Source of the DNA: Eubacteriales bacterium
Lineage (GTDB): Bacteria; Bacillota; Clostridia; Lachnospirales; Lachnospiraceae
Assembly (NCBI GenBank): GCA_030536855.1
Contig: JAUNPK010000003.1
Location: 1 to 64,000, forward strand
Direction: 5' to 3'
DNA length: 64,000 nt
Below the pieces are notes generated by a model that worked only from the letters and a program-made list of their open reading frames with translations, was not told the DNA's origin and did not search any database. This document shows, piece by piece, positions 1 to 64,000 of this stretch (position 1 is the first letter of the stretch; the number at the start of each line of letters is the position of its first letter). A program made the translations under genes and the position numbers.

Positions 1-30
1 GACAGTAATAACAATGGAGGAACAAACAGT

Positions 31-3000
31 ATGAGTAATTTTTTTGGATTCAGAGGAAATAATAAGCTTGATAATGCAACCGGCGTGTTAAATAACATGA
101 TGGGGGATATGAGAACTTCCAATAATTTTAATTCACTTATAGAGGGTGCAAAAAGATTTGATATGTCAAGCGTAAGACAACTTGTCAGAATGTATGAGTC
201 AGAGGAAAATGGTTTGAAGGATCCGTTAAGAGCTTTCTTCTGGGCTAGATTTGGAGCTGAGTATAAAGATGCCGAATGTAGTTATAAAGCAGGAACTGCT
301 TACTTCAATGGGTTGGGAGTTAATAAGAATCTTAGAAATGCATGGAAATTTTTTGAGCAATCTTACAGACTTGCCGGATATTCAGATTCCTGGGAGGCTA
401 TGGAAGCTATAAAGTCTATGGTACTTCCTATTCCTACTACCCAAAATCATATTCAGTCATTAAGAAATGCTCCTGAATATAATAATAACACGGAAGAACT
501 TATTAACAATCTGCTTAAAGCAAAGCAGGGTGATACTTATGCTTCAATGCTTGCCGGCAATGCCTACATTGTGGGAGACGGAGTAAAGAAAGATGGTTTA
601 AGAGCCTATTATCTATATAAATGCGCTTATGATGATGTTAGTAATGGCATGCATGCTTTTGCAAGTTATAACATGGGAAGATTGTATGAATGCGGCAGAG
701 GTGTTTGTATAGATTATAAGACAGCAATCAGATATTATGATGAGGCTGCGGGTATGGGGCATACAGTAGCTGCCAAGAGAGCCCGTGTGTTGCGTCAGAG
801 AATGCAAATGACAACACAGGAATATCATAATTATGCCAGGGGAACTGTGGAACTAAGTAATAACTTAAAAAGTTGCTTTAACCATGAAACATATTATTCA
901 TTATGTCATTATGGAGTACAGAAGGGCTGTGTTTATTTGACATTTGAGACAGGAAAAGCTTATGCATCAGGAAGATGTTTTGATCTTGACTATGATGAGG
1001 CTAAGTTCTATCTTGCTGTAAATTTATTGCTTGACGACAGTAAGAATTGTATCTTACTTACAAAATTGTGTTTTATTACCGGTGAGTCTGAATATTTATT
1101 GAACTATTTGTTCGGTATTGCAAGAAAGAATAACATGGATTTCTTTGGTAAGTATCAAAATTTTGGGGAGTATAGAAACAGCAATCCACTTCCTACAGGT
1201 AATTATGATTTATACAAAGAGTATATAGAAGGATTTTCTGTGCCATATAATTGGAACAAGGCATGTGAGTATCTTGAAAAAGCAATCAGAGATAATAATA
1301 TATATGCATTTTATGAAAAAGCAATGAATATTGTTTGTGGTCATTATGGCCCTGAAGTTACTATTGAAGATGCTGTTAATGAATTGAATAAAACATATAA
1401 AATGGCCCCACAGTGCTATGACTCATATTTAAAGGGATTGTTTGTGGCTCAGTATAACAGAAAAAATGGAAGCACATATAGATATCTTGAAGCGGAAGAT
1501 TTGTTGGAATTGTTGCGGGAGGCATTAAGCTGTGATCAGGTTAATTATGCTAATGGTTTAAGACGCTGTATAGGTTTCTACAATATACCGGATGCGGATT
1601 TCAGAGCAGATAAAATGATTACTGATTATAACAACAGAAAAGAACAGGAACGTTTACATCAGGAAGAAGAGAATATGAAGGATGTGGATAAGCAGAATTT
1701 TCAGATGGAACCGGAAGTTGAACCGGTGGATACACAGGGAGTTGTATGGACAAATTTTGAGACTTTAAGAAAACTGATTTCGGAAAATGATTCAGTGAAT
1801 CTTTGTGAGCTGGGAGATCAGGCGGATGAAGCAACGGATTACCGGTTTGCAGCAACCTGTTATAAGGAAGCGGCATTGAGAGGTAATGTTTTCGCTTATA
1901 TTGCGTTGATTGATTATCTGTATAATGAGAAGGCGATTCCATACGGATATGAACTGGCAGAACGAATGATTGACAGGCTGCTTAATGGTAAATGTAAACT
2001 TGATGATGAGATGTACCAATATCTTTCCGATACAAAAGAGAAACTTCAGGATGATATTAATTACATTTCAACTATGGATCTTGATGAGAGATGCAGACTT
2101 TCAAATACGTTTAAAGAGGCAGCCAAATCAATAGAAAAAGAGCATTACTCAGAAGAGGAGTGGCTCATATACGAGATTTATAATGCATCTACCCGTATCA
2201 CGCTTAGAGGTGGAATTGTGCCTAAATTACATGACAAGTACTATAGCAAGCGACTGGATTGGGATATTCTCATTAATATGCCTTGGGAAAATTTCTTAAA
2301 CCAGATAAATGGTGACTCTGATGATTCGGAAAAAACTCCGGATTATTTATCAAATTTGAAAAAATCAGACATTGAAGAAGGAACACCTCCGGATAATCTT
2401 GATAAATATTTTGAAGGCATGATTGGTATGGAAAAGGTTAAAGAACAGCTTGATAAAATATACCAGTCAGTAAAGATGCAGATTGAAAGAAACAATATTA
2501 TGAGAGAGCAGGGACAGGATATTGCGGACAGTGGAAGAGGATATAATTTCCTGTTATTGGGAAACCCGGGAACCGGAAAGACAACAGTGGCCAGAATTAT
2601 TGCACAAATATTATTTGATATTGGCATCAGAAGTTCAGACACATTTGTTGAGATTGAACGTTCTAAGGTGGTAAGTGACCATGTTGGCGGAACAGAGACA
2701 AGAATGAGAGAAATACTTGATAATGTACAGGGGGGAACCTTATTTATTGATGAAGCTTATGCGTTGTACAGGGAAGATTCAAGTAATGATTTCGGGCAGG
2801 AAGCAATAGATGTTCTTATGAAAGATATGGAGGACAGACGCGATTCATATTCTGTAATAATGGCAGGATATAAAGAGCCAATGCTTAATATGGTTAAAAA
2901 TGCCAATTCAGGCTTTACTTCAAGGTTTTCATATACTATTGAACTGCCGGATTATTCAGATGATGCATTGATTCAGATGGCATACGTGAATATGGACAAG

Positions 3001-4044
3001 CAGAAGTTTGTTCCGTTAGGGGATGTTGAGACGGCAATTAGAAAATGCATTGCCCATGATAAAATTGACAAAACATTTGGAAATGCAAGATATATAAGAG
3101 AACTTGTAAACCGTGCCATTGAGAATCAGTCTCAAAGACTTGCCAATAAGAGTGAATATGATAAAGAGGAATTGTTCCAATTAACAGGTGCTGATTTTTG
3201 GAGTGAAGATTCAGAAAGCAAAGGTGTTAAGGAATATCTTGAAGAACTTAATTCCCTGACAGGGCTTGCATCTGTTAAAGAAGAGGTTAACTCTCTTGTA
3301 AGTATGATTACAGTGCAGAAAGAGATGGAGAAGAGAGGCCTTTTAGTCAATGGAAATATGGGTACACTTCATATGGCTTTTAAGGGAAATCCGGGAACCG
3401 GAAAAACTACCGTGGCAAGAATAATTGGGAAAATATATACAGCACTTGGAGTGTTGAAGAGAGATGATGTATTTGTTGAGTGTTCAAGAGCGGATCTTGT
3501 GGCTGAATATCAGGGGCAGACTGCAACTAAAGTAAGCAAGGTGGTTCAGTCAGCGCTGGGAGGAATATTGTTTATTGATGAAGCATATTCCCTTGTTCAA
3601 AATGAATCAGACACATTTGGTCATGAGGCTGTGGATATGCTTGTTACAGAAATGGAAAATAACAGAGACAGTCTTGTGGTAATACTTGCCGGATACAGCA
3701 GTGATATGGATAAATTCTTTATGAATAATCAGGGACTTAGAAGTCGTGTCCCTAAGGATATCATATTTGAGGACTACTCTTTGGATGAACTGTATGACAT
3801 TGCCATAGGTATGCTTAAGAGTAAGAAGTATATTTATGATGAGAATACTGAGATATCATTAAGACAGCGGTTGGTTAAGGCAAAGATGGAAAATAGCGAT
3901 TTTGGTAATGCCAGAGGAGTAAGAAACATAATTGATGATGTAATTCGTAAGCAGAATGTGAGAATTGCAAATGTTATGATGAATCATCCTGAGCAGGTTA
4001 CTGACGAGGAAATTGTAACAATTAAAGCTGATGATATTATATAA
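31..4044 (+). CDS. Sel1-repeat protein with two CbbX-type AAA+ ATPase domains
   Basis: A 1337-residue protein. The N-terminal ~470 residues carry degenerate Sel1/TPR-like repeats (for example around residue 90 with GLGVNKNLRNAWKFFEQ, and further G-x-G-V...A..Y/F units to ~330); the middle to ~790 is helical and less clear. Two AAA+ modules follow: Walker A GNPGTGKTT at residues 844-852 with Walker B TLFIDEAYA, and GNPGTGKTT at 1119-1127 with ILFIDEAYS. Both resemble the CbbX/SpoVK/EccA group of hexameric remodelling ATPases. The ATG is preceded by GGAGG ten bases upstream. It lies 23 bases before a NERD-domain membrane protein, so the two are probably co-transcribed. The target of remodelling is unknown; TPR-plus-AAA+ architecture recalls EccA of type VII secretion, but no other such gene is present here. 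Confidence 0.85.
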   Translation: MSNFFGFRGNNKLDNATGVLNNMMGDMRTSNNFNSLIEGAKRFDMSSVRQLVRMYESEENGLKDPLRAFFWARFGAEYKDAECSYKAGTAYFNGLGVNKNLRNAWKFFEQSYRLAGYSDSWEAMEAIKSMVLPIPTTQNHIQSLRNAPEYNNNTEELINNLLKAKQGDTYASMLAGNAYIVGDGVKKDGLRAYYLYKCAYDDVSNGMHAFASYNMGRLYECGRGVCIDYKTAIRYYDEAAGMGHTVAAKRARVLRQRMQMTTQEYHNYARGTVELSNNLKSCFNHETYYSLCHYGVQKGCVYLTFETGKAYASGRCFDLDYDEAKFYLAVNLLLDDSKNCILLTKLCFITGESEYLLNYLFGIARKNNMDFFGKYQNFGEYRNSNPLPTGNYDLYKEYIEGFSVPYNWNKACEYLEKAIRDNNIYAFYEKAMNIVCGHYGPEVTIEDAVNELNKTYKMAPQCYDSYLKGLFVAQYNRKNGSTYRYLEAEDLLELLREALSCDQVNYANGLRRCIGFYNIPDADFRADKMITDYNNRKEQERLHQEEENMKDVDKQNFQMEPEVEPVDTQGVVWTNFETLRKLISENDSVNLCELGDQADEATDYRFAATCYKEAALRGNVFAYIALIDYLYNEKAIPYGYELAERMIDRLLNGKCKLDDEMYQYLSDTKEKLQDDINYISTMDLDERCRLSNTFKEAAKSIEKEHYSEEEWLIYEIYNASTRITLRGGIVPKLHDKYYSKRLDWDILINMPWENFLNQINGDSDDSEKTPDYLSNLKKSDIEEGTPPDNLDKYFEGMIGMEKVKEQLDKIYQSVKMQIERNNIMREQGQDIADSGRGYNFLLLGNPGTGKTTVARIIAQILFDIGIRSSDTFVEIERSKVVSDHVGGTETRMREILDNVQGGTLFIDEAYALYREDSSNDFGQEAIDVLMKDMEDRRDSYSVIMAGYKEPMLNMVKNANSGFTSRFSYTIELPDYSDDALIQMAYVNMDKQKFVPLGDVETAIRKCIAHDKIDKTFGNARYIRELVNRAIENQSQRLANKSEYDKEELFQLTGADFWSEDSESKGVKEYLEELNSLTGLASVKEEVNSLVSMITVQKEMEKRGLLVNGNMGTLHMAFKGNPGTGKTTVARIIGKIYTALGVLKRDDVFVECSRADLVAEYQGQTATKVSKVVQSALGGILFIDEAYSLVQNESDTFGHEAVDMLVTEMENNRDSLVVILAGYSSDMDKFFMNNQGLRSRVPKDIIFEDYSLDELYDIAIGMLKSKKYIYDENTEISLRQRLVKAKMENSDFGNARGVRNIIDDVIRKQNVRIANVMMNHPEQVTDEEIVTIKADDII

Positions 4045-4067
4045 GATAAACATACGGAGGGAAAAGC

Positions 4068-5348
4068 ATGCCTTATAATAACTATAATAATTACATAAGA
4101 AACGCGAACAGACGTGCAAAAACAAAGTTTGAAAATGGGAAAATGTCATTACTGGGCTCAAAGTTCTATATTAATATCAGAATGAAATCAGACAGTTACC
4201 TGTCTTTGATAGTTGCCATTGGAATATGTATTATCGGAATGGCGCCAATCTTAATATTGAACCAAATGGGTGTGCAGGAAATAAATAGCATTATAAGTGT
4301 TATTGTTTCCATGATTTCAAAGTTTTTTTTCCTGGTGGTTTTATTCCTTATAGTATTTGATGCAGATACATTTGAGTGTTATACATTTGGTTATGATAAA
4401 TCAATCTATCACAGAGCTACAGGTGTTAATAAATATGAAATAGCCAGAGACAAGGGACTTATTGGAGAATATAAGTCATATGTCCTTCACAGGAAAATAA
4501 AAGTTCCTCACAAGGTTTTGTTTAATGTGTGTGTTCCAATGCCTAATGGGAATTATCAGGAAGTTGACGCTATTATAATTACAAATAATATTATCTATGT
4601 ACTTGAATGTAAAAACAGGGGCGGCAGATTTGTTGGAAATTATGAGGATAAGAAGTGGAAGCAGTATATTGGAAGTCAGGTGAATGACGCTGAAAACATT
4701 TATATCCAGAACCAGAAACACACTATGGCAATCGATAGATTCCTGCTTGAACGAGGAATTATTTCCAATGGTCAGAATGTGTGTATGAACGTTGTTTTCT
4801 CAAGTGGTAATATGTCCCTTCCAAAGAAAAATATTCCTCTTGATTTTATATTTGGGGATATGAGATTTATAGCTAATTATATTAATCGTCATGATAAAGT
4901 TTTTGATGATGGAACAGATACAACCCAGACAATGGAGAAAATATACCATGCCCTGTTACCATATTCGTTATATACGAAGCAGGAAAGGGCAGCAATGCTT
5001 GAGGAAAGAAAGGTTCGAAGTGAACGCAAGGAGTTGGCTGTAGGCGATTTCTATACGGAAAAAGTACAGGATACTAAGAATGGAACTCATTCACAGTTAA
5101 TAGTAAGACATAATAAAATTTACACTCAAATTTATATAAATGATGGAAAATCCGGATGTTGGCAGACAAGAACGGATTTGGGAAGAAACATAAGGTATAA
5201 CCGTTATCAGATATCTAAAGGAGTGGGACAGCACAGAGTCCAGGAGTTTCTCAACAAGACACGTGCAGAGTCACCTCTAATTATAAAAAAATGCTGCATT
5301 GCTTTCTTGGTGGTAAGTCTGGCAGTTATTGTTTTAATTGGGTTATAG
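4068..5348 (+). CDS. Membrane protein with NERD (nuclease-related) domain
   Basis: A 426-residue protein with two predicted membrane segments near residues 44-64 and 78-97 and a third at the extreme C-terminus (about 408-425). Between them, residues ~126-260 match the NERD pattern: G133-E134 at the start, D167 in EVDAIII and the E180-x-K182 pair in LECKN, which are the residues NERD shares with restriction-type nucleases. The domain should therefore face the cytoplasm and may act on nucleic acid, but activity is inferred only. It follows the Sel1/AAA+ gene by 23 bases with GGAGG eight bases before its ATG, suggesting a two-gene operon. Confidence 0.8.
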   Translation: MPYNNYNNYIRNANRRAKTKFENGKMSLLGSKFYINIRMKSDSYLSLIVAIGICIIGMAPILILNQMGVQEINSIISVIVSMISKFFFLVVLFLIVFDADTFECYTFGYDKSIYHRATGVNKYEIARDKGLIGEYKSYVLHRKIKVPHKVLFNVCVPMPNGNYQEVDAIIITNNIIYVLECKNRGGRFVGNYEDKKWKQYIGSQVNDAENIYIQNQKHTMAIDRFLLERGIISNGQNVCMNVVFSSGNMSLPKKNIPLDFIFGDMRFIANYINRHDKVFDDGTDTTQTMEKIYHALLPYSLYTKQERAAMLEERKVRSERKELAVGDFYTEKVQDTKNGTHSQLIVRHNKIYTQIYINDGKSGCWQTRTDLGRNIRYNRYQISKGVGQHRVQEFLNKTRAESPLIIKKCCIAFLVVSLAVIVLIGL

Positions 5349-5358
5349 ATATTGACAT

Positions 5359-6210
5359 TTATCTTATGGTTACAGCCTGATAAAAGTATTTCTGATAAAA
5401 ATAAGTAAATTCATCAATGGTTTTTTCTACTATTCCGTAAGTAGGGTCTGCAAGAGTCACGGTTTTGGTTTCAAGATTATATCCGGAAAGGACAACGCAG
5501 TGTTCGTTAGTGGGCCAGGAAAAAGAGTTGCCGTTGCCTAAATCTACCTCTTTATAGGTAACTTCCGGAGAGTTGTAGTTATAACTCGTCCAGACAATTA
5601 CAGGATGCCCCATAGAAAGTTCCTTGAACAGGGCGTCCACAGATGAATAGCTTATAACATAAGCGGAGAGCGTGGAACCATTATCTGAAAAAAACTTGTT
5701 GGCGGCGGTGGCGATTGCCGGGGCAAAACATCCGCTTCCGTGGTTGGACCATGGCTCTCCAAGAAAATAGTTTATAAAGCAACCGGGTGTAACTACATTG
5801 CTCATAGGAAGATAATTTTTAGCAAGTTCAACTTTATCAACATTATATCCCAGATAAGTAAGAACCTGTGCGAGAGAAGTTATCTCGCATCCTGTAGGAA
5901 GCTCCGGAAATTGGTTTATATGAGGGATATCCATACTGTATACAGAAGGAAATGTACTCTCATCAGGGGCAGCAGCAGTTGTGTATGTATTGTTAGAGGA
6001 TAGAAGGAGCGAAGAATCAACAGGAGAGGTTTCCAGTACATTTGTAACTTCTACAGAAGCAGTGGTATCTTTTTTTGGTAATTTGGAATCTATATACACA
6101 ATGAGAATTACAGACAGAGCAATAATTGAAGACAGTAACGCCATTATTGCCCCATTGTAAGGCTTTTTTCTTTTCTTTTTTTTAAGTGTAGATTTTTTTT
6201 CTTTTATCAT
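5359..6210 (-). CDS. Membrane-anchored C39-like cysteine peptidase
   Basis: A 283-residue protein with a lysine-rich N-terminus, one membrane segment (about residues 22-41) and an extracellular Ser/Thr-rich linker, then a Peptidase_C39_2-like domain. The likely triad is C108 in PTGCEITS, H237 in NEHCVVLSGY and D255 in ADPTYG. Such proteins are usually surface peptidases or peptidase-like domains with unknown substrates. I chose the ATG at 6210, which has GGAG upstream, over a TTG 33 bases earlier. It is divergent from purA. Confidence 0.8.
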   Translation of the reverse strand: MIKEKKSTLKKKKRKKPYNGAIMALLSSIIALSVILIVYIDSKLPKKDTTASVEVTNVLETSPVDSSLLLSSNNTYTTAAAPDESTFPSVYSMDIPHINQFPELPTGCEITSLAQVLTYLGYNVDKVELAKNYLPMSNVVTPGCFINYFLGEPWSNHGSGCFAPAIATAANKFFSDNGSTLSAYVISYSSVDALFKELSMGHPVIVWTSYNYNSPEVTYKEVDLGNGNSFSWPTNEHCVVLSGYNLETKTVTLADPTYGIVEKTIDEFTYFYQKYFYQAVTIR

Positions 6211-6270
6211 TAAAAGGTTAACTCCGATCCGCTTGTGTAACAATTTTATTTAATTATAACAGATTAACCA

Positions 6271-6300
6271 TTGATTGCAATTGATAAGATGTGGTATCAT
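6271..6300 (+). promoter_or_regulatory. Possible purA promoter
   Basis: TTGATT (6271-6276), an 18-base spacer and TATCAT (6295-6300) preceded by TG, giving an extended -10. The 12 bases TGGTATCATATC recur before the ligase gene at 8845. Inferred from consensus only. Confidence 0.4.
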
Positions 6301-6392
6301 ATCAGTTGTGATTTTTATTATATTATACATTAGGACAATGGTTAGAAGAATCACATAAACTTATATGCTTATATAGCAGGATGGAGGAAACT

Positions 6393-7688
6393 ATGGTAAA
6401 AGCTATTGTTGGCGCTAACTGGGGAGATGAAGGTAAAGGCAAGATTACAGATATGCTTGCAGAAGAATCTGATATCATCGTTAGATTCCAGGGAGGAAGT
6501 AATGCAGGCCATACAATTATTAATGATTATGGTAAGTTCGCTTTACATTTATTGCCATCAGGCGTTTTTTATAATCATACAACAAGTATTATCGGTAATG
6601 GTGTTGCACTTAACATCCCTTATCTTATTAATGAATTAAAGAGCCTCACAGACAGAAATGTGCCTATGCCTAAGATACTTGTATCTGACAGAGCACAGAT
6701 TATGATGCCATATCATGTTGATTTTGATACATACGAAGAAGCAAGACTTGCAGGTAAGTCATTTGGCTCAACAAAGTCAGGTATTGCTCCATTCTATTCA
6801 GATAAATATGCAAAGATAGGTTTTCAGGTAAGTGAACTCTTTGGAGATGAGCAGGTGCTTAGAGATAAGATTGCTAATGTCTGTACATTAAAGAATGTAA
6901 TGCTTGAGCATCTTTATCATCAGCCTTTACTTAATGAAGAAGATATATTCAATACACTTATGGAGTACAAAGAGATGATAGCCCCTTATAAGTGCGATAC
7001 ATCTGCTTATCTTCATCAGGCACTTAAGGAAGGCAAGAATATATTACTTGAAGGTCAGTTAGGTTCCCTTAAAGATCCTGATCATGGTATTTATCCAATG
7101 GTTACATCATCATCTACACTGGCACCTTACGGAGCAATTGGAGCAGGTATTCCGGCTGCTTCCATAACAGATGTTGTAACAGTTGTTAAGGCATACTCTT
7201 CAGCAGTAGGCGCAGGAGCTTTTGTTAGTGAAATATTTGGCGATGAAGCAGACGAACTCAGACGCAGAGGCGGAGATGGTGGAGAGTTTGGAGCAACAAC
7301 AGGACGTCCTAGAAGAATGGGATGGTTTGATGCAGTTGCCAGCCGTTATGGTGTACGTATGCAGGGTACAACAGAGGTTGCCCTTACTGTTATAGATGTG
7401 CTTGGATATCTTGATGAAATTCCAATGTGTGTTGGTTATGAAATTGATGGAAAGATCGTTAAGGATTTCCCTACAACATCAGATCTTGAGAGAGCTAAAC
7501 CTGTTCTTAAAACATTCCCTGGATGGAAGTGCGATATCAGAGGAATCAAGAATTATGAAGATCTTCCTGTAGAATGCCGCAACTATATTGAGGCTATAGA
7601 GAAGGAGATAGAAGCTCCTATTACAATGGTTTCCAACGGTCCTGGAAGACATGAAATTATCCACAGAGAAAGTTCATATAATAAATAA
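6393..7688 (+). CDS. purA: Adenylosuccinate synthetase
   Basis: Makes adenylosuccinate from IMP, aspartate and GTP, the first committed step from IMP to AMP. The 431-residue protein starts with the GTP-binding signature GANWGDEGKGK and contains the IMP-site motif NAGHT and the conserved TTGRPRRMGWFD stretch; length is normal for the family. The ATG at 6393 is preferred because GGAGG (6383-6387) sits six bases before it; an in-frame ATG at 6381 overlaps that ribosome site. guaB, which takes IMP the other way to GMP, lies at 36.5 kb. Confidence 0.97.
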   Translation: MVKAIVGANWGDEGKGKITDMLAEESDIIVRFQGGSNAGHTIINDYGKFALHLLPSGVFYNHTTSIIGNGVALNIPYLINELKSLTDRNVPMPKILVSDRAQIMMPYHVDFDTYEEARLAGKSFGSTKSGIAPFYSDKYAKIGFQVSELFGDEQVLRDKIANVCTLKNVMLEHLYHQPLLNEEDIFNTLMEYKEMIAPYKCDTSAYLHQALKEGKNILLEGQLGSLKDPDHGIYPMVTSSSTLAPYGAIGAGIPAASITDVVTVVKAYSSAVGAGAFVSEIFGDEADELRRRGGDGGEFGATTGRPRRMGWFDAVASRYGVRMQGTTEVALTVIDVLGYLDEIPMCVGYEIDGKIVKDFPTTSDLERAKPVLKTFPGWKCDIRGIKNYEDLPVECRNYIEAIEKEIEAPITMVSNGPGRHEIIHRESSYNK

Positions 7689-7697
7689 ACATAAAAT

Positions 7698-7747
7698 GCC
7701 GTATTTATGCAAAGGTGCGTTAATCCCCTTAGATAAGTACGGCTTTT
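7698..7747 (+). terminator. Possible terminator after purA
   Basis: GCCGTA (7698-7703) pairs with TACGGC (7738-7743), followed by TTTT. The stem is short and the loop long, so this is tentative. Confidence 0.4.
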
Positions 7748-7805
7748 GTAATAGATTTTATTACTAATAAAGGTAAAATATTTAAATATGGAAGGGAAGT
7801 AAATT

Positions 7806-8459
7806 ATGAGATTAGAAAAATATTTTGACCATACAATTCTTAAACCGGATGCTACAAGCAGTGAGGTTATCAAAGTGTGTGATGAGGCAAAGGAACATAA
7901 TTTTGCATCAGTATGTGTTAATGGAAGTTTTACATCACTAGTAAAGGAACAGCTTGAAGGAACAGATGTGAAAACATGTGTTGTAATAGGATTCCCTCTT
8001 GGAGCTATGTGCACAGGTGTCAAGGAATATGAGGCTATGAGAGTCGTTGAAAAGGGTGCTGACGAGATTGATATGGTAATAAATATCGGAGCACTTAAAG
8101 AAGGTAATTATGACGTAGTTATTGAAGACCTTACAACAGTCAGAAGAGCCTGTGAAGGAAAGATACTCAAGGTGATTATTGAAACATGTCTCCTCACAGA
8201 TGATGAGAAGATTAAAGCCTGTGAACTTGCTATGGAGGCGGGAGCTGACTATGTTAAAACATCAACAGGTTTCAGTACAGGGGGAGCCACTATATATGAT
8301 GTGGGCCTTATGAAAAAGGTTGTAGGCAATAAATGTAAGGTTAAAGCAGCAGGAGGTATTAGAGATTATAATACGGCAATGGCGCTTATTGAGGCAGGAG
8401 CGGACAGAATCGGAACAAGCTCAACAATAAAAATTCTTAATGAGGCAAAGAACTATTAA
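7806..8459 (+). CDS. deoC: Deoxyribose-phosphate aldolase
   Basis: Class I aldolase that splits 2-deoxyribose 5-phosphate into glyceraldehyde 3-phosphate and acetaldehyde in deoxynucleoside breakdown. The 217 residues show the family core: DHT near the start, the [10 protein letters not shown] segment and the Schiff-base lysine K151 in [10 protein letters not shown], with [10 protein letters not shown] supplying the second active-site lysine. GGAAGGGA precedes the ATG. It is downstream of purA but separated by a possible terminator, and its stop overlaps the stop of the convergent small gene by a few bases. Confidence 0.96.
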
Positions 8460-8662
8460 GAGTCATTTCTTTTGGAGAGATACTTATACATCAGCATCAT
8501 TGCGTAGGCAACCACAGGTAGTACTATGTCTGTAAAAATCAAACCTATAAACAGAGTATGGGCTTCTTCGGTATTTATAAATGCAGTTATAAGTGTTGCT
8601 ATCAGAAGTACTCCCCAAAGTATTACAATTGTAAGAGCGGCTATTTTTTTAAAATTTTTCAT
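8456..8662 (-). CDS. Small two-helix membrane protein
   Basis: A 68-residue protein with two hydrophobic segments (about residues 8-27 and 36-58) and a basic tail. The frame is open further upstream, but GGAG lies eight bases before the ATG at 8662 within ATGGAGATTCCTATG, a start arrangement shared with other genes here, so the short form is chosen. The gene is convergent with deoC, overlapping it by four bases. I do not recognise a family or function. Confidence 0.55.
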
Positions 8663-8844
8663 AGGAATCTCCATTCTGGAGCGTTTGGTCCTTTGGCAAA
8701 AAGAAATACAATAAGTGTTTTTATTAATGTCATCAGATGCTGTTTGTGACGCTCCAACACAAACAATTGAGCATAAAACTATGATAAATATATCTATGTA
8801 AAATGTATATAAAAAATAATTGTATGGATTTCTTATATGGAAAA

Positions 8845-8853
8845 TGGTATCAT
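8845..8853 (+). promoter_or_regulatory. Possible extended -10 before the ligase gene
   Basis: TGGTATCAT is an extended -10 box with no well-spaced -35. The same 12-base string TGGTATCATATC is present before purA. Tentative. Confidence 0.3.
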
Positions 8854-8916
8854 ATCTGACGGACAATGTATAGTGGGACAAGAAGGTAATTATTAACTAT
8901 AAAAGGGGAAATAACG

Positions 8917-10443
8917 ATGGTAAATAATATTTTGGATTATTTATATGCTTCAAAAAATAAATATCCTGATAAGGTAGCTGTGGCAGATGATAAGACATCT
9001 TTAACGTATACAGATTTGGTTGGAAATGCCGGTAATGTGGCAGCAGGACTTTTAAAGTATGTTGGAAGAAGAAAGCCTGTTCCGGTTTATATGGATAAAA
9101 GCTGTATGACTTTAGCTGTTTTTATGGGTATAGTAATGACAGGTAATTTTTATGTATTGCTTGATCCAAGCCACCCTGTGGAAAGAATTAATAATATTCT
9201 AGAAACTTTAGATGCTGATATTATCGTTACAAATGAAAAGAATATAAAAAAGACAGATAAATTGGGGTTTAAAGGAACAATTATCTGTGTTGAGGAACTT
9301 TTATCATCAGAGATTACAGGCAGCGTAAAGGCAAAACTTGATTCAATTAAGGAAACTCATATGGATATAGATCCTCTTTATGCTATATTCACATCAGGTT
9401 CAACAGGAGTACCTAAGGGTGTGGTTGTAAATCACCGTTCGGTTATTGATTTTATTGAATGCTTCACAGAGACATTTAACATAAGTGATAATGATATTAT
9501 CGGAAATCAGGCACCTTTTGACTTTGATGTCTCAGTTAAAGATATATATTCCAGCTTAAAATGTGGTGCTACTTTAAGAATCATTCCAAAGAGTATGTTC
9601 TCGTTCCCTACAAGGCTTTTGGATTATCTTGACGATTCTAATGTTACTACACTTATATGGGCAGTTTCAGCTCTTTGTATAGTTACAACATTTAAAGGAT
9701 TTGATTATAAGATTCCCGGTTCCATTAACAAGGTTATCTTCTCAGGGGAGGTTATGCCTGTTAAACATCTGAATATATGGAGAGAGGCATATCCGGATGC
9801 TATGTTTGTCAACGTTTACGGACCAACAGAAATTACCTGTAACTGTACATACTACATTGTTGATAGAGAGTATGGAATAGATGATGTCCTTCCTATGGGA
9901 AAAGCATTTAAAAATGAGAGAGTATTTCTCCTTGATGAAAGTGACAATCTTATTAGTGAAGAGGAAGCTAAGAAAATAGGAGAGATATGTGTTTCCGGAA
10001 CTGCTGTAACCATGGGTTATTTTAATAATAAAGATAAGACTGATTCAGCATTTGTTCAGAATCCTCTTAACAAGTATTTTAATGAGATTATCTATAGAAC
10101 AGGCGATTTGGGCTATTATAATGAAGAAGGTTTGTTATGTTTTTCATCAAGAAAGGATTTTCAGATTAAGCATAATGGACACAGAATTGAGCTGGGTGAA
10201 ATTGATATGGCGATTAATGCGGTGGATGGCGTTGTGAGAGCCTGCTGTATATATGATCAGAAAAATAATAAGATTATTGCCTTTTATGAGGGGGACACAG
10301 ATAATAAATCAATTACTCACACACTTCTTGGAAAGCTTCCAAAATTCATGCTTCCGGAGGTATTTGAGAAGGTTGAATCCATGCCAATTACCAAGAATGG
10401 TAAAATAGACAGAAAAGCGTTGATGGAGGGGTATAATGCTTAA
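8917..10443 (+). CDS. Amino-acid adenylating ligase (AMP-binding, DltA-like)
   Basis: A 508-residue ANL-superfamily enzyme with all the core motifs: the phosphate loop FTSGSTGVPKGV (158-169), FDFDVSVKD (201-209) with D204 placed like the Asp that holds the substrate amino group in DltA and NRPS adenylation domains, NVYGPTEIT (299-307), YRTGDLGYYNEEG, and the C-terminal NGKIDRK with catalytic K496. It should activate an amino acid with ATP and load it on a carrier protein. There is no fused carrier domain; a free carrier lies two genes downstream. Its end overlaps the decarboxylase start by eight bases. It could be mistaken for DltA, but no DltB/DltD partner is present. The substrate is unknown. 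Confidence 0.85.
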   Translation: MVNNILDYLYASKNKYPDKVAVADDKTSLTYTDLVGNAGNVAAGLLKYVGRRKPVPVYMDKSCMTLAVFMGIVMTGNFYVLLDPSHPVERINNILETLDADIIVTNEKNIKKTDKLGFKGTIICVEELLSSEITGSVKAKLDSIKETHMDIDPLYAIFTSGSTGVPKGVVVNHRSVIDFIECFTETFNISDNDIIGNQAPFDFDVSVKDIYSSLKCGATLRIIPKSMFSFPTRLLDYLDDSNVTTLIWAVSALCIVTTFKGFDYKIPGSINKVIFSGEVMPVKHLNIWREAYPDAMFVNVYGPTEITCNCTYYIVDREYGIDDVLPMGKAFKNERVFLLDESDNLISEEEAKKIGEICVSGTAVTMGYFNNKDKTDSAFVQNPLNKYFNEIIYRTGDLGYYNEEGLLCFSSRKDFQIKHNGHRIELGEIDMAINAVDGVVRACCIYDQKNNKIIAFYEGDTDNKSITHTLLGKLPKFMLPEVFEKVESMPITKNGKIDRKALMEGYNA

Positions 10444-11665
10444 TACACGTAAAATTACAGAGATTGCAAATGAGTATGGCACGCCTCTTTACATTTTGGA
10501 TAAAGAGTCGCTTGGTAAAAGAGTTAGTGAGATTAAAAGCATTTTGGGGAGCGATGTAACACTGTGCTTTGCTATGAAAGCCAACCCTTTTTTAGTTGAT
10601 GCTTTTAAATCTCTTGATACAAAATATGAGGTATGTTCTCCGGGAGAGTTTTCAATCTGCGAAAGAGAGCAGGTGGATATGGACAAGATTGTCCTTTCGG
10701 GAGTAAACAAAGAGAAATCTGACATAGAACACGTTATGGATGATTGCGGCGGAGTGGGAATATATACCATAGAATCAATCAATCATCTTGAACTTATATC
10801 AGAATGTGCAGCTGAAAGGAATTTAGTAGTACAGGTTCTCATAAGAGTTACAAGCGGGAATCAATTTGGACTCGATGAATCGGATGTTGAGAATATAATT
10901 AAGAACAGAGCTGATTATCCTAATGTGCATATAAAGGGGCTTCAGTGTTATACAGGTACACAGAAGAAAAAATTTGATATTATTCAGTCTGAACTTGACT
11001 ATCTTGATGAACTTTGTGAAAGATTTAAAAAAGAATATGGGTTCGAAGCTGAAGAATTGGAGTATGGTCCGGGATTGCCGGTTTCCTATTTTGGGGAAGA
11101 AGCCTACAACAATAATTACGACATGTTAAGACAGCTATCATCAGCATTGGAACCATTAAAGAGCAAATATCACATAACTCTTGAAATGGGTCGATTTCTT
11201 ACAGCACTTTGTGGCATTTATGTTACAGGAGTTGAGGATATCAAAGTTAATAAGGGGCAGAATTATGTAATAATCGACGGGGGAATAAACCATGTCAATT
11301 ATTATGGACAGACTATGGCCATGAAAATTCCGGCATATTCTTATGTTAAAGCTGACGGAACAATTGTTAAGGATGAAGAGACATCCGTACTTGGCGGAAC
11401 GGATGATGAGAAGTGGACTATATGTGGATCATTGTGTACTGTGGCAGATTTAATTGTAAAAAATCTTCCGGTGGGACACCCTGACAGAGGCGATAAGCTT
11501 ATATTTTATAATATAGGTGCATATTCCATTACAGAGGGAATATATCTGTTTTTAAGCCGTAAAATGCCCAAAATACTGGCATATAATGAAGATGGCACTA
11601 TTGAGTTATATAGAGATGTTATGTGTTCAGATATAATCAACTCAAGACAGGCAACAATGAAATAG
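10436..11665 (+). CDS. Fold-III PLP-dependent decarboxylase (LysA/BtrK-like)
   Basis: A 409-residue protein of the alanine-racemase-fold decarboxylases. K48 in CFAMKANP is the PLP lysine, EYGPGLPVSYF holds the glycine-rich phosphate contact, EMGRFL corresponds to the EPGR segment, and CGSLCTVAD matches the catalytic-cysteine loop. Members include diaminopimelate decarboxylase and BtrK, which decarboxylates glutamate while it is bound to a carrier protein. The overlap with the preceding ligase and the carrier gene downstream favour a carrier-bound substrate over lysine synthesis; this is inference. Substitutions in the substrate loops relative to LysA support a different substrate. Confidence 0.85.
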   Translation: MLNTRKITEIANEYGTPLYILDKESLGKRVSEIKSILGSDVTLCFAMKANPFLVDAFKSLDTKYEVCSPGEFSICEREQVDMDKIVLSGVNKEKSDIEHVMDDCGGVGIYTIESINHLELISECAAERNLVVQVLIRVTSGNQFGLDESDVENIIKNRADYPNVHIKGLQCYTGTQKKKFDIIQSELDYLDELCERFKKEYGFEAEELEYGPGLPVSYFGEEAYNNNYDMLRQLSSALEPLKSKYHITLEMGRFLTALCGIYVTGVEDIKVNKGQNYVIIDGGINHVNYYGQTMAMKIPAYSYVKADGTIVKDEETSVLGGTDDEKWTICGSLCTVADLIVKNLPVGHPDRGDKLIFYNIGAYSITEGIYLFLSRKMPKILAYNEDGTIELYRDVMCSDIINSRQATMK

Positions 11666-11695
11666 TGAAAATGTGCTTGACTATAATAATAAGAT

Positions 11696-11736
11696 GTTAT
11701 ATTTTTAACTTGACAAACAGAGGTTAAGAATATAAC
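11696..11736 (+). promoter_or_regulatory. Dyad with embedded -35-like box before the carrier-protein gene
   Basis: GTTATATTTTTAAC pairs with GTTAAGAATATAAC with one mismatch. The loop begins with TTGACA, which could be a -35 box with TATAAC as a close -10 inside the right arm. The arrangement suggests an operator or leader hairpin. No regulator can be named. Confidence 0.4.
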
Positions 11737-11782
11737 TTAATAAGTCGATTAATTAGATTAAGAAAGGCTAGGATATTTAATA

Positions 11783-12010
11783 ATGGATCAGTTAATGGAT
11801 ATTTTAACAGAAATTAATGCGGATGTGGATTACGAGACTTGCGAGACTCTTATTGACGATGGGATTTTAGATTCTTTTGATATTGTGTCACTTGTTGGTG
11901 AGTTAAATGATGCATTTGATATTGAAATTACTCCAGTTGATATCGTTCCGGAGAATTTCAATTCTGCTGAGGCTATGTGGGAGATGATTCAGCGTCTTTC
12001 AGATAACTAA
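11783..12010 (+). CDS. Free-standing acyl/aminoacyl carrier protein
   Basis: A 75-residue acidic four-helix carrier protein. S31 in GILDSFDIVSL is the expected phosphopantetheine site (the D-S-x motif), closer in style to DltC and peptidyl carriers than to fatty-acid AcpP, which has DSLD. It is the likely acceptor for the amino acid activated by the ligase at 8.9 kb and then decarboxylated by the neighbouring PLP enzyme. It may have its own promoter in the 117-base gap upstream. No phosphopantetheinyl transferase is in the window. Confidence 0.85.
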   Translation: MDQLMDILTEINADVDYETCETLIDDGILDSFDIVSLVGELNDAFDIEITPVDIVPENFNSAEAMWEMIQRLSDN

Positions 12011-12131
12011 TATACATTTAGTGATGCAGGGATACACTGAAATAGTCAGGCGGAATCCTATTTAGATAAGATGTTTAGCCATAGAGTGATGTGAAATCAT
12101 AGAGGTCGTAATTAGACAAGGAGGGATAATT

Positions 12132-12890
12132 ATGTCAACAATTTCAGGGTACACATCAAGCTCAATATCAACTTTATTTTCGGGTTTAGGAAATTCCAAG
12201 TCCGGGACTTCAGGGGTTGGTATTGATCTTAATACTTACAATTCAATAAAAACGGGGTCTTATAAACAGCTTTTAAGAGCTTATTACAGTAAAGAGTCCA
12301 AGAGCAGTAGCACTTCATCGGTAGATGGAGACACAACTGCCACTACCATTTCTTCACAGAAGATTAATGCAACTCAGGCAAGAGATGCATCAAAATCCTT
12401 AGTGGGGGATTTATCTGATTTAAAGAAAAATCCCCTTTGGGAGAAGAAGACAGTAACCGGTGAAGATGGTACAACTACAAAGGAATATGACAAGGATGCC
12501 ATATATAAATCGGTATCATCTTTTGTTAAGGATTATAATTCTTTAGTGGAAGCAACAGGGGATTCGGATAATACATCCACCTTAAGAACTGCTACCAATA
12601 TGGTGAATTTTACTAAGAAGAATGAGAACTTATTAAAGCAGATAGGAATTACCATTGATTCTAAAAATAAGCTAAATATTGATGAGACTTCCTTTAAGAA
12701 TGCAGATATGTCGGTGGCAAAGTCGCTTTTTTCGGGAAGTGGTTCCTACGGACAGGCTGTATCTTCAAGTGCATCATCAATTTACAGTGATTCTGTATCT
12801 GAACTTGCCAGATTAAAGACACAGAATTTGTATGATTCAACAGGTTCATACAGTTATGTTACAGGTTCGCTGTATAATCAATTTACATGA
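12132..12890 (+). CDS. Protein resembling the C-terminal part of flagellar cap protein FliD
   Basis: A 252-residue Ser/Thr-rich protein without signal peptide or membrane segment. Residues ~125-205 follow the FliD C-terminal pattern: a VSSFVKDYNSLVE helix, STLRTATNMV, then LLKQIGITIDSKNKLNIDE and AKSLFSGSG. At half the usual FliD length and with a low-complexity N-terminus, it is not an ordinary filament cap. AAGGAGGGAT precedes the ATG. No other flagellar structural gene is nearby. It could be a secreted filament-like protein or a regulatory relative; it follows the carrier-protein gene by 121 bases, but functional linkage is unproven. Confidence 0.6.
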   Translation: MSTISGYTSSSISTLFSGLGNSKSGTSGVGIDLNTYNSIKTGSYKQLLRAYYSKESKSSSTSSVDGDTTATTISSQKINATQARDASKSLVGDLSDLKKNPLWEKKTVTGEDGTTTKEYDKDAIYKSVSSFVKDYNSLVEATGDSDNTSTLRTATNMVNFTKKNENLLKQIGITIDSKNKLNIDETSFKNADMSVAKSLFSGSGSYGQAVSSSASSIYSDSVSELARLKTQNLYDSTGSYSYVTGSLYNQFT

Positions 12891-12985
12891 TAAGCTTACA
12901 GGCGGGTTATTGGAGGTTTCATAACATTTTATAAAACGTCACTCAATATAAGAAAAACATACAAGAACAAGAGAGGTTAATTATA

Positions 12986-13486
12986 ATGGCATTATTAGAA
13001 ACATGGAGAAATCTTGCATATCAGACAGAGATGGATCAGAAGAGCGCTAATGAATTCTGGGGTAGTTATTTTACACAGGAAAAAGCTATCTATGAAGAGA
13101 TTCTGGCTGATCCTGATACAGTGGTTAAGGGTACTGTAAAGGAACTTGCAGAAAAGTTCGGCGTAGAAGTACTTCTTATGACAGGATTTCTTGATGGAAT
13201 CAATGACAGTCTTAAGACTCCTAATCCCATTGAAACTATGGATGAAGATACAGAAGTTAGTCTTGATTATGACAAAGAAAAGTTATACTACAATATGGTA
13301 GGATGCAAGGCTGACTGGTTATATGAACTTCCACAGTGGGATTCACTTCTTGATGAAGAGACAAGAAAAGATCTTTACAAGAAACAGAAGTTATCTGGTA
13401 CAGTAGTTAAGGGTAAGAAAATCGGACGTAATGATCCATGCCCTTGTGGTTCGGGTAAGAAGTATAAACAGTGCTGTGGCAGATAG
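12986..13486 (+). CDS. SEC-C zinc-motif protein
   Basis: A 166-residue protein ending in the SEC-C motif (residues 147-166, [16 protein letters not shown]), the zinc-binding tail known from SecA and many small proteins. The N-terminal ~140 residues are helical and acidic with no catalytic motif that I recognise. A strong terminator follows. SEC-C tails often mediate ribosome or SecB contact, but the role here is unknown. Confidence 0.8.
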
Positions 13487-13547
13487 TATTTTATCCCATT
13501 AATTTATGAGAATAACTTACAGAAATTCAAATGAGTAAAAAACAGAC

Positions 13548-13585
13548 AAACTTGTCTACATTTATGCTATGTAGACAAGTTTTTT
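13548..13585 (+). terminator. Intrinsic terminator after the SEC-C gene
   Basis: AAACTTGTCTACA (13548-13560) pairs perfectly with TGTAGACAAGTTT (13570-13582), followed by T residues. Strong hairpin with a nine-base loop. Confidence 0.9.
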
Positions 13586-13644
13586 GATTACTGAAAAGAA
13601 TTAGCGGGAGAGCGCGCAAAAGGCGCACAGAAAAGAGGCTGACA

Positions 13645-14391
13645 ATGGAAGCATATACAGGATTTGCATATGTATATGATGAGTATATGGATAACATTCC
13701 TTATGAGGAATGGGGACAATATTTAATACAACTTCTAAAGGAACAAAATATAAAACCGGAGGCTGTACTGTGCGATCTTGGATGTGGCACGGGCACGGTT
13801 ACAAGGATGCTGGATGAGGAAGGATATGAATGTATAGGAATAGACTTATCTGAAGATATGCTTTCAATTGCATCAGAAAGAATGTATGATGAAGGAAGAA
13901 ATATTATTTATTCATGTCAGGATATGAGAGATTTTAATCTTCCTTATACTGTTGATGCCTTTGTGAGTATAGGAGATTCCATGAATTATATCACTTCCGT
14001 GAATGATTTGACGGAGGTATTTAAATGTGTAAACAGCGGACTTGATAAAGGCGGTGTTTTTATATTTGACTTGAAGACAATACATTTTTTCAGGGATATT
14101 CTGGCTGATAATACTTATGCAGAAAACAGAGAGGATTCGGCCTTTATATGGGATAATTATTACAATGAAGAAGACGGTAATAATGAATATGACCTGGCTG
14201 TATTTATTAAGAATGAGAATGGAAGCTTTGAAAGATTTGAAGAAAATCACTATCAGCATGGCTTTACACTTGAAGAAGTAAGACGGGCGGTGGAAGATGC
14301 CGGGCTTAGGATAAAGGTTGTTTATGATGCCTTTACACATAATGAACCAAAAAATGATTCAGAGAGATTATATTACATAATTGAGAAATGA
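13645..14391 (+). CDS. Class I SAM-dependent methyltransferase
   Basis: A 248-residue methyltransferase. Motif I CDLGCGTGTVT (residues ~48-58) and the acidic GIDLS that ends strand 2 bind S-adenosylmethionine; SCQDMRDF and FVSIGDSMNYI give the following motifs. It resembles the small-molecule methyltransferases annotated near hslO in Clostridia. The substrate is not predictable. The stop codon overlaps the ribosome site of hslO, so the two are translated from one transcript. Confidence 0.85.
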   Translation: MEAYTGFAYVYDEYMDNIPYEEWGQYLIQLLKEQNIKPEAVLCDLGCGTGTVTRMLDEEGYECIGIDLSEDMLSIASERMYDEGRNIIYSCQDMRDFNLPYTVDAFVSIGDSMNYITSVNDLTEVFKCVNSGLDKGGVFIFDLKTIHFFRDILADNTYAENREDSAFIWDNYYNEEDGNNEYDLAVFIKNENGSFERFEENHYQHGFTLEEVRRAVEDAGLRIKVVYDAFTHNEPKNDSERLYYIIEK

Positions 14392-14399
14392 GGATGTTT

Positions 14400-15278
14400 A
14401 TGAAAGATTATATAGTTAGGGCAACGGCAGCAGATGGTCAGGTAAGAGCTTTTGCCGCAACAACAAGAGATTTGGTTGAAGAGGCAAAGCAACGTCATAA
14501 TATGAGTCCAATAGCTTCTGTTGCATTGGGAAGACTGCTTACAGGCGGTGCCATGATGGGAACTATGATGAAAAGTGATGCAGATATTCTCACAATTCAG
14601 ATTAAAGGTAATGGACCTATAGGAGCAATGACTGTTACGGCAGACTCAAAGGGAAGAGTTAAGGGATTCGTCAGCAATCCACAGGTAATGCTTCCTCTTA
14701 AGGATGGACATCTGGATATTGCCGGAGCAGTAGGAATTGGTGTGTTAAGTGTAATCAAGGATATTGGACTTAAAGAGCCTTATGTTGGAGATACTATACT
14801 TATAACAAGTGAGATTGGTGATGATCTTACCTATTATTTTGCCAACAGTGAGCAGGTCCCATCTTCTGTAGGACTTGGGGTTCTTATGAATAAGGACAAC
14901 ACAGTAAAAGAAGCAGGCGGATTTATTATTCAGATTATGCCTAGGGCATCAGATGAATTCATAGATAAACTTGAGGAAAGAATAAAAGAGATAAAATCCG
15001 TTACAGAAATGCTTCAGGAGGGAATGACACCAGAAGGTATTTTAGAGCATATTTTAGGTGATATGGACTTGAGAATATTAGATACCATTCCTACAGAATT
15101 TTACTGTAACTGCTCAAAAGAAAGAGTGGGAAAGGCTGTTATAAGTATTGGAAGAGAAGAGATACAGTCTATGATAGATGAAGGTGAACCTATAGAAGTC
15201 AACTGTCATTTCTGCAACAGTCATTATATGTTTGATGTTGATGAGCTGAAGGAAATGTTAAAATTTGCCAGAAGTTGA
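14400..15278 (+). CDS. hslO: Redox-regulated chaperone Hsp33
   Basis: Holdase chaperone that is switched on by oxidation of a zinc-cysteine centre. The 292-residue protein has the conserved start MKDYIVRATA, the GGAMMGTMMK segment and the C-terminal zinc site formed by CNC and CHFC (CxC...CxxC). The ATG at 14400 is preferred, with GAGG six bases upstream, over the ATG at 14388, which overlaps the end of the methyltransferase gene. Confidence 0.95.
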   Translation: MKDYIVRATAADGQVRAFAATTRDLVEEAKQRHNMSPIASVALGRLLTGGAMMGTMMKSDADILTIQIKGNGPIGAMTVTADSKGRVKGFVSNPQVMLPLKDGHLDIAGAVGIGVLSVIKDIGLKEPYVGDTILITSEIGDDLTYYFANSEQVPSSVGLGVLMNKDNTVKEAGGFIIQIMPRASDEFIDKLEERIKEIKSVTEMLQEGMTPEGILEHILGDMDLRILDTIPTEFYCNCSKERVGKAVISIGREEIQSMIDEGEPIEVNCHFCNSHYMFDVDELKEMLKFARS

Positions 15279-15357
15279 ATTATATTTCTCTTTGGGTTAA
15301 AATGTGTTTAATACTGTCATACACTACAAGCGAGGACATGTTTAGGAGGAACTGATA

Positions 15358-17025
15358 ATGGAAAACGAAACCGTATCAAAGAATTTTATTGAACAGATTA
15401 TTGATAAGGATATAAAGGAAGGAAAATGTAAAGAGGTAGTTACAAGATTTCCTCCTGAACCTAACGGATATCTTCATATAGGTCATGCAAAGTCTATATT
15501 GTTGAATTATGGTCTTGCCAAGGAGTATGGAGGACGATTCAATATGAGATTTGACGACACCAACCCAACAAAAGAGAAGGTTGAGTTTGTGGATTCTATT
15601 AAGAAAGATGTTGAATGGCTGGGTGCAAAATGGAACGGTGATGTTTTATTTGCTTCAGGTTACTTCCAGCAGATGTATGAGGCGGCAGTAAAGCTTATTA
15701 AAAAGGGAAAAGCTTATGTATGTGACCTTTCGCCGGAGGAAATAAGAGAATACAGAGGAACTCTTACTGAACCGGGAAAGGAAAGCCCATATAGAAACAG
15801 AAGCATAGAGGAGAATCTTGCTCTCTTTGAAGACATGAAGAATGGTAAGTTTGCTGATGGAGAAAAGGTTTTAAGAGCCAAGATTGATATGGCTTCACCT
15901 AACATTAATATGAGAGATCCAATTATCTACAGAGTGGCTCATATTTCCCATCACAGAACAGGTGATAAATGGTGTATCTATCCAATGTATGATTTTGCTC
16001 ATCCTATTGAGGATGCCATAGAAGGAGTTACACATTCTATTTGTACTCTGGAGTTTGAGGATCACAGACCATTGTATGACTGGGTAGTGAGAGAACTGGA
16101 ATATGAGAATCCACCTAAGCAGATAGAGTTTGCCAAGCTTTATCTTACTAATGTCGTTACAGGTAAGAGATATATTAAGAGACTTGTTGAAGACGGAGTG
16201 GTAGACGGATGGGATGATCCAAGACTTGTGTCTATTGCAGCGTTAAGAAGAAGAGGGTTTACTCCTGAATCTATTAAAATGTTTGTAGATCTTGTGGGAG
16301 TTACCAAGGCTCAGGGTTCTGTTGAGTATCCTATGCTTGAATACTGCATAAGAGAGGATTTGAAACTAAAGGCTAAAAGAATGATGGCAATTCTTGACCC
16401 TGTTAAGCTTGTTATAGATAATTATCCTGAAGATCAGGTTGAATATATGGAGGTTTCCAATAATCAGGAAAATCCTGAAATGGGAACAAGAATGGTTCCG
16501 TTTACCAGGGAACTCTATATTGAAAGAGAAGACTTCATGGAAGAACCTCCTAAAAAATATTTCCGACTGTTCCCGGGAAATGAAGTCAGACTTATGAATG
16601 CTTATTTTGTTACCTGTACGGATTTTGTTAAGGATGAAAATGGAAAGGTTGTAGAGATACATTGTACCTATGATCCGGCAACAAAAGGTGGTAATTTCAC
16701 CGAACGTAAGGTAAAGGGAACTATACACTGGGTATCAGCATCTAAGGGTGTTAAAGCTGAGGTTAGATTATACGAAAATATTGTTGACGAAGAGAAGGGT
16801 GTATATAACGAGGAAGATGGCTCTATTAATATAAATCCTAATTCTCTTACGGTTATTAAGGACTGTTATCTTGAACCGGAACTTGAAAATGCAGTTGTTG
16901 GCGACAGATTCCAATTTGTAAGAAACGGATATTTCTGTGTGGACAACAAAGATTCAAAAGAAGGTTCACCAATTTTTAACAGAATTGTATCATTAAAGAG
17001 TTCATTTAAGCTTCCTAATAAGTAA
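15358..17025 (+). CDS. glnS: Glutaminyl-tRNA synthetase
   Basis: Charges tRNA-Gln directly. The 555-residue class I enzyme has the HIGH-type motif [15 protein letters not shown] near residue 36, FDDTNP, and the anticodon-binding beta-barrels at the C-terminus. The KMSKS-type loop reads VVTGKR (266-271) rather than the usual VMSKR, keeping the key lysine. Most Firmicutes use GatCAB instead, but many Lachnospiraceae carry GlnRS, probably by old transfer. AGGAGG precedes the ATG. Confidence 0.95.
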
Positions 17026-17076
17026 TTATATAGTTGTTGACTTGCGAATAAATAAACCTTTGAAATGGAGACTATT

Positions 17077-17799
17077 ATGGGTGACGATAATGAGGCTTCT
17101 TACCTGTTTGATAAAAAAATCGACTGTTATGTCTGTGAAAGGACATTCATAACAAAACAGGTAAGAACCGGAAAAGCAAGATATATAGGTACAGATGATA
17201 TACTTAAACCTCTATATTCAGGTATTGATTGTACCAAGTATGATGTAATAATGTGTCCTCATTGTGGTTATGCTGCCACCCAAAGAACTTACGGACACAT
17301 GACAGCCAAGCAGAGAAATGATATTAAAGAATATATTGGAAGTAAGTTCTATGTTACATGGAAGGAAGGGGAGACATATTCTTATGATGTAGCAATCAGA
17401 AGATGTAAAATGGCTCTTCTCACAGAGATGATAATGTGCGGCAAACCTGGAGAAAGTGCTTATATATGTTTAAGGCTGGCTTGGTTGTATGAAGGAAGAA
17501 TTGAAAGAATGCGTCAATTGGGAATTCCTGAAGATAAAATAGCTGTGCAGCAGAAGTGTCTTGATGAGTATATTGCCGATGCCTATATGGGATTTAAAGA
17601 GGCCTTGGCAACCCAGTATCCTCCAATATGCGGTATGGATGAGATGACAATAAATTATCTTCTGGCAAGTCTTGCTTACAAATGTGGAGATGAATCGGAA
17701 TGTAGAAGATTCGGGGCTGCAATTCTTACCTCAAGAATTGCATCATCAAAGATCAAGGATAAGGCCAGAACCCTCATGGATTTGGTAAAAAAGGATTAA
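17077..17799 (+). CDS. DUF2225 protein with zinc-ribbon cysteines
   Basis: A 240-residue protein of the DUF2225 type. CYVC near the start and CPHC about 45 residues later form a likely zinc ribbon; the rest is helical with TPR-like character. The ATG at 17077 is chosen because GGAG sits seven bases upstream; an ATG at 17065 overlaps that site. Function is unknown. A strong terminator follows directly. Confidence 0.8.
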   Translation: MGDDNEASYLFDKKIDCYVCERTFITKQVRTGKARYIGTDDILKPLYSGIDCTKYDVIMCPHCGYAATQRTYGHMTAKQRNDIKEYIGSKFYVTWKEGETYSYDVAIRRCKMALLTEMIMCGKPGESAYICLRLAWLYEGRIERMRQLGIPEDKIAVQQKCLDEYIADAYMGFKEALATQYPPICGMDEMTINYLLASLAYKCGDESECRRFGAAILTSRIASSKIKDKARTLMDLVKKD

Positions 17800-17803
17800 T
17801 TGT

Positions 17804-17841
17804 AATGCATCTGAGTGTATATCGCTCAGATGCATTGTTTT
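17804..17841 (+). terminator. Intrinsic terminator after the DUF2225 gene
   Basis: AATGCATCTGAG (17804-17815) and CTCAGATGCATT (17825-17836) form a perfect 12-bp stem followed by GTTTT. Confidence 0.85.
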
Positions 17842-17858
17842 AGGAATGAGAGATTGTT

Positions 17859-19847
17859 ATGGAAAAGATTAAAAGCTATATGAAAAAGTTATGGCAAATG
17901 GCTCTTATTCGCACAATTGTATATTCAGTATGTCTGAATATGGTTATGGAATGTTTTAGCAAAAGAAATTTAACTGGGCTTGTGAGTATGTTTACCAGCC
18001 CAGTTATATTCTTGTTAAATACTTTAATTATTGCGGCGAGTATGTCATTGGCCCTTGTGTTTAAGAGAAGAGTTTTTGCTTATATTTCAATTTCTGTTGT
18101 ATGGATTTTATTATCAATAACTAATTTTATCGTTTTGTCTTCACGTAAAACTCCTTTTACGGCCATGGATATTATGCTCATAAAAGATGCAATAAAGGTT
18201 ATTCCTATATATATCAATATACTGGAGATGATTCTTATTGCAATTGGATTGGTTCTGGTTGTAGTGGGACTTGTAATACTGTGGAGAAAAGCGCCTAAGA
18301 TAGAAACGGATATTGAGAATAAAAAATTTTATTTTTTTGGAATAATAAGGTTTGTTTTTATGTTTCTTATTGCTTATGGATTTGCTGCAACTCTTATTAT
18401 AAGCGGATATGTGCAGACGCATTTTGGAAATCTTGCTCAGGCTTATAAACAGTACGGTTTTGCGTACTGTTTTGTGAGTAGTGTTGTAGACCATGGTATC
18501 AGTAAATCTAAAGAGTACTCGGAAGAATATATGGATGAGTTGAAGCAGAGCATTGATGATGGAGTGATTGAAGCGACAGAGAAAACACCAAATGTAATAT
18601 TTGTTCAATTAGAGTCTTTCTTTGATCCTAAAGAAGTAAAGGGTGTTACATTTTCAGAAAATCCTACTCCTAATCTGGATAAAATTTTGGAAGAATGCTC
18701 TTCGGGTTATCTTTCAGTACCTGCATTTGGAGCAGGAACAGCTAACACTGAATTTGAAGTTCAGACCGGAGTCAATCTTGATGATTTCGGACCGGGAGAA
18801 TATCCTTATAAGACGGTTATGCAGTCTCGTACATGTGAGTCGGCTGCCTATAATCTTAAAAACTTAGGATATGCTACTCACGCTATTCATAATAATGATG
18901 CTACATTTTATGACAGATACAAGATTTTTTCTCATCTGGGATATGATACTTTTACATCTATTGAATATATGAGCGGATATACCTGTACGCCTACGGGATG
19001 GGCAAAGGATAATATACTTACGGGAGAAATCCAAAAAGCCCTTGATTCAACGGAAGGTATGGATTATGTATTTACCATATCTGTTCAGGGACATGGAGAT
19101 TACCCTTCTCAGATGCCCGAAGGATATACTCCCAAGATTAAGGTGTCTGATTTTTTAAATCAGGAAGAAAAGAGCCAGTTTGAGTATTATGTTAATCAGA
19201 TATATGAAATGGATAAGTTTATTGGGGAACTGGTAGATATGCTCTCTAACAGAGATGAAGAAACTGTACTTGTTATGTATGGGGATCATCTTCCTACGTT
19301 TTCTTTTAAGAATGAAAATATGAAGAGTGGTGATATATATAATACACCATATTTTATATGGTCTAATTTTGAAATGGAGAAAAAAGATGTGAATCTTGAG
19401 GCTTTTCAGTTGTCTGCTTATGTATTTCAAAATATTGGTGTATCAGAAGGATACATTATGAAGTATCACCAGTTAAGGTATAACGATGAAAATTATTTAA
19501 AGAATCTGAAGATACTGGAATATGATATTCTTTATGGCAAAAAGAGTGTATATAATGGTGAAATACCTTATGTGGCAACGGACCTTAAAATGGGAATTGA
19601 CGAAATAAAAATTACGGATGTGTACGATTTTAAGGATTATATATGTGTCTGTGGCGAAAATTTCAATGATTTCAGTGCGGTTTATATCAATAACAAAGAG
19701 GTGGCAGTGGAGCTTGTAAGTGACAGATTAATAAAAGTTCCAAAATCTACCATAAGAAATAAAGATGAAGTAGCAGTGGTTCAAAGGGGTAGTGATAAGA
19801 TTGAATTAAGCAGAACCACCTATGTGGTAGGGTCCCCCAAATATTAA
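17859..19847 (+). CDS. LTA synthase-like membrane sulfatase/phosphoglycerol transferase
   Basis: A 662-residue protein with about five membrane segments in residues 12-190 and an extracellular sulfatase-fold domain. E252 in LESFFD and T294 in GAGTANTEFE correspond to the metal ligand and catalytic threonine of LtaS, and MYGDHLP supplies the second metal pair. It should transfer glycerol phosphate from phosphatidylglycerol to a teichoic-acid or glycolipid acceptor. After the catalytic domain, residues ~575-655 look like an IPT/TIG-type beta-sandwich (ITDVYDFKDYICVCGENF), which classical LtaS lacks. It is transcribed alone between a terminator and the cold-shock promoter. Confidence 0.85.
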   Translation: MEKIKSYMKKLWQMALIRTIVYSVCLNMVMECFSKRNLTGLVSMFTSPVIFLLNTLIIAASMSLALVFKRRVFAYISISVVWILLSITNFIVLSSRKTPFTAMDIMLIKDAIKVIPIYINILEMILIAIGLVLVVVGLVILWRKAPKIETDIENKKFYFFGIIRFVFMFLIAYGFAATLIISGYVQTHFGNLAQAYKQYGFAYCFVSSVVDHGISKSKEYSEEYMDELKQSIDDGVIEATEKTPNVIFVQLESFFDPKEVKGVTFSENPTPNLDKILEECSSGYLSVPAFGAGTANTEFEVQTGVNLDDFGPGEYPYKTVMQSRTCESAAYNLKNLGYATHAIHNNDATFYDRYKIFSHLGYDTFTSIEYMSGYTCTPTGWAKDNILTGEIQKALDSTEGMDYVFTISVQGHGDYPSQMPEGYTPKIKVSDFLNQEEKSQFEYYVNQIYEMDKFIGELVDMLSNRDEETVLVMYGDHLPTFSFKNENMKSGDIYNTPYFIWSNFEMEKKDVNLEAFQLSAYVFQNIGVSEGYIMKYHQLRYNDENYLKNLKILEYDILYGKKSVYNGEIPYVATDLKMGIDEIKITDVYDFKDYICVCGENFNDFSAVYINNKEVAVELVSDRLIKVPKSTIRNKDEVAVVQRGSDKIELSRTTYVVGSPKY

Positions 19848-19901
19848 GTATATATGGACGGAAAAGCTATGAATTGTGCGTGTTTAAGGTGAATTAATAA
19901 G

Positions 19902-19930
19902 TTGACACCACTAAGGTTAGATGATAATAT
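19902..19930 (+). promoter_or_regulatory. Promoter of the cold-shock gene
   Basis: TTGACA (19902-19907), a 17-base spacer and TAATAT (19925-19930), close to the sigma-A consensus. The short leader contains GGTG-TTTT-CACC followed by a T-rich run, which could form a small hairpin before the ribosome site. Confidence 0.8.
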
Positions 19931-19974
19931 GGAGAAGGTGTTTTCACCATATATTTTTTTTGGAGGTACTTGAA

Positions 19975-20172
19975 ATGCAGGGTACAGTAAAGTGGTTCAA
20001 TAACCAGAAGGGTTACGGCTTTATCAGTGATGAGTCAGGAAATGATGTATTTGTACATTACTCAGGACTTAACATGGAAGGCTTTAAGTCTTTGGAGGAA
20101 GGTGCAGCTGTTTCGTTTGACGTAACAGAAGGTGCAAAGGGTCCTCAGGCTACTAACGTAACAAAATTATAA
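19975..20172 (+). CDS. Cold-shock protein, CspA family
   Basis: A 65-residue single OB-fold RNA chaperone. The RNP1 motif KGYGFI and RNP2 motif VFVHYS are intact, with the usual start GTVKWFN. The ATG at 19975 has GGAGG seven bases upstream; a longer reading from 19921 would add residues unlike the family. It has its own strong promoter. Confidence 0.96.
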
Positions 20173-20254
20173 TCCGAATGGTTCACAGTGTGCCTTTTCC
20201 TGATTTTATAGATTATTGAAAAGTTATATTGTTGCACAATCAAGATTATGAGGG

Positions 20255-20289
20255 GAGCAGTCACTATGGTGATAGTGGCTGCTCTTTTG
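20255..20289 (+). terminator. Strong hairpin/terminator between the cold-shock and YhfC-like genes
   Basis: GAGCAGTCACTAT (20255-20267) pairs with ATAGTGGCTGCTC (20272-20284) around a four-base loop, followed by TTTT. The gap to the next start is only 21 bases, so it may also act as an attenuator for the following operon. Confidence 0.75.
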
Positions 20290-20310
20290 GATTTTTAAGG
20301 AGGCTAGTCG

Positions 20311-21141
20311 ATGGAAGATTTAGGAATTAGTTTAGATAGGACATTGCCGGGGTCTATAGAGACCATGATGCAGGCAGGTCTTGTGCTGGCATTATCAGCA
20401 TTTATTGTAATGATTATTGTAGTTATGAGAAGATGGAACGGACGCTTTGTTAATGTGGTGGCAGGAATTTTCACGTATTCTATATTTGTATATATTTTTA
20501 CTGTAATGTGTTTATCAATTCTTGCTTTGTTTCCGGGAATTAACGAAGCAATCACATATAATACCCAAACATACACTTTCCTTTATTGTATGTTCTCAGC
20601 AGTGGGAATTACTATGGCAAGAGCCCTTCTTGGCAAAATTTCAATAGGACGATATGAAAGAAAGGGAGATGTATACCTTTCAGGAATTGGACTTGCTTTA
20701 GGAGACGGAATTGTTCTTTTTGGATTGTCTATGGTTGCCAATATGTCTTATGTTTCAGGTATCAATTCTGTAGGCCTTTCGTCTATGCTTGAGGGCATGA
20801 CAGAGGAACAGATGATTTCCATAAGTACATCTATAGATATGCTTTATGAGGCTCCTGAGTATATGTGGCTTCTTATGGGTATCGCAGCTACTCTTGATAT
20901 TCTCCTTGCGGTAGCCTTAAGTTCTGTTGTATATGCAGTTATGAAAGGGAAACTCAGCAATTTGTGGATATGTTATGCTGCCATAATACAGTTCTTTAGT
21001 TATATATCTTTCCAGTCCTTTGATTACAAATCTCAAACGAGTATTATCGTATGCTTTGTTATTAAAGCGGCTATAGATATTATTGCACCGTTACTTATAT
21101 ACAAATTGGTTTTAAAGGAGTTCGAGTACGTTAATGACTGA
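20311..21141 (+). CDS. YhfC-like polytopic membrane protein
   Basis: A 276-residue protein with about seven hydrophobic segments. Its layout resembles the YhfC/DUF2324 family, distantly related to membrane CAAX-type metalloproteases. AAGGAGG precedes the ATG. Its 3' end overlaps the P-type ATPase start by eight bases, so the two are translationally coupled and may work together, but the function is not known. Confidence 0.6.
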   Translation: MEDLGISLDRTLPGSIETMMQAGLVLALSAFIVMIIVVMRRWNGRFVNVVAGIFTYSIFVYIFTVMCLSILALFPGINEAITYNTQTYTFLYCMFSAVGITMARALLGKISIGRYERKGDVYLSGIGLALGDGIVLFGLSMVANMSYVSGINSVGLSSMLEGMTEEQMISISTSIDMLYEAPEYMWLLMGIAATLDILLAVALSSVVYAVMKGKLSNLWICYAAIIQFFSYISFQSFDYKSQTSIIVCFVIKAAIDIIAPLLIYKLVLKEFEYVND

Positions 21142-23494
21142 TGTCAATAAAGGGTTATCAACTGACGAGGTTTTGGAACTTACTTCCAAAGGGATGTCTA
21201 ATATTCCGGTGGGCAATCAGTCAAAAAGCATAGGTCAGATAATAGCAGGGAATGTATTTACTTACTTCAATTTTGTGTTTGGGATATTCTCATTAATGCT
21301 TATATTGGTAAGATCTTATGTTAATATGACATTTTTGCCTATTATTATTATTAACACAATAATTGGAATAGTGCAGGAAATACGTGCTAAGCTTGTTTTA
21401 GACAGGCTTACTGTGGTTAATGCGCCCAAAACCAAGGTTATAAGAGATAGTGTGATATCAGTTGTGGATTCTACCACTTTGGTGAAAGGTGATTTGTGTA
21501 TATTTGAATCGGGAAACCAATTGAGTGCAGATGCAATTGTGGTGGAAGGAAGCGTAAGAGTTAATGAAGCTCTTGTGACAGGAGAATCTGATGAAGTTTT
21601 GAAGTATGAAGGCGATATACTTCTTTCAGGAAGTTTTATTGTTTCAGGAGAATGTAAGGCACAGCTTACAAATGTAGGACATGAAGCTTATGCTGCAAAA
21701 CTCGCGCTTGAGGCCAAAGCCGGAAGAAGAAAACAGCAGACGACGATGATGCGTTCACTTGATAAAATGGTGAAGATTATTGGTGTTATTATTATTCCTT
21801 TAGGTGTTATTATGTATATCCAGAATCATTATTATCTTGGAAACTCCATAAAGGACAGTGTTGTATCAGTTGTAGCTTCTCTTGTAGGAATGATACCGGA
21901 AGGGCTGTATCTGCTTGCCAGCGTGGCGCTTGTTGTCAGTGTAATGAGGTTGGGAAAGAAAAAAGTTCTGGTTCATGAGATGAACTGTGTTGAAACTCTG
22001 GCAAGGGTAAATGTGTTGTGTGTGGATAAGACAGGAACCATAACAAGACCTGACATGTCAGTAAGTGACGTGGTTTTCATGGGCGAAAATATAAGCTGTC
22101 TTATAGCATCGGTTGCTGTTAATATGCATGATGACAATGAAACAATAAAGGCTGTTAAGTCTTATTTTGTGGATAACGATAATTTGGATAACTATGATAA
22201 GGCAGAAAGAGTAATAACATTTTCATCCAGGATAAAGTACAGCGGAGCAGTTATAAACGGAGAAGGATATGTTTTTGGAGCTCCCGAGTATGTACTGCTT
22301 AGTGATTATTCTGAATATCAGGAAATATTTGACAGGTATTCGGGAAGAGGAGAAAGAATTATTGTTTTCGGAAAAGCTAATGAAGAAATTCGTGGGGAAG
22401 TTCTTGAAAAAGCAGTGACTCCTCTTGCATTTATTATTATAGAAAATGAGATAAGAGATACTGCAAGGCAGACATTCTCATATTTTGCGGATCAGGGTGT
22501 GGATATTGTTGTTATTTCCGGGGATAATCCGACAACAGCTTCTAATGTTGCCATAAGGGCAGGAATCAGAAATGCAGAAAATTATATTGATGCCGGAACT
22601 CTTAAAACGGATGAAGATATTGCAGAAGCGGTAAAAAAATATACTGTGTTCGGCAGAGTTATTCCTGAACAGAAAAAGAAAATAATTATGGCCTACAAAG
22701 CATTAGGTAAGGTGGTTGCCATGACAGGGGATGGCGTTAATGATGTTCTTGCCCTGAAATGTGCTGATTGTAGTGTAGCTATGGCTTCGGGAAGCGAAGC
22801 AGCCAGCAATGCGGCTCAGGTAGTGCTTCTTGATTCGGATTTTTCAAAAATGCCATCTGTTGTACTTGAAGGAAGAAGAGTTGTAAACAATATTCAGTGC
22901 TCCGCTTCACTGTTCCTGGTAAAAAATATTTTTTCTATTCTTACAACATTCCTTACACTTATTGCTGCAAATCTGTATCCGTTGTATCCTACACAGCTTT
23001 CCCTTCTGGGGGCATTTACCATAGGAATACCTGCATTTTTCCTTGCGTTGCAGCCTAACAGAAGCCTTATAAAAGGAGATTTTCTGGTTAATGTGATTTT
23101 AAAGGCGCTTCCTGCGGGACTTACAGATTTTATCATTCTTTCATTGATATCTATTTACGGAAATGCTATGGGACTGTCAAATGAACAGATTTCTACTGTT
23201 GCCATAAGTGTGCTGCTGGTTGTGGGAATCGCAACACTGGTAAGGGTATGTAAGCCGTGGAATATAACAAGAATTCTGGTGTGTGTTGCAATGACAGCAG
23301 GAATATTTATCTGTTATAATTTTTTCAAAGAATTATTTGCCATTGAGGTGCTCACAAAAGAGATGAAACATATTACTCACCTTCTTATGCTTGCAGCAGT
23401 GCTTATTTTCTATTGCATGTGTAAGCTTGTGGGATGGGTAATTGAATATCTGGAAAATCATAATAAAAGATTCAGGCAGTTTTTAAAAGGATGA
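21134..23494 (+). CDS. Cation-transporting P-type ATPase
   Basis: A 786-residue HAD-type P-type ATPase. TGES lies in the actuator domain, D298 of DKTGT is the phosphorylated residue, and TGDGVND forms the hinge. The membrane motif GMIPEGLYLL replaces the CPx of heavy-metal pumps, so it is not a copper or zinc type; it most resembles CtpE-like pumps, for which calcium uptake is reported in mycobacteria. The ion cannot be fixed from sequence. It overlaps the YhfC-like gene and is followed by a terminator. Confidence 0.88.
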   Translation: MTDVNKGLSTDEVLELTSKGMSNIPVGNQSKSIGQIIAGNVFTYFNFVFGIFSLMLILVRSYVNMTFLPIIIINTIIGIVQEIRAKLVLDRLTVVNAPKTKVIRDSVISVVDSTTLVKGDLCIFESGNQLSADAIVVEGSVRVNEALVTGESDEVLKYEGDILLSGSFIVSGECKAQLTNVGHEAYAAKLALEAKAGRRKQQTTMMRSLDKMVKIIGVIIIPLGVIMYIQNHYYLGNSIKDSVVSVVASLVGMIPEGLYLLASVALVVSVMRLGKKKVLVHEMNCVETLARVNVLCVDKTGTITRPDMSVSDVVFMGENISCLIASVAVNMHDDNETIKAVKSYFVDNDNLDNYDKAERVITFSSRIKYSGAVINGEGYVFGAPEYVLLSDYSEYQEIFDRYSGRGERIIVFGKANEEIRGEVLEKAVTPLAFIIIENEIRDTARQTFSYFADQGVDIVVISGDNPTTASNVAIRAGIRNAENYIDAGTLKTDEDIAEAVKKYTVFGRVIPEQKKKIIMAYKALGKVVAMTGDGVNDVLALKCADCSVAMASGSEAASNAAQVVLLDSDFSKMPSVVLEGRRVVNNIQCSASLFLVKNIFSILTTFLTLIAANLYPLYPTQLSLLGAFTIGIPAFFLALQPNRSLIKGDFLVNVILKALPAGLTDFIILSLISIYGNAMGLSNEQISTVAISVLLVVGIATLVRVCKPWNITRILVCVAMTAGIFICYNFFKELFAIEVLTKEMKHITHLLMLAAVLIFYCMCKLVGWVIEYLENHNKRFRQFLKG

Positions 23495-23534
23495 TATATA
23501 TATGGGGCTGTCGCTTTAATGATAAAAAATCGTT

Positions 23535-23553
23535 GAGGCGAGGCCTCTTTTTT
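23535..23553 (+). terminator. Terminator after the P-type ATPase
   Basis: GAGGC-GAG-GCCTC is a short GC-rich stem followed by six T residues. Confidence 0.7.
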
Positions 23554-23696
23554 CTGTGAAAAATACTCTTTTTCAGTTTTTTTCTCACTGACATATCCTG
23601 CCAGTATCATTCTTATATTTCCAGTTTTTTGATATCTCATAATTAGCAGGCTTTTGTTCCCATTATGAAATGTAGATTGCGGCGCCTTCAAAGACT

Positions 23697-23786
23697 AAAA
23701 AAGACAACATATAGTTCATGTAGTATCCGTTGCGAGGCGAGAGCAGCACAAGCGTGCCTGAACTGCAGAACTATATGTTGTTTTTG
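23697..23786. repeat. Large hairpin with GC-rich loop
   Basis: CAACATATAGTTC (23705-23717) pairs perfectly with GAACTATATGTTG (23768-23780), and flanking A/T bases extend the stem. The loop contains GCGAGGCGAGAGC and GCGTGCCT, sequences that recur in reverse complement in the loop of the hairpin at 60119-60255. Confidence 0.7.
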
Positions 23787-23791
23787 ACATA

Positions 23792-23833
23792 GAAAAAGAG
23801 GTGCCGCACTAATTTCTTAATGCGACAGCACCT
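23792..23833 (-). terminator. Terminator of the minus-strand substrate-binding-protein gene
   Basis: Read on the minus strand, AGGTGCTGTCGCA pairs with TGCGGCACCT (three-base bulge), followed by CTTTTTCT. It starts four bases after the stop codon. Confidence 0.75.
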
Positions 23834-23836
23834 TTA

Positions 23837-24847
23837 TTAACGTCTATTTTCTGCTGCTGTTCTGGCAAATGAGGTGTCTACAAGCTTGTTGTATGGAACA
23901 TCACTTGTAAGTTCGCCGGCATCTTTTAATATATTCTTTAAGAGGGAGAAACTCTCTTCTTCAAATACAGTATTTTCCTTCCATGTATCCTGAGATTTAT
24001 ATCTTTCAACAATGGTAGTTATTGTGTCAAGGTCTGTCTCAGGAAATTGAGGAGCTATAACGGAAGCAATATCGTCGGCGGTGTGGGAATTTACATAATC
24101 AAGACCTTTTTGTATGGCATTGGTGAAACTCTGGATTACTTCAGGATTCTTATCCATAAAGCTCTTTTTTGCACAATATGCAGTATATGGAACGTATCCG
24201 CTGTCAGTACCCAAAGATGCTACAACATATCCGGCATTTTGCTGTTCAAGTAATGTTGCTGCCGGTTCAAATTCTATAGTGTAGTCGCCGATTCCGGAAG
24301 TAAATGCGGCAGAGGTGGAACCAAAGTCAACATTTTGTAAAATGGTAAGGTCATCAGCAGGAGAAATATTGTTCTTCTTTAAAATGTATTCAAATAACAT
24401 TTCAGGCATACCACCGGCACGACCGCCAATTACCTTTTTGCCTTTAAGGTCAGACCATTTAAAATCGGTGTCATTGGTTCTGGAAACCAGGAAATTACCG
24501 GCTCTCTGGGTGAGCTGGGCGAAGTTTACGGCGTAGTCGTCAGAGCCCTCCTGGTAGACATAGATTGAACTTTCGGAACCCATAAAACCAATGTCGGCCT
24601 CATTGCTGACCAGAGCTGTCATAACCTTGTCGGCACCAAAACCTGTTTCCAGAGTCAGGTCAATACCTTCCTCTTCAAAGTATCCCAGTTCTATTGCCAC
24701 GTACTGAGGTGCATAGAATATAGAATGGGCTACCTCGTTAAGAGTAATTTTTTTGTTTCCTGTGTTATTTGTGGATGAGCAGGCTGTCATGCTTATAACA
24801 AAAATTGTTGCAAGCATGACGGAAATTATGCGATTGAACCTTTTCAT
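23837..24847 (-). CDS. NMT1/THI5-like ABC substrate-binding lipoprotein
   Basis: A 336-residue lipoprotein: signal peptide with lipobox cysteine C23 (SMTAC), then the periplasmic-binding fold of the SsuA/ThiY group (FYAPQYVAIELGYFEEEGID near residue 45). Such proteins deliver thiamine precursors, sulfonates, taurine or similar small molecules. No permease or ATPase gene adjoins it, so it is an orphan that must use a transporter encoded elsewhere. It is divergent from the chemoreceptor gene across a 195-base gap, and could instead feed that receptor; that is speculation. Confidence 0.82.
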   Translation of the reverse strand: MKRFNRIISVMLATIFVISMTACSSTNNTGNKKITLNEVAHSIFYAPQYVAIELGYFEEEGIDLTLETGFGADKVMTALVSNEADIGFMGSESSIYVYQEGSDDYAVNFAQLTQRAGNFLVSRTNDTDFKWSDLKGKKVIGGRAGGMPEMLFEYILKKNNISPADDLTILQNVDFGSTSAAFTSGIGDYTIEFEPAATLLEQQNAGYVVASLGTDSGYVPYTAYCAKKSFMDKNPEVIQSFTNAIQKGLDYVNSHTADDIASVIAPQFPETDLDTITTIVERYKSQDTWKENTVFEEESFSLLKNILKDAGELTSDVPYNKLVDTSFARTAAENRR

Positions 24848-25042
24848 ATCATATCTCGCTTTATTATGTTCAGTAATTATATTATTCTAAAATTTTTTTT
24901 GGGTTACTGAAATCAAATTATAAGTATTTTTGTATAAAATGAGAATAAATCTGTTGTATAAAACAGGAATATTATGTTATTATGTTGGTGATTGAATGGG
25001 TGACAATTTAATACAAGGTGTTTGACTTTGGAGGAATAGGGT

Positions 25043-26452
25043 ATGTTTGGAAAAAAGACTGGTGTAAATAACACATTTGAGAATGACAGACAGTTATTAT
25101 TACAAGCTATGGATAGGATGATTACAGGTGATTTTAGTAAGGTATCGCCTGAGGGATTTACAGATCCTATATATGCTGAGAAACTCAATGAGATTGTTAA
25201 AGCTTACAAAAGAGCTAACAATAACTTTATTATGAGACTTAATGAGGCAATGCAGTCTATTGGTGATAACTCGTTTGTAAAGAACACATTGGATCAGGTA
25301 TCTTCTCAGGAGAAAGCTATTAATGATATGAGTGATGCAAGTATTAATCTTGAGACATCCATCTCTAATATTTCTTCTTATATGGGAGAAATTAAGAACA
25401 GTACACATGAGATGCTTGCAACTTCTCAGAACAGTACAGCCAATATGAATGAGAGTATTCGTGTGGTTAATGAATCTTCAGAAAAGATTGAAAAAATCAA
25501 CCTGCAGGTTCAGGCATTCCAGGAGAAGATTAATAAGATTGGTGAGATTGTAGATATTGTTAAGAAGGTAGCAAGCCAGAGTAATCTTCTTGCTCTTAAT
25601 GCGTCAATTGAGGCAGCCAGAGCAGGAGAAGCCGGTAAGGGCTTTGCAGTTGTTGCTGATCAGGTGAGACAATTATCAAGCAATACCTCAGAATCGGCTG
25701 AGGATATTGTAAAGTATGTTAATGAACTGAAAACAGATATTGAGGTGCTTGCGGCATCTATGGATGAGACAACGGCCAAGTTGAGAGAGGGCAATGAAAA
25801 GGTTGAAGTTTCTCTTGATGATATTGAGAGTATGAATAATCAGATGGTAGCCATAAATGATTCTGTGGACAGTATCTTTGAAGATGTTGATAAACAGTCA
25901 GAAATCACAAAAGCATTTGCAAAGCAGGTTCAGGGTATTTCCGACAGTTATGGAATTCTCACAAAAGAGTGTTATGAGACAGGTACTCATATCTATCAGA
26001 TAGGAAGATATATAGATACATGTCGTAGTGATATGTTTAGGGAGGCGGGAGATGTAACTGTACAGGATAAGTTAAGAATTTTCGAAATCGACCACTTTAT
26101 ATTAATGTGGAGAGTATACAATAATGCTGTTGGTTTCGAGCAGTTAAAGATTACCCAGCTTAACAATCCGGATACATGTAAGATTGGTAAGTGGATACAT
26201 GAACAGACAGATCCAAAGATAACAGGAAGCAGCCAGTTTAAGAATGTTGACCAGGCGCATAGAACAGTTCATAAGTATGCCTGTGAATCATGGAATGCCA
26301 AAGATGCAGGTGATGTGGATAAGGCTCTCGAAGCATTTAAGAAATGTTATGATGCATATTTTGTATATAGAGATGCAATTAATAATTTGAAGGAATACAT
26401 GAAGACAATAGGATATACTGAAGAGACAAAGATTGTAGTCTTTAGAAAATAA
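25043..26452 (+). CDS. Cytoplasmic methyl-accepting chemotaxis protein with CZB zinc domain
   Basis: A 469-residue receptor without membrane segments. Residues ~80-310 are the coiled-coil signalling hairpin, with the conserved tip [19 protein letters not shown] at 180-198 that binds CheA/CheW. The C-terminal CZB domain (about 343-460) shows the expected His-Cys-His-His zinc set: H351, C379 in TCKIGKW, H406 and H410. CZB receptors sense zinc or oxidants such as hypochlorous acid. GGAGGAAT precedes the ATG. It implies a chemotactic organism. Confidence 0.9.
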
Positions 26453-26470
26453 TCAGATTGTGTTATACAT

Positions 26471-26566
26471 AAGTCCGGTGCAGGATAGGATTATCTGATA
26501 AGTCAGAGTTGGTGTAAAACCAGGGCTGATGGGATAATCCTCATAATATGCACTGGACTTTCTTTT
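26471..26566 (+). ncRNA. Multi-helix structured RNA element, possibly a terminator or leader
   Basis: Four nested helices are visible: AAGTCCGGTGCA/TGCACTGGACTT (26471-26482, 26549-26560), AGGATTATC/GATAATCCT, GTCAG/CTGAT, and TGGT/ACCA closing GTAAA, separated by internal loops and ended by TTCTTTT. Ordinary terminators are simpler. It lies 19 bases after the chemoreceptor stop and about 80 bases before the pyrophosphatase. I do not recognise a riboswitch class. Confidence 0.5.
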
Positions 26567-26648
26567 CGCGGAAGTACATAATTGTAATATGTTTAAAATA
26601 TTTTCACCGATACCTGGATAAATCTGAAGTATATGAGGGGGGATGGCT

Positions 26649-28292
26649 GTGAGTGACGTATTTGTAATTGGACATAAGAATCCGGATACTGATTCTGTAT
26701 GTTCGGCATTATGCTATGCAGAGTTAAAAAATAAAATTACAGGAACCCATAATTATAAGGCAAAAAGAGCGGGGCATCTGAATGAAGAAACGCATTTTGT
26801 TCTTGAAAAATGCGGAGTTAAACCACCGGAATATATAAAGGATGTAAGACCGCAGGTCAAGGATATTGATATACGAAAGACGGAAGGAATTGATAAAAAT
26901 ACATCCGTAAGAACAGCATGGAAGCTTATGAAACAGTTGGATGTGGTAACCCTTCCCATAACTGAGGGGACAAGACTTATAGGACTTGTAACCATTGGGG
27001 ACATTGCAAAATCATATTTTGAAATGTATGACAGTAACGTACTCTCTGCCTCTCGCACATCTGTTATGAATATTGTTGAGACTCTTGATGCAACTGTGAT
27101 TACAGGTAATGCCAACACCCAGCTGCAGCATGGAAAGATGATTATAGCTACAACTAATCCGGATGTGATGGAGAATATGATAGATCCGGGTGATATGGTA
27201 ATTATTGGAAACAGATATGAATCACAACTGTGTGCCATAGAGATGAATGCAGGGTGCCTTATTGTATGTGAAGGGGCTAAAGTATCCAATACCATTGCGA
27301 AGATAGCAGGGGACCATGATTGCATAATAATGACTACGCAACATGACACATATACTGTAGCCAGACTTCTTAATCAGGCTATTCCTGTAAGCTTCTTTAT
27401 GAAGGAGCGAGAGGGACTCATTACATTTAAAATGAGGGATTATATTGATGATATAAAGGATATTATGGCACAGAAGCGTCACAGGGATTTCCCTATAGAG
27501 GATGATAATGGCTGCTATATAGGAATGATAAGCAGACGTAATCTGTTAAAGGCGGGAAGAAAGAAGCTTGTACTGGTAGACCATAATGAGAAAAGTCAGG
27601 CGGTTAACGGTGTAGAGGATGCTGAAATTCTGGAGATTATTGATCATCACAGGCTTGGTTCCATTGAAACAATTGCACCTGTATTTTTTAGAAATCAGCC
27701 TTTGGGATGTACCGCAACCATCATATATAAAATGTACCGGGAGAATAATGTTGAAATTGATAAGAAAACAGCCTTTCTTTTATGTTCGGCAATTATTTCA
27801 GATACCCTTATATTTAAATCGCCAACCTGCACAGGGGAGGATATTCATGCCTGCATGGAGTTGTCTGCCATAGCACAGATTGAACCGGAACAGTACGGAA
27901 GGGAAATGTTTAAGGCGGGAAGTAATCTTTCATCTAAGACGGATAAAGAAATATTCTTCAGGGATTTTAAGAAATTTACAGTAAATGATATATCAATCGG
28001 TGTAGGACAGATAAATTCCATGAGTATTGAGGAAATAAGGGGACTGATAGACAGGGAGTCAAGTTATATAAGCAGTGTTACAGGGGAAGCGGGGATAGAT
28101 ATGGTATATCTTATGCTGACAGATATTATGTCAGAAACCTCTTATATTTTGTTTGCAGGTAAGAATTCGGAAAACGTTTTAAGACAGGCATTTAATCTTG
28201 ATACCATATCAGGAAATTGTGCAGTTCTTGAAGGTGTTGTATCACGTAAGAAGCAGTTCTTTCCAAGTATTATGGAAGTGCTGCAACAATAA
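26649..28292 (+). CDS. Manganese-dependent inorganic pyrophosphatase with CBS/DRTGG insert
   Basis: Hydrolyses pyrophosphate. DHH-family motifs frame the protein: GHKNPDTDS at the start, VDHNEKSQ and IIDHHRLGS after the insert, and the DHHA2 domain at the end. Residues ~70-300 hold two CBS motifs around a DRTGG-like domain, the arrangement of family II enzymes regulated by adenine nucleotides. The GTG at 26649 (547 residues) suits the GAGGGGGG ribosome site better than the ATG at 26643, which directly abuts it; both give the same protein apart from two residues. Confidence 0.93.
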   Translation: MSDVFVIGHKNPDTDSVCSALCYAELKNKITGTHNYKAKRAGHLNEETHFVLEKCGVKPPEYIKDVRPQVKDIDIRKTEGIDKNTSVRTAWKLMKQLDVVTLPITEGTRLIGLVTIGDIAKSYFEMYDSNVLSASRTSVMNIVETLDATVITGNANTQLQHGKMIIATTNPDVMENMIDPGDMVIIGNRYESQLCAIEMNAGCLIVCEGAKVSNTIAKIAGDHDCIIMTTQHDTYTVARLLNQAIPVSFFMKEREGLITFKMRDYIDDIKDIMAQKRHRDFPIEDDNGCYIGMISRRNLLKAGRKKLVLVDHNEKSQAVNGVEDAEILEIIDHHRLGSIETIAPVFFRNQPLGCTATIIYKMYRENNVEIDKKTAFLLCSAIISDTLIFKSPTCTGEDIHACMELSAIAQIEPEQYGREMFKAGSNLSSKTDKEIFFRDFKKFTVNDISIGVGQINSMSIEEIRGLIDRESSYISSVTGEAGIDMVYLMLTDIMSETSYILFAGKNSENVLRQAFNLDTISGNCAVLEGVVSRKKQFFPSIMEVLQQ

Positions 28293-28319
28293 AAACCATG
28301 TAATGGAATGGAGATTAGT

Positions 28320-29192
28320 ATGAAAAAATTAATGAAAAATGATCCCTGTTGGTGTAACAGCGGTAAACCTTATTGTGAGTGTCATATGGATTTTGACAGG
28401 AAACTTGAAGCCTATAAAAAGAAATTCCACAAGGTTCCACCAAGATCCATTATAAAAAATGAAGAGCAGCTTCAGGGTATGAGAGAAAGCAGCAAAATAA
28501 ACATTGCTGTTCTTGATTATGTCGGAGAGCATATAAAGGCTGGAATGACTACAGAGGAAATTAATCAGATGGTTTATGAACAGACCACAAAAATGGGAGG
28601 AATTCCGGCACCTCTCAACTATGAAGGATTTCCAAAGAGCGTCTGTACATCTATCAACGAGCAGGTTTGTCATGGTATCCCATCCTCTAATATTCAGATT
28701 ATCGATGGGGATATTATTAATGTTGACTGTTCTACAATTCTTAACGGATATTATTCAGATTCATCAAGAATGTTCTGTATAGGTAGTGTTGCACCGGAGC
28801 ATAAAAAGCTTGTAGATGTAGCAAAGGAATGCGTAGAGCTGGGATTACAGCAGGTTAAGCCATGGGGACATTTAGGTGATGTAGCTCAGGCAATTAATGA
28901 TCATGCCAAAACTAACGGATATTCAGTGGTTCGAGAGGTTGGAGGACATGGTATTGGATTGGAATTCCATGAAACTCCATTTGTAAGTTATGTAATAAGA
29001 AAGGGAACGGGCATGGTTATGGCTCCCGGCATGGTATTTACAATTGAGCCTATGATAAATGCGGGCGGTTCTGATATTTATATTGATGAAAATAACGGAT
29101 GGACTATATATACAGATGACAATTCTTACTCTGCCCAGTGGGAAATTATGGTTCATGTAACACAGGATGGCTATGAGGTAATGGCATACTAA
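28320..29192 (+). CDS. map: Methionine aminopeptidase with N-terminal SEC-C motif
   Basis: Removes the initiator methionine from new proteins. The 290-residue type I enzyme has an N-terminal zinc motif (NDPCWCNSGKPYCECH) that should guide it to the ribosome, then the pita-bread catalytic domain with HGIP, metal ligands in NVDCST and YYSDSSR, GGHGIG and FTIEPM. The ATG at 28320 is used; GGAG lies seven bases upstream in GAATGGAGATTAGTATG, the same leader as pstB. It follows the pyrophosphatase by 27 bases. Confidence 0.93.
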   Translation: MKKLMKNDPCWCNSGKPYCECHMDFDRKLEAYKKKFHKVPPRSIIKNEEQLQGMRESSKINIAVLDYVGEHIKAGMTTEEINQMVYEQTTKMGGIPAPLNYEGFPKSVCTSINEQVCHGIPSSNIQIIDGDIINVDCSTILNGYYSDSSRMFCIGSVAPEHKKLVDVAKECVELGLQQVKPWGHLGDVAQAINDHAKTNGYSVVREVGGHGIGLEFHETPFVSYVIRKGTGMVMAPGMVFTIEPMINAGGSDIYIDENNGWTIYTDDNSYSAQWEIMVHVTQDGYEVMAY

Positions 29193-29251
29193 AAGTAACA
29201 TTTGGCTAAAGCTGACATATATTGTATTGAACTGTATTTAGGGAGTGGAAT

Positions 29252-29401
29252 ATGAATTACAGCAATCAAAGAGAACAGGCATTAGCTATGTGTTATGTTC
29301 CATGGCAGAGATGGTCAAAGTTGTATAAACCTTGTGAAGCATTGCGCCGAGGAACTTTGTTCCCTTGTCTTGATAAACCATACAAGGGAGGTAAATCATG
29401 A
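29252..29401 (+). CDS. cotJA: Spore-coat-associated protein CotJA
   Basis: A 49-residue protein, too short to be picked up by simple length filters. MCYVPWQRW and the C-terminal RRGTLFPCLDKPYKG match CotJA, which has P-W and F-P-L-x-K-P-Y signatures. GGGAGTGG precedes the ATG, and its stop overlaps the cotJB start (ATGA). In Bacillus subtilis cotJABC is made in the mother cell under sigma-E and the products join the spore coat. Confidence 0.88.
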   Translation: MNYSNQREQALAMCYVPWQRWSKLYKPCEALRRGTLFPCLDKPYKGGKS

Positions 29402-29727
29402 TGAATACAACTAATTCAAATCAGTATCAAATGAGCAGACAGGGCGGCTGTCAGAGCAAAAGCTGTAATATAAGACAAGATAAAAAAGCCTTAATGATGA
29501 ATATATATGAGCTTGGTTTTGTTCTGGTGGAGACGGGATTGTATCTGGATACACATCCGGATGATGTTCAGGCGATTGAATATTATATGGATATCAAGGA
29601 ACAGTATAGAAAATATATAGAAAAATATTCCGATTACTACGGACCAATAGATAAGCTGCACATGAGTGGTGACAATTATTGGATGTGGGTAGCGACTCCT
29701 ATGCCATGGGAAGTGGAGGAATGCTGA
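29398..29727 (+). CDS. cotJB: Spore-coat protein CotJB
   Basis: A 109-residue protein with the CotJB core: a helix starting MMNIYELGFVLVE, TGLYLDTHPDD, the Y-x-x-Y-rich middle and the terminal W-x-W-x-x-x-P-x-P-W-E signature. The ATG at 29398 has GGGAGG six bases upstream; an adjacent ATG at 29401 is equally possible. It sits between cotJA and cotJC with overlapping or one-base junctions. Confidence 0.92.
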   Translation: MMNTTNSNQYQMSRQGGCQSKSCNIRQDKKALMMNIYELGFVLVETGLYLDTHPDDVQAIEYYMDIKEQYRKYIEKYSDYYGPIDKLHMSGDNYWMWVATPMPWEVEEC

Positions 29728-29728
29728 T

Positions 29729-30337
29729 ATGTGGAATTATGAAAAAAGACTTGAGTATCCTATCAATATAAAACAAACTAATCCGACGCTGGCAGCTATG
29801 ATAATAAGTCAGTATGGTGGACCGGATGGTGAGATAGGTGCATCTATGAGGTATCTTTCACAGAGGTATGCTATGCCATACAGAGAAGTATCAGGGTTGT
29901 TGACAGATATTGGTACGGAAGAACTTGGTCACTTCGAAATGGTAGCCACCATGGTACACCAGCTTACAAGAAATCTTACAATGGAGCAGATTAAGGGAAC
30001 TCCATTTGAGGCTTATTATGTGGACCATACCGCAGGAGTCTGGCCTCAGGCAGCAGGAGGAATACCTTTTAATGCCTGCGAATTCCAATCCAAAGGCGAT
30101 TCCATAACTGATCTTGTGGAGGATATGGCAGCGGAGCAAAAGGCCAGATCTACTTATGATAATCTTATCAGACTTGCCTGTGATGACCCGGATGTGCTTG
30201 AACCGTTGAAATTCCTACGTGAAAGGGAAATAGTGCATTTCCAGAGATTCGGTGAAGCATTATCCATAGTTCAGGATAAACTTGATTCTAATAATTACTA
30301 TGCATTCAATCCCGCATTCAGACCGGGAAAATGTTGA
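29729..30337 (+). CDS. cotJC: Manganese-catalase-like spore-coat protein CotJC
   Basis: A 202-residue ferritin-fold protein of the manganese catalase family, shorter than free-standing catalases. The dimanganese helices include TEELGHFEMVATMVHQ, VEDMAAEQKARSTYDNL and LREREIVHFQRFGEAL, each with the expected Glu/His ligands. It may protect the spore coat from peroxide. Last gene of the cotJABC operon. Confidence 0.93.
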   Translation: MWNYEKRLEYPINIKQTNPTLAAMIISQYGGPDGEIGASMRYLSQRYAMPYREVSGLLTDIGTEELGHFEMVATMVHQLTRNLTMEQIKGTPFEAYYVDHTAGVWPQAAGGIPFNACEFQSKGDSITDLVEDMAAEQKARSTYDNLIRLACDDPDVLEPLKFLREREIVHFQRFGEALSIVQDKLDSNNYYAFNPAFRPGKC

Positions 30338-30397
30338 ATTAAGGAGAAGGTTTTAAACCTTCTCCAATTATTCTTGTGGAAGGATATGGAGGAACAG

Positions 30398-31105
30398 ATG
30401 AAAGAAAAAATATATACAATAGCTGTTAATGATGCCTTTAATCAGGATTGTGAATGTCCGATTTGTTCAATGTATACCAAACTGGAAAATGATGCGGTGG
30501 AGTATTCAATGGGACCAAGCTATATGGAAGATGATATTAGGGAGCAGACGGACAAAAAAGGGTTTTGTAAAAGACACATTAAACAGGTATACGACATGAA
30601 TAACCGTCTTGGATTTGCCCTGGTTATGAAAACTCATATGGACAGAGTTATTAAAGAGGTTGAGCAGTATTCATCAGATACGGGAAGCGGAAAGAAGCTT
30701 TTAAAGAAGGGAAAAGAAGCCGGAGTATGCGGATATATAGATGACCTTGAGAAAAGCTGTTTTATATGTGATAGAATAAATCAGACATTTGACAGATATA
30801 TAGATACGGTTATTTATATGTATAGACATGATAATGAATTTAAGAAAAAATATGAAGGTTGTAAAGGATTTTGCACAAGTCATTATAAGTCACTCATGAG
30901 AAAAGCAAGTAATACGCTGAGTGGAAATGAATATGAGGATTTTGTAAAAATAACTACGGATGTGTATCTTGAAAATATGAAACGTGTAAGAGATGATGTT
31001 GAGTGGTTTATTGATAAATTTGACCATAGGAATGCTAATGAGCCTTGGAAAAATGCCAAAGATTCTCTTCCAAGGGCAATAACCAAGAATAATTCACTTC
31101 TTTAA
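30398..31105 (+). CDS. Cysteine-rich protein with duplicated CxxC-CxxH unit (DUF6062-like)
   Basis: A 235-residue soluble protein. Two spaced copies of one pattern are visible: C20-xx-C23, then C57-xx-H60, and C121-xx-C124, then C159-xx-H162, with gaps of 33 and 34 residues. This looks like two metal-binding modules from an internal duplication. It resembles proteins labelled DUF6062; no function is known. ATGGAGGA lies upstream of the ATG at 30398; a longer TTG reading from 30374 is less likely. It follows cotJC by 60 bases. Confidence 0.65.
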   Translation: MKEKIYTIAVNDAFNQDCECPICSMYTKLENDAVEYSMGPSYMEDDIREQTDKKGFCKRHIKQVYDMNNRLGFALVMKTHMDRVIKEVEQYSSDTGSGKKLLKKGKEAGVCGYIDDLEKSCFICDRINQTFDRYIDTVIYMYRHDNEFKKKYEGCKGFCTSHYKSLMRKASNTLSGNEYEDFVKITTDVYLENMKRVRDDVEWFIDKFDHRNANEPWKNAKDSLPRAITKNNSLL

Positions 31106-31121
31106 GATTATTATTTCATAA

Positions 31122-31277
31122 CAAATTGCACAGAAAAGATTGTTTGCATTCCATTGTGCTAACCGTTCCGATGAGCCTCTTAGGGCAAAAATCGTGTTCA
31201 GCAAAGGCTTTCACGATTTTTAGAGGCTCATCTCCACAGCACAAAAGTCATTTAACCAATCTTTTTTGTGCAATTTG
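31122..31277. repeat. Nested 156-base hairpin between convergent genes
   Basis: The outer arms 31122-31142 and 31257-31277 pair over 21 bases with one mismatch. Inside, TTGTGCT pairs with AGCACAA, and GATGAGCCTCT...AAAAATCGTG (31170-31196) pairs with 31212-31232, leaving a 15-base loop. It fills the gap between the cysteine-rich gene and the transglutaminase-like gene and could act as a two-way terminator, though it is far longer than needed. Confidence 0.75.
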
Positions 31278-31318
31278 CCACTGAAGTTTTTCATAATGGG
31301 CTTTTGACACCCTGATCA

Positions 31319-32407
31319 TTAATAGGTAAATGTCACAGAGTACAACGTGTAGGCGGTTCTTGGTGTATTCTTGTAAGAATATGAAAGCTGTGTTCCGGCC
31401 GCGGTAATAGCTTTTTTAATATCAATGTCGGAAGAGGACGAAATAAATTCAATCCTTTCTTTTCTTGAGGAGATAGTATTTTTAATCAACTTGTTAAGTT
31501 CACCCTGAGAATTAACATTAGCAAGCTTTGCAATTGAAGCATATGAATAAGGGTATGATGATGAGTTACTTTCAAAGGCGGAAAATTTGTCACGGTCCCA
31601 TGTATGATCAAGGGCCATATCAGCACCGGTAATATTAAAGTAAGAGTGATCAACATATTTACTTGTTGAACCTACAGGGTCATCCCATGTTACATCAACC
31701 TGATACCATACTCCATCAAGCTTTACAACATTCCAGATGTGCTGCTGATTGCCGGCATTTCCCGAAATGGTATCATTCTCGATTCCCAGCATATCCATAA
31801 ATGTTTTGAAACATTCTGCGTACCCGCTGCATACTGCTTCGCCATTTATCAGGGCGTCATAAGCGTTAAATATAGAGTCTTCTTTTTCTACATAAGTAAT
31901 GTTGGAAACCAGATAGTCATGGATTGCCAGTTCATTTTCCACATCACTGTTGTAAGGAGAAGTGACTTCATTAAGTACACTTATATACTTGTTGTAAAGT
32001 GTTAACTGTCGTTCGTTAAGGACGGAAGTATCTTTGGTGTTATATGCGTGCATTATTGCATAATTATCCCAGCAGTCAAAGGTTACTTTCATATTAAAAC
32101 CATCTTTAACTCTACGATATTCAACTTGTATCTGTTCAATCCCATTGACATATAAAAGCCAGGTGTTGGCATCGATTAATGATTCATCTGTTACAAATAT
32201 GTAGCATGTGTTTTCGTTTTTTGATACGGCTTGTGTTATATAATTAATAACTTCTTCCTGGGAAGAGGCCTTGTATTCGTAAGCCTGATATGATATGCCG
32301 TTTTCGTCGCTTACGGAAGAATCAGAGACGAAAGGCAGAGTGCATCCTGAAAAGGATAATATAGTAAATGCTCCTATAACCGGAACAAGAAATTTTTTGA
32401 TATTCAT
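31319..32407 (-). CDS. Transglutaminase-like lipoprotein
   Basis: A 362-residue lipoprotein: lipobox FSGC with C22, then a transglutaminase/protease-like core with the triad C193 (AVCSGYAECF), H223 (QQHIWNVV) and D238 (VDVTWDD). Surface proteins of this type are usually uncharacterised peptidases or crosslinking enzymes in Firmicutes. The C-terminal ~90 residues have no known motif. It is convergent with the cysteine-rich gene. Confidence 0.85.
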   Translation of the reverse strand: MNIKKFLVPVIGAFTILSFSGCTLPFVSDSSVSDENGISYQAYEYKASSQEEVINYITQAVSKNENTCYIFVTDESLIDANTWLLYVNGIEQIQVEYRRVKDGFNMKVTFDCWDNYAIMHAYNTKDTSVLNERQLTLYNKYISVLNEVTSPYNSDVENELAIHDYLVSNITYVEKEDSIFNAYDALINGEAVCSGYAECFKTFMDMLGIENDTISGNAGNQQHIWNVVKLDGVWYQVDVTWDDPVGSTSKYVDHSYFNITGADMALDHTWDRDKFSAFESNSSSYPYSYASIAKLANVNSQGELNKLIKNTISSRKERIEFISSSSDIDIKKAITAAGTQLSYSYKNTPRTAYTLYSVTFTY

Positions 32408-32499
32408 ATAAAAACTCTTTCTATGGTAATGTTTTTCGATTTGTTGTAGTATATATGTAAATTTTAATACGAAACAGGAAAAAAAGGAAGTCCAAAAGA

Positions 32500-33369
32500 A
32501 TGAAAGATTATATAGTAAATAATGTAAAAGATTTTGACCTTAAAGAAACTCTGGAGTGCGGTCAGTGTTTTCATTTTAATAAAATTGATGAAGAGGAGTA
32601 TGTACTTACAGCATATAACAGATTGCTTCACATACGACAGGAAGATAATACCCTGATATTTTATAATACCGCGGAACAGGAGTATAACTCATTGTGGAGA
32701 AAATATTTTGATTTGGAAAGAGATTACGGGCTTATTAAAGAATCTTTACTTAAGTCAGATGAAAAGCTGTGGGAGGCCATAAGTGCCATGCAGGGAGTAA
32801 GGATACTCAACCAGGATTTCTTTGAGACTCTTATTTCATTTATCATTTCACAAAATAAACAAATACCTCATATAAAGAAAATAGTTGCTGATATTTCTGA
32901 AAAATACGGAGATTTTAAGGGGGAAGTGGCAGGCATACCTATGTATTCATTTCCAAGTGTGGAACAGCTTAATGATGCCGGAATTCAGGAATTAAAGGAT
33001 TTAAAGACGGGCTTTAGGGCGCCTTACATAAGAAATGCAGTGGATATGGTATATAAGGGAGATATTAGTGTTAAAACATTTCAAAATATGAATTGTGAGC
33101 AGTGTATAGATGAATTGTGCAGAATCAAAGGGGTAGGAAGTAAGGTGGCAAGCTGTGTGAGCCTTTTTTCACTGGGGAAAAGAGACAGCTTTCCTGTAGA
33201 CGTATGGATAAAGCGGATTATGGAGCATATGTACTTTGATGGAGCAGATACACCTAAGGATGTGATTGCAGAATTTGCAAAAAAACAATACGGAGAGTTG
33301 GGGGGATATGCCCAGCAATATCTGTTTTATTACGGTAAAACCGTAAAAATGGGATTGAAGAAAAAATAA
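32500..33369 (+). CDS. ogg: 8-oxoguanine DNA glycosylase
   Basis: Excises oxidised guanine from DNA. The 289-residue HhH-GPD enzyme resembles the OGG1 group more than MutM: helix-hairpin-helix IKGVGSKVASC with catalytic K215, and D234 in FPVDVWIKR. The N-terminal TATA-binding-like domain starts KDFDLKETLECGQCF. It lies alone before the groESL promoter. Confidence 0.92.
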   Translation: MKDYIVNNVKDFDLKETLECGQCFHFNKIDEEEYVLTAYNRLLHIRQEDNTLIFYNTAEQEYNSLWRKYFDLERDYGLIKESLLKSDEKLWEAISAMQGVRILNQDFFETLISFIISQNKQIPHIKKIVADISEKYGDFKGEVAGIPMYSFPSVEQLNDAGIQELKDLKTGFRAPYIRNAVDMVYKGDISVKTFQNMNCEQCIDELCRIKGVGSKVASCVSLFSLGKRDSFPVDVWIKRIMEHMYFDGADTPKDVIAEFAKKQYGELGGYAQQYLFYYGKTVKMGLKKK

Positions 33370-33418
33370 AAAAATTATAATCAAAATATTAAAAGAATAA
33401 TATATTTAGAAATAGCTG

Positions 33419-33447
33419 TTGACAAAAAAGTTGGCGGATGATATTTT
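33419..33447 (+). promoter_or_regulatory. groESL promoter
   Basis: TTGACA (33419-33424), a 17-base spacer and TATTTT (33442-33447), immediately upstream of the CIRCE operator. Confidence 0.8.
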
Positions 33448-33460
33448 ATGATTATTGAAA

Positions 33461-33487
33461 TTAGCACTCGAACTAAATGAGTGCTAA
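33461..33487 (+). promoter_or_regulatory. CIRCE operator (HrcA binding site)
   Basis: TTAGCACTC-N9-GAGTGCTAA, a perfect match to the CIRCE consensus. HrcA should repress groESL from here; it overlaps the expected transcript start. Confidence 0.97.
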
Positions 33488-33544
33488 CAAATAAAAACAA
33501 AAGCTGCCACATTACGTAGAAGACAGCGGAATGGAGGAATATAT

Positions 33545-33832
33545 ATGAAGTTAGTACCATTAGGAGACAGAGTTGTAATTAAGGCATTGGTTGCTGAGGA
33601 AACTACAAAATCAGGAATTGTTTTACCGGGACAGGCAAAGGAAAAACCATCACAGGCAGAGGTTGTAGCTGTAGGACCTGGCGGAGTTGTTGATGGTAAG
33701 GAAGTTACAATGCAGGTTAAAGCCGGAGATAAAGTTATTTATTCTAAGTATGCCGGAACAGAAGTTAAACTTGATGATGAAGAATTTATCGTTATTAAGC
33801 AGAGCGATATTCTTGCAACTATTGAAGAATAA
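33545..33832 (+). CDS. groES: Co-chaperonin GroES
   Basis: A 95-residue lid of the chaperonin. LVPLGDRVVIK at the start, the mobile loop TTKSGIVLPG and the terminal YSKYAGTEVK segment are typical. GGAGG is eight bases before the ATG. First gene of the CIRCE-controlled operon. Confidence 0.98.
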   Translation: MKLVPLGDRVVIKALVAEETTKSGIVLPGQAKEKPSQAEVVAVGPGGVVDGKEVTMQVKAGDKVIYSKYAGTEVKLDDEEFIVIKQSDILATIEE

Positions 33833-33860
33833 GATTTTATATAAAGTTTTTGATTTTTAG

Positions 33861-35498
<1,638 letters not shown>

Positions 35499-35528
35499 TC
35501 CGTCAGCAAAGTGATATATAACTTATAA

Positions 35529-35580
35529 AAATAAGGTTTGGATGAATGTAGATTCGTGTGCATTTATTCAAACCTTATTT
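35529..35580 (+). terminator. Terminator after groEL
   Basis: AATAAGGTTTGGATGAATG pairs with CATTTATTCAAACCTTATT (one wobble and one mismatch) around a short loop, followed by TTTGCGTTT. Confidence 0.8.
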
Positions 35581-35651
35581 GCGTTTATATGCAGAAATGG
35601 GTATAATTAGAATGGTTTTTTGTGAAAAATACAACAGGATAGGAGTTTATA

Positions 35652-36158
35652 ATGGGATTTGAAACAGAACAACTGGTTAAGCTGAAGGAACCAAAATATG
35701 CACTTGTGATAAAGGCTGTACTTATTATTGCCTGTGTACTGGCGGCCACAACAATTCCACAGACAGGCTCTTTTGGAATTATTGTGCTTGCACTTTTTGT
35801 TGTAGCTACCGTTTTTGTGTTTGAGTACTACAATGCCGAACTGGAATATTCAATTGTTGATGATATGCTTAGTGTTGATAGAATTATGGCAAAATCAATG
35901 AGAAGAAAATGCGGAGTATATACCCTTTCAAGAGCAACACTTGTTGCAAGAGCGGATTCTAATGATGCGTTAAGGATAAATTCTTCTATGGATCTTAAGA
36001 CAACAGATTATTCCGCAGGGGCATCAAACCATGATTCTGTGGTTATTTGTGCTTATAATGAGCATAATGAACTGGAAAGAATATTTATTTATCCCAACGA
36101 AAAGATTCTTGAAGCAATCAAGGAAGTTGTGGATAAAAATGTATATAAAGTTGATTAA
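35652..36158 (+). CDS. Membrane protein with possible PH-like domain
   Basis: A 168-residue protein with two close membrane segments (about 19-34 and 40-58) and a cytoplasmic domain of alternating strands: LEYSIVDDMLSVDRIM, KCGVYTLSRATLVA and SVVICAYNEHNELERIFIYP, ending in a helix. The pattern recalls bacterial PH-like domains of the YdbT type. No name can be supported. Two hairpin terminators follow. Confidence 0.55.
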   Translation: MGFETEQLVKLKEPKYALVIKAVLIIACVLAATTIPQTGSFGIIVLALFVVATVFVFEYYNAELEYSIVDDMLSVDRIMAKSMRRKCGVYTLSRATLVARADSNDALRINSSMDLKTTDYSAGASNHDSVVICAYNEHNELERIFIYPNEKILEAIKEVVDKNVYKVD

Positions 36159-36159
36159 T

Positions 36160-36188
36160 AAAAAGGTTTGACTTTTATATACCTTTTT
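36160..36188 (+). terminator. Terminator of the membrane-protein gene
   Basis: AAAAAGGT (36160-36167) pairs with ACCTTTTT (36181-36188) just after the stop codon. Confidence 0.6.
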
Positions 36189-36252
36189 GATATATTATCA
36201 AATAATATATACAAGATAATCCAATAAATGAGTTGGAATTTGATTACAAGAT

Positions 36253-36279
36253 ATCCGGATTTACATTCGGATTTTTTTG
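36253..36279 (+). terminator. Second terminator before guaB
   Basis: ATCCG and CGGAT frame an A/T loop and are followed by seven T residues. Confidence 0.65.
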
Positions 36280-36330
36280 ATTAATAGGAAATTCTTTTGA
36301 AATTTCCATTAGTCAAAAACACTTCGTGAG

Positions 36331-36407
36331 GTTGCGCATGCTTTTGCAGATGAATAATATCACTAAAGCAACGCAAAAGCGGCACTGGAGTTTCCCGGGC
36401 GAAACTC
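36331..36407 (+). promoter_or_regulatory. Possible guaB leader with alternative pairings
   Basis: GTTGC (36331-36335) can pair with GCAAC (36368-36372), and GCTTTTGC (36340-36347) with GCAAAAGC (36373-36380). The order A-B-A'-B' means a pseudoknot or mutually exclusive helices. A GAGTTTC/GAAACTC hairpin follows (36388-36407). Confidence 0.35.
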
Positions 36408-36443
36408 TATTTTATATCTGAAATTATACGAAAAACATTTTAA

Positions 36444-37928
<1,485 letters not shown>

Positions 37929-37985
37929 TTAATTTTGCTTAGACAGGATTTATATAAAATTCAATTGTAATAGTATGGGATTATT

Positions 37986-38055
37986 AAAGACATTTCGCAA
38001 ATTTTGATATGATAGTCAGAAGACAGGATACATATCATTTGCGGAGTGTCTTTTT
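37986..38055 (+). terminator. Compound terminator after guaB
   Basis: AAAGACA and TGTCTTT form the base, CGCAAAT pairs with ATTTGCG, and TGATATG pairs with CATATCA inside, ending in T residues. Longer than a simple terminator, in the same style as 26471-26566. Confidence 0.7.
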
Positions 38056-38183
38056 TGCAAACAGTAACATTGTAATCTGTCAAATCTTTATACCTCTTGA
38101 TATTTCCTATATATATGATGTATAATGATGCTAGATGAGAGGAAATGTGTACAAGTGATGATGAGTCTATAAGGAGATTGTAT

Positions 38184-38771
38184 ATGCAAGATAAGATGAT
38201 GAACAAGTATATTGCTAAGAATCACTCCGGGTCTGTTTTTACTGACAGTGAATTGAAAGTTATAAAAAATGGTGATATAGATGAGATGATATCAACATTT
38301 TTTGATTTAAATAACAATTATTATAAGAAACAGATGCAGAGTGCATTTAATATTCTTAATCAATATATGAGTGGAGATGTGGAGCTGGAGTCTGTAGCGT
38401 ATTTGAAAGAATATACGGGCAAGTTTGTTGGCTGTCAGCTGATGGATGGAGATATTGATGTTTTTTTGGGAATTGCAGGTGATGATAAGGATTTATTGTG
38501 TGTTGCATCTGCATTTTCACAGGAAGAACTGCAGGAATTTGATGCGGATGCCTATGATGCATTGTGTGAGTTGATTAATGTAATGAACGGCGCTTATGCT
38601 ACCAGGTTAAGCGGAGAGGAGAGGATAGAGCTTTCCCTTCATCCTCCTGTGTTCTATACCAATACATCAATTAAGGCGGAAGTAGGGCTGTACATTGTAA
38701 CGTTTTCAATGAACAAACATAAATTTAATCTGCTTATGGCAGCAGATGATAAAATAAAGTTAACTGCATAA
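38184..38771 (+). CDS. CheX/CheC-like chemotaxis phosphatase-domain protein
   Basis: A 195-residue protein. The C-terminal ~130 residues resemble the CheX-like fold, with the ELINVMNGAYATRLS helix that carries the E-xx-N pair which dephosphorylates CheY in CheX/CheC. The N-terminal ~60 residues are charged and helical. AAGGAG lies seven bases before the ATG at 38184; an upstream in-frame start is less likely. It directly precedes a CheY-like gene, which suggests a dedicated phosphatase/response-regulator pair. Confidence 0.7.
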   Translation: MQDKMMNKYIAKNHSGSVFTDSELKVIKNGDIDEMISTFFDLNNNYYKKQMQSAFNILNQYMSGDVELESVAYLKEYTGKFVGCQLMDGDIDVFLGIAGDDKDLLCVASAFSQEELQEFDADAYDALCELINVMNGAYATRLSGEERIELSLHPPVFYTNTSIKAEVGLYIVTFSMNKHKFNLLMAADDKIKLTA

Positions 38772-38816
38772 TAAGTTATGTAAAAAAGTGTATTACACGC
38801 AGAATGGGAGATAAAG

Positions 38817-39179
38817 ATGGCAAAGATATTAATTGTAGATGATTCAAAAACTTCAAGAAAATTTTTAAGAAACATGCTTGAGGAAGCCGGACACGAAATA
38901 ATTTCGGAGGCGGTTGACGGTAATGAAGGAGTAGAAAAATTTAAGATTTATCAGCCTGATATTGTTACTATGGATATTACGATGCCTAAGTTAGATGGTA
39001 TTGGTGCTGTAAAAGAAATTATTGATTTCGATCCTAATGCAAAGATTATTATGGTTACAGCAGCGGGACAGAAGTCTAATATGGTGGAGGCTCTTAAACA
39101 GGGAGCTGCGGATTTTATTCAGAAACCATTTGACAGTGAAGTAATCCTCAACACGATAGAAAAGGTATTGGAAGGCTAA
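38817..39179 (+). CDS. CheY-like single-domain response regulator
   Basis: A 120-residue receiver domain with no output domain. D8-D9 bind magnesium, D53 in VTMDITMPK is the phosphorylation site, T81 and K103 (QKPF) complete the switch. It lies between a CheX-like gene and a TruA-like gene, with which it shares a TAATG stop/start junction. It could be the motility CheY or a specialised relay; no CheA or CheW is in the window. Confidence 0.9.
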   Translation: MAKILIVDDSKTSRKFLRNMLEEAGHEIISEAVDGNEGVEKFKIYQPDIVTMDITMPKLDGIGAVKEIIDFDPNAKIIMVTAAGQKSNMVEALKQGAADFIQKPFDSEVILNTIEKVLEG

Positions 39180-39916
39180 TGTATAATTATAAGATTCAGC
39201 TTCAGTATGATGGTGGCAGGTATGACGGATGGCAGCGCATGGGTAAAGATGCATCTAATAATACCATAGAGTTTAAGATTTTTGAGATTATAAAGAAGAT
39301 GACCGGAGAAGAGCCTGATATAATGGTTGGATGCAGAACGGAGAAGGGTGTTCACGCATTGTGTCAGACTGCTAATTTTAAGCTTATGGTGAGACGCAAT
39401 CCCATTGAGATTAAAAATTATCTTAACAGGTATCTTCCGAGAGATATTGGAATTAATCATATTGAAGAGGTTGATGAGAGATTTCATAGCCAGCTTAATG
39501 CAAAATCCAAGACTTACATATATAAGCTGGATACAGGGGATGTTGCTAATGTGTTTACAAGAAAGTATGCATACCACACCTTCGAGGTTCCTCAATTTGA
39601 TGATATGAGGCGTGGGGCAGAATTCTTCAAAGGTAAACATGATTTTAAAGCATTTACTACAGCGAAAAAAAGCAAATCTACAATCAGGGAGATTAAGCAC
39701 ATTGATATAAATACAGAAGGGACTTCATGTGTCATAAGGATTACGGCAGATGATTTTCTTCATAATATGGCCAGATTTATGATAGGAATGCTGTTAGATG
39801 TAGGAAACAGCTTGAAAAAACCTGATGATATAAGAGCTGCTCTTGCAGGGGAGGATATTGTTATGTCTCTTCCGGCAGAGAGCTATGGACTTTTTCTTGA
39901 AAGGGTTTTATACTAA
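39179..39916 (+). CDS. TruA-like pseudouridine synthase with Glu at the catalytic position
   Basis: A 245-residue protein over the full length of TruA, the enzyme that isomerises uridines 38-40 of tRNA. DGGRYDGWQ, KTYIYKL, HDFKAFT and DDFLHNMARFMIG match the family. However, the catalytic motif normally reading GRTDxGVHA is CRTEKGVHA here, with E55 (codon GAG) in place of the invariant Asp. Activity is therefore doubtful, or changed. The start overlaps the CheY-like stop. It may be a paralogue with the true truA elsewhere. Confidence 0.82.
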   Translation: MYNYKIQLQYDGGRYDGWQRMGKDASNNTIEFKIFEIIKKMTGEEPDIMVGCRTEKGVHALCQTANFKLMVRRNPIEIKNYLNRYLPRDIGINHIEEVDERFHSQLNAKSKTYIYKLDTGDVANVFTRKYAYHTFEVPQFDDMRRGAEFFKGKHDFKAFTTAKKSKSTIREIKHIDINTEGTSCVIRITADDFLHNMARFMIGMLLDVGNSLKKPDDIRAALAGEDIVMSLPAESYGLFLERVLY

Positions 39917-39932
39917 CAATTAAGGAATATAT

Positions 39933-39977
39933 ACTGTCGTACTTAAGCGATTGGTAAGCTGGGTACGGCAGTTTTTT
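39933..39977 (+). terminator. Terminator after the TruA-like gene
   Basis: ACTGTCGTAC (39933-39942) pairs with GTACGGCAGT (39963-39972), one wobble, followed by TTTTT. Confidence 0.85.
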
Positions 39978-40043
39978 CAAGTAATGTATGTTTTTGTATT
40001 TATATTTGAGGTAAATATAACTATAGGAGAAATGGAGTAGAAA

Positions 40044-41807
40044 ATGAAAACCATAATTGAGCTTATTACAGATGAATTTAAGAAAGTATTTGTGGAATGC
40101 GGATACTCTGAAGAATATGCAAAAGTAACGGTTTCTAACAGGCCTGATTTGTGTGAATTTCAATGTAATGGAGCCATGGCAGCGGCTAAGGTATATAAAA
40201 AAGCACCATTTATGATAGCAGATGAGATTGTTGATAAGATGAAGGAACTTTCAATGTTTGAGAAGATTGAAAGTGTGAAGCCGGGATTTATCAATATTAC
40301 AATCAGCCCATTATTTTTGTCGGACTATCTCAATGAAATGAAAAAAACAGATAAGTTCGGGTATGAGAGCCGGGAAGCTAATAAGACTGTCATAGTTGAT
40401 TATGGCGGAGCCAATGCGGCTAAGCCTCTTCATGTGGGGCATCTTAGATCTGCGGTTATCGGAGAAAGCGTTAAAAGGATTAACCGATATGTTGGTAATA
40501 AGACAATCGGTGATGTTCACTTAGGTGACTGGGGGCTTCAGATGGGACTTATTATCGAGGAATTAAGGGATAGAAAACCGGATTTGGTTTATTTTGATGA
40601 TAATTACTCAGGGGAGTATCCAAGCGAGCCACCGTTCACTATATCAGAACTGGAGGAGATTTATCCTGCAGCCAGTGCTAAATCTAAAGAAAATGAAGAT
40701 TTTGCGAAAAGAGCTCATGAATCAACTTTGAAGCTTCAGAGCGGAGATAAATCTTGTACAGCTATATGGAAACATATTATGAATGTGTCAAAAGCTGATT
40801 TAAAGAAGAATTATGACAATCTTAATGTTTCTTTTGATTTATGGAAGGGAGAGAGTGATGCCCAGCCTTATATTCCGGATATGGTTGATAAGATGATTGC
40901 AGATGGCATTGCTTATGAAAGTCAGGGAGCTACCGTAGTAGATATTGCCCAGGAGACGGATTCAAAAGAACTGCCTCCATGTATTGTGAGAAAGTCAGAC
41001 GGAGCGGCTCTCTATGCCACATCGGATCTTGCTACAATAGTTGAAAGAGAGAAGTTGTATCAGCCTGACGCTTATATATATCTTGCAGATAAGAGACAGG
41101 AACTGCATTTTACCCAGGTGTTCAGAACTGCAAAGAAAGCAGGAATTGTAAGACCGGGTGTTGAAATGACATTTTTAGGTTTTGGTACAATGAATGGTAA
41201 AGATGGCAAGCCTTTCAAGACGCGTTCCGGCGGGGTTATGAGACTTGAACATCTTATTGAGGATATAGATAATGCGGTTTTGGAAAAGATAGAAGAGAAC
41301 CGTTCTGTTTCCCGGGAGGAGGCGGAAAAGACAGCTAAAATAGTGGGGCTTGCCGCATTAAAGTATGGGGATCTTTCGAACCAGGCATCAAAGGATTATG
41401 TTTTTGATATAGACAGATTTGCTTCTTTTGAGGGAAACACAGGACCATATATTCTTTATACTATTGTAAGAATCAAGTCTATTCTTTCTAAGTACGATGA
41501 ATCCGGTAAGGACAATAAGTGGGGTATAAATCCTGCTATAGAGGCCTCTGAGAAGACTTTATCACTTTCTCTTATTAAGTTTTCGGAGGTAATAGAGAGT
41601 GCATATAAAGAGAAGGCGCCTCATAAGATATGTCAGTATATATATGAGGTTTCCAATGCATTTAACGGATTCTACCATAATACAAAGATTTTGGCAGAAC
41701 CGGATGAAAAACAACAGGCAGGATATATTGCTTTGATTACGCTTACTAAAGAAATTCTTGAGCAGTGTATTGATTTACTTGCGATAGAATGTCCGGATAG
41801 AATGTAA
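40044..41807 (+). CDS. argS: Arginyl-tRNA synthetase
   Basis: Charges tRNA-Arg. The 587-residue class I enzyme has the N-terminal additional domain, the HIGH-type motif ANAAKPLHVGHLRSA, and the DALR anticodon domain with ALKYGDLSNQASKDYVFD and NTGPYILYT. AGGAGAAATGG precedes the ATG. It has its own transcript start after a terminator and is followed closely by a glycosyltransferase gene. Confidence 0.96.
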   Translation: MKTIIELITDEFKKVFVECGYSEEYAKVTVSNRPDLCEFQCNGAMAAAKVYKKAPFMIADEIVDKMKELSMFEKIESVKPGFINITISPLFLSDYLNEMKKTDKFGYESREANKTVIVDYGGANAAKPLHVGHLRSAVIGESVKRINRYVGNKTIGDVHLGDWGLQMGLIIEELRDRKPDLVYFDDNYSGEYPSEPPFTISELEEIYPAASAKSKENEDFAKRAHESTLKLQSGDKSCTAIWKHIMNVSKADLKKNYDNLNVSFDLWKGESDAQPYIPDMVDKMIADGIAYESQGATVVDIAQETDSKELPPCIVRKSDGAALYATSDLATIVEREKLYQPDAYIYLADKRQELHFTQVFRTAKKAGIVRPGVEMTFLGFGTMNGKDGKPFKTRSGGVMRLEHLIEDIDNAVLEKIEENRSVSREEAEKTAKIVGLAALKYGDLSNQASKDYVFDIDRFASFEGNTGPYILYTIVRIKSILSKYDESGKDNKWGINPAIEASEKTLSLSLIKFSEVIESAYKEKAPHKICQYIYEVSNAFNGFYHNTKILAEPDEKQQAGYIALITLTKEILEQCIDLLAIECPDRM

Positions 41808-41824
41808 GGGACGGGGGATACATA

Positions 41825-42844
41825 ATGAAAATTTTATCATTTGCGATACCATGTTATAACTCTGCGGAGTATATGGAAAAATGTATTGAATCATGTCTTC
41901 AAGGTGGAGAAGATGTGGAGATAATTATTGTTGATGACGGGTCTACAAAGGATAACACACTGGAGATTGCCCAAAGATATGAAAAAGAATACCCGGGAAT
42001 AGTGAAGGCCATTCACCAGGAGAATGGTGGACACGGAGAGGCGGTCAATACCGGAATTGCCAATGCCACGGGTGTGTTTTATAAGGTGGTTGACAGTGAT
42101 GACTGGGTTGACACAAAAAGCTTAAAAAGAGTACTTGCAAGGCTTAAGAAATTTATTCAGGAAGATGACTGCCCTGATATGGTTATTGCCAATTATGTAT
42201 ATGAGAAGGTTGGTGCAAAAAGAAAGAAAGTAATACATTATGAGAACGCCCTTCCTGTTGAGCAGATGTTTGGATGGGATGATTTCGGACATTTTAAGGT
42301 GGACCAGTACATTATCATGCATTCTGTTATTTACAGAACACAGCTTATTAAGGACTGTGGACTTAAGCTTTTGTCACACACATTTTATGTGGATAACATA
42401 TTTGTATTTGAACCTCTTCCTTATGTTAAGAAGCTTTACTATATCAACACTAATCTATACAGATATTTTATTGGAAGAGACGACCAGTCTGTTAATGAAA
42501 AAGTTATGATTTCAAGGATTGACCAGCAGCTTAGGGTTACAAGGAGACTTATAGATTCTTATATTGCCACAAAGCCGGATAATGAAAAATGCAGGAAATA
42601 TATGAGAAATTACCTGAGGATTATGATGGAGATTTCATCTATATTCTTGATTCTTTCCGGTACAAAAGAGGATCTTGAAAAGAAGAAGGAACTTTGGAAC
42701 TACGTGAAGGAAGCTGATAAAGAGTTGTACAAAGAGTTAAGATATAGTTTGTTGGGAACTTCGGTTAATTTTCCGGGAAAACTAGGAAGACAGATTTCCA
42801 GAACCGGTTATAAAGTAATGAATAAGCTTATTGGTTTTAATTAA
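41825..42844 (+). CDS. Family 2 glycosyltransferase
   Basis: A 339-residue GT-A enzyme. IPCYNSAEYMEKCI opens the nucleotide-sugar site, IIIVDDGSTKDNT follows, and the DxD metal motif is VVDSDDW. The second half has HSVIYRTQLIKDCGL and a basic C-terminus with little hydrophobicity. Donor and acceptor are unknown; related proteins build surface polysaccharide or glycolipids. It starts 17 bases after argS and ends 13 bases before the dehydrogenase gene. Confidence 0.85.
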   Translation: MKILSFAIPCYNSAEYMEKCIESCLQGGEDVEIIIVDDGSTKDNTLEIAQRYEKEYPGIVKAIHQENGGHGEAVNTGIANATGVFYKVVDSDDWVDTKSLKRVLARLKKFIQEDDCPDMVIANYVYEKVGAKRKKVIHYENALPVEQMFGWDDFGHFKVDQYIIMHSVIYRTQLIKDCGLKLLSHTFYVDNIFVFEPLPYVKKLYYINTNLYRYFIGRDDQSVNEKVMISRIDQQLRVTRRLIDSYIATKPDNEKCRKYMRNYLRIMMEISSIFLILSGTKEDLEKKKELWNYVKEADKELYKELRYSLLGTSVNFPGKLGRQISRTGYKVMNKLIGFN

Positions 42845-42857
42845 GAGGAGACTGACT

Positions 42858-43619
42858 ATGATACTTGATTTATTTAAACTTGATGGAAAAGTGGCAATTG
42901 TTACCGGCGCCAATACAGGTCTCGGACAGGGAATGGCTGTTGCTCTTGCCCAGGCCGGAGCTAAGGTTGTGGGCGTTGCCAGGAGATCCTGTGAGGATAC
43001 AAGAAAATTAATAGAGAGGGATGGAGGATGCTTTACAGAAGTGATTGCCGACTTGTCATCCATGGAAGTTATTCCTTTAATCATTAATGGGGCACTTGAT
43101 GCTTATGGCAGAGTTGACATTCTTGTTAATAATGCAGGAATAATTAAGAGAGAGGATGCTATTGATTTTTCTGAGGAAAATTGGGACAGTGTAATTCAGG
43201 TTAACGAGAAAATGGTATTTTTCCTGAGTCAGGCATTTGCAAAACAGCTTATTAAGCAGAATGAGGGCGGTAAGATTATCAACGTATGCTCTATGCTCTC
43301 ATATCAGGGTGGAATAAGGGTGCCATCTTACACGGCAAGTAAAAGTGCGGTTATGGGTCTTACAAAGGCTATGGCTAATGAATGGGCGCAGTATAATATT
43401 AATGTTAATGCCATAGCTCCTGGTTATATGGCAACCAATAATACAGCACAGCTTAGGGCTGATTCTGACAGAAGTGAGGCAATTATCGACAGAATACCTG
43501 CGGGAAGATGGGGAACACCTGACGATATGAAGGGTGCTGTAGTTTATCTTGCATCAGATGCTTCAAGCTATGTGAATGGATTTACCATTGCAGTAGATGG
43601 AGGATGGCTGGGAAGATAA
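42858..43619 (+). CDS. kduD: Short-chain dehydrogenase, KduD-like
   Basis: A 253-residue SDR enzyme. TGANTGLGQG binds the nucleotide, NNAG follows, and the catalytic set is Ser in NVCSMLSYQGG with YTASK. The closest pattern is KduD, 2-dehydro-3-deoxy-D-gluconate 5-dehydrogenase, which acts in pectin and polygalacturonate breakdown; gluconate 5-dehydrogenase is the main alternative. No kduI or other pectin gene adjoins it. GAGGAG precedes the ATG at 42858, and a terminator follows. Confidence 0.75.
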   Translation: MILDLFKLDGKVAIVTGANTGLGQGMAVALAQAGAKVVGVARRSCEDTRKLIERDGGCFTEVIADLSSMEVIPLIINGALDAYGRVDILVNNAGIIKREDAIDFSEENWDSVIQVNEKMVFFLSQAFAKQLIKQNEGGKIINVCSMLSYQGGIRVPSYTASKSAVMGLTKAMANEWAQYNINVNAIAPGYMATNNTAQLRADSDRSEAIIDRIPAGRWGTPDDMKGAVVYLASDASSYVNGFTIAVDGGWLGR

Positions 43620-43653
43620 TACACCTGGTATTTTTAATTAAATAATTCTTATT

Positions 43654-43709
43654 AAACGGATATTTCCTGTTTGCATTTTACATGAGACAGGGAAGTATCC
43701 GTTTTTTTG
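43654..43709 (+). terminator. Terminator before the pst operon
   Basis: AAACGGATA-TTTCCTGT pairs with ACAGGGAAG-TATCCGTTT, followed by T residues. It insulates the phosphate regulon from the upstream genes. Confidence 0.85.
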
Positions 43710-43731
43710 TTGTGAATTCGGATAATTGTAT

Positions 43732-43781
43732 TTTACCAATACTTTACCTGGAATTTACATTTGCAGGATATTAGATTTTAC
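43732..43781 (+). promoter_or_regulatory. Candidate PHO box upstream of pstS
   Basis: TTTACC (43732), TTTACC (43743) and TTTACA (43754) recur at exact 11-base spacing, with a weaker TTTTAC at 43776. Bacillus PhoP binds TT(A/T)ACA-like hexamers with five-base gaps, giving the same 11-base period. Likely target of the PhoB encoded in this operon. Confidence 0.7.
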
Positions 43782-43841
43782 ATAACCTTGGTAAATTTTA
43801 AATCGTCGATAGGACAAAAAAGAAAGGCGAGGAAAAAAGTT

Positions 43842-44741
43842 ATGAGAAAAATCAGTTTAAAAAAATTTGCTGTAACTGCACTCAGTGTAGTATGCATGGC
43901 TGGAGCATTAATGGGATGCGGCAGTACAAATAGCGAGAAATCACAGGAAGATGGTGGTTCATTGGGTGAAATTGCAGTAATTTCAAGAGAAGATGGTTCA
44001 GGTACAAGGGGCGCTTTCATTGAGTTGTTCGGAGTAGAAAAGAAGGACGCTAATGGAAAGAAAGTTGACTATACAACTGAAGAGGCTTCAATTACAAATA
44101 GTACTGAAGTTATGATGACAACAGTTTCTGGAAACAAGGCAGCAATTGGATATACATCATTGGGCTCATTAAACAGTAATGTTAAGGCATTAAAGGTTGA
44201 TGGAGTTGAAGCTACAGCAGCTAACGTAAAGAGCGGTACATACAAGGCATCAAGACCATTTAACATTGTAACAAAAGATGGTTTGAGCGAAGCAGCAACA
44301 GATTTTATGAATTATATGTTAAGCTCAGAGGGTCAGAAGATAGTTGAAGATAAAGGCTATATTTCAGAAGGCAACAATGGAGCATACAAGTCAAACGGTG
44401 CATCAGGTAAGGTTGTTGTAGCTGGTTCTTCATCTGTAACTCCTGTTATGGAAAAGCTTGCAGAAGCATATAAGAAGGTTAACAGCAACGTAACTGTTGA
44501 GATTCAGCAGTCTGATTCAACAACAGGTGTTACAAAGGCAATTGAGGGTACATGCGATATTGGTATGGCTTCAAGAGCATTAAAGGATACTGAAACAGCT
44601 AAGGGAGTTAAAGGTACAAAGATTGCCCTTGACGGTATCGCTGTAATCGTCAACAACAGTAACTCACTTGAAAACATAACAACAGAACAGGTTATGAAAA
44701 TCTACACAGGCGAGATTACAGAATGGGATGACGTTAAATAA
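43842..44741 (+). CDS. pstS: Phosphate-binding lipoprotein PstS, halves in swapped order
   Basis: A 299-residue lipoprotein (lipobox cysteine C26, LMGC) that should capture phosphate for PstCAB. Its order differs from classical PstS: residues 42-178 carry the normally C-terminal half (VISREDGSGTRGAFIE at 47-61, AIGYTSLGSL, FMNYMLSSEGQKIV), and residues 188-299 carry the normally N-terminal half (KVVVAGSSSVTPVMEKL, QQSDSTTG, GTCDIGMASR, IALDGIAVIVN, YTGEITEWDDV). Both phosphate-site segments are intact. The ATG at 43842 has GGCGAGGA upstream; an earlier in-frame ATG at 43761 would precede the signal peptide and is rejected. First gene of the pst-pho block. Confidence 0.9.
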   Translation: MRKISLKKFAVTALSVVCMAGALMGCGSTNSEKSQEDGGSLGEIAVISREDGSGTRGAFIELFGVEKKDANGKKVDYTTEEASITNSTEVMMTTVSGNKAAIGYTSLGSLNSNVKALKVDGVEATAANVKSGTYKASRPFNIVTKDGLSEAATDFMNYMLSSEGQKIVEDKGYISEGNNGAYKSNGASGKVVVAGSSSVTPVMEKLAEAYKKVNSNVTVEIQQSDSTTGVTKAIEGTCDIGMASRALKDTETAKGVKGTKIALDGIAVIVNNSNSLENITTEQVMKIYTGEITEWDDVK

Positions 44742-44818
44742 TTAAAAATTCCTGATAATAATTTCGACATAAGACAATCAACAGTTTTTAATAATCAAAT
44801 AATACCCACCTTAAGAAG

Positions 44819-44851
44819 AGCACAGTATGGCCTCCCCTGACCTACTGTGCT
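44819..44851 (+). terminator. Hairpin between pstS and pstC
   Basis: AGCACAGTA (44819-44827) pairs with TACTGTGCT (44843-44851). There is no T tract, so it may stabilise the pstS message or partly stop transcription, as is common where pstS is made in excess. Confidence 0.6.
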
Positions 44852-44890
44852 AACTTCAATAATTCACAAAAAATTTATAATTTTTTAATG

Positions 44891-44923
44891 GAATTTTAAT
44901 GGGGTCTGACCCCATTAAAATTC
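44891..44923. repeat. 33-base palindrome with GGGGTCTGACCCC core
   Basis: GAATTTTAATGGGGTC is followed by one base and its perfect reverse complement. The GGGGTC-GACCCC core recurs in the hairpin after phoR (50316-50393). It lies 20 bases before the pstC start. Confidence 0.85.
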
Positions 44924-44943
44924 TATAAAAAAGGAGATCAACT

Positions 44944-45801
44944 ATGAAAAAAGCTCATTTTAAAGAGAAGTTAATGGAAATAGTTTTCCTTATTTGTGCC
45001 TGTGTATCGATTTTTTCGGTTGTATTAATATGTGTGTTTCTTTTTGCCAACGGTGTTCCGGCTATGTCAAAAATAGGATTTTTTGATTTTCTTCTTGGTA
45101 AGACGTGGAAACCGGGAAATGATATATATGGCATTTTCCCTATGATATTAGGAAGTATATATGTTACTGCAGGAGCGATAATTATAGGAGTTCCTATAGG
45201 TATTCTTACAGCAGTGTATCTTGCAAAGTTTTGCCCTGAAAAAATATATAAAATTCTGAAGCCGGCTGTAGATTTGCTGGCCGGAATTCCTTCGGTAGTT
45301 TATGGTTTTTTTGGACTATGCGTTATTGTTCCATTTGTAAGAGACAATTTTGGAGGGAACGGTGACAGTATTCTGACAGCATCAATTCTTCTTGGATTTA
45401 TGATTCTGCCTACAATTATAAATGTTTCCGAATCATCTATAAGAGCGGTGCCTGAGAAGTATTATCAAGGTTCTCTTGCATTAGGAGCGACCCACGAAAG
45501 AAGCGTATATAGGACAGTGGTTCCTGCAGCTAAGTCAGGAATTATGGCGGGAGTTGTGTTAGGTGTCGGAAGAGCCATCGGAGAGACCATGGCAGTAATT
45601 ATGGTTGCGGGAAACCAGCCAAGAATGCCAAAGGGATTATTAAAAGGTATAAGAACACTTACATCTAATATTGTAATTGAGATGGGCTATGCTACAGACC
45701 TTCACAGAGAAGCGCTTATTGCAACAGGTGTAGTGCTTTTTGTATTTATTCTCATAATTAACACCTTATTCTCTATATTGAAGAGAAGGGAGGCTAAGTA
45801 A
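44944..45801 (+). CDS. pstC: Phosphate ABC transporter permease PstC
   Basis: A 285-residue inner permease with six membrane segments. The cytoplasmic EAA loop is visible near SLALGATHERSVYRTVVPAAKSGIMAG, and DLLAGIPSVVYGFFG is typical of phosphate permeases. AAGGAG precedes the ATG. It ends two bases before pstA, so the pair is coupled. Confidence 0.95.
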   Translation: MKKAHFKEKLMEIVFLICACVSIFSVVLICVFLFANGVPAMSKIGFFDFLLGKTWKPGNDIYGIFPMILGSIYVTAGAIIIGVPIGILTAVYLAKFCPEKIYKILKPAVDLLAGIPSVVYGFFGLCVIVPFVRDNFGGNGDSILTASILLGFMILPTIINVSESSIRAVPEKYYQGSLALGATHERSVYRTVVPAAKSGIMAGVVLGVGRAIGETMAVIMVAGNQPRMPKGLLKGIRTLTSNIVIEMGYATDLHREALIATGVVLFVFILIINTLFSILKRREAK

Positions 45802-45802
45802 G

Positions 45803-46654
45803 ATGAAGGATTTTAAAACTAAGCTTAATACATACTTGAAACATCCGGGTTCATTGGCTATATACCTCGTAACACATTTGGCGGCAATACTCACAGTAGT
45901 AGCTCTTGGCTTTCTTATAATATATATATTGGTAAGGGGAATCCCCTACCTAAGACCAAGTTTATTTGCTTGGAATTACAATTCAGAAAATGTATCTTTA
46001 ATGCCATCATTGATTAATACAATTCTCCTAACGATGTTAGCTTTAATTATTGCAGCACCATTGGGGATTTTTGCAGCCATATATATGGTGGAATACGCAA
46101 AAAAAGGTAATAAAATCGTCGGTATCGTAAGAATAACCGCAGAAACACTTTCAGGTATTCCTTCAATTGTTTATGGCTTGTTCGGAATGTTATTTTTTGT
46201 TACAGCATTAAAATTGCAGTTATCTATTCTTTCCGGTGCATTGACTGTGGCAATTATGGTTCTTCCCACAATTATGAGAACTACAGAGGAAGCTCTTTTA
46301 GCGGTACCTGATAGTTTCAGGGAGGGCAGCTTCGGACTTGGTGCCGGCAAACTAAGAACGGTTTTTAAGGTGGTATTACCATCTGCAGTGCCGGGAATTC
46401 TCTCAGGAGTTATTCTAGCAACAGGAAGAATAGTAGGTGAAACAGCTGCACTTATCTACACTGCGGGTACGGTTGCCAGAGTCCCTGAAAATATATTCAG
46501 TTCCACAAGAACACTTTCGGTTCATATGTATATGCTTTCAGGAGAAGGATTTAACACCAATCAGGCTTACGCTACAGCAGTGGTGCTTTTGGTACTTGTT
46601 ATATTTATTAATATGTTATCTAAAGTTGTAGCATCAAAACTATCTGCAAAATAA
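45803..46654 (+). CDS. pstA: Phosphate ABC transporter permease PstA
   Basis: A 283-residue permease with six membrane segments, partner of Pst[16 protein letters not shown] and the EAA loop with [19 protein letters not shown] match PstA. It lies between pstC and pstB in the usual order. Confidence 0.95.
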
Positions 46655-46700
46655 AATTTATAATGGTTATGCACGGAAAATGTGCAGAATGGAGATTAGT

Positions 46701-47477
46701 ATGGAACAAAACGGAGTTTCAAAATTTCATATAAAAGATTTAAATTTACATTATGGAGACTTTCATGCATTGAAGAATATTAATATGGAGATTCCTGAAA
46801 AGCAGATAACTGCGTTTATCGGACCTTCAGGTTGCGGAAAGTCCACATTTTTAAAGTCCCTTAACAGAATGAATGATTTAGTTGAAGGATGTAAAATTGA
46901 AGGAGAAATCCATCTTAATGGAGAAAAAGGGTTTGAGGATGTGTATGGGAGCATGGATGTTAACATGCTTAGAAAGAGAGTTGGAATGGTGTTCCAGCAG
47001 CCAAATCCGTTTCCAATGAGTATATATGACAATATTGCCTATGGACCAAGAACTCATGGTATCCGCAATAAAAGCCAGCTTGACGCCATTGTGGAAAGCT
47101 CACTGAAAAAAGCGGCAATATGGGATGAGGTTAAGGACAGACTTAAAAAATCTGCACTGGGAATGTCAGGAGGGCAGCAACAGAGATTGTGCATTGCACG
47201 TGCATTGGCAGTTGAGCCGGAAGTAATTCTTATGGATGAGCCTACATCAGCTCTTGACCCTATTTCAACTTCAAGAATCGAAGATCTGGCAGTGGAACTT
47301 AAAGATAATTACACAATAATAATGGTTACACATAATATGCAACAGGCAACCAGAATTTCTGATAACACAGCATTTTTCCTGTTGGGAGAAATGATTGAGT
47401 ATGATAAAACAGAGAAATTGTTCTCGGTACCTCAGAATAAAAAGACAGAAGATTATATTACAGGTAGATTTGGTTAA
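46701..47477 (+). CDS. pstB: Phosphate ABC transporter ATPase PstB
   Basis: The 258-residue ATPase that powers PstCA. Walker [10 protein letters not shown], the PstB-specific [14 protein letters not shown]-loop, signature [11 protein letters not shown] and Walker [14 protein letters not shown] are all present. The ATG at 46701 has GGAG seven bases upstream in AATGGAGATTAGTATG; in-frame ATG codons at 46680 and 46689 precede or overlap that site. Its last codons lie in a three-copy 16-base repeat. Confidence 0.96.
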
Positions 47478-47516
47478 GTATAGACTTGGTTAAATATAGG
47501 TTTGGTTAAGTGAAGT
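47469..47516 (+). repeat. Three 16-base tandem repeats at the pstB-phoU junction
   Basis: Units starting at 47469, 47485 and 47501 share TTGGTTAA(G/A)TATAG with a strict 16-base period. The first unit includes the last two pstB codons and its stop codon. Confidence 0.8.
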
Positions 47517-47534
47517 GGAAAAGGAGATAAGGGT

Positions 47535-48185
47535 ATGAGGAACAGATTTGACAGACAGTTATGTGAATTGAATGATGAACTTATTGAGATGGGAGAAATG
47601 ATAGAAAAAGCAATTGAACTGACGGTAGAGGCACTGGTTACGAAAAATGTAAACCTTGCCGAAGAGGCAATTGTATCGGATGATGACATAGACCATCAGG
47701 AAAAGAAAATTGAGCAGCTATGTCTTAAACTTTTGCTTCAGCAGCAGCCTGTGGCAAGGGATTTAAGACTGATATCTTCTGCTCTCAAGATGATTACAGA
47801 TATGGAAAGAATAGGGGATCATGCTACAGACATTTCAGAAATAACGATCGCCCTGGCTGACCAGCCATATATAAAGAAGCTTGAACATATACAGCAGATG
47901 GCTAAAGAAACAATGGTTATGCTGGTTGAAAGTATAGAGGCCTTTGTTAACAAGGACCTGAATAAGGCCAGAGCAGTTATAGAACATGATGATGTTGTTG
48001 ATGATTTGTTCAATACAGTAAAAAAAGAGCTGATAGGAATGATTCATGAAAATGTTGATTCAGGTGAGCAGGCTGCGGATCTTTTGATGGTCGCAAAATA
48101 TTTTGAGAGGATAGGAGACCATGCTACCAATATATCTGAATGGGTTATATTCTCAATCACAGGAGAACATGATAAAAAAAATTGA
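47535..48185 (+). CDS. phoU: Phosphate signalling protein PhoU
   Basis: A 216-residue all-helical protein that links the Pst transporter to the PhoR kinase and represses the regulon in high phosphate. The two PhoU repeats each carry the metal-binding E/D-x-x-x-D pattern, seen as DMERIGDHATDISE and KYFERIGDHATNISEW. AAGGAG precedes the ATG. Confidence 0.95.
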   Translation: MRNRFDRQLCELNDELIEMGEMIEKAIELTVEALVTKNVNLAEEAIVSDDDIDHQEKKIEQLCLKLLLQQQPVARDLRLISSALKMITDMERIGDHATDISEITIALADQPYIKKLEHIQQMAKETMVMLVESIEAFVNKDLNKARAVIEHDDVVDDLFNTVKKELIGMIHENVDSGEQAADLLMVAKYFERIGDHATNISEWVIFSITGEHDKKN

Positions 48186-48236
48186 CACATTTGGTTTATA
48201 ATGTACAATTAAAGAAAAAAGAACAAGAGGATTGCC

Positions 48237-48926
48237 ATGGCATATATATACGTTGTAGAAGACGATAAGAATATTAGTGAAATTGAGAGTTTTGCGTTGA
48301 AAAATGCAGGACATACAATTGTTGAGTGTGCAAGCGGAAAGGAATTTCATAAGTTAATGAGAGACCGTATTCCGGACCTTGTGTTACTTGATATTATGCT
48401 TCCTGATGAAGATGGACTTGATATATTAAAAAAGATTCGTCAGACACCGGAAACAAGGAGGGTTCCTGTAATCATGGTTACGGCTAAGACGTCTGAAATT
48501 GATAAGGTAAAGGGACTGGATCTTGGGGCTGATGACTACATTACCAAGCCTTTTGGTGTTATGGAATTAATCTCCCGAGTTAAGGCACTGTTACGAAGAG
48601 CAGGTGGAAGTGGAGAGGAAAAGCTTATCGGAATCGGTAAACTTTTTATTGATGATGAGAAGAGAGTGGCATATGTGGATGATAATGCCATAGAACTTAC
48701 CTTTAAAGAATATGAGCTTCTTAAATACCTTGCTCTTAACAGAGGAATTGTTCTCACCAGAGACAATATTATGGATAGAATCTGGAGCACGGACTATGAG
48801 GGAGAATCAAGAACTTTGGATGTGCATATAAAGACGTTAAGGCATAAGCTGGGAAGCGCCGGAAATTATATCAGAACAGTCAGAAATGTGGGATATTTTC
48901 TGGATGATGAGAATGCAGGGAAATAA
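48237..48926 (+). CDS. phoB: Phosphate-regulon response regulator, PhoB/PhoP type
   Basis: A 229-residue OmpR-family regulator. The receiver has D52 in LLDIMLPDEDG and the KPF switch lysine; the C-terminal winged helix has FTFKEYELLKYL-like (LTFKEYELL) and SRTLDVHIKTLRHKLG. Its place in the pst operon, before phoR, marks it as the phosphate regulator. It probably binds the repeats upstream of pstS. Confidence 0.93.
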   Translation: MAYIYVVEDDKNISEIESFALKNAGHTIVECASGKEFHKLMRDRIPDLVLLDIMLPDEDGLDILKKIRQTPETRRVPVIMVTAKTSEIDKVKGLDLGADDYITKPFGVMELISRVKALLRRAGGSGEEKLIGIGKLFIDDEKRVAYVDDNAIELTFKEYELLKYLALNRGIVLTRDNIMDRIWSTDYEGESRTLDVHIKTLRHKLGSAGNYIRTVRNVGYFLDDENAGK

Positions 48927-48953
48927 CGGACCGGAAAATAGGAATGGGGTAGT

Positions 48954-50306
48954 ATGAAAAAAAGGATAAATTTGCAGTATATGATATTAACAACTGTTGC
49001 TATAATTGCAACAGCTGTTATGTTTACTGCGGTTTTTTATAATATTATAAAAAATGAGACGCTGACCGATTTGAGTAACTATACCGACGTTTTAGTGTCA
49101 TCCGATGCCTGGGGGATAGTTTCAAACCCTGAGAGTATAGATGATAAAAATGTTACGGCGAATTATTGTGGTGAAATAAGAATTACGCTTGTGAATGACA
49201 AGGGTGTGGCTCTGCTGGATACCGAGGTGGATGCCTACAGTATGGAGAATCACAAAGAGAGACCGGAAATTATGCAGGCTTTTAATGAGGGTAAGGGTAA
49301 GGCTATAAGAAAATCCAAAACGGTACAAAAAGATGCTTTATACTATGCGGTTTTGCTTGATAACGGTTGTGTATTAAGGGCTTCAAAGGAAGTAAGCAAC
49401 ATGACAAGTCTTCTTATTAGTTCGTTGCCGGTAACGGGAGCTCTTTGCGTCGTTTTATTTATGATATGTGGTGTGTTTTCTCATTTCCTGACAAAAAGTA
49501 TTGTTGAACCTATTGAGTTTCTTGCACGAAATATGGATGCGCCTGAATCGGTTAAGGTTTACAAGGAACTTGTTCCTTTTGTCACAACTATCCGCAGACA
49601 ACATGAGGATATAATGAAAAATGCTAATATGAGACAGGAGTTTACCGCAAATGTCTCCCATGAGCTAAAGACACCATTGACTTCAATATCGGGATATTCT
49701 GAACTTATTGAGAATGGGATGGCAACAGGTGAGGATATTACCAGATTTGCAGGTGAAATTCATAAGAGTTCCAAGAGACTACTCACACTTATTAACGATA
49801 TTATCCGTATTTCCGAACTTGATGCCACTTCAATTGATGAGAGTTTTGAAAAAGTTAATCTGTATGACGTGGCAAAAAGCTGTGTTGAAATGTTATCACT
49901 TAATGCTGAAAAGAATAATATTAATGTAAGTGTTACCGGGGAAGATGTATATGTATCGGCAAACGCCCAGATGATGGAAGAACTTATATATAATTTGTGT
50001 GATAATGCAATCAGATACAACAATGATGGTGGAAAAGTTGACGTTATTGTGAAACACTACGAGAAAAATGGAAAAGAAGGAAGTATGGTTCAGGTTTCTG
50101 ATAATGGAATAGGAATATCCAAAGAAAATCAGGAACGTATATTTGAGCGATTCTACAGAGTAGACAAGAGCAGATCCAAGTCTACAGGAGGAACCGGACT
50201 TGGTCTTGCCATTGTGAAACATATTATTGCAAAACATCCTGATGCCCATATAGAGCTGGAGAGCGAAGAGGGTAAAGGAACAACAATCAGAGTGATATTT
50301 TGTTGA
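48954..50306 (+). CDS. phoR: Phosphate-regulon sensor kinase PhoR
   Basis: A 450-residue sensor with two membrane segments (about 10-32 and 153-176) around a ~120-residue extracellular loop, a short linker, and the kinase core: H236 in NVSHELKTPL, N box LCDNAIRYN, DNGIGI, FYRVDKSRS and GTGLGLAIV. It phosphorylates the neighbouring regulator. Last gene of the phosphate block, followed by a very long hairpin. Confidence 0.93.
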   Translation: MKKRINLQYMILTTVAIIATAVMFTAVFYNIIKNETLTDLSNYTDVLVSSDAWGIVSNPESIDDKNVTANYCGEIRITLVNDKGVALLDTEVDAYSMENHKERPEIMQAFNEGKGKAIRKSKTVQKDALYYAVLLDNGCVLRASKEVSNMTSLLISSLPVTGALCVVLFMICGVFSHFLTKSIVEPIEFLARNMDAPESVKVYKELVPFVTTIRRQHEDIMKNANMRQEFTANVSHELKTPLTSISGYSELIENGMATGEDITRFAGEIHKSSKRLLTLINDIIRISELDATSIDESFEKVNLYDVAKSCVEMLSLNAEKNNINVSVTGEDVYVSANAQMMEELIYNLCDNAIRYNNDGGKVDVIVKHYEKNGKEGSMVQVSDNGIGISKENQERIFERFYRVDKSRSKSTGGTGLGLAIVKHIIAKHPDAHIELESEEGKGTTIRVIFC

Positions 50307-50315
50307 TTTGGTAAT

Positions 50316-50393
50316 TTGGGGTCAGACCCCCTAAAATTTTTATAAACTTTTTCTTCAAAAAGTTTATAAAAATTTTAAGGGGTCTGACCCCAA
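50316..50393. repeat. 78-base hairpin with GGGGTC-core arms after phoR
   Basis: TTGGGGTCAGACCCC near the start and GGGGTCTGACCCCAA at the end are the outermost arms; the stem continues inward through AAAATTTTTATAAACTTTTT and its complement, about 37 base pairs in all with few mismatches. It shares its core with the palindrome before pstC and could terminate the pst-pho transcript. Confidence 0.85.
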
Positions 50394-50397
50394 CTGG

Positions 50398-50426
50398 TTG
50401 AAAAAACAATAATTCAGTGGTATATT
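50398..50426 (+). promoter_or_regulatory. Promoter of pyrE
   Basis: TTGAAA (50398-50403), a 17-base spacer ending in TGG, and TATATT (50421-50426). Confidence 0.7.
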
Positions 50427-50489
50427 AAACGGGTGCTCAAGAATGATAAATGCATTGAAAGAGGCTTTGAATAAGGAGGATTTTATAGG

Positions 50490-51173
50490 ATGGAAGCATA
50501 CAAGCAGGAATTTATTGAATTCATGGTTGATAGTGACGTGTTAAGATTTGGAGAGTTCACATTAAAAAGCGGGAGAAAGTCTCCTTTCTTTATGAATGCA
50601 GGTTTATACGTAACAGGTGAGCAGCTGACAAAGCTGGGAGAGTATTATGCTACAGCTATACATGAGAATTTTGGAGATGATTTTGATGTCCTTTTTGGTC
50701 CTGCATATAAGGGAATTCCTCTTAGTGTTGCAACAGTAATGGCTTATCATAAATTATATGGTAAGGAGATTCGTTATTGTTCTAACCGTAAGGAAGCAAA
50801 AGATCATGGTGATGCAGGAATATTGCTTGGAAGTTCTATAAAAGATGGTGATAAGGTTGTGATTATTGAAGATGTTACAACATCGGGTAAATCAATAGAA
50901 GAAACATTCCCTATTATCAAAGCGCAGGGAGATGTAACAATCAAAGGTCTTATGGTTTCTTTAAATCGTATGGAAGTAGGTCTCGGCGGTAAGGTTGGAG
51001 CTCTTGATGAGATTAAAGAAAAATATGGATTTGATGCTAAGGCTATTGTTACTATGGAAGAAGTTGTGGAACATCTTTACAACAAGGAATGCAATGGAAA
51101 AGTTGTTATTGATGATAAGATTAAAGCAGCTATTGATAGCTACTATGAAGAGTATGGTGCTAAGAATAACTAA
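50490..51173 (+). CDS. pyrE: Orotate phosphoribosyltransferase
   Basis: Joins orotate to PRPP to give OMP in pyrimidine synthesis. The 227-residue enzyme has LKSGRKSPFFMNAG, the GPAYKGIPLSVA segment and the PRPP-binding VVIIEDVTTSGKS. AAGGAGGA precedes the ATG. Other pyr genes are not in the window. Confidence 0.96.
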   Translation: MEAYKQEFIEFMVDSDVLRFGEFTLKSGRKSPFFMNAGLYVTGEQLTKLGEYYATAIHENFGDDFDVLFGPAYKGIPLSVATVMAYHKLYGKEIRYCSNRKEAKDHGDAGILLGSSIKDGDKVVIIEDVTTSGKSIEETFPIIKAQGDVTIKGLMVSLNRMEVGLGGKVGALDEIKEKYGFDAKAIVTMEEVVEHLYNKECNGKVVIDDKIKAAIDSYYEEYGAKNN

Positions 51174-51240
51174 TATGGTTAGTTGAAATTAATGTTAGTA
51201 ATTATTGAGTCATATTACATATGGCTGGAATGGGGTATTT

Positions 51241-51393
51241 ATGGAAGAAAAGTTATATAAGAAAATGAAATCGGTTGGAGTGTCGAATCTGGTGTTCGGA
51301 ATTGTCACAATTGCTTTCGGTGTGGCTGCCGGGGTGATGATGATAGTTAATGGAGCACGATTACTGGCGCATAAATGGGAATCATTATTTTAG
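51241..51393 (+). CDS. Small single-helix membrane protein
   Basis: A 50-residue protein with a short charged start and one or two hydrophobic stretches (GIVTIAFGVAAGVMMIV). GGAATGGGG lies upstream of the ATG at 51241. No family recognised; coding is plausible rather than certain. Confidence 0.45.
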   Translation: MEEKLYKKMKSVGVSNLVFGIVTIAFGVAAGVMMIVNGARLLAHKWESLF

Positions 51394-51412
51394 ATTATTA
51401 TTATATGGGGAG

Positions 51413-51460
51413 CTGCCTGGCGGTGTCTAATGTTTAAATTAGTGCTGCCGGGCAGATTTG
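51413..51460 (+). terminator. Hairpin after the small membrane-protein gene
   Basis: CTGCCTGGCGGTGTCTAAT and ATTAGTGCTGCCGGGCAG pair over about 17 bases with wobbles and a bulge, followed by ATTTGTTT. It abuts the VanZ-like start. Confidence 0.6.
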
Positions 51461-51463
51461 TTT

Positions 51464-51943
51464 ATGAAAAAGGGTAAATTTCATCTTGTTTGCAAGTGGA
51501 TTATTTTTATTATTTATATGGCATGCCTTATTTATCTTGTGTTTTTTGCTGAATCTATGGGGAGAACCCATGTACAGCAAGGGTATGCATATAATCTTGA
51601 ACCATTAAAAGAAATCAGGAGATTTTGGAAATATATATTCAGCACAGAACAAATCGGACTTGCATCAAGACTAAATATTTTTGGAAACGTTATAGCATTT
51701 ATTCCCTTTGGTTTGTGTCTTCCGCTTATATCCGACCATAGGTTAAAATGTATAACCACACTATTATATACATTTGCATTATCACTTATAATCGAACTTG
51801 TTCAATTGATTTCCAAGGTGGGAAGCTTTGATGTGGATGACCTTGTTCTTAATTGCATGGGAGGTTTAGTGGGATATTTGCTTTATTATGTCCTGCATCG
51901 GTTGAGGATGAAAAGTGTTGCAAGAAAAAAGGAAGGACTGTAA
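51464..51943 (+). CDS. VanZ-like membrane protein
   Basis: A 159-residue protein with four membrane segments and the VanZ-family signatures NIFGNVIAFIPFGLCLP and FDVDDLVLNCMGGLVGY. VanZ-like proteins are linked to teicoplanin resistance in one case, but most are of unknown role. The ATG at 51464 is adjacent to a hairpin and lacks a clear ribosome site; a TTG at 51458 is the alternative. It starts a three-gene operon. Confidence 0.8.
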   Translation: MKKGKFHLVCKWIIFIIYMACLIYLVFFAESMGRTHVQQGYAYNLEPLKEIRRFWKYIFSTEQIGLASRLNIFGNVIAFIPFGLCLPLISDHRLKCITTLLYTFALSLIIELVQLISKVGSFDVDDLVLNCMGGLVGYLLYYVLHRLRMKSVARKKEGL

Positions 51944-51949
51944 ATAATT

Positions 51950-52264
51950 ATGAAGTTATTCAATAAATATAAGTTTTCGGATAAAAGCCAGACTCTTGGA
52001 GGAACTATTTCCATGATAATGGGGATACTGGCTTTGGCATCTCTTATATATGGAGTTTATTTGTCCTATAAACAAGCTGGAAATGCCGGACTTAAGGTGG
52101 GAAGCCTTGGGCTTTTAAGCCTGATGCTTTCTGTTATTGGTACAGTGATAGGTTTGATGAGCTTCAAGGAGGATGACAAGTTTTATACATTGTCAAGAAT
52201 TGGCTCTCTGTTTTGTGGAATACTGACCGTTTTTATGGTGGCAGTATTTCTCATGGGAATATAG
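51950..52264 (+). CDS. Small membrane protein, DUF6142-like
   Basis: A 104-residue protein with three hydrophobic segments (about 18-40, 49-68 and 84-103) separated by a KEDDKFY-containing loop. It resembles small proteins labelled DUF6142; no function is known. It lies six bases after the VanZ-like gene and 18 before the peptidase gene, so it belongs to that operon. Confidence 0.6.
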   Translation: MKLFNKYKFSDKSQTLGGTISMIMGILALASLIYGVYLSYKQAGNAGLKVGSLGLLSLMLSVIGTVIGLMSFKEDDKFYTLSRIGSLFCGILTVFMVAVFLMGI

Positions 52265-52282
52265 TTTGAAAGGAACCGTTAT

Positions 52283-54334
52283 ATGTTTGAAGATAATATT
52301 GAAGAAAGATATGAACTGGCAATTGACAGAATACGGGAAATTAATGCAGACTGTGAAATTGAAGAAATCGGACATAAGAAGTATTTTGAAAATGTGTCAG
52401 GCTTTATTATTATGATGGATGAGCTTTTGGAAAATGTTAAAAATAATGCATTTGACAAATACTCATTAGAACAATTGGCTGATTACAATAAAAAGCTGTA
52501 TTCGGATATCATTGGGAACGCATATGAAGATAGTTTCGCCAACCCAAGGGTATCCGTAAAATTATTTGGAGAAGAGGAAGGCAGGCTTCTGTCTTTTCTC
52601 TATGTTGAAATAAGAGGAATGATTGTTTATGCATACGAAAAACGTATTGCGGATATGACAGCACTTATGGAGTTATTTATAGAAGTCTACTGTATATGTG
52701 CTGATGAAAGCGGATACGATTATGGAGAATTGAAAGATGCCGTATATTGGTATGTAAGTGATTACAGTGATGACCACATTGAATACAGGGTAAGAGAGCT
52801 GCTTGATCCTTCACTTAATTTTGCAACTGATATTATTATGAACAGTAATCTTAATGATTTGAGATACCTGTATGCTTTTGGGGAGTATGTCACGGAAAAT
52901 GAATTAGAAACAGCAGAATATCTTAATTCTTTGAGTCAGGAAGAAATAGACAAAATGGCCTTCACATTTACGGAAGGATACAGAATGGGGTTTGTTCTTG
53001 GTAACAAGCCTCTTGAAAAGAAAAGAACAGTGAATATAAGATACTGCCTTGGATTTGAAAGGCTGGTAAAGGCTGAGATAAAAGAGTTTGAAAAGCTTGG
53101 ATTAAAGCCAACTATTTACAGATCTGCAGTTAATTCAATCAATAAAAGAATGCATATAAGGATTGGTTACTATGGTGCAATTCCAAACATACAGATGGAG
53201 TTTGACCACAGATTTGATAATGCCCTTTATATGGATAATGATTTTGTTGAAAGAAAATTAGGAGCATTAAAGCTTGCTTACGAAAAGAATAAGGAACTGG
53301 CATCTGTGCATGGTGGCCCGGCGGTTATGGAAGTTTTCGGGGAGGCACCATTTGAGCCGCAGGATTATGATGAATGTTATCATCTTGACAACAGGCAGCA
53401 GAAGTTAAGTGTAAAGTACAGTAATGAGTCAGGAGATATTGTTAATTCTTACATCAACGGTGAGGAGAGAAGCTTTACAATAATAGCATATCCCACGCCT
53501 GCCATCGGAAAGAATTATAAAGAGATATTTTCTGAGACAGTTAAGATAAATACTTTGGATTATGAAAAATATAAAATAATCCAGCAGCATATAATTGATG
53601 CCCTGGACCAGGCTGAATATGTAGAGGTTAAGGGTCGTGGCAGCAACATAACGGATATGCGAGTGTCTATAATGAAAGTTAATGATTTCAATAAAGAGAC
53701 GGTTTTTGAAAACTGTCTTGCAGATGTTAATATACCCCTGGGTGAGGTGTTTACATCCCCGGTTCTTAAAGGCACAGAGGGGGTGCTCAATGTCAGCAGT
53801 GTATATCTCAATAACATTAAATTTGAGAATCTTAAAGTTAGGTTTGAGGATGGTTTTGTAACAGATTACAGTTGTGATAATTTTCGGGATGAAGAGAAGA
53901 ATAAAGCTCTCTTTAAAGAAAATGTTTTGTTCAATCATGATAAGCTGCCTATTGGTGAATTTGCTATAGGAACCAATACCACAGCTTATGTGTGTGCTAA
54001 CAAATACGATATCGTTTATAAACTTCCGATTCTAATTGTGGAAAAAATGGGACCTCATTTTGCAATCGGTGATACATGTTATTCCAGAGCTGAAGATGTG
54101 GTTGTATATAACCCTGATGGAAAGGAGATTATATCACGGGATAATGAGATTTCGGCGTTGAGAAAGACAGAGCCGGATAAGGCATATTTCAACTGTCATA
54201 CAGATATAACAATACCTTATGATGAAATAGGAAGAATCACCGTTGTTGACTATCAGGGAAACAGGGTTGATATAATCAAGGATGGTAGATTTGTTCTTCC
54301 CGGAACAACAGAACTTAATGAGCCTTTTTCTTGA
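52283..54334 (+). CDS. M29-like aminopeptidase with long N-terminal extension
   Basis: A 683-residue protein. The C-terminal ~430 residues resemble thermophilic M29 aminopeptidases (AmpS/PepS): VKGRGSNITDMRVS, the NIPLGEVFTSPVLKGTEG segment with the catalytic and metal-binding Glu, LPIGEFAIGTNTTAY, and GPHFAIGDT near the end with CHTDIT. The first ~250 residues are acidic, helical and not part of classical M29 enzymes, which are about 410 residues. It should trim N-terminal amino acids with a dinuclear metal site. GAAAGGAA precedes the ATG. Confidence 0.75.
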   Translation: MFEDNIEERYELAIDRIREINADCEIEEIGHKKYFENVSGFIIMMDELLENVKNNAFDKYSLEQLADYNKKLYSDIIGNAYEDSFANPRVSVKLFGEEEGRLLSFLYVEIRGMIVYAYEKRIADMTALMELFIEVYCICADESGYDYGELKDAVYWYVSDYSDDHIEYRVRELLDPSLNFATDIIMNSNLNDLRYLYAFGEYVTENELETAEYLNSLSQEEIDKMAFTFTEGYRMGFVLGNKPLEKKRTVNIRYCLGFERLVKAEIKEFEKLGLKPTIYRSAVNSINKRMHIRIGYYGAIPNIQMEFDHRFDNALYMDNDFVERKLGALKLAYEKNKELASVHGGPAVMEVFGEAPFEPQDYDECYHLDNRQQKLSVKYSNESGDIVNSYINGEERSFTIIAYPTPAIGKNYKEIFSETVKINTLDYEKYKIIQQHIIDALDQAEYVEVKGRGSNITDMRVSIMKVNDFNKETVFENCLADVNIPLGEVFTSPVLKGTEGVLNVSSVYLNNIKFENLKVRFEDGFVTDYSCDNFRDEEKNKALFKENVLFNHDKLPIGEFAIGTNTTAYVCANKYDIVYKLPILIVEKMGPHFAIGDTCYSRAEDVVVYNPDGKEIISRDNEISALRKTEPDKAYFNCHTDITIPYDEIGRITVVDYQGNRVDIIKDGRFVLPGTTELNEPFS

Positions 54335-54365
54335 CGGAGAATATAAAACAAAGTACAATATCTAG

Positions 54366-54418
54366 TGGTGGTCTGCCTTCAAAGATGGATAAATTTTTAT
54401 CATTGTATGGCAGACCAC
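54366..54418 (+). promoter_or_regulatory. Hairpin in the gap before purE
   Basis: GTGGTCTGCC (54366-54375) pairs with GGCAGACCAC (54409-54418); GATAAA and TTTATC pair inside. There is no T tract. It may be a leader structure of the pur genes; it does not match the purine riboswitch. Confidence 0.5.
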
Positions 54419-54476
54419 AAGGACAATTTATTAGGATTAAGATGATAGATTTCTATCGGAACGGAGGATGTTTAAC

Positions 54477-54983
54477 ATGGCTTTAGTAGGAATTGTTATG
54501 GGTAGTGACTCAGATATGCCTGTTATGGCAAAAGCAGCAGACATATTGGAACAGTTAGGTATCTCATACGAGATGACAATCATTTCTGCTCACAGAGAAC
54601 CGGATGTATTTTTTGAATACGCAAAGAGCGCTGAGGAGAAAGGATTCAAGGTTATCATAGCAGGCGCAGGTATGGCAGCTCATTTGCCTGGTATGTGTGC
54701 AGCAATTTTTCCAATGCCTGTAATCGGTATTCCGATGCATACAACCTCACTGGGCGGTAGAGATTCGTTATATTCAATTGTTCAGATGCCTTCAGGTATT
54801 CCGGTGGCAACTGTGGCAATTAACGGTGGTGCCAATGCAGGTATTCTTGCGGCAAAGATTCTTGCAACTTCAGATGCTGCGCTTCTTGACAGACTTAAAG
54901 CATATACAAGAGAGCTTAAAGAGAGCGTGCAGGCTAAGGATGCTAAGCTTCAGGAAGTTGGATACAAAAATTATACTAAATAA
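54477..54983 (+). CDS. purE: N5-carboxyaminoimidazole ribonucleotide mutase
   Basis: Moves the carboxyl group of N5-CAIR to give CAIR in purine synthesis. The 168-residue class I enzyme shows GSDSDMPVM, SAHREP and the GGRDSLYSIVQMPSGIPVA segment. The ATG at 54477 has GGAGG eight bases upstream; an ATG at 54468 overlaps that site. No purK is adjacent. First gene of a purE-M-N-D-hisS run. Confidence 0.96.
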   Translation: MALVGIVMGSDSDMPVMAKAADILEQLGISYEMTIISAHREPDVFFEYAKSAEEKGFKVIIAGAGMAAHLPGMCAAIFPMPVIGIPMHTTSLGGRDSLYSIVQMPSGIPVATVAINGGANAGILAAKILATSDAALLDRLKAYTRELKESVQAKDAKLQEVGYKNYTK

Positions 54984-55036
54984 CAGGACTTTAAAAAGGA
55001 ACTGGGAATTTAAATTATTAATAAGGAGAATTAAAA

Positions 55037-56062
55037 ATGGATTACAAGAAATCTGGTGTTGATATTGAAGCCGGTTATAGATCGGTTGAATTAATGAAGG
55101 ATGCTGTTAAGGCAACTATGAGACCTGAGGTATTAGGTGGACTTGGCGGATTTTCAGGAGCATTTTCTTTGGAAAAGATTAAGGAAATGGAAGAGCCTAT
55201 ACTCCTTTCAGGAACAGACGGATGTGGAACTAAGGTTAAGCTTGCGTTTATTTTAGACAAACACGACACAATCGGAATTGATGCAGTAGCTATGTGTGTT
55301 AATGACGTTGTATGTGCAGGCGGTGAACCATTATTCTTCCTGGACTATATTGCCTGTGGAAAGAATTACCCTGAGAAGATTGCAACTATTGTAGGTGGTG
55401 TGGCAGAAGGATGTAAGCAGTCTGAATGTGCCCTTATCGGTGGTGAGACTGCAGAGCATCCGGGACTTATGCCTGTAGATGAGTATGATCTTGCAGGATT
55501 TGCAGTAGGTGTGGTTGATAAGAAGGATTTAATTACAGGAGAGAACATTAAGCCTGGTGATACACTTATAGGTATCGCATCATCAGGAGTTCACAGTAAC
55601 GGATTCTCACTTGTAAGAAGCGTATTCAGAATGACAGAGGAATCTCTTAACACATATTACGATTCATTGGGAAAGACTCTTGGTGAAGCACTCCTTGCTC
55701 CTACTAAGATTTATGTAAAGACTATGAAATCTATTAAAAATGCAGGAGTTAAGGTTAAGGGATGCAGCCATATTACCGGAGGAGGATTCTATGAGAATAT
55801 TCCAAGAATGCTTCCTGAGGGAATTAATGCTGTAGTTAAGAAGGACAGTTATGAGATTCCTGAGATTTTCAAGATGTTACAGAAGGACGGAGATATTGCA
55901 GAGCAGATGATGTACAATACATTTAATATGGGTATTGGACTTGTTCTTGCAGTTGACCCTAAGGATGTTGACACAACAATGGAGGCTGTAAAGGCTGCCG
56001 GAGAAACTCCATATATTATTGGTTCATGTGAAGCCGGTGAGAAGGGAGTTACTTTATGCTAA
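55037..56062 (+). CDS. purM: Phosphoribosylformylglycinamidine cyclo-ligase
   Basis: Closes FGAM to aminoimidazole ribonucleotide with ATP. The 341-residue protein starts [12 protein letters not shown] and contains [23 protein letters not shown] and [12 protein letters not shown], all typical. AAGGAGAA precedes the ATG. Its 3' end overlaps purN by seven bases. Confidence 0.97.
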
Positions 56063-56643
56063 GAGTAGCTGTTATGGTTTCAGGCGGAGGTACTAACCTT
56101 CAGGCCATTATTGATGGCGTGAAAGACGGAACTATTACTAATACAGAAATAGTTGCAGTTATCAGCAATAATGCTGATGCCTATGCCCTTACAAGAGCTA
56201 AGGATAATAATATAGATGCATTTTGCGTATCTCCTAAGGACTATGAGACAAGAGATGAGTTTAATAAGGCACTTCTTGAGAAGGTTAATTCTTTAAATGT
56301 TGATCTTATTGTTCTCGCAGGATTCCTTGTTAAGATTCCGGAAGAGATGGTTCATCAGTATAATCATAGAATTATCAATATCCATCCGTCACTTATACCG
56401 TCTTTTTGCGGCGTTGGTTTTTATGGACTTCATGTACATGAGGCAGCGCTTGCTAAGGGAGTTAAGGTTACAGGTGCAACAGTACATTATGTTGATGAAG
56501 GAATGGATACCGGAGAAATAATTTTCCAGAAGGCAGTTGAGGTACTTGATACAGATACTCCTGAAACATTACAGAGACGTGTAATGGAGCAGGCAGAGTG
56601 GAAGCTTCTTCCTGCTGCAATTAATAAGATAGCTAATGAATAA
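56056..56643 (+). CDS. purN: Phosphoribosylglycinamide formyltransferase
   Basis: Transfers a formyl group from 10-formyltetrahydrofolate to GAR. The 195-residue enzyme has [12 protein letters not shown], the catalytic [10 protein letters not shown] with His, and [14 protein letters not shown] with the catalytic Asp. It overlaps purM and is followed by purD after 43 bases. Confidence 0.97.
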
Positions 56644-56686
56644 TTAGAATTTATCCGTAGTATTACGGTAGAAATGAGGTATACAC

Positions 56687-57961
56687 ATGAAAGTTTTAGT
56701 AGTTGGCAGTGGCGGTCGTGAACATGTAATATGCTGGAAAATCAGCCAAAGCCCAAAGGTAGATAAAATATATTGCGCACCTGGTAATGCAGGAATTTCA
56801 GAAGTGGCAGAGTGCGTTGATATTAAGGCAATGGATTTTGATAATTTAGTTAAATTTGCCAAGGATAATGGAATTGATTTGACAGTGGTTGGAATGGATG
56901 ATCCTTTGGTAGGCGGCATTGTAGATGCTTTTGAGGCTGAAGGCCTGAGAGTGTTCGGACCAAGGAAAAATGCGGCTATACTTGAGGGTTCTAAGGCATT
57001 TTCAAAGGATCTTATGAAGAAGTATAATATTCCTACTGCTTCTTACGAAACATTTACATCACCGGAGGACGCAAAAAAGTATCTTGAGACATCTAAATAT
57101 CCTATAGTTCTTAAAGCAGACGGACTTGCATTAGGAAAAGGTGTTCTTATATGTAATACAATGGAAGAGGCTATGGAAGGCGTAAATGAGCTTATGCTGG
57201 ATAAGAAGTTTGGTTCAGCCGGAAATACTATCGTTGTTGAAGAGTTTATGACAGGCCGCGAAGTATCTGTTCTTTCTTTCGTAGATGGCAATACAATTAA
57301 GATTATGTCATCAGCTCAGGACCACAAGAGAGCAAAGGATGGAGATCAGGGACTTAATACCGGTGGTATGGGTAATTTTTCACCATCACCTTTCTATACT
57401 GAAGAAGTGGATGAATTCTGTAAGAAATATATATATCAGGCAACTGTTGATGCTATGAAGTCAGAGGGAAGACCATTTAAGGGTGTTATTTTCTTTGGAC
57501 TTATGCTTACACCAGAAGGACCAAAGGTTCTTGAGTACAATGCCAGATTTGGTGATCCGGAGGCTCAGGTTGTTCTTCCTCGTATGAAGAATGATATTGT
57601 TGACGTCTTCGAAGCATGTATAGACGGAACACTTGATAAGATAGATCTTCAGTTTGGTGATGATGCTTGTGTATGTGTAGTCCTTGCATCTGACGGATAT
57701 CCTCTCGAATATAAGAAGGGATATGAGATTTTCGGAATGGAGAATTTCAAGGACAAGGATGATTACTTCCTTTTCCACGCAGGAACTAAATTTAATGAAG
57801 AAGGTAAGGTAGTTACTAACGGAGGAAGAGTTCTGGGCGTGACTGCACTTGGTAAAGATCTCATAGATGCCCGTGCTAAAGCATATGAAGCTACAGAGTG
57901 GGTAAATTTTGAAAATAAATATATGCGTCATGATATTGGAAGATCCATTGACCATCAGTAA
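56687..57961 (+). CDS. purD: Phosphoribosylamine-glycine ligase
   Basis: Joins glycine to phosphoribosylamine with ATP, giving GAR. The 424-residue ATP-grasp enzyme starts KVLVVGSGGREHVICWK and contains KADGLALGKGVL, QDHKRAKDGDQGLNTGGMG and EYNARFGDPEAQV. The order purE-purM-purN-purD is a partial pur operon; purF, purL, purC, purB and purH are not here. Confidence 0.97.
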   Translation: MKVLVVGSGGREHVICWKISQSPKVDKIYCAPGNAGISEVAECVDIKAMDFDNLVKFAKDNGIDLTVVGMDDPLVGGIVDAFEAEGLRVFGPRKNAAILEGSKAFSKDLMKKYNIPTASYETFTSPEDAKKYLETSKYPIVLKADGLALGKGVLICNTMEEAMEGVNELMLDKKFGSAGNTIVVEEFMTGREVSVLSFVDGNTIKIMSSAQDHKRAKDGDQGLNTGGMGNFSPSPFYTEEVDEFCKKYIYQATVDAMKSEGRPFKGVIFFGLMLTPEGPKVLEYNARFGDPEAQVVLPRMKNDIVDVFEACIDGTLDKIDLQFGDDACVCVVLASDGYPLEYKKGYEIFGMENFKDKDDYFLFHAGTKFNEEGKVVTNGGRVLGVTALGKDLIDARAKAYEATEWVNFENKYMRHDIGRSIDHQ

Positions 57962-57978
57962 ATAGGAGATATGTAGAC

Positions 57979-59247
57979 ATGAAGATTACATCAGTTAAGG
58001 GAACCAATGATTATCTCCCTAACGAAGTAGAAATAAGAGATTATTTGCAAAATGAGATATTAAAGGTGTATGTTTCTAACGGATTTGAGCATATTACAAC
58101 ACCTGTTATTGAGGATATAGAAAACCTGGATAAAAGTGATGGGGGTGAGAATCTCAACCTCATTTTCAAGATTATGAAGAGGGGAGATAAGTTAGACAAG
58201 GCACTTGCGTCAAATGTTACCTCTGAGAATGAAAATGAACTGGCAGATATGGGTCTGAGATATGATTTAACCCTTCCTTTAAGCAGATATTTTGCTAACA
58301 ATAAGGACAAGTTGTCACTTCCTATGAAATGCATACAGATGGACAGAGTATACAGGGCAGAACGCCCTCAAAAGGGACGCTTGAGAGAGTTTGTTCAATG
58401 TGATATTGATATTATAGGTTCTGACTCAAGAGATTCTGAGATTGAACTTATTCTTACTACAACAAAGGCCTTGAAGGCAATCGGTATGAAAAACTTCAAA
58501 GTGAAGGTTAATGACAGAAGGCTTTTGAGAGCATTCCTGACAGACTGTGGATTTGCAGAAGAGCAGCTTGACAGTGTATGTATAACATTTGACAAGATGG
58601 ATAAGATCGGACTTGAGGGAGTAAAGGCAGAACTTAATGAAAAAGCCTTTGATTCTGCGGCTATTGAGAAGTTTGTCGCTTTTCTTTCAAAAACAGGCAA
58701 CCCACAGGAGATTTCGCTGGAATCTGTAAAGGAAATCCTTGTGGATAAAGCACCTGCAGAGAGCCTTGAATATATTATGAATAGTGTAAATGACTTGTGT
58801 GGTGGCGAGTTTGATGTAGTCTTTGACTTGTCTTTAGTAAGAGGACAGGGATACTATACAGGAACTGTATTTGAAGTTGAAAGTATTGATTTTAAAGGAG
58901 CCATTGCAGGGGGCGGAAGGTATGATAACCTTATAGGTAAATTCTTAGGCCAGCAGGTAAGTGCGGTAGGATTTTCAATTGGATTCGAAAGAATATTTTC
59001 AATACTTATGGAACACGGGGTTGACCTTCCTAATAAGGGCAACAAGATTGCTGTTATGTATGATGAAGGTGAAGTTTCAAAGGCATACTCCGTTGCGGAA
59101 AAGTACAGAGCAGAAGGAAAAATATGTTCTCTATATATCAAACCTAAGAAAATGGGTAAGTTTCTTGGAAAGCTTGAGGAAAGAGGCTATGCAGGATTTG
59201 TTAATATTTCCAATGGCGAGGATATCAACTTTTTTGGAGAACAGTAA
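57979..59247 (+). CDS. hisS: Histidyl-tRNA synthetase (divergent class)
   Basis: A 422-residue class II synthetase fold. Motif 2 is QMDRVYRAERPQKGRLREF, preceded by LRYDLTLPLSRY and followed by QCDIDIIG; motif 3 is SIGFER. The histidine-specific loop reads RGQGYYTGTVFE, where RGLDYYTG or RGLAYYTG is usual. The C-terminal anticodon domain is present, so it is not HisZ. It follows purD by 17 bases. It may be the only or a second hisS. Confidence 0.82.
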   Translation: MKITSVKGTNDYLPNEVEIRDYLQNEILKVYVSNGFEHITTPVIEDIENLDKSDGGENLNLIFKIMKRGDKLDKALASNVTSENENELADMGLRYDLTLPLSRYFANNKDKLSLPMKCIQMDRVYRAERPQKGRLREFVQCDIDIIGSDSRDSEIELILTTTKALKAIGMKNFKVKVNDRRLLRAFLTDCGFAEEQLDSVCITFDKMDKIGLEGVKAELNEKAFDSAAIEKFVAFLSKTGNPQEISLESVKEILVDKAPAESLEYIMNSVNDLCGGEFDVVFDLSLVRGQGYYTGTVFEVESIDFKGAIAGGGRYDNLIGKFLGQQVSAVGFSIGFERIFSILMEHGVDLPNKGNKIAVMYDEGEVSKAYSVAEKYRAEGKICSLYIKPKKMGKFLGKLEERGYAGFVNISNGEDINFFGEQ

Positions 59248-59261
59248 TTAACAAAAATGAT

Positions 59262-59301
59262 AAAGCGACTGGAATTAAGAAATGATTTCAGTTGCTTTTT
59301 T
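59262..59301 (+). terminator. Terminator after hisS
   Basis: AAAGCGACTGGAA pairs with TTTCAGTTGCTTT (one wobble and a small bulge) followed by TTTT. Confidence 0.8.
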
Positions 59302-59361
59302 GTATATGCCTGTAGAAAGGATTCCTTCGGCACTAAAGTGCCTGTGGAAAGGAGGAGTATC

Positions 59362-60117
59362 ATGGATAATAATGAGAGAATGCTGGGGTTGCTTCTCGAT
59401 ATTGGGGAAGTTATGATAAAAAATGGCTCCGAGGTAAAACGTGTAGAAGAGACCATAACCCTTATGGGTAGAGCTTACGGTGCCGACAAAATGGATGTAT
59501 TTGTAATAACGTCCAGTATTGTTGTTACCATGAATTTTCATAATGATAAATCAGTATCAAGGACGAGAAGAATTCTACAGTCACCAATTACTGATTTCAA
59601 AAAATTAGAGAATATTAATGATCTTAGCAGACGTTACTGTTGTGATGCATTTTCTTTGGATGAATTAGAAAAAGAACTGAAAAAAATCAATAATGCAGAG
59701 ATCCGGCTGCATAGAAGATGTATTGGTGGTATGTTACTGACAGGAACACTGACAATATTTTACGGTGGAAATATAAAGGATGGCATCATAGCCATGTTGG
59801 TAGCATTGATAATATGTATTCTTCAAAAATATTTTGCTCCTCTATGTACCAATACGGTATTCTTTAACTTTCTTTGCTCGTTTGTTGCAGGTGTATTAAT
59901 ATGTGTGATAAGCAGAGTAATCAGTGTCAACATAGATAAGATTATGATTGGAGATATAATGCTTCTTATTCCGGGAATTGCGCTTACTAATTCAGTGAAG
60001 GATGTATTTGTAGGGGATACTATTTCAGGAATTATGAGACTGGCTGAGTCATTTATGTGGGCAGGGGCGCTTGCCTGTGGATTTATGTTGTCTTTTTGGA
60101 TAAATACAATGATTTAG
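59362..60117 (+). CDS. Threonine/serine exporter, large subunit (ThrE N-domain type)
   Basis: A 251-residue protein: a cytoplasmic amino-terminal region with the typical LLDIGEVMIKNGSEVKRVEET motif, then five membrane segments from ~115. It matches the N-terminal (DUF1212) half of ThrE; the second half is the separate gene at 60288. AAAGGAGGAG precedes the ATG at 59362; an in-frame start at 59257 lies inside the hisS terminator and is rejected. The substrate is inferred from the family. Confidence 0.85.
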   Translation: MDNNERMLGLLLDIGEVMIKNGSEVKRVEETITLMGRAYGADKMDVFVITSSIVVTMNFHNDKSVSRTRRILQSPITDFKKLENINDLSRRYCCDAFSLDELEKELKKINNAEIRLHRRCIGGMLLTGTLTIFYGGNIKDGIIAMLVALIICILQKYFAPLCTNTVFFNFLCSFVAGVLICVISRVISVNIDKIMIGDIMLLIPGIALTNSVKDVFVGDTISGIMRLAESFMWAGALACGFMLSFWINTMI

Positions 60118-60118
60118 C

Positions 60119-60255
60119 AGGCATTTGCGAAACTCCTTTTAGTGCTGAACAGTTGTGCGGTTATATTATATTACCGCTAGGCACGCTCTCGCTGCTTGCA
60201 ATATAGTATAATTGCACAACGTACAGTATTAAATCATAGAGTTTCGCAAACGCCT
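60119..60255. repeat. 137-base nested hairpin between the two exporter genes
   Basis: Outer arms AGGCATTTGCGAAACTC and GAGTTTCGCAAACGCCT, a wobble-paired middle (TTTAGTGCTGAAC with GTACAGTATTAAA), and inner arms 60152-60171 and 60201-60220 give one long hairpin. The loop contains CTAGGCACGCTCTCGC, the reverse complement of motifs in the loop at 23718-23767. It separates two genes that should be one operon. Confidence 0.75.
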
Positions 60256-60287
60256 AAATGATTTAAAATAAGTAGGAGAAATAAAAA

Positions 60288-60743
60288 ATGAATGAAGAAA
60301 TTATACAGATAGTTATGGCATTCTTTGGTTCTCTTGGCTTTGCCGTTCTATTTAATGTGAAGAAAGGTCATATCGTATATGCGGCCCTTAATGGTTTATT
60401 GTCATGTATTGTTTATCTTCTTGCCTTTAGTTATCTGGAAAATGTGTTTATTTCATCTATGATTTCCAGTGTTTTTGCTGCAATCTATGGAGAAATTCTT
60501 GCAAGAATCAGGAAAGCACCTGCTACGCAGTTCACAATAATAGGGCTTATTCCCCTTGTTCCCGGGGCTTCATTATATTACACAATGATTTATTCGGTGT
60601 CACAAAATTGGACTAAGGTAAAATATTTTGGCCAGCTTACAGTGGAATATGCCTTAGGAATAGCTATTGGAATAAGCGTGGTATGGGCATTTGCAAATAT
60701 GATACGAGGAGTGGGAGTAAAAAAGGGGAATATTTCAGGTTAA
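60288..60743 (+). CDS. Threonine/serine exporter, small subunit (ThrE C-domain type)
   Basis: A 151-residue membrane protein with four or five segments and the family motif TIIGLIPLVPGASLYYTM. It is the C-terminal (DUF3815-type) half of ThrE as a separate protein and should pair with the product at 59362. TAGGAGAA precedes the ATG. Confidence 0.85.
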   Translation: MNEEIIQIVMAFFGSLGFAVLFNVKKGHIVYAALNGLLSCIVYLLAFSYLENVFISSMISSVFAAIYGEILARIRKAPATQFTIIGLIPLVPGASLYYTMIYSVSQNWTKVKYFGQLTVEYALGIAIGISVVWAFANMIRGVGVKKGNISG

Positions 60744-60790
60744 GTTAATGGTTCAAGGTTAAAGCTGGTTTGGTCGGCTTTAAGTAAAAT

Positions 60791-60829
60791 CAGGTATCAA
60801 AACAGCGAAAAGGGAAGCTTTGATACCTG
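60791..60829 (+). terminator. Hairpin after the exporter operon
   Basis: CAGGTATCAAA pairs perfectly with TTTGATACCTG; no clear T tract follows. Confidence 0.55.
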
Positions 60830-60849
60830 TTGGGATTGACTTGTAGCGT

Positions 60850-60887
60850 ATTCCGTAACAGAGTTTCATAAAAGTCTGTTACAGAAT
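60850..60887 (-). terminator. Hairpin at the end of the minus-strand gene
   Basis: ATTCCGTAACAGA pairs with TCTGTTACAGAAT (one mismatch). It begins three bases after the stop of the FMN-bind-like gene when read on the minus strand; there is no T tract. Confidence 0.55.
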
Positions 60888-60889
60888 AT

Positions 60890-61357
60890 TTATTTGGAAC
60901 GTGCTTTATCCAAGGCTGCACTTATGGCATCAAGAAGAATAGTTGAAGTATATTTGCTGTTAACATCGTAGGAAATGTTGGTTGTATTTCCTTTTTTGAT
61001 AACTTCTTCTTTAATGCTCTCAAATGAAGATGACAGCATAGGGTACATAGTCTCTATGGACTCTGATAAATTAACCATTTCAATGTCATTGATATTGTTA
61101 TCATCCACCGTAACCTGAATGTCCAAAGGGGTACCATTAAGCAGAAGTGATGAAGTATACACTCCCGGGCAATATGTAGGGGTTGCTGAATTGCTTTGGT
61201 TTGAAGAAACATTAGCAGATGTGTTAACAGCCGAAGAGGATGATTTACCTGATGAAAATACAAGAAGTAGTATAACCAGTATGGCTGCAGCCAATATGGC
61301 AGCACATATTAAAAGTTTTTTAAGGGGTATTACCAGAATTCGTGTCTGGCTGTTCAT
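60890..61357 (-). CDS. Membrane-anchored FMN-bind-like protein
   Basis: A 155-residue protein with one N-terminal membrane segment (about 13-33), a Ser-rich linker and a domain resembling FMN-bind: PGVYTSSLLLNG, VTVDDNNINDIEMVN and KYTSTILLDAISAALDKA. The covalent-FMN motif SGAT is not present (the matching place reads DVNSKYTS), so flavin attachment is unlikely. The ATG at 61357 is preferred, with GGAGG seven bases upstream. It is divergent from addB. Confidence 0.6.
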   Translation of the reverse strand: MNSQTRILVIPLKKLLICAAILAAAILVILLLVFSSGKSSSSAVNTSANVSSNQSNSATPTYCPGVYTSSLLLNGTPLDIQVTVDDNNINDIEMVNLSESIETMYPMLSSSFESIKEEVIKKGNTTNISYDVNSKYTSTILLDAISAALDKARSK

Positions 61358-61534
61358 GGTCATTCCTCCCGTTATTTATTATGATATTCAGGTAAATACC
61401 CAACTGTTTGATTTTAAATGTGCATCTGAAACATCCTAATTAAACAGTTTACCTTTACCTGATTATTTAAATATATGAGAAGGAATGCAGGAATATTCGA
61501 CTTATAATAAAAAGATTGAGTTAAGGGGGTTTTT

Positions 61535-64000
61535 ATGGCGTTACAATTGGTATTAGGAGGTTCCGGATCGGGAAAATCCACATTTCTCTATAAAAAAATT
61601 ATAAAAGAATCCATGGAAAATCTGGAAAAGAATTATTTTGTAATAGTTCCGGAGCAGTATACCATGGCAATTCAGAAAAGAATTGTGGAATTGCATCCCA
61701 GAAAGGGAATTCTCAACATAGATGTAATAAGTTTTCAGCGTCTTGCTTTCAAAGTTTTTGAAGAAGTGGGAGCAACAGATTATCCTGTATTGGATGATAC
61801 GGGAAAAAATCTTATTGTAAGACGTATACTGGAACAGGATAAAGGTGAACTGAAATTCTTTGGGGAAAATATATCTAACACAGGATTTGTATCTGAGATG
61901 AAGTCCATTATTTCAGAAATGCTTCAGTATGATATTAGTACGGATAAACTTCAAAAGGTGAGTCAGGAAGTGGATTCTGATAGTGTACTTAATATGAAAT
62001 TAGAAGATATAAACCTGATATATAAGAATTTTAAAGCCTTTATTAACAATAATTATATCACGGCTGAAGAAATACTTGATGTATTTTGTAAAAAAGTAAA
62101 TGAATCTTCTATGCTTAAAAACAGTGTTCTCGCTTTTGATGCATTTACCGGATTTACCCCGGTACAGTACAGACTTTTTGGTGAACTTTTAAATATGTGT
62201 GATATGGTGTATGTGGCTTTAACACTGGATTCCAAGGAAAATGTAAATGTTGTGTCGGGAGTGGAGGAACTATTTTATCTCACTAAAGATTCAGTGTCAA
62301 AATTATACCGTATATGTGATGAGAAGCATATTGATATAATAAATCCTGTTAAAATAGAGGATGATATTAATTCCAGATTTAAGAATTCTAAGGAACTTTT
62401 ATTTCTTGAGAAGAATTTGTTTAGAAATAATAACAAAAAATATCCGGACAATGTTGAGGACATAGTTCTTTACGAGGGAATCACGCCTAAAGATGAATTG
62501 AATTATGTGGTAGGGGAAATTTTAGAGCTCACTCATAAAAAAGGATACAGATATAATCAGATTGGTGTTGTAACAGCTGATATTGAAACTTATGGAAAGC
62601 TGTTAGGTAATCTTTTTGCCCAAAATGACATTCCGTATTTTCTTGACAGAAAGTGCCATATTACGGACAACCCTCTTATTGAGATGATTAATGGTGTGTT
62701 GGAAGTGATAGAAACCAACTATTCTTATGACAGCATATTCAGATATTTAAGAACAGGAATGACGGATCTGTCTACTGAAGAAATAGATATCCTTGATAAT
62801 TACTGTCTGGCTGTGGGAATCCGGGGAAGTAAGAACTGGAATAGTGAATGGACAAGGAAGTTCAGAAAAAGGAATAACAAGACAGACCTTGTCATGCTTA
62901 ATGAATTGAGATTGAAAGTTGTTACACCTATAAGTCAGCTTGAACAGGTGGTTAAGGAGTCAGACGGATGCGTGGAGACCATAACAAGAGCCTTGTATGA
63001 GTTTATGTGTACAATGAAATGCAGTCAGCACATTAATGCAATGGCAGATCAGGATGTGGCAGGAGACGAATATGGTCAGGTGTATAAAAAGACTATAGAG
63101 GTGTTGGATTTAATTGTTAAGCTTCTAGGGTCTGAGCATGTAACTTTGAAAGAATATAACCGTATACTTGCGTCGGGTTTTGAAGAAATTAAGATTGGGC
63201 TTATACCGCCATCTAATGACTGTATTGTTATTGGTGATATGGAAAGAACACGTCTTGATAACGTACGTGTTATCTTCTTTGTAGGAGTTAATGATGGGCA
63301 TGTTCCGAAAAAAAACGACAGCAAGAGTATTTTATCAGAAACTGACAGAGATAAACTTGAAAAAATGGATGTCAGCCTGACTATGTCTCCAAGGCAGAGT
63401 GCATTTGTGCAGAGATTTTATCTTTATCTCATAATGACAAAGACCGAAGAAAAGCTTTACATAACCTATTCAAGAAACGGGTTGGATATGAAATCCATTC
63501 TTCCTTCCTACCTTATAAGGGTGATACGTAAAATGTTTCCCCGCATAAGAATTAATACGGGGAAAGACACTCTCCTGAAGCAAGCATACTTAAGAATACC
63601 TAAAGCCGGGCTTGTATGGAGTGAAGAAAATGCATCCAAAATGCTGGAAGAGGGACTTGCCCTGCTTTTATATGGTACTGAGCTTAAAGGCAGTGTCACT
63701 TCATTTGAGCAGTTTTCCTCATGCAAATATGCATATTTTATGAGGTATGGATTGGGACTTGATGAGAGAGAGGAATTCAAATTTGCCGTTAACGATTTTG
63801 GAACCATTATGCATGCAGTAATTGAAAAGGTTTCCGCCACAGTTAAAGATAAAAAGCTCTCCTACTCCCTTATAACTGATGAGGAGAGGCGGACGCTTGT
63901 GTCAGATAGCGTGAATTTTATTGCAGAAAATTACGGAAATACGATTTTAATGGATTCCAGCCGAAATGAATTTATGATTAAAAGAATAACTGATATAGCA
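61535..64000 (+). CDS. addB: ATP-dependent helicase/nuclease subunit B, partial
   Basis: Runs off the window end; 822 residues are visible of about 1100-1200 expected. Walker A GGSGSGKST (8-16) opens the inactivated helicase region, with VPEQYTMAIQKRI nearby. C730 in SFEQFSSCKYAYF is the first cysteine of the iron-sulfur cluster that holds the C-terminal nuclease; the other three and the nuclease motif lie beyond the edge. With AddA it resects double-strand breaks for recombination. AAGGGGG precedes the ATG. Confidence 0.93.
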   Translation, partial: MALQLVLGGSGSGKSTFLYKKIIKESMENLEKNYFVIVPEQYTMAIQKRIVELHPRKGILNIDVISFQRLAFKVFEEVGATDYPVLDDTGKNLIVRRILEQDKGELKFFGENISNTGFVSEMKSIISEMLQYDISTDKLQKVSQEVDSDSVLNMKLEDINLIYKNFKAFINNNYITAEEILDVFCKKVNESSMLKNSVLAFDAFTGFTPVQYRLFGELLNMCDMVYVALTLDSKENVNVVSGVEELFYLTKDSVSKLYRICDEKHIDIINPVKIEDDINSRFKNSKELLFLEKNLFRNNNKKYPDNVEDIVLYEGITPKDELNYVVGEILELTHKKGYRYNQIGVVTADIETYGKLLGNLFAQNDIPYFLDRKCHITDNPLIEMINGVLEVIETNYSYDSIFRYLRTGMTDLSTEEIDILDNYCLAVGIRGSKNWNSEWTRKFRKRNNKTDLVMLNELRLKVVTPISQLEQVVKESDGCVETITRALYEFMCTMKCSQHINAMADQDVAGDEYGQVYKKTIEVLDLIVKLLGSEHVTLKEYNRILASGFEEIKIGLIPPSNDCIVIGDMERTRLDNVRVIFFVGVNDGHVPKKNDSKSILSETDRDKLEKMDVSLTMSPRQSAFVQRFYLYLIMTKTEEKLYITYSRNGLDMKSILPSYLIRVIRKMFPRIRINTGKDTLLKQAYLRIPKAGLVWSEENASKMLEEGLALLLYGTELKGSVTSFEQFSSCKYAYFMRYGLGLDEREEFKFAVNDFGTIMHAVIEKVSATVKDKKLSYSLITDEERRTLVSDSVNFIAENYGNTILMDSSRNEFMIKRITDIA

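Follow-up and report, generated by a model that had tools for sequence, protein, structure and literature searches.

A PstS phosphate-binding lipoprotein with its halves in swapped order in a complete pst operon, and a probable second, younger permutation in the same family of proteins

A naturally permuted binding protein is already known from Treponema pallidum. This protein, T. pallidum MglB-2 (Tp0684, TpMglB-2), is a glucose-binding lipoprotein described as permuted, "Type Ic," and the authors of that description raise a connection between the permutation and tethering (PMC4990184). The phosphate receptor PstS belongs to the type 2 binding fold (PMC12421899). In Streptococcus pneumoniae D39, either Pst1 or Pst2 suffices for the uptake of Pi at 1 mM, and in an unencapsulated D39 Pst1/Pst2 double mutant uptake is down by about half; at 200 μM, uptake is lowered by loss of Pst1 only, not of Pst2 (experiments cited from PMC4913102). 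Since loss of Pst2 did not lower uptake at 200 μM, the role of Pst2 there is not the low-phosphate one.

The window analyzed here is the whole stretch of 64,000 nucleotides (nts) from an assembly of a Eubacteriales bacterium of the Lachnospiraceae (GCA_030536855.1, contig JAUNPK010000003.1, positions 1 to 64,000, forward strand). An open frame on the + strand at 43842-44741, running from ATG to TAA, encodes a lipoprotein of 299 residues, which we call the window PstS. A search of the genome that it comes from (2.4 Mb in 54 contigs, 99% complete) gave no match at E 0.001 other than the protein itself. The parts of the gene are as follows.

43842..44741, + strand: permuted pstS, encoding the 299-residue lipoprotein (basis, the frame and the profile and PDB matches)
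43842..43919, + strand: signal peptide with a lipobox-like end and Cys26 (read from the sequence)
43965..44369, + strand: C-terminal half of canonical PstS (residues 42-176), which carries the SREDGSGTR phosphate loop (half profile from the alignment)
44370..44399, + strand: linker between the former C terminus and the former N terminus, residues ∼177-186 (half-profile boundaries)
44400..44732, + strand: canonical N-terminal half, residues 187-297, with AGSSSVTP (profile, PDB, and half-profile matches)

The segment SREDGSGTRGAF lies at residues 48-59 and VVAGSSSVTP at residues 192-201. These positions and the continuous frame are as the first-pass annotation had given them. It had also placed a short linker at residues 179-188; the short linker stands, and the half-profile boundaries move it to about 177-186.

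Pfam PF12849 matched the window PstS in two swapped stretches (5.9e-39; 134.9 bits against a gathering threshold of 27), as did TIGR02136 (1.4e-57), and with both profiles the end of the protein matched the start of the profile. As encoded, the protein scored 195.1 bits against TIGR02136, which is under the cut-off of 206.6. When it was rotated, with the signal peptide left off, TIGR02136 matched in a single stretch with 213.2 bits, above the cut-off, over profile positions 34-294 of 295; the cut-off is no clean test of order, as the canonical PstS of locus L255 is also below it (187.9 bits, one stretch). Because the window PstS passes TIGR02136 only when rotated, some such genes may be under-named. 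Canonical PDB chains, 4q8r for example, also matched in two swapped stretches, and PDB 4h1x ("Phosphate-binding protein pstS 2") was colinear with window residues 40-299 in one stretch (E 2.7e-65). These matches confirm, at the level of sequence, a complete PstS whose C-terminal half stands ahead of its N-terminal half, and they show the permutation to be real, a swap of halves with the old ends joined. The annotation had called a circularly permuted PstS, and the swapped stretches that become one continuous TIGR02136 match on rotation bear this out; the match in the order as encoded did not equal the rotated one at the sequence level (195.1 versus 213.2 bits). The half order is not unique to the window, since the solved chain 4h1x, by its alignment, already has it. 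We found no description of a permuted PstS in the open literature searched, which has most subscription papers outside it. The annotation's statement that the permutation is undescribed holds within that literature, but the order itself is already present in 4h1x.

Alignment to 4q8r placed the break at chain positions ∼112-119, just ahead of the strand with Val123 and Arg125: window residue 297 aligned with 4q8r position 112, and Ile47 and Arg49 aligned with Val123 and Arg125. According to the structural description in PMC12421899, the strand carrying Val123 is beta 9, in the C-terminal domain and past the hinge; the protein of that paper has its C-terminal domain at 112-278 and its hinge at 102-117. 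Because the break precedes beta 9, and beta 9 belongs to the C-terminal domain, the cut would fall in a loop of lobe II and not at the lobe crossover, where the first-pass annotation had put it. Both new termini lie in a single loop that immediately precedes the strand running to the SREDGSGTR phosphate loop. We infer that the two of them are in lobe II, that the joined old ends belong to lobe I, and that lipid anchoring has shifted from lobe I to lobe II.

The window pstS is the first gene of a cluster with the order pstS-pstC-pstA-pstB-phoU, and it is encoded together with PstC, PstA, PstB, and PhoU proteins that match four equivalog models above their cut-offs. The other features of the cluster and its noncoding elements are as follows.

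43732..43758, + strand: TTTAC repeated three times at 11-base spacing (the pattern matches once in the window and in none of 100 shuffles)
44888..44926, + strand: 18-bp hairpin between pstS and pstC (from the fold of the pstS-pstC gap; its core is recurrent in the genome)
44944..45801, + strand: pstC (TIGR02138, 305 bits, above cut-off)
45803..46654, + strand: pstA (TIGR00974, 265 bits, above cut-off)
46680..47477, + strand: pstB (TIGR00972, 416 bits, above cut-off)
47535..48185, + strand: phoU (TIGR02135, 217 bits, above cut-off)
48237..48926, + strand: phoB-like response regulator gene (best match TIGR02154, 223 bits, below the cut-off of 296)
48954..50306, + strand: phoR/pnpS-like histidine kinase gene (best match NF046044, PnpS, 246 bits, below the cut-off of 400)

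We take the TTTAC units at 43732..43758 to be Pho-box-like; a fourth TTTAC, at 43777-43781, was read directly from the sequence. The pstS-pstC gap (44742-44940) folds far better than its shuffles (z, −6.5) and has a second hairpin near 44820-44850; the fold might limit read-through, so that PstS would be made in excess. The palindrome core AATGGGGTCTGACCCCATT (44898-44916) has 14 exact copies in the genome, 8 forward and 6 reverse, and the reversed control pattern has none. This core is a repeated palindromic element that here lies between pstS and pstC. At gathering thresholds, Rfam gave no match on the window. Upstream of pstS, the gene at 42855-43619 matched KduD (TIGR01832, 399.9 bits, above cut-off) and has no evident link to phosphate uptake.

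Half profiles applied to 246 loci classed 180 open reading frames (ORFs) as C-N, 68 as N-C, and 4 as N-C-N-C (2 distinct proteins), with one fragment; because the loci were found mostly with permuted queries, 180 versus 68 ORFs does not give a prevalence. The fetched loci gave 167 distinct proteins of permuted order and 61 of canonical order. The permuted ones are built alike. The linker is 8-9 residues long in 142 of the 167, and the stop comes 1-3 residues past the N half in 150, between 1 residue before and 4 after it in 163, and 8-16 residues past it in 4. With 167 distinct sequences in the same order, neither chance nor a misassembly can account for the window gene. The open frame together with these sequences also ruled out reading it as frameshifted or as a pseudogene, and the annotation had likewise argued for permutation and not damage.

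The phosphate-contact residues were listed from PMC12421899 as far as it is cited here and mapped by motif, with the position of E. coli Asp56 left out. In the alignment columns, S196 and S244 are kept in 168/168 sequences; Ser or Thr occupies 197 and 226 in 168/168 and 198 in 167/168; and R49 and G54 are kept in 167/168 and T55 in 166/168. The contact residues of both lobes are present in the window PstS by the same columns, and the annotation's claim that both contact segments are intact agrees with the conservation of the mapped positions. Of the 161 permuted cases with 800 bases or more of flank, 153 have pstC or pstA as their next pst gene, and the other 8 have no pst gene within 1.5 kb downstream.

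Permuted relatives are common in the window's family and order, in line with the annotation's mention of similar proteins in Lachnospiraceae. Of 120 genomes sampled from the window's family, 41 had a permuted-order match spanning both halves, 44 more had partial matches only, and 35 had no match at E 0.001. The 80 named loci, all classed as permuted, come from Clostridia, Tissierellia, Granulicatella, Streptococcus azizii, and metagenome bins labelled Treponema, other spirochaetes, Slackia, and Helicobacteraceae (the last at L109 and L119); the permuted PstS of these bins may reflect transfer or binning error. At E 1e-4, S. azizii had one permuted and one canonical copy, and Peptoniphilus indolicus, Granulicatella seriolae, and Intestinimonas butyriciproducens had a permuted copy only. 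The family of S. azizii had a permuted match at E 1e-30 in 5 of 49 genomes. A scan of viral contigs with part of the window PstS found no relative.

Several loci depart from the common arrangement. In the window's own genus, L071 (G006) has a divergent canonical PstS, and no permuted one was seen there; the pst system thus differs within the genus. L037, L236, and L237 each have two permuted pstS genes (∼6 kb apart in L237), so duplication has also occurred after permutation. A second, divergent permuted pstS of G027 (L235:7487-8440) is broken by an in-frame stop.

To place the changes of order, we compared trees of PstS, with the halves brought into a common order, and of PstC. In a FastTree of all 232 PstS rows the order label needs two changes, and a canonical pair (L074/L076) is nested inside the permuted rows; one gain plus one loss would do as well. 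Mixture-model trees had 80, 83, and 82 rows, thinned from the 232 rows plus three later additions, with the long-branch L072 and L240 left out of all three and L257 left out of the 82-row tree. In the 80-row tree, all permuted rows except L063, from genome G168, fall into one clade (39 rows, 93/94). In the 83-row tree the main permuted clade has support of 95/94, and the divergent permuted L257 is also outside it. Of the PstS trees, only the mixture-model ones set the L063 group, in which L063 is joined with canonical proteins, beside the main permuted clade. A FastTree of 208 PstC rows also needs two changes of order, at the same place as in the PstS tree; 147 PstC proteins from permuted operons form one clade (93), sister to a group of five (100) that consists of four canonical members and L063. 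The PstC of L257 is inside the main clade, unlike its PstS in the 83-row tree. The PstS tree puts the canonical L260 next to the permuted clade with weak support (73/33), and the PstC tree puts it in the L063 group.

Genome G187, of the same family as G168, has a canonical PstS that is 64-67% identical to L063. The two operons are orthologous (PstC 75%, PstA 80%, and PstB 75% identical; pstC-pstA DNA about 72% identical) and have PstS in opposite orders. As encoded, the two PstS proteins match in two swapped pieces (184 and 152 bits); after rotation they match in one piece of 245 residues (321 bits). An approximately unbiased (AU) test in which the 40 permuted rows were held as a single clade rejected that arrangement (p, 3.7e-5; 130 log-likelihood units), with the tested group having been picked after the tree had been seen; without G187 the result had been borderline (p, 0.0504). 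A GG in the loop is found in 60 of 63 canonical proteins versus 5 of 167 permuted ones, and it is still there at the start of the mature G168 PstS. Because G168 PstS keeps the loop GG, canonical order is favored as the older state in that lineage. These trees and alignments are most readily read as an old permuted clade and a single younger case, G168. The younger case was seen in one genome, on one 9,643-base contig of the draft G168, and very likely represents a second, separate permutation at the same place in the protein.

Adjacent canonical pstS copies occur at L078, and fused N-C-N-C PstS proteins of 531 and 544 residues occur at L095 (G609) and L096 (G589). In the fused doubles two residues separate the matched halves, and each stands ahead of pstC; they come from two genomes of one genus, and none was seen in a third genome of their family (72% complete). 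Because they group with canonical PstS in the 80-row tree, they show only that the intermediate step is viable and not that this was the route taken. By such a route, pstS would be duplicated in tandem, the copies would fuse in frame, and the fused gene would lose its outer halves, which would leave the C-N order with the old ends linked. One such event would have taken place in the ancestor of the large operon lineage to which the window belongs, and another, more recent one most likely took place in the G168 lineage. The lipoprotein would still close as a two-lobed trap on phosphate and deliver it to PstC/PstA, with membrane anchoring via lobe II instead of lobe I.

The alternative to two origins is a single permutation before the main clade split from the G168/G187/G131/G184 group, followed by reversion of the canonical members there. 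That group is sister to the permuted clade, the nested pair L074/L076 in the 232-row FastTree would fit a reversion, and trees of the order label cannot tell gain from loss. With G187 beside G168, however, a single origin would take two or more reversals, or a reversal combined with a fresh permutation, and the reverted proteins would need to get back the loop GG that nearly all canonical ones have; we therefore regard it as improbable. We think it fairly likely that the order of the halves can be switched in place, with at least two independent permutations at the same loop of lobe II, in a working operon and via duplicated and fused copies, the younger with a canonical orthologue at ∼65% identity. 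That the order should be an assembly artefact or belong to a decaying gene is scarcely credible. Many of the genomes are drafts, but the 167 distinct sequences nearly all have the same cut and linker, and the order is also found in the isolates P. indolicus, I. butyriciproducens, and S. azizii and in a crystallized chain. An artefact is refuted for the main clade and could still apply to G168 alone.

We take 4h1x, from its PDB name, to be S. pneumoniae PstS2; the PDB name "pstS 1" belongs to 4exl/4lat. The latter entry is S. pneumoniae PstS1 in the account of PMC12421899. If pneumococcal PstS2 is the protein of 4h1x, then a permuted PstS supports transport. A different function, in which the permuted protein binds a ligand other than phosphate or serves as a sensor only while another protein does the uptake, has in its favor an Asp at 225, beside a contact serine, in 148 of 168 permuted sequences where 61 of 63 canonical ones have Gly. 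We nonetheless hold it to be very unlikely: the mapped contact positions are otherwise kept, the gene is in a full pst operon in a genome that has no second match, and pneumococcal Pst2 supports Pi uptake in the experiments cited from PMC4913102. Most likely the window protein works as a normal phosphate receptor whose chain connections are altered. As to cause, selection of the swap by membrane tethering, with the anchor moved to the other lobe as proposed for TpMglB-2, is a doubtful explanation. The permuted relatives of MglB-2 listed in the cited part of PMC4990184 are mostly from treponemes and Gram-positive bacteria and are probably tethered, and the named permuted PstS loci are mostly Gram-positive with a few spirochaetes. 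However, most proteins of either order carry a loosely defined lipobox pattern (156 of 167 permuted, 60 of 61 canonical), so tethering alone is no explanation. Taken as a whole, the evidence from sequence makes us quite confident that the window protein would be a working Pst phosphate receptor, a natural permutant of PstS that arose by duplication, fusion, and trimming, once in an ancestor and most likely again in G168.

To our knowledge, natural permutations are seldom caught with both a near relative in the old order and living possible intermediates. In the PstS family, neighboring duplicate genes and fused doubles occur together with a large clade of permuted proteins and with a permuted and canonical pair matched in orthologous operons. 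If the half order is indeed switchable, the younger case, which has a canonical orthologue, makes the cause and the cost of a permutation testable with the matched pair. As the anchor should move to the other lobe, the roles of tethering and lobe geometry in ABC import become testable as well.

Like the window PstS, TpMglB-2 is a natural circular permutant of the binding lipoprotein of an ABC transporter. It differs in being a Type I sugar binder of another fold class, in which the permutation adds a fourth hinge crossing, and the part of PMC4990184 cited here describes no canonical orthologue in a matching operon. The window PstS is not a Type Ic member (Type I fold, sugar binding), as the PstS profiles match it instead. 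The chain 4h1x has the same half order as the window PstS and is colinear with it over 259 residues at about 48% identity; its host is of another lineage. The pneumococcus has a second system, Pst1 (PMC4913102, as cited), whereas the window genome has no other match. The fused doubles L096/L095 (G589/G609) contain the same C1-N2 junction as permuted PstS but have four halves, N-C-N-C, and group with canonical PstS. Canonical PstS (4q8r/4gd5, TIGR02136) shares with the window PstS its halves, its contact segments, and its operon; the two differ in the order of the halves and, by alignment, in where the chain ends, which is lobe I in canonical PstS and lobe II in the window protein.
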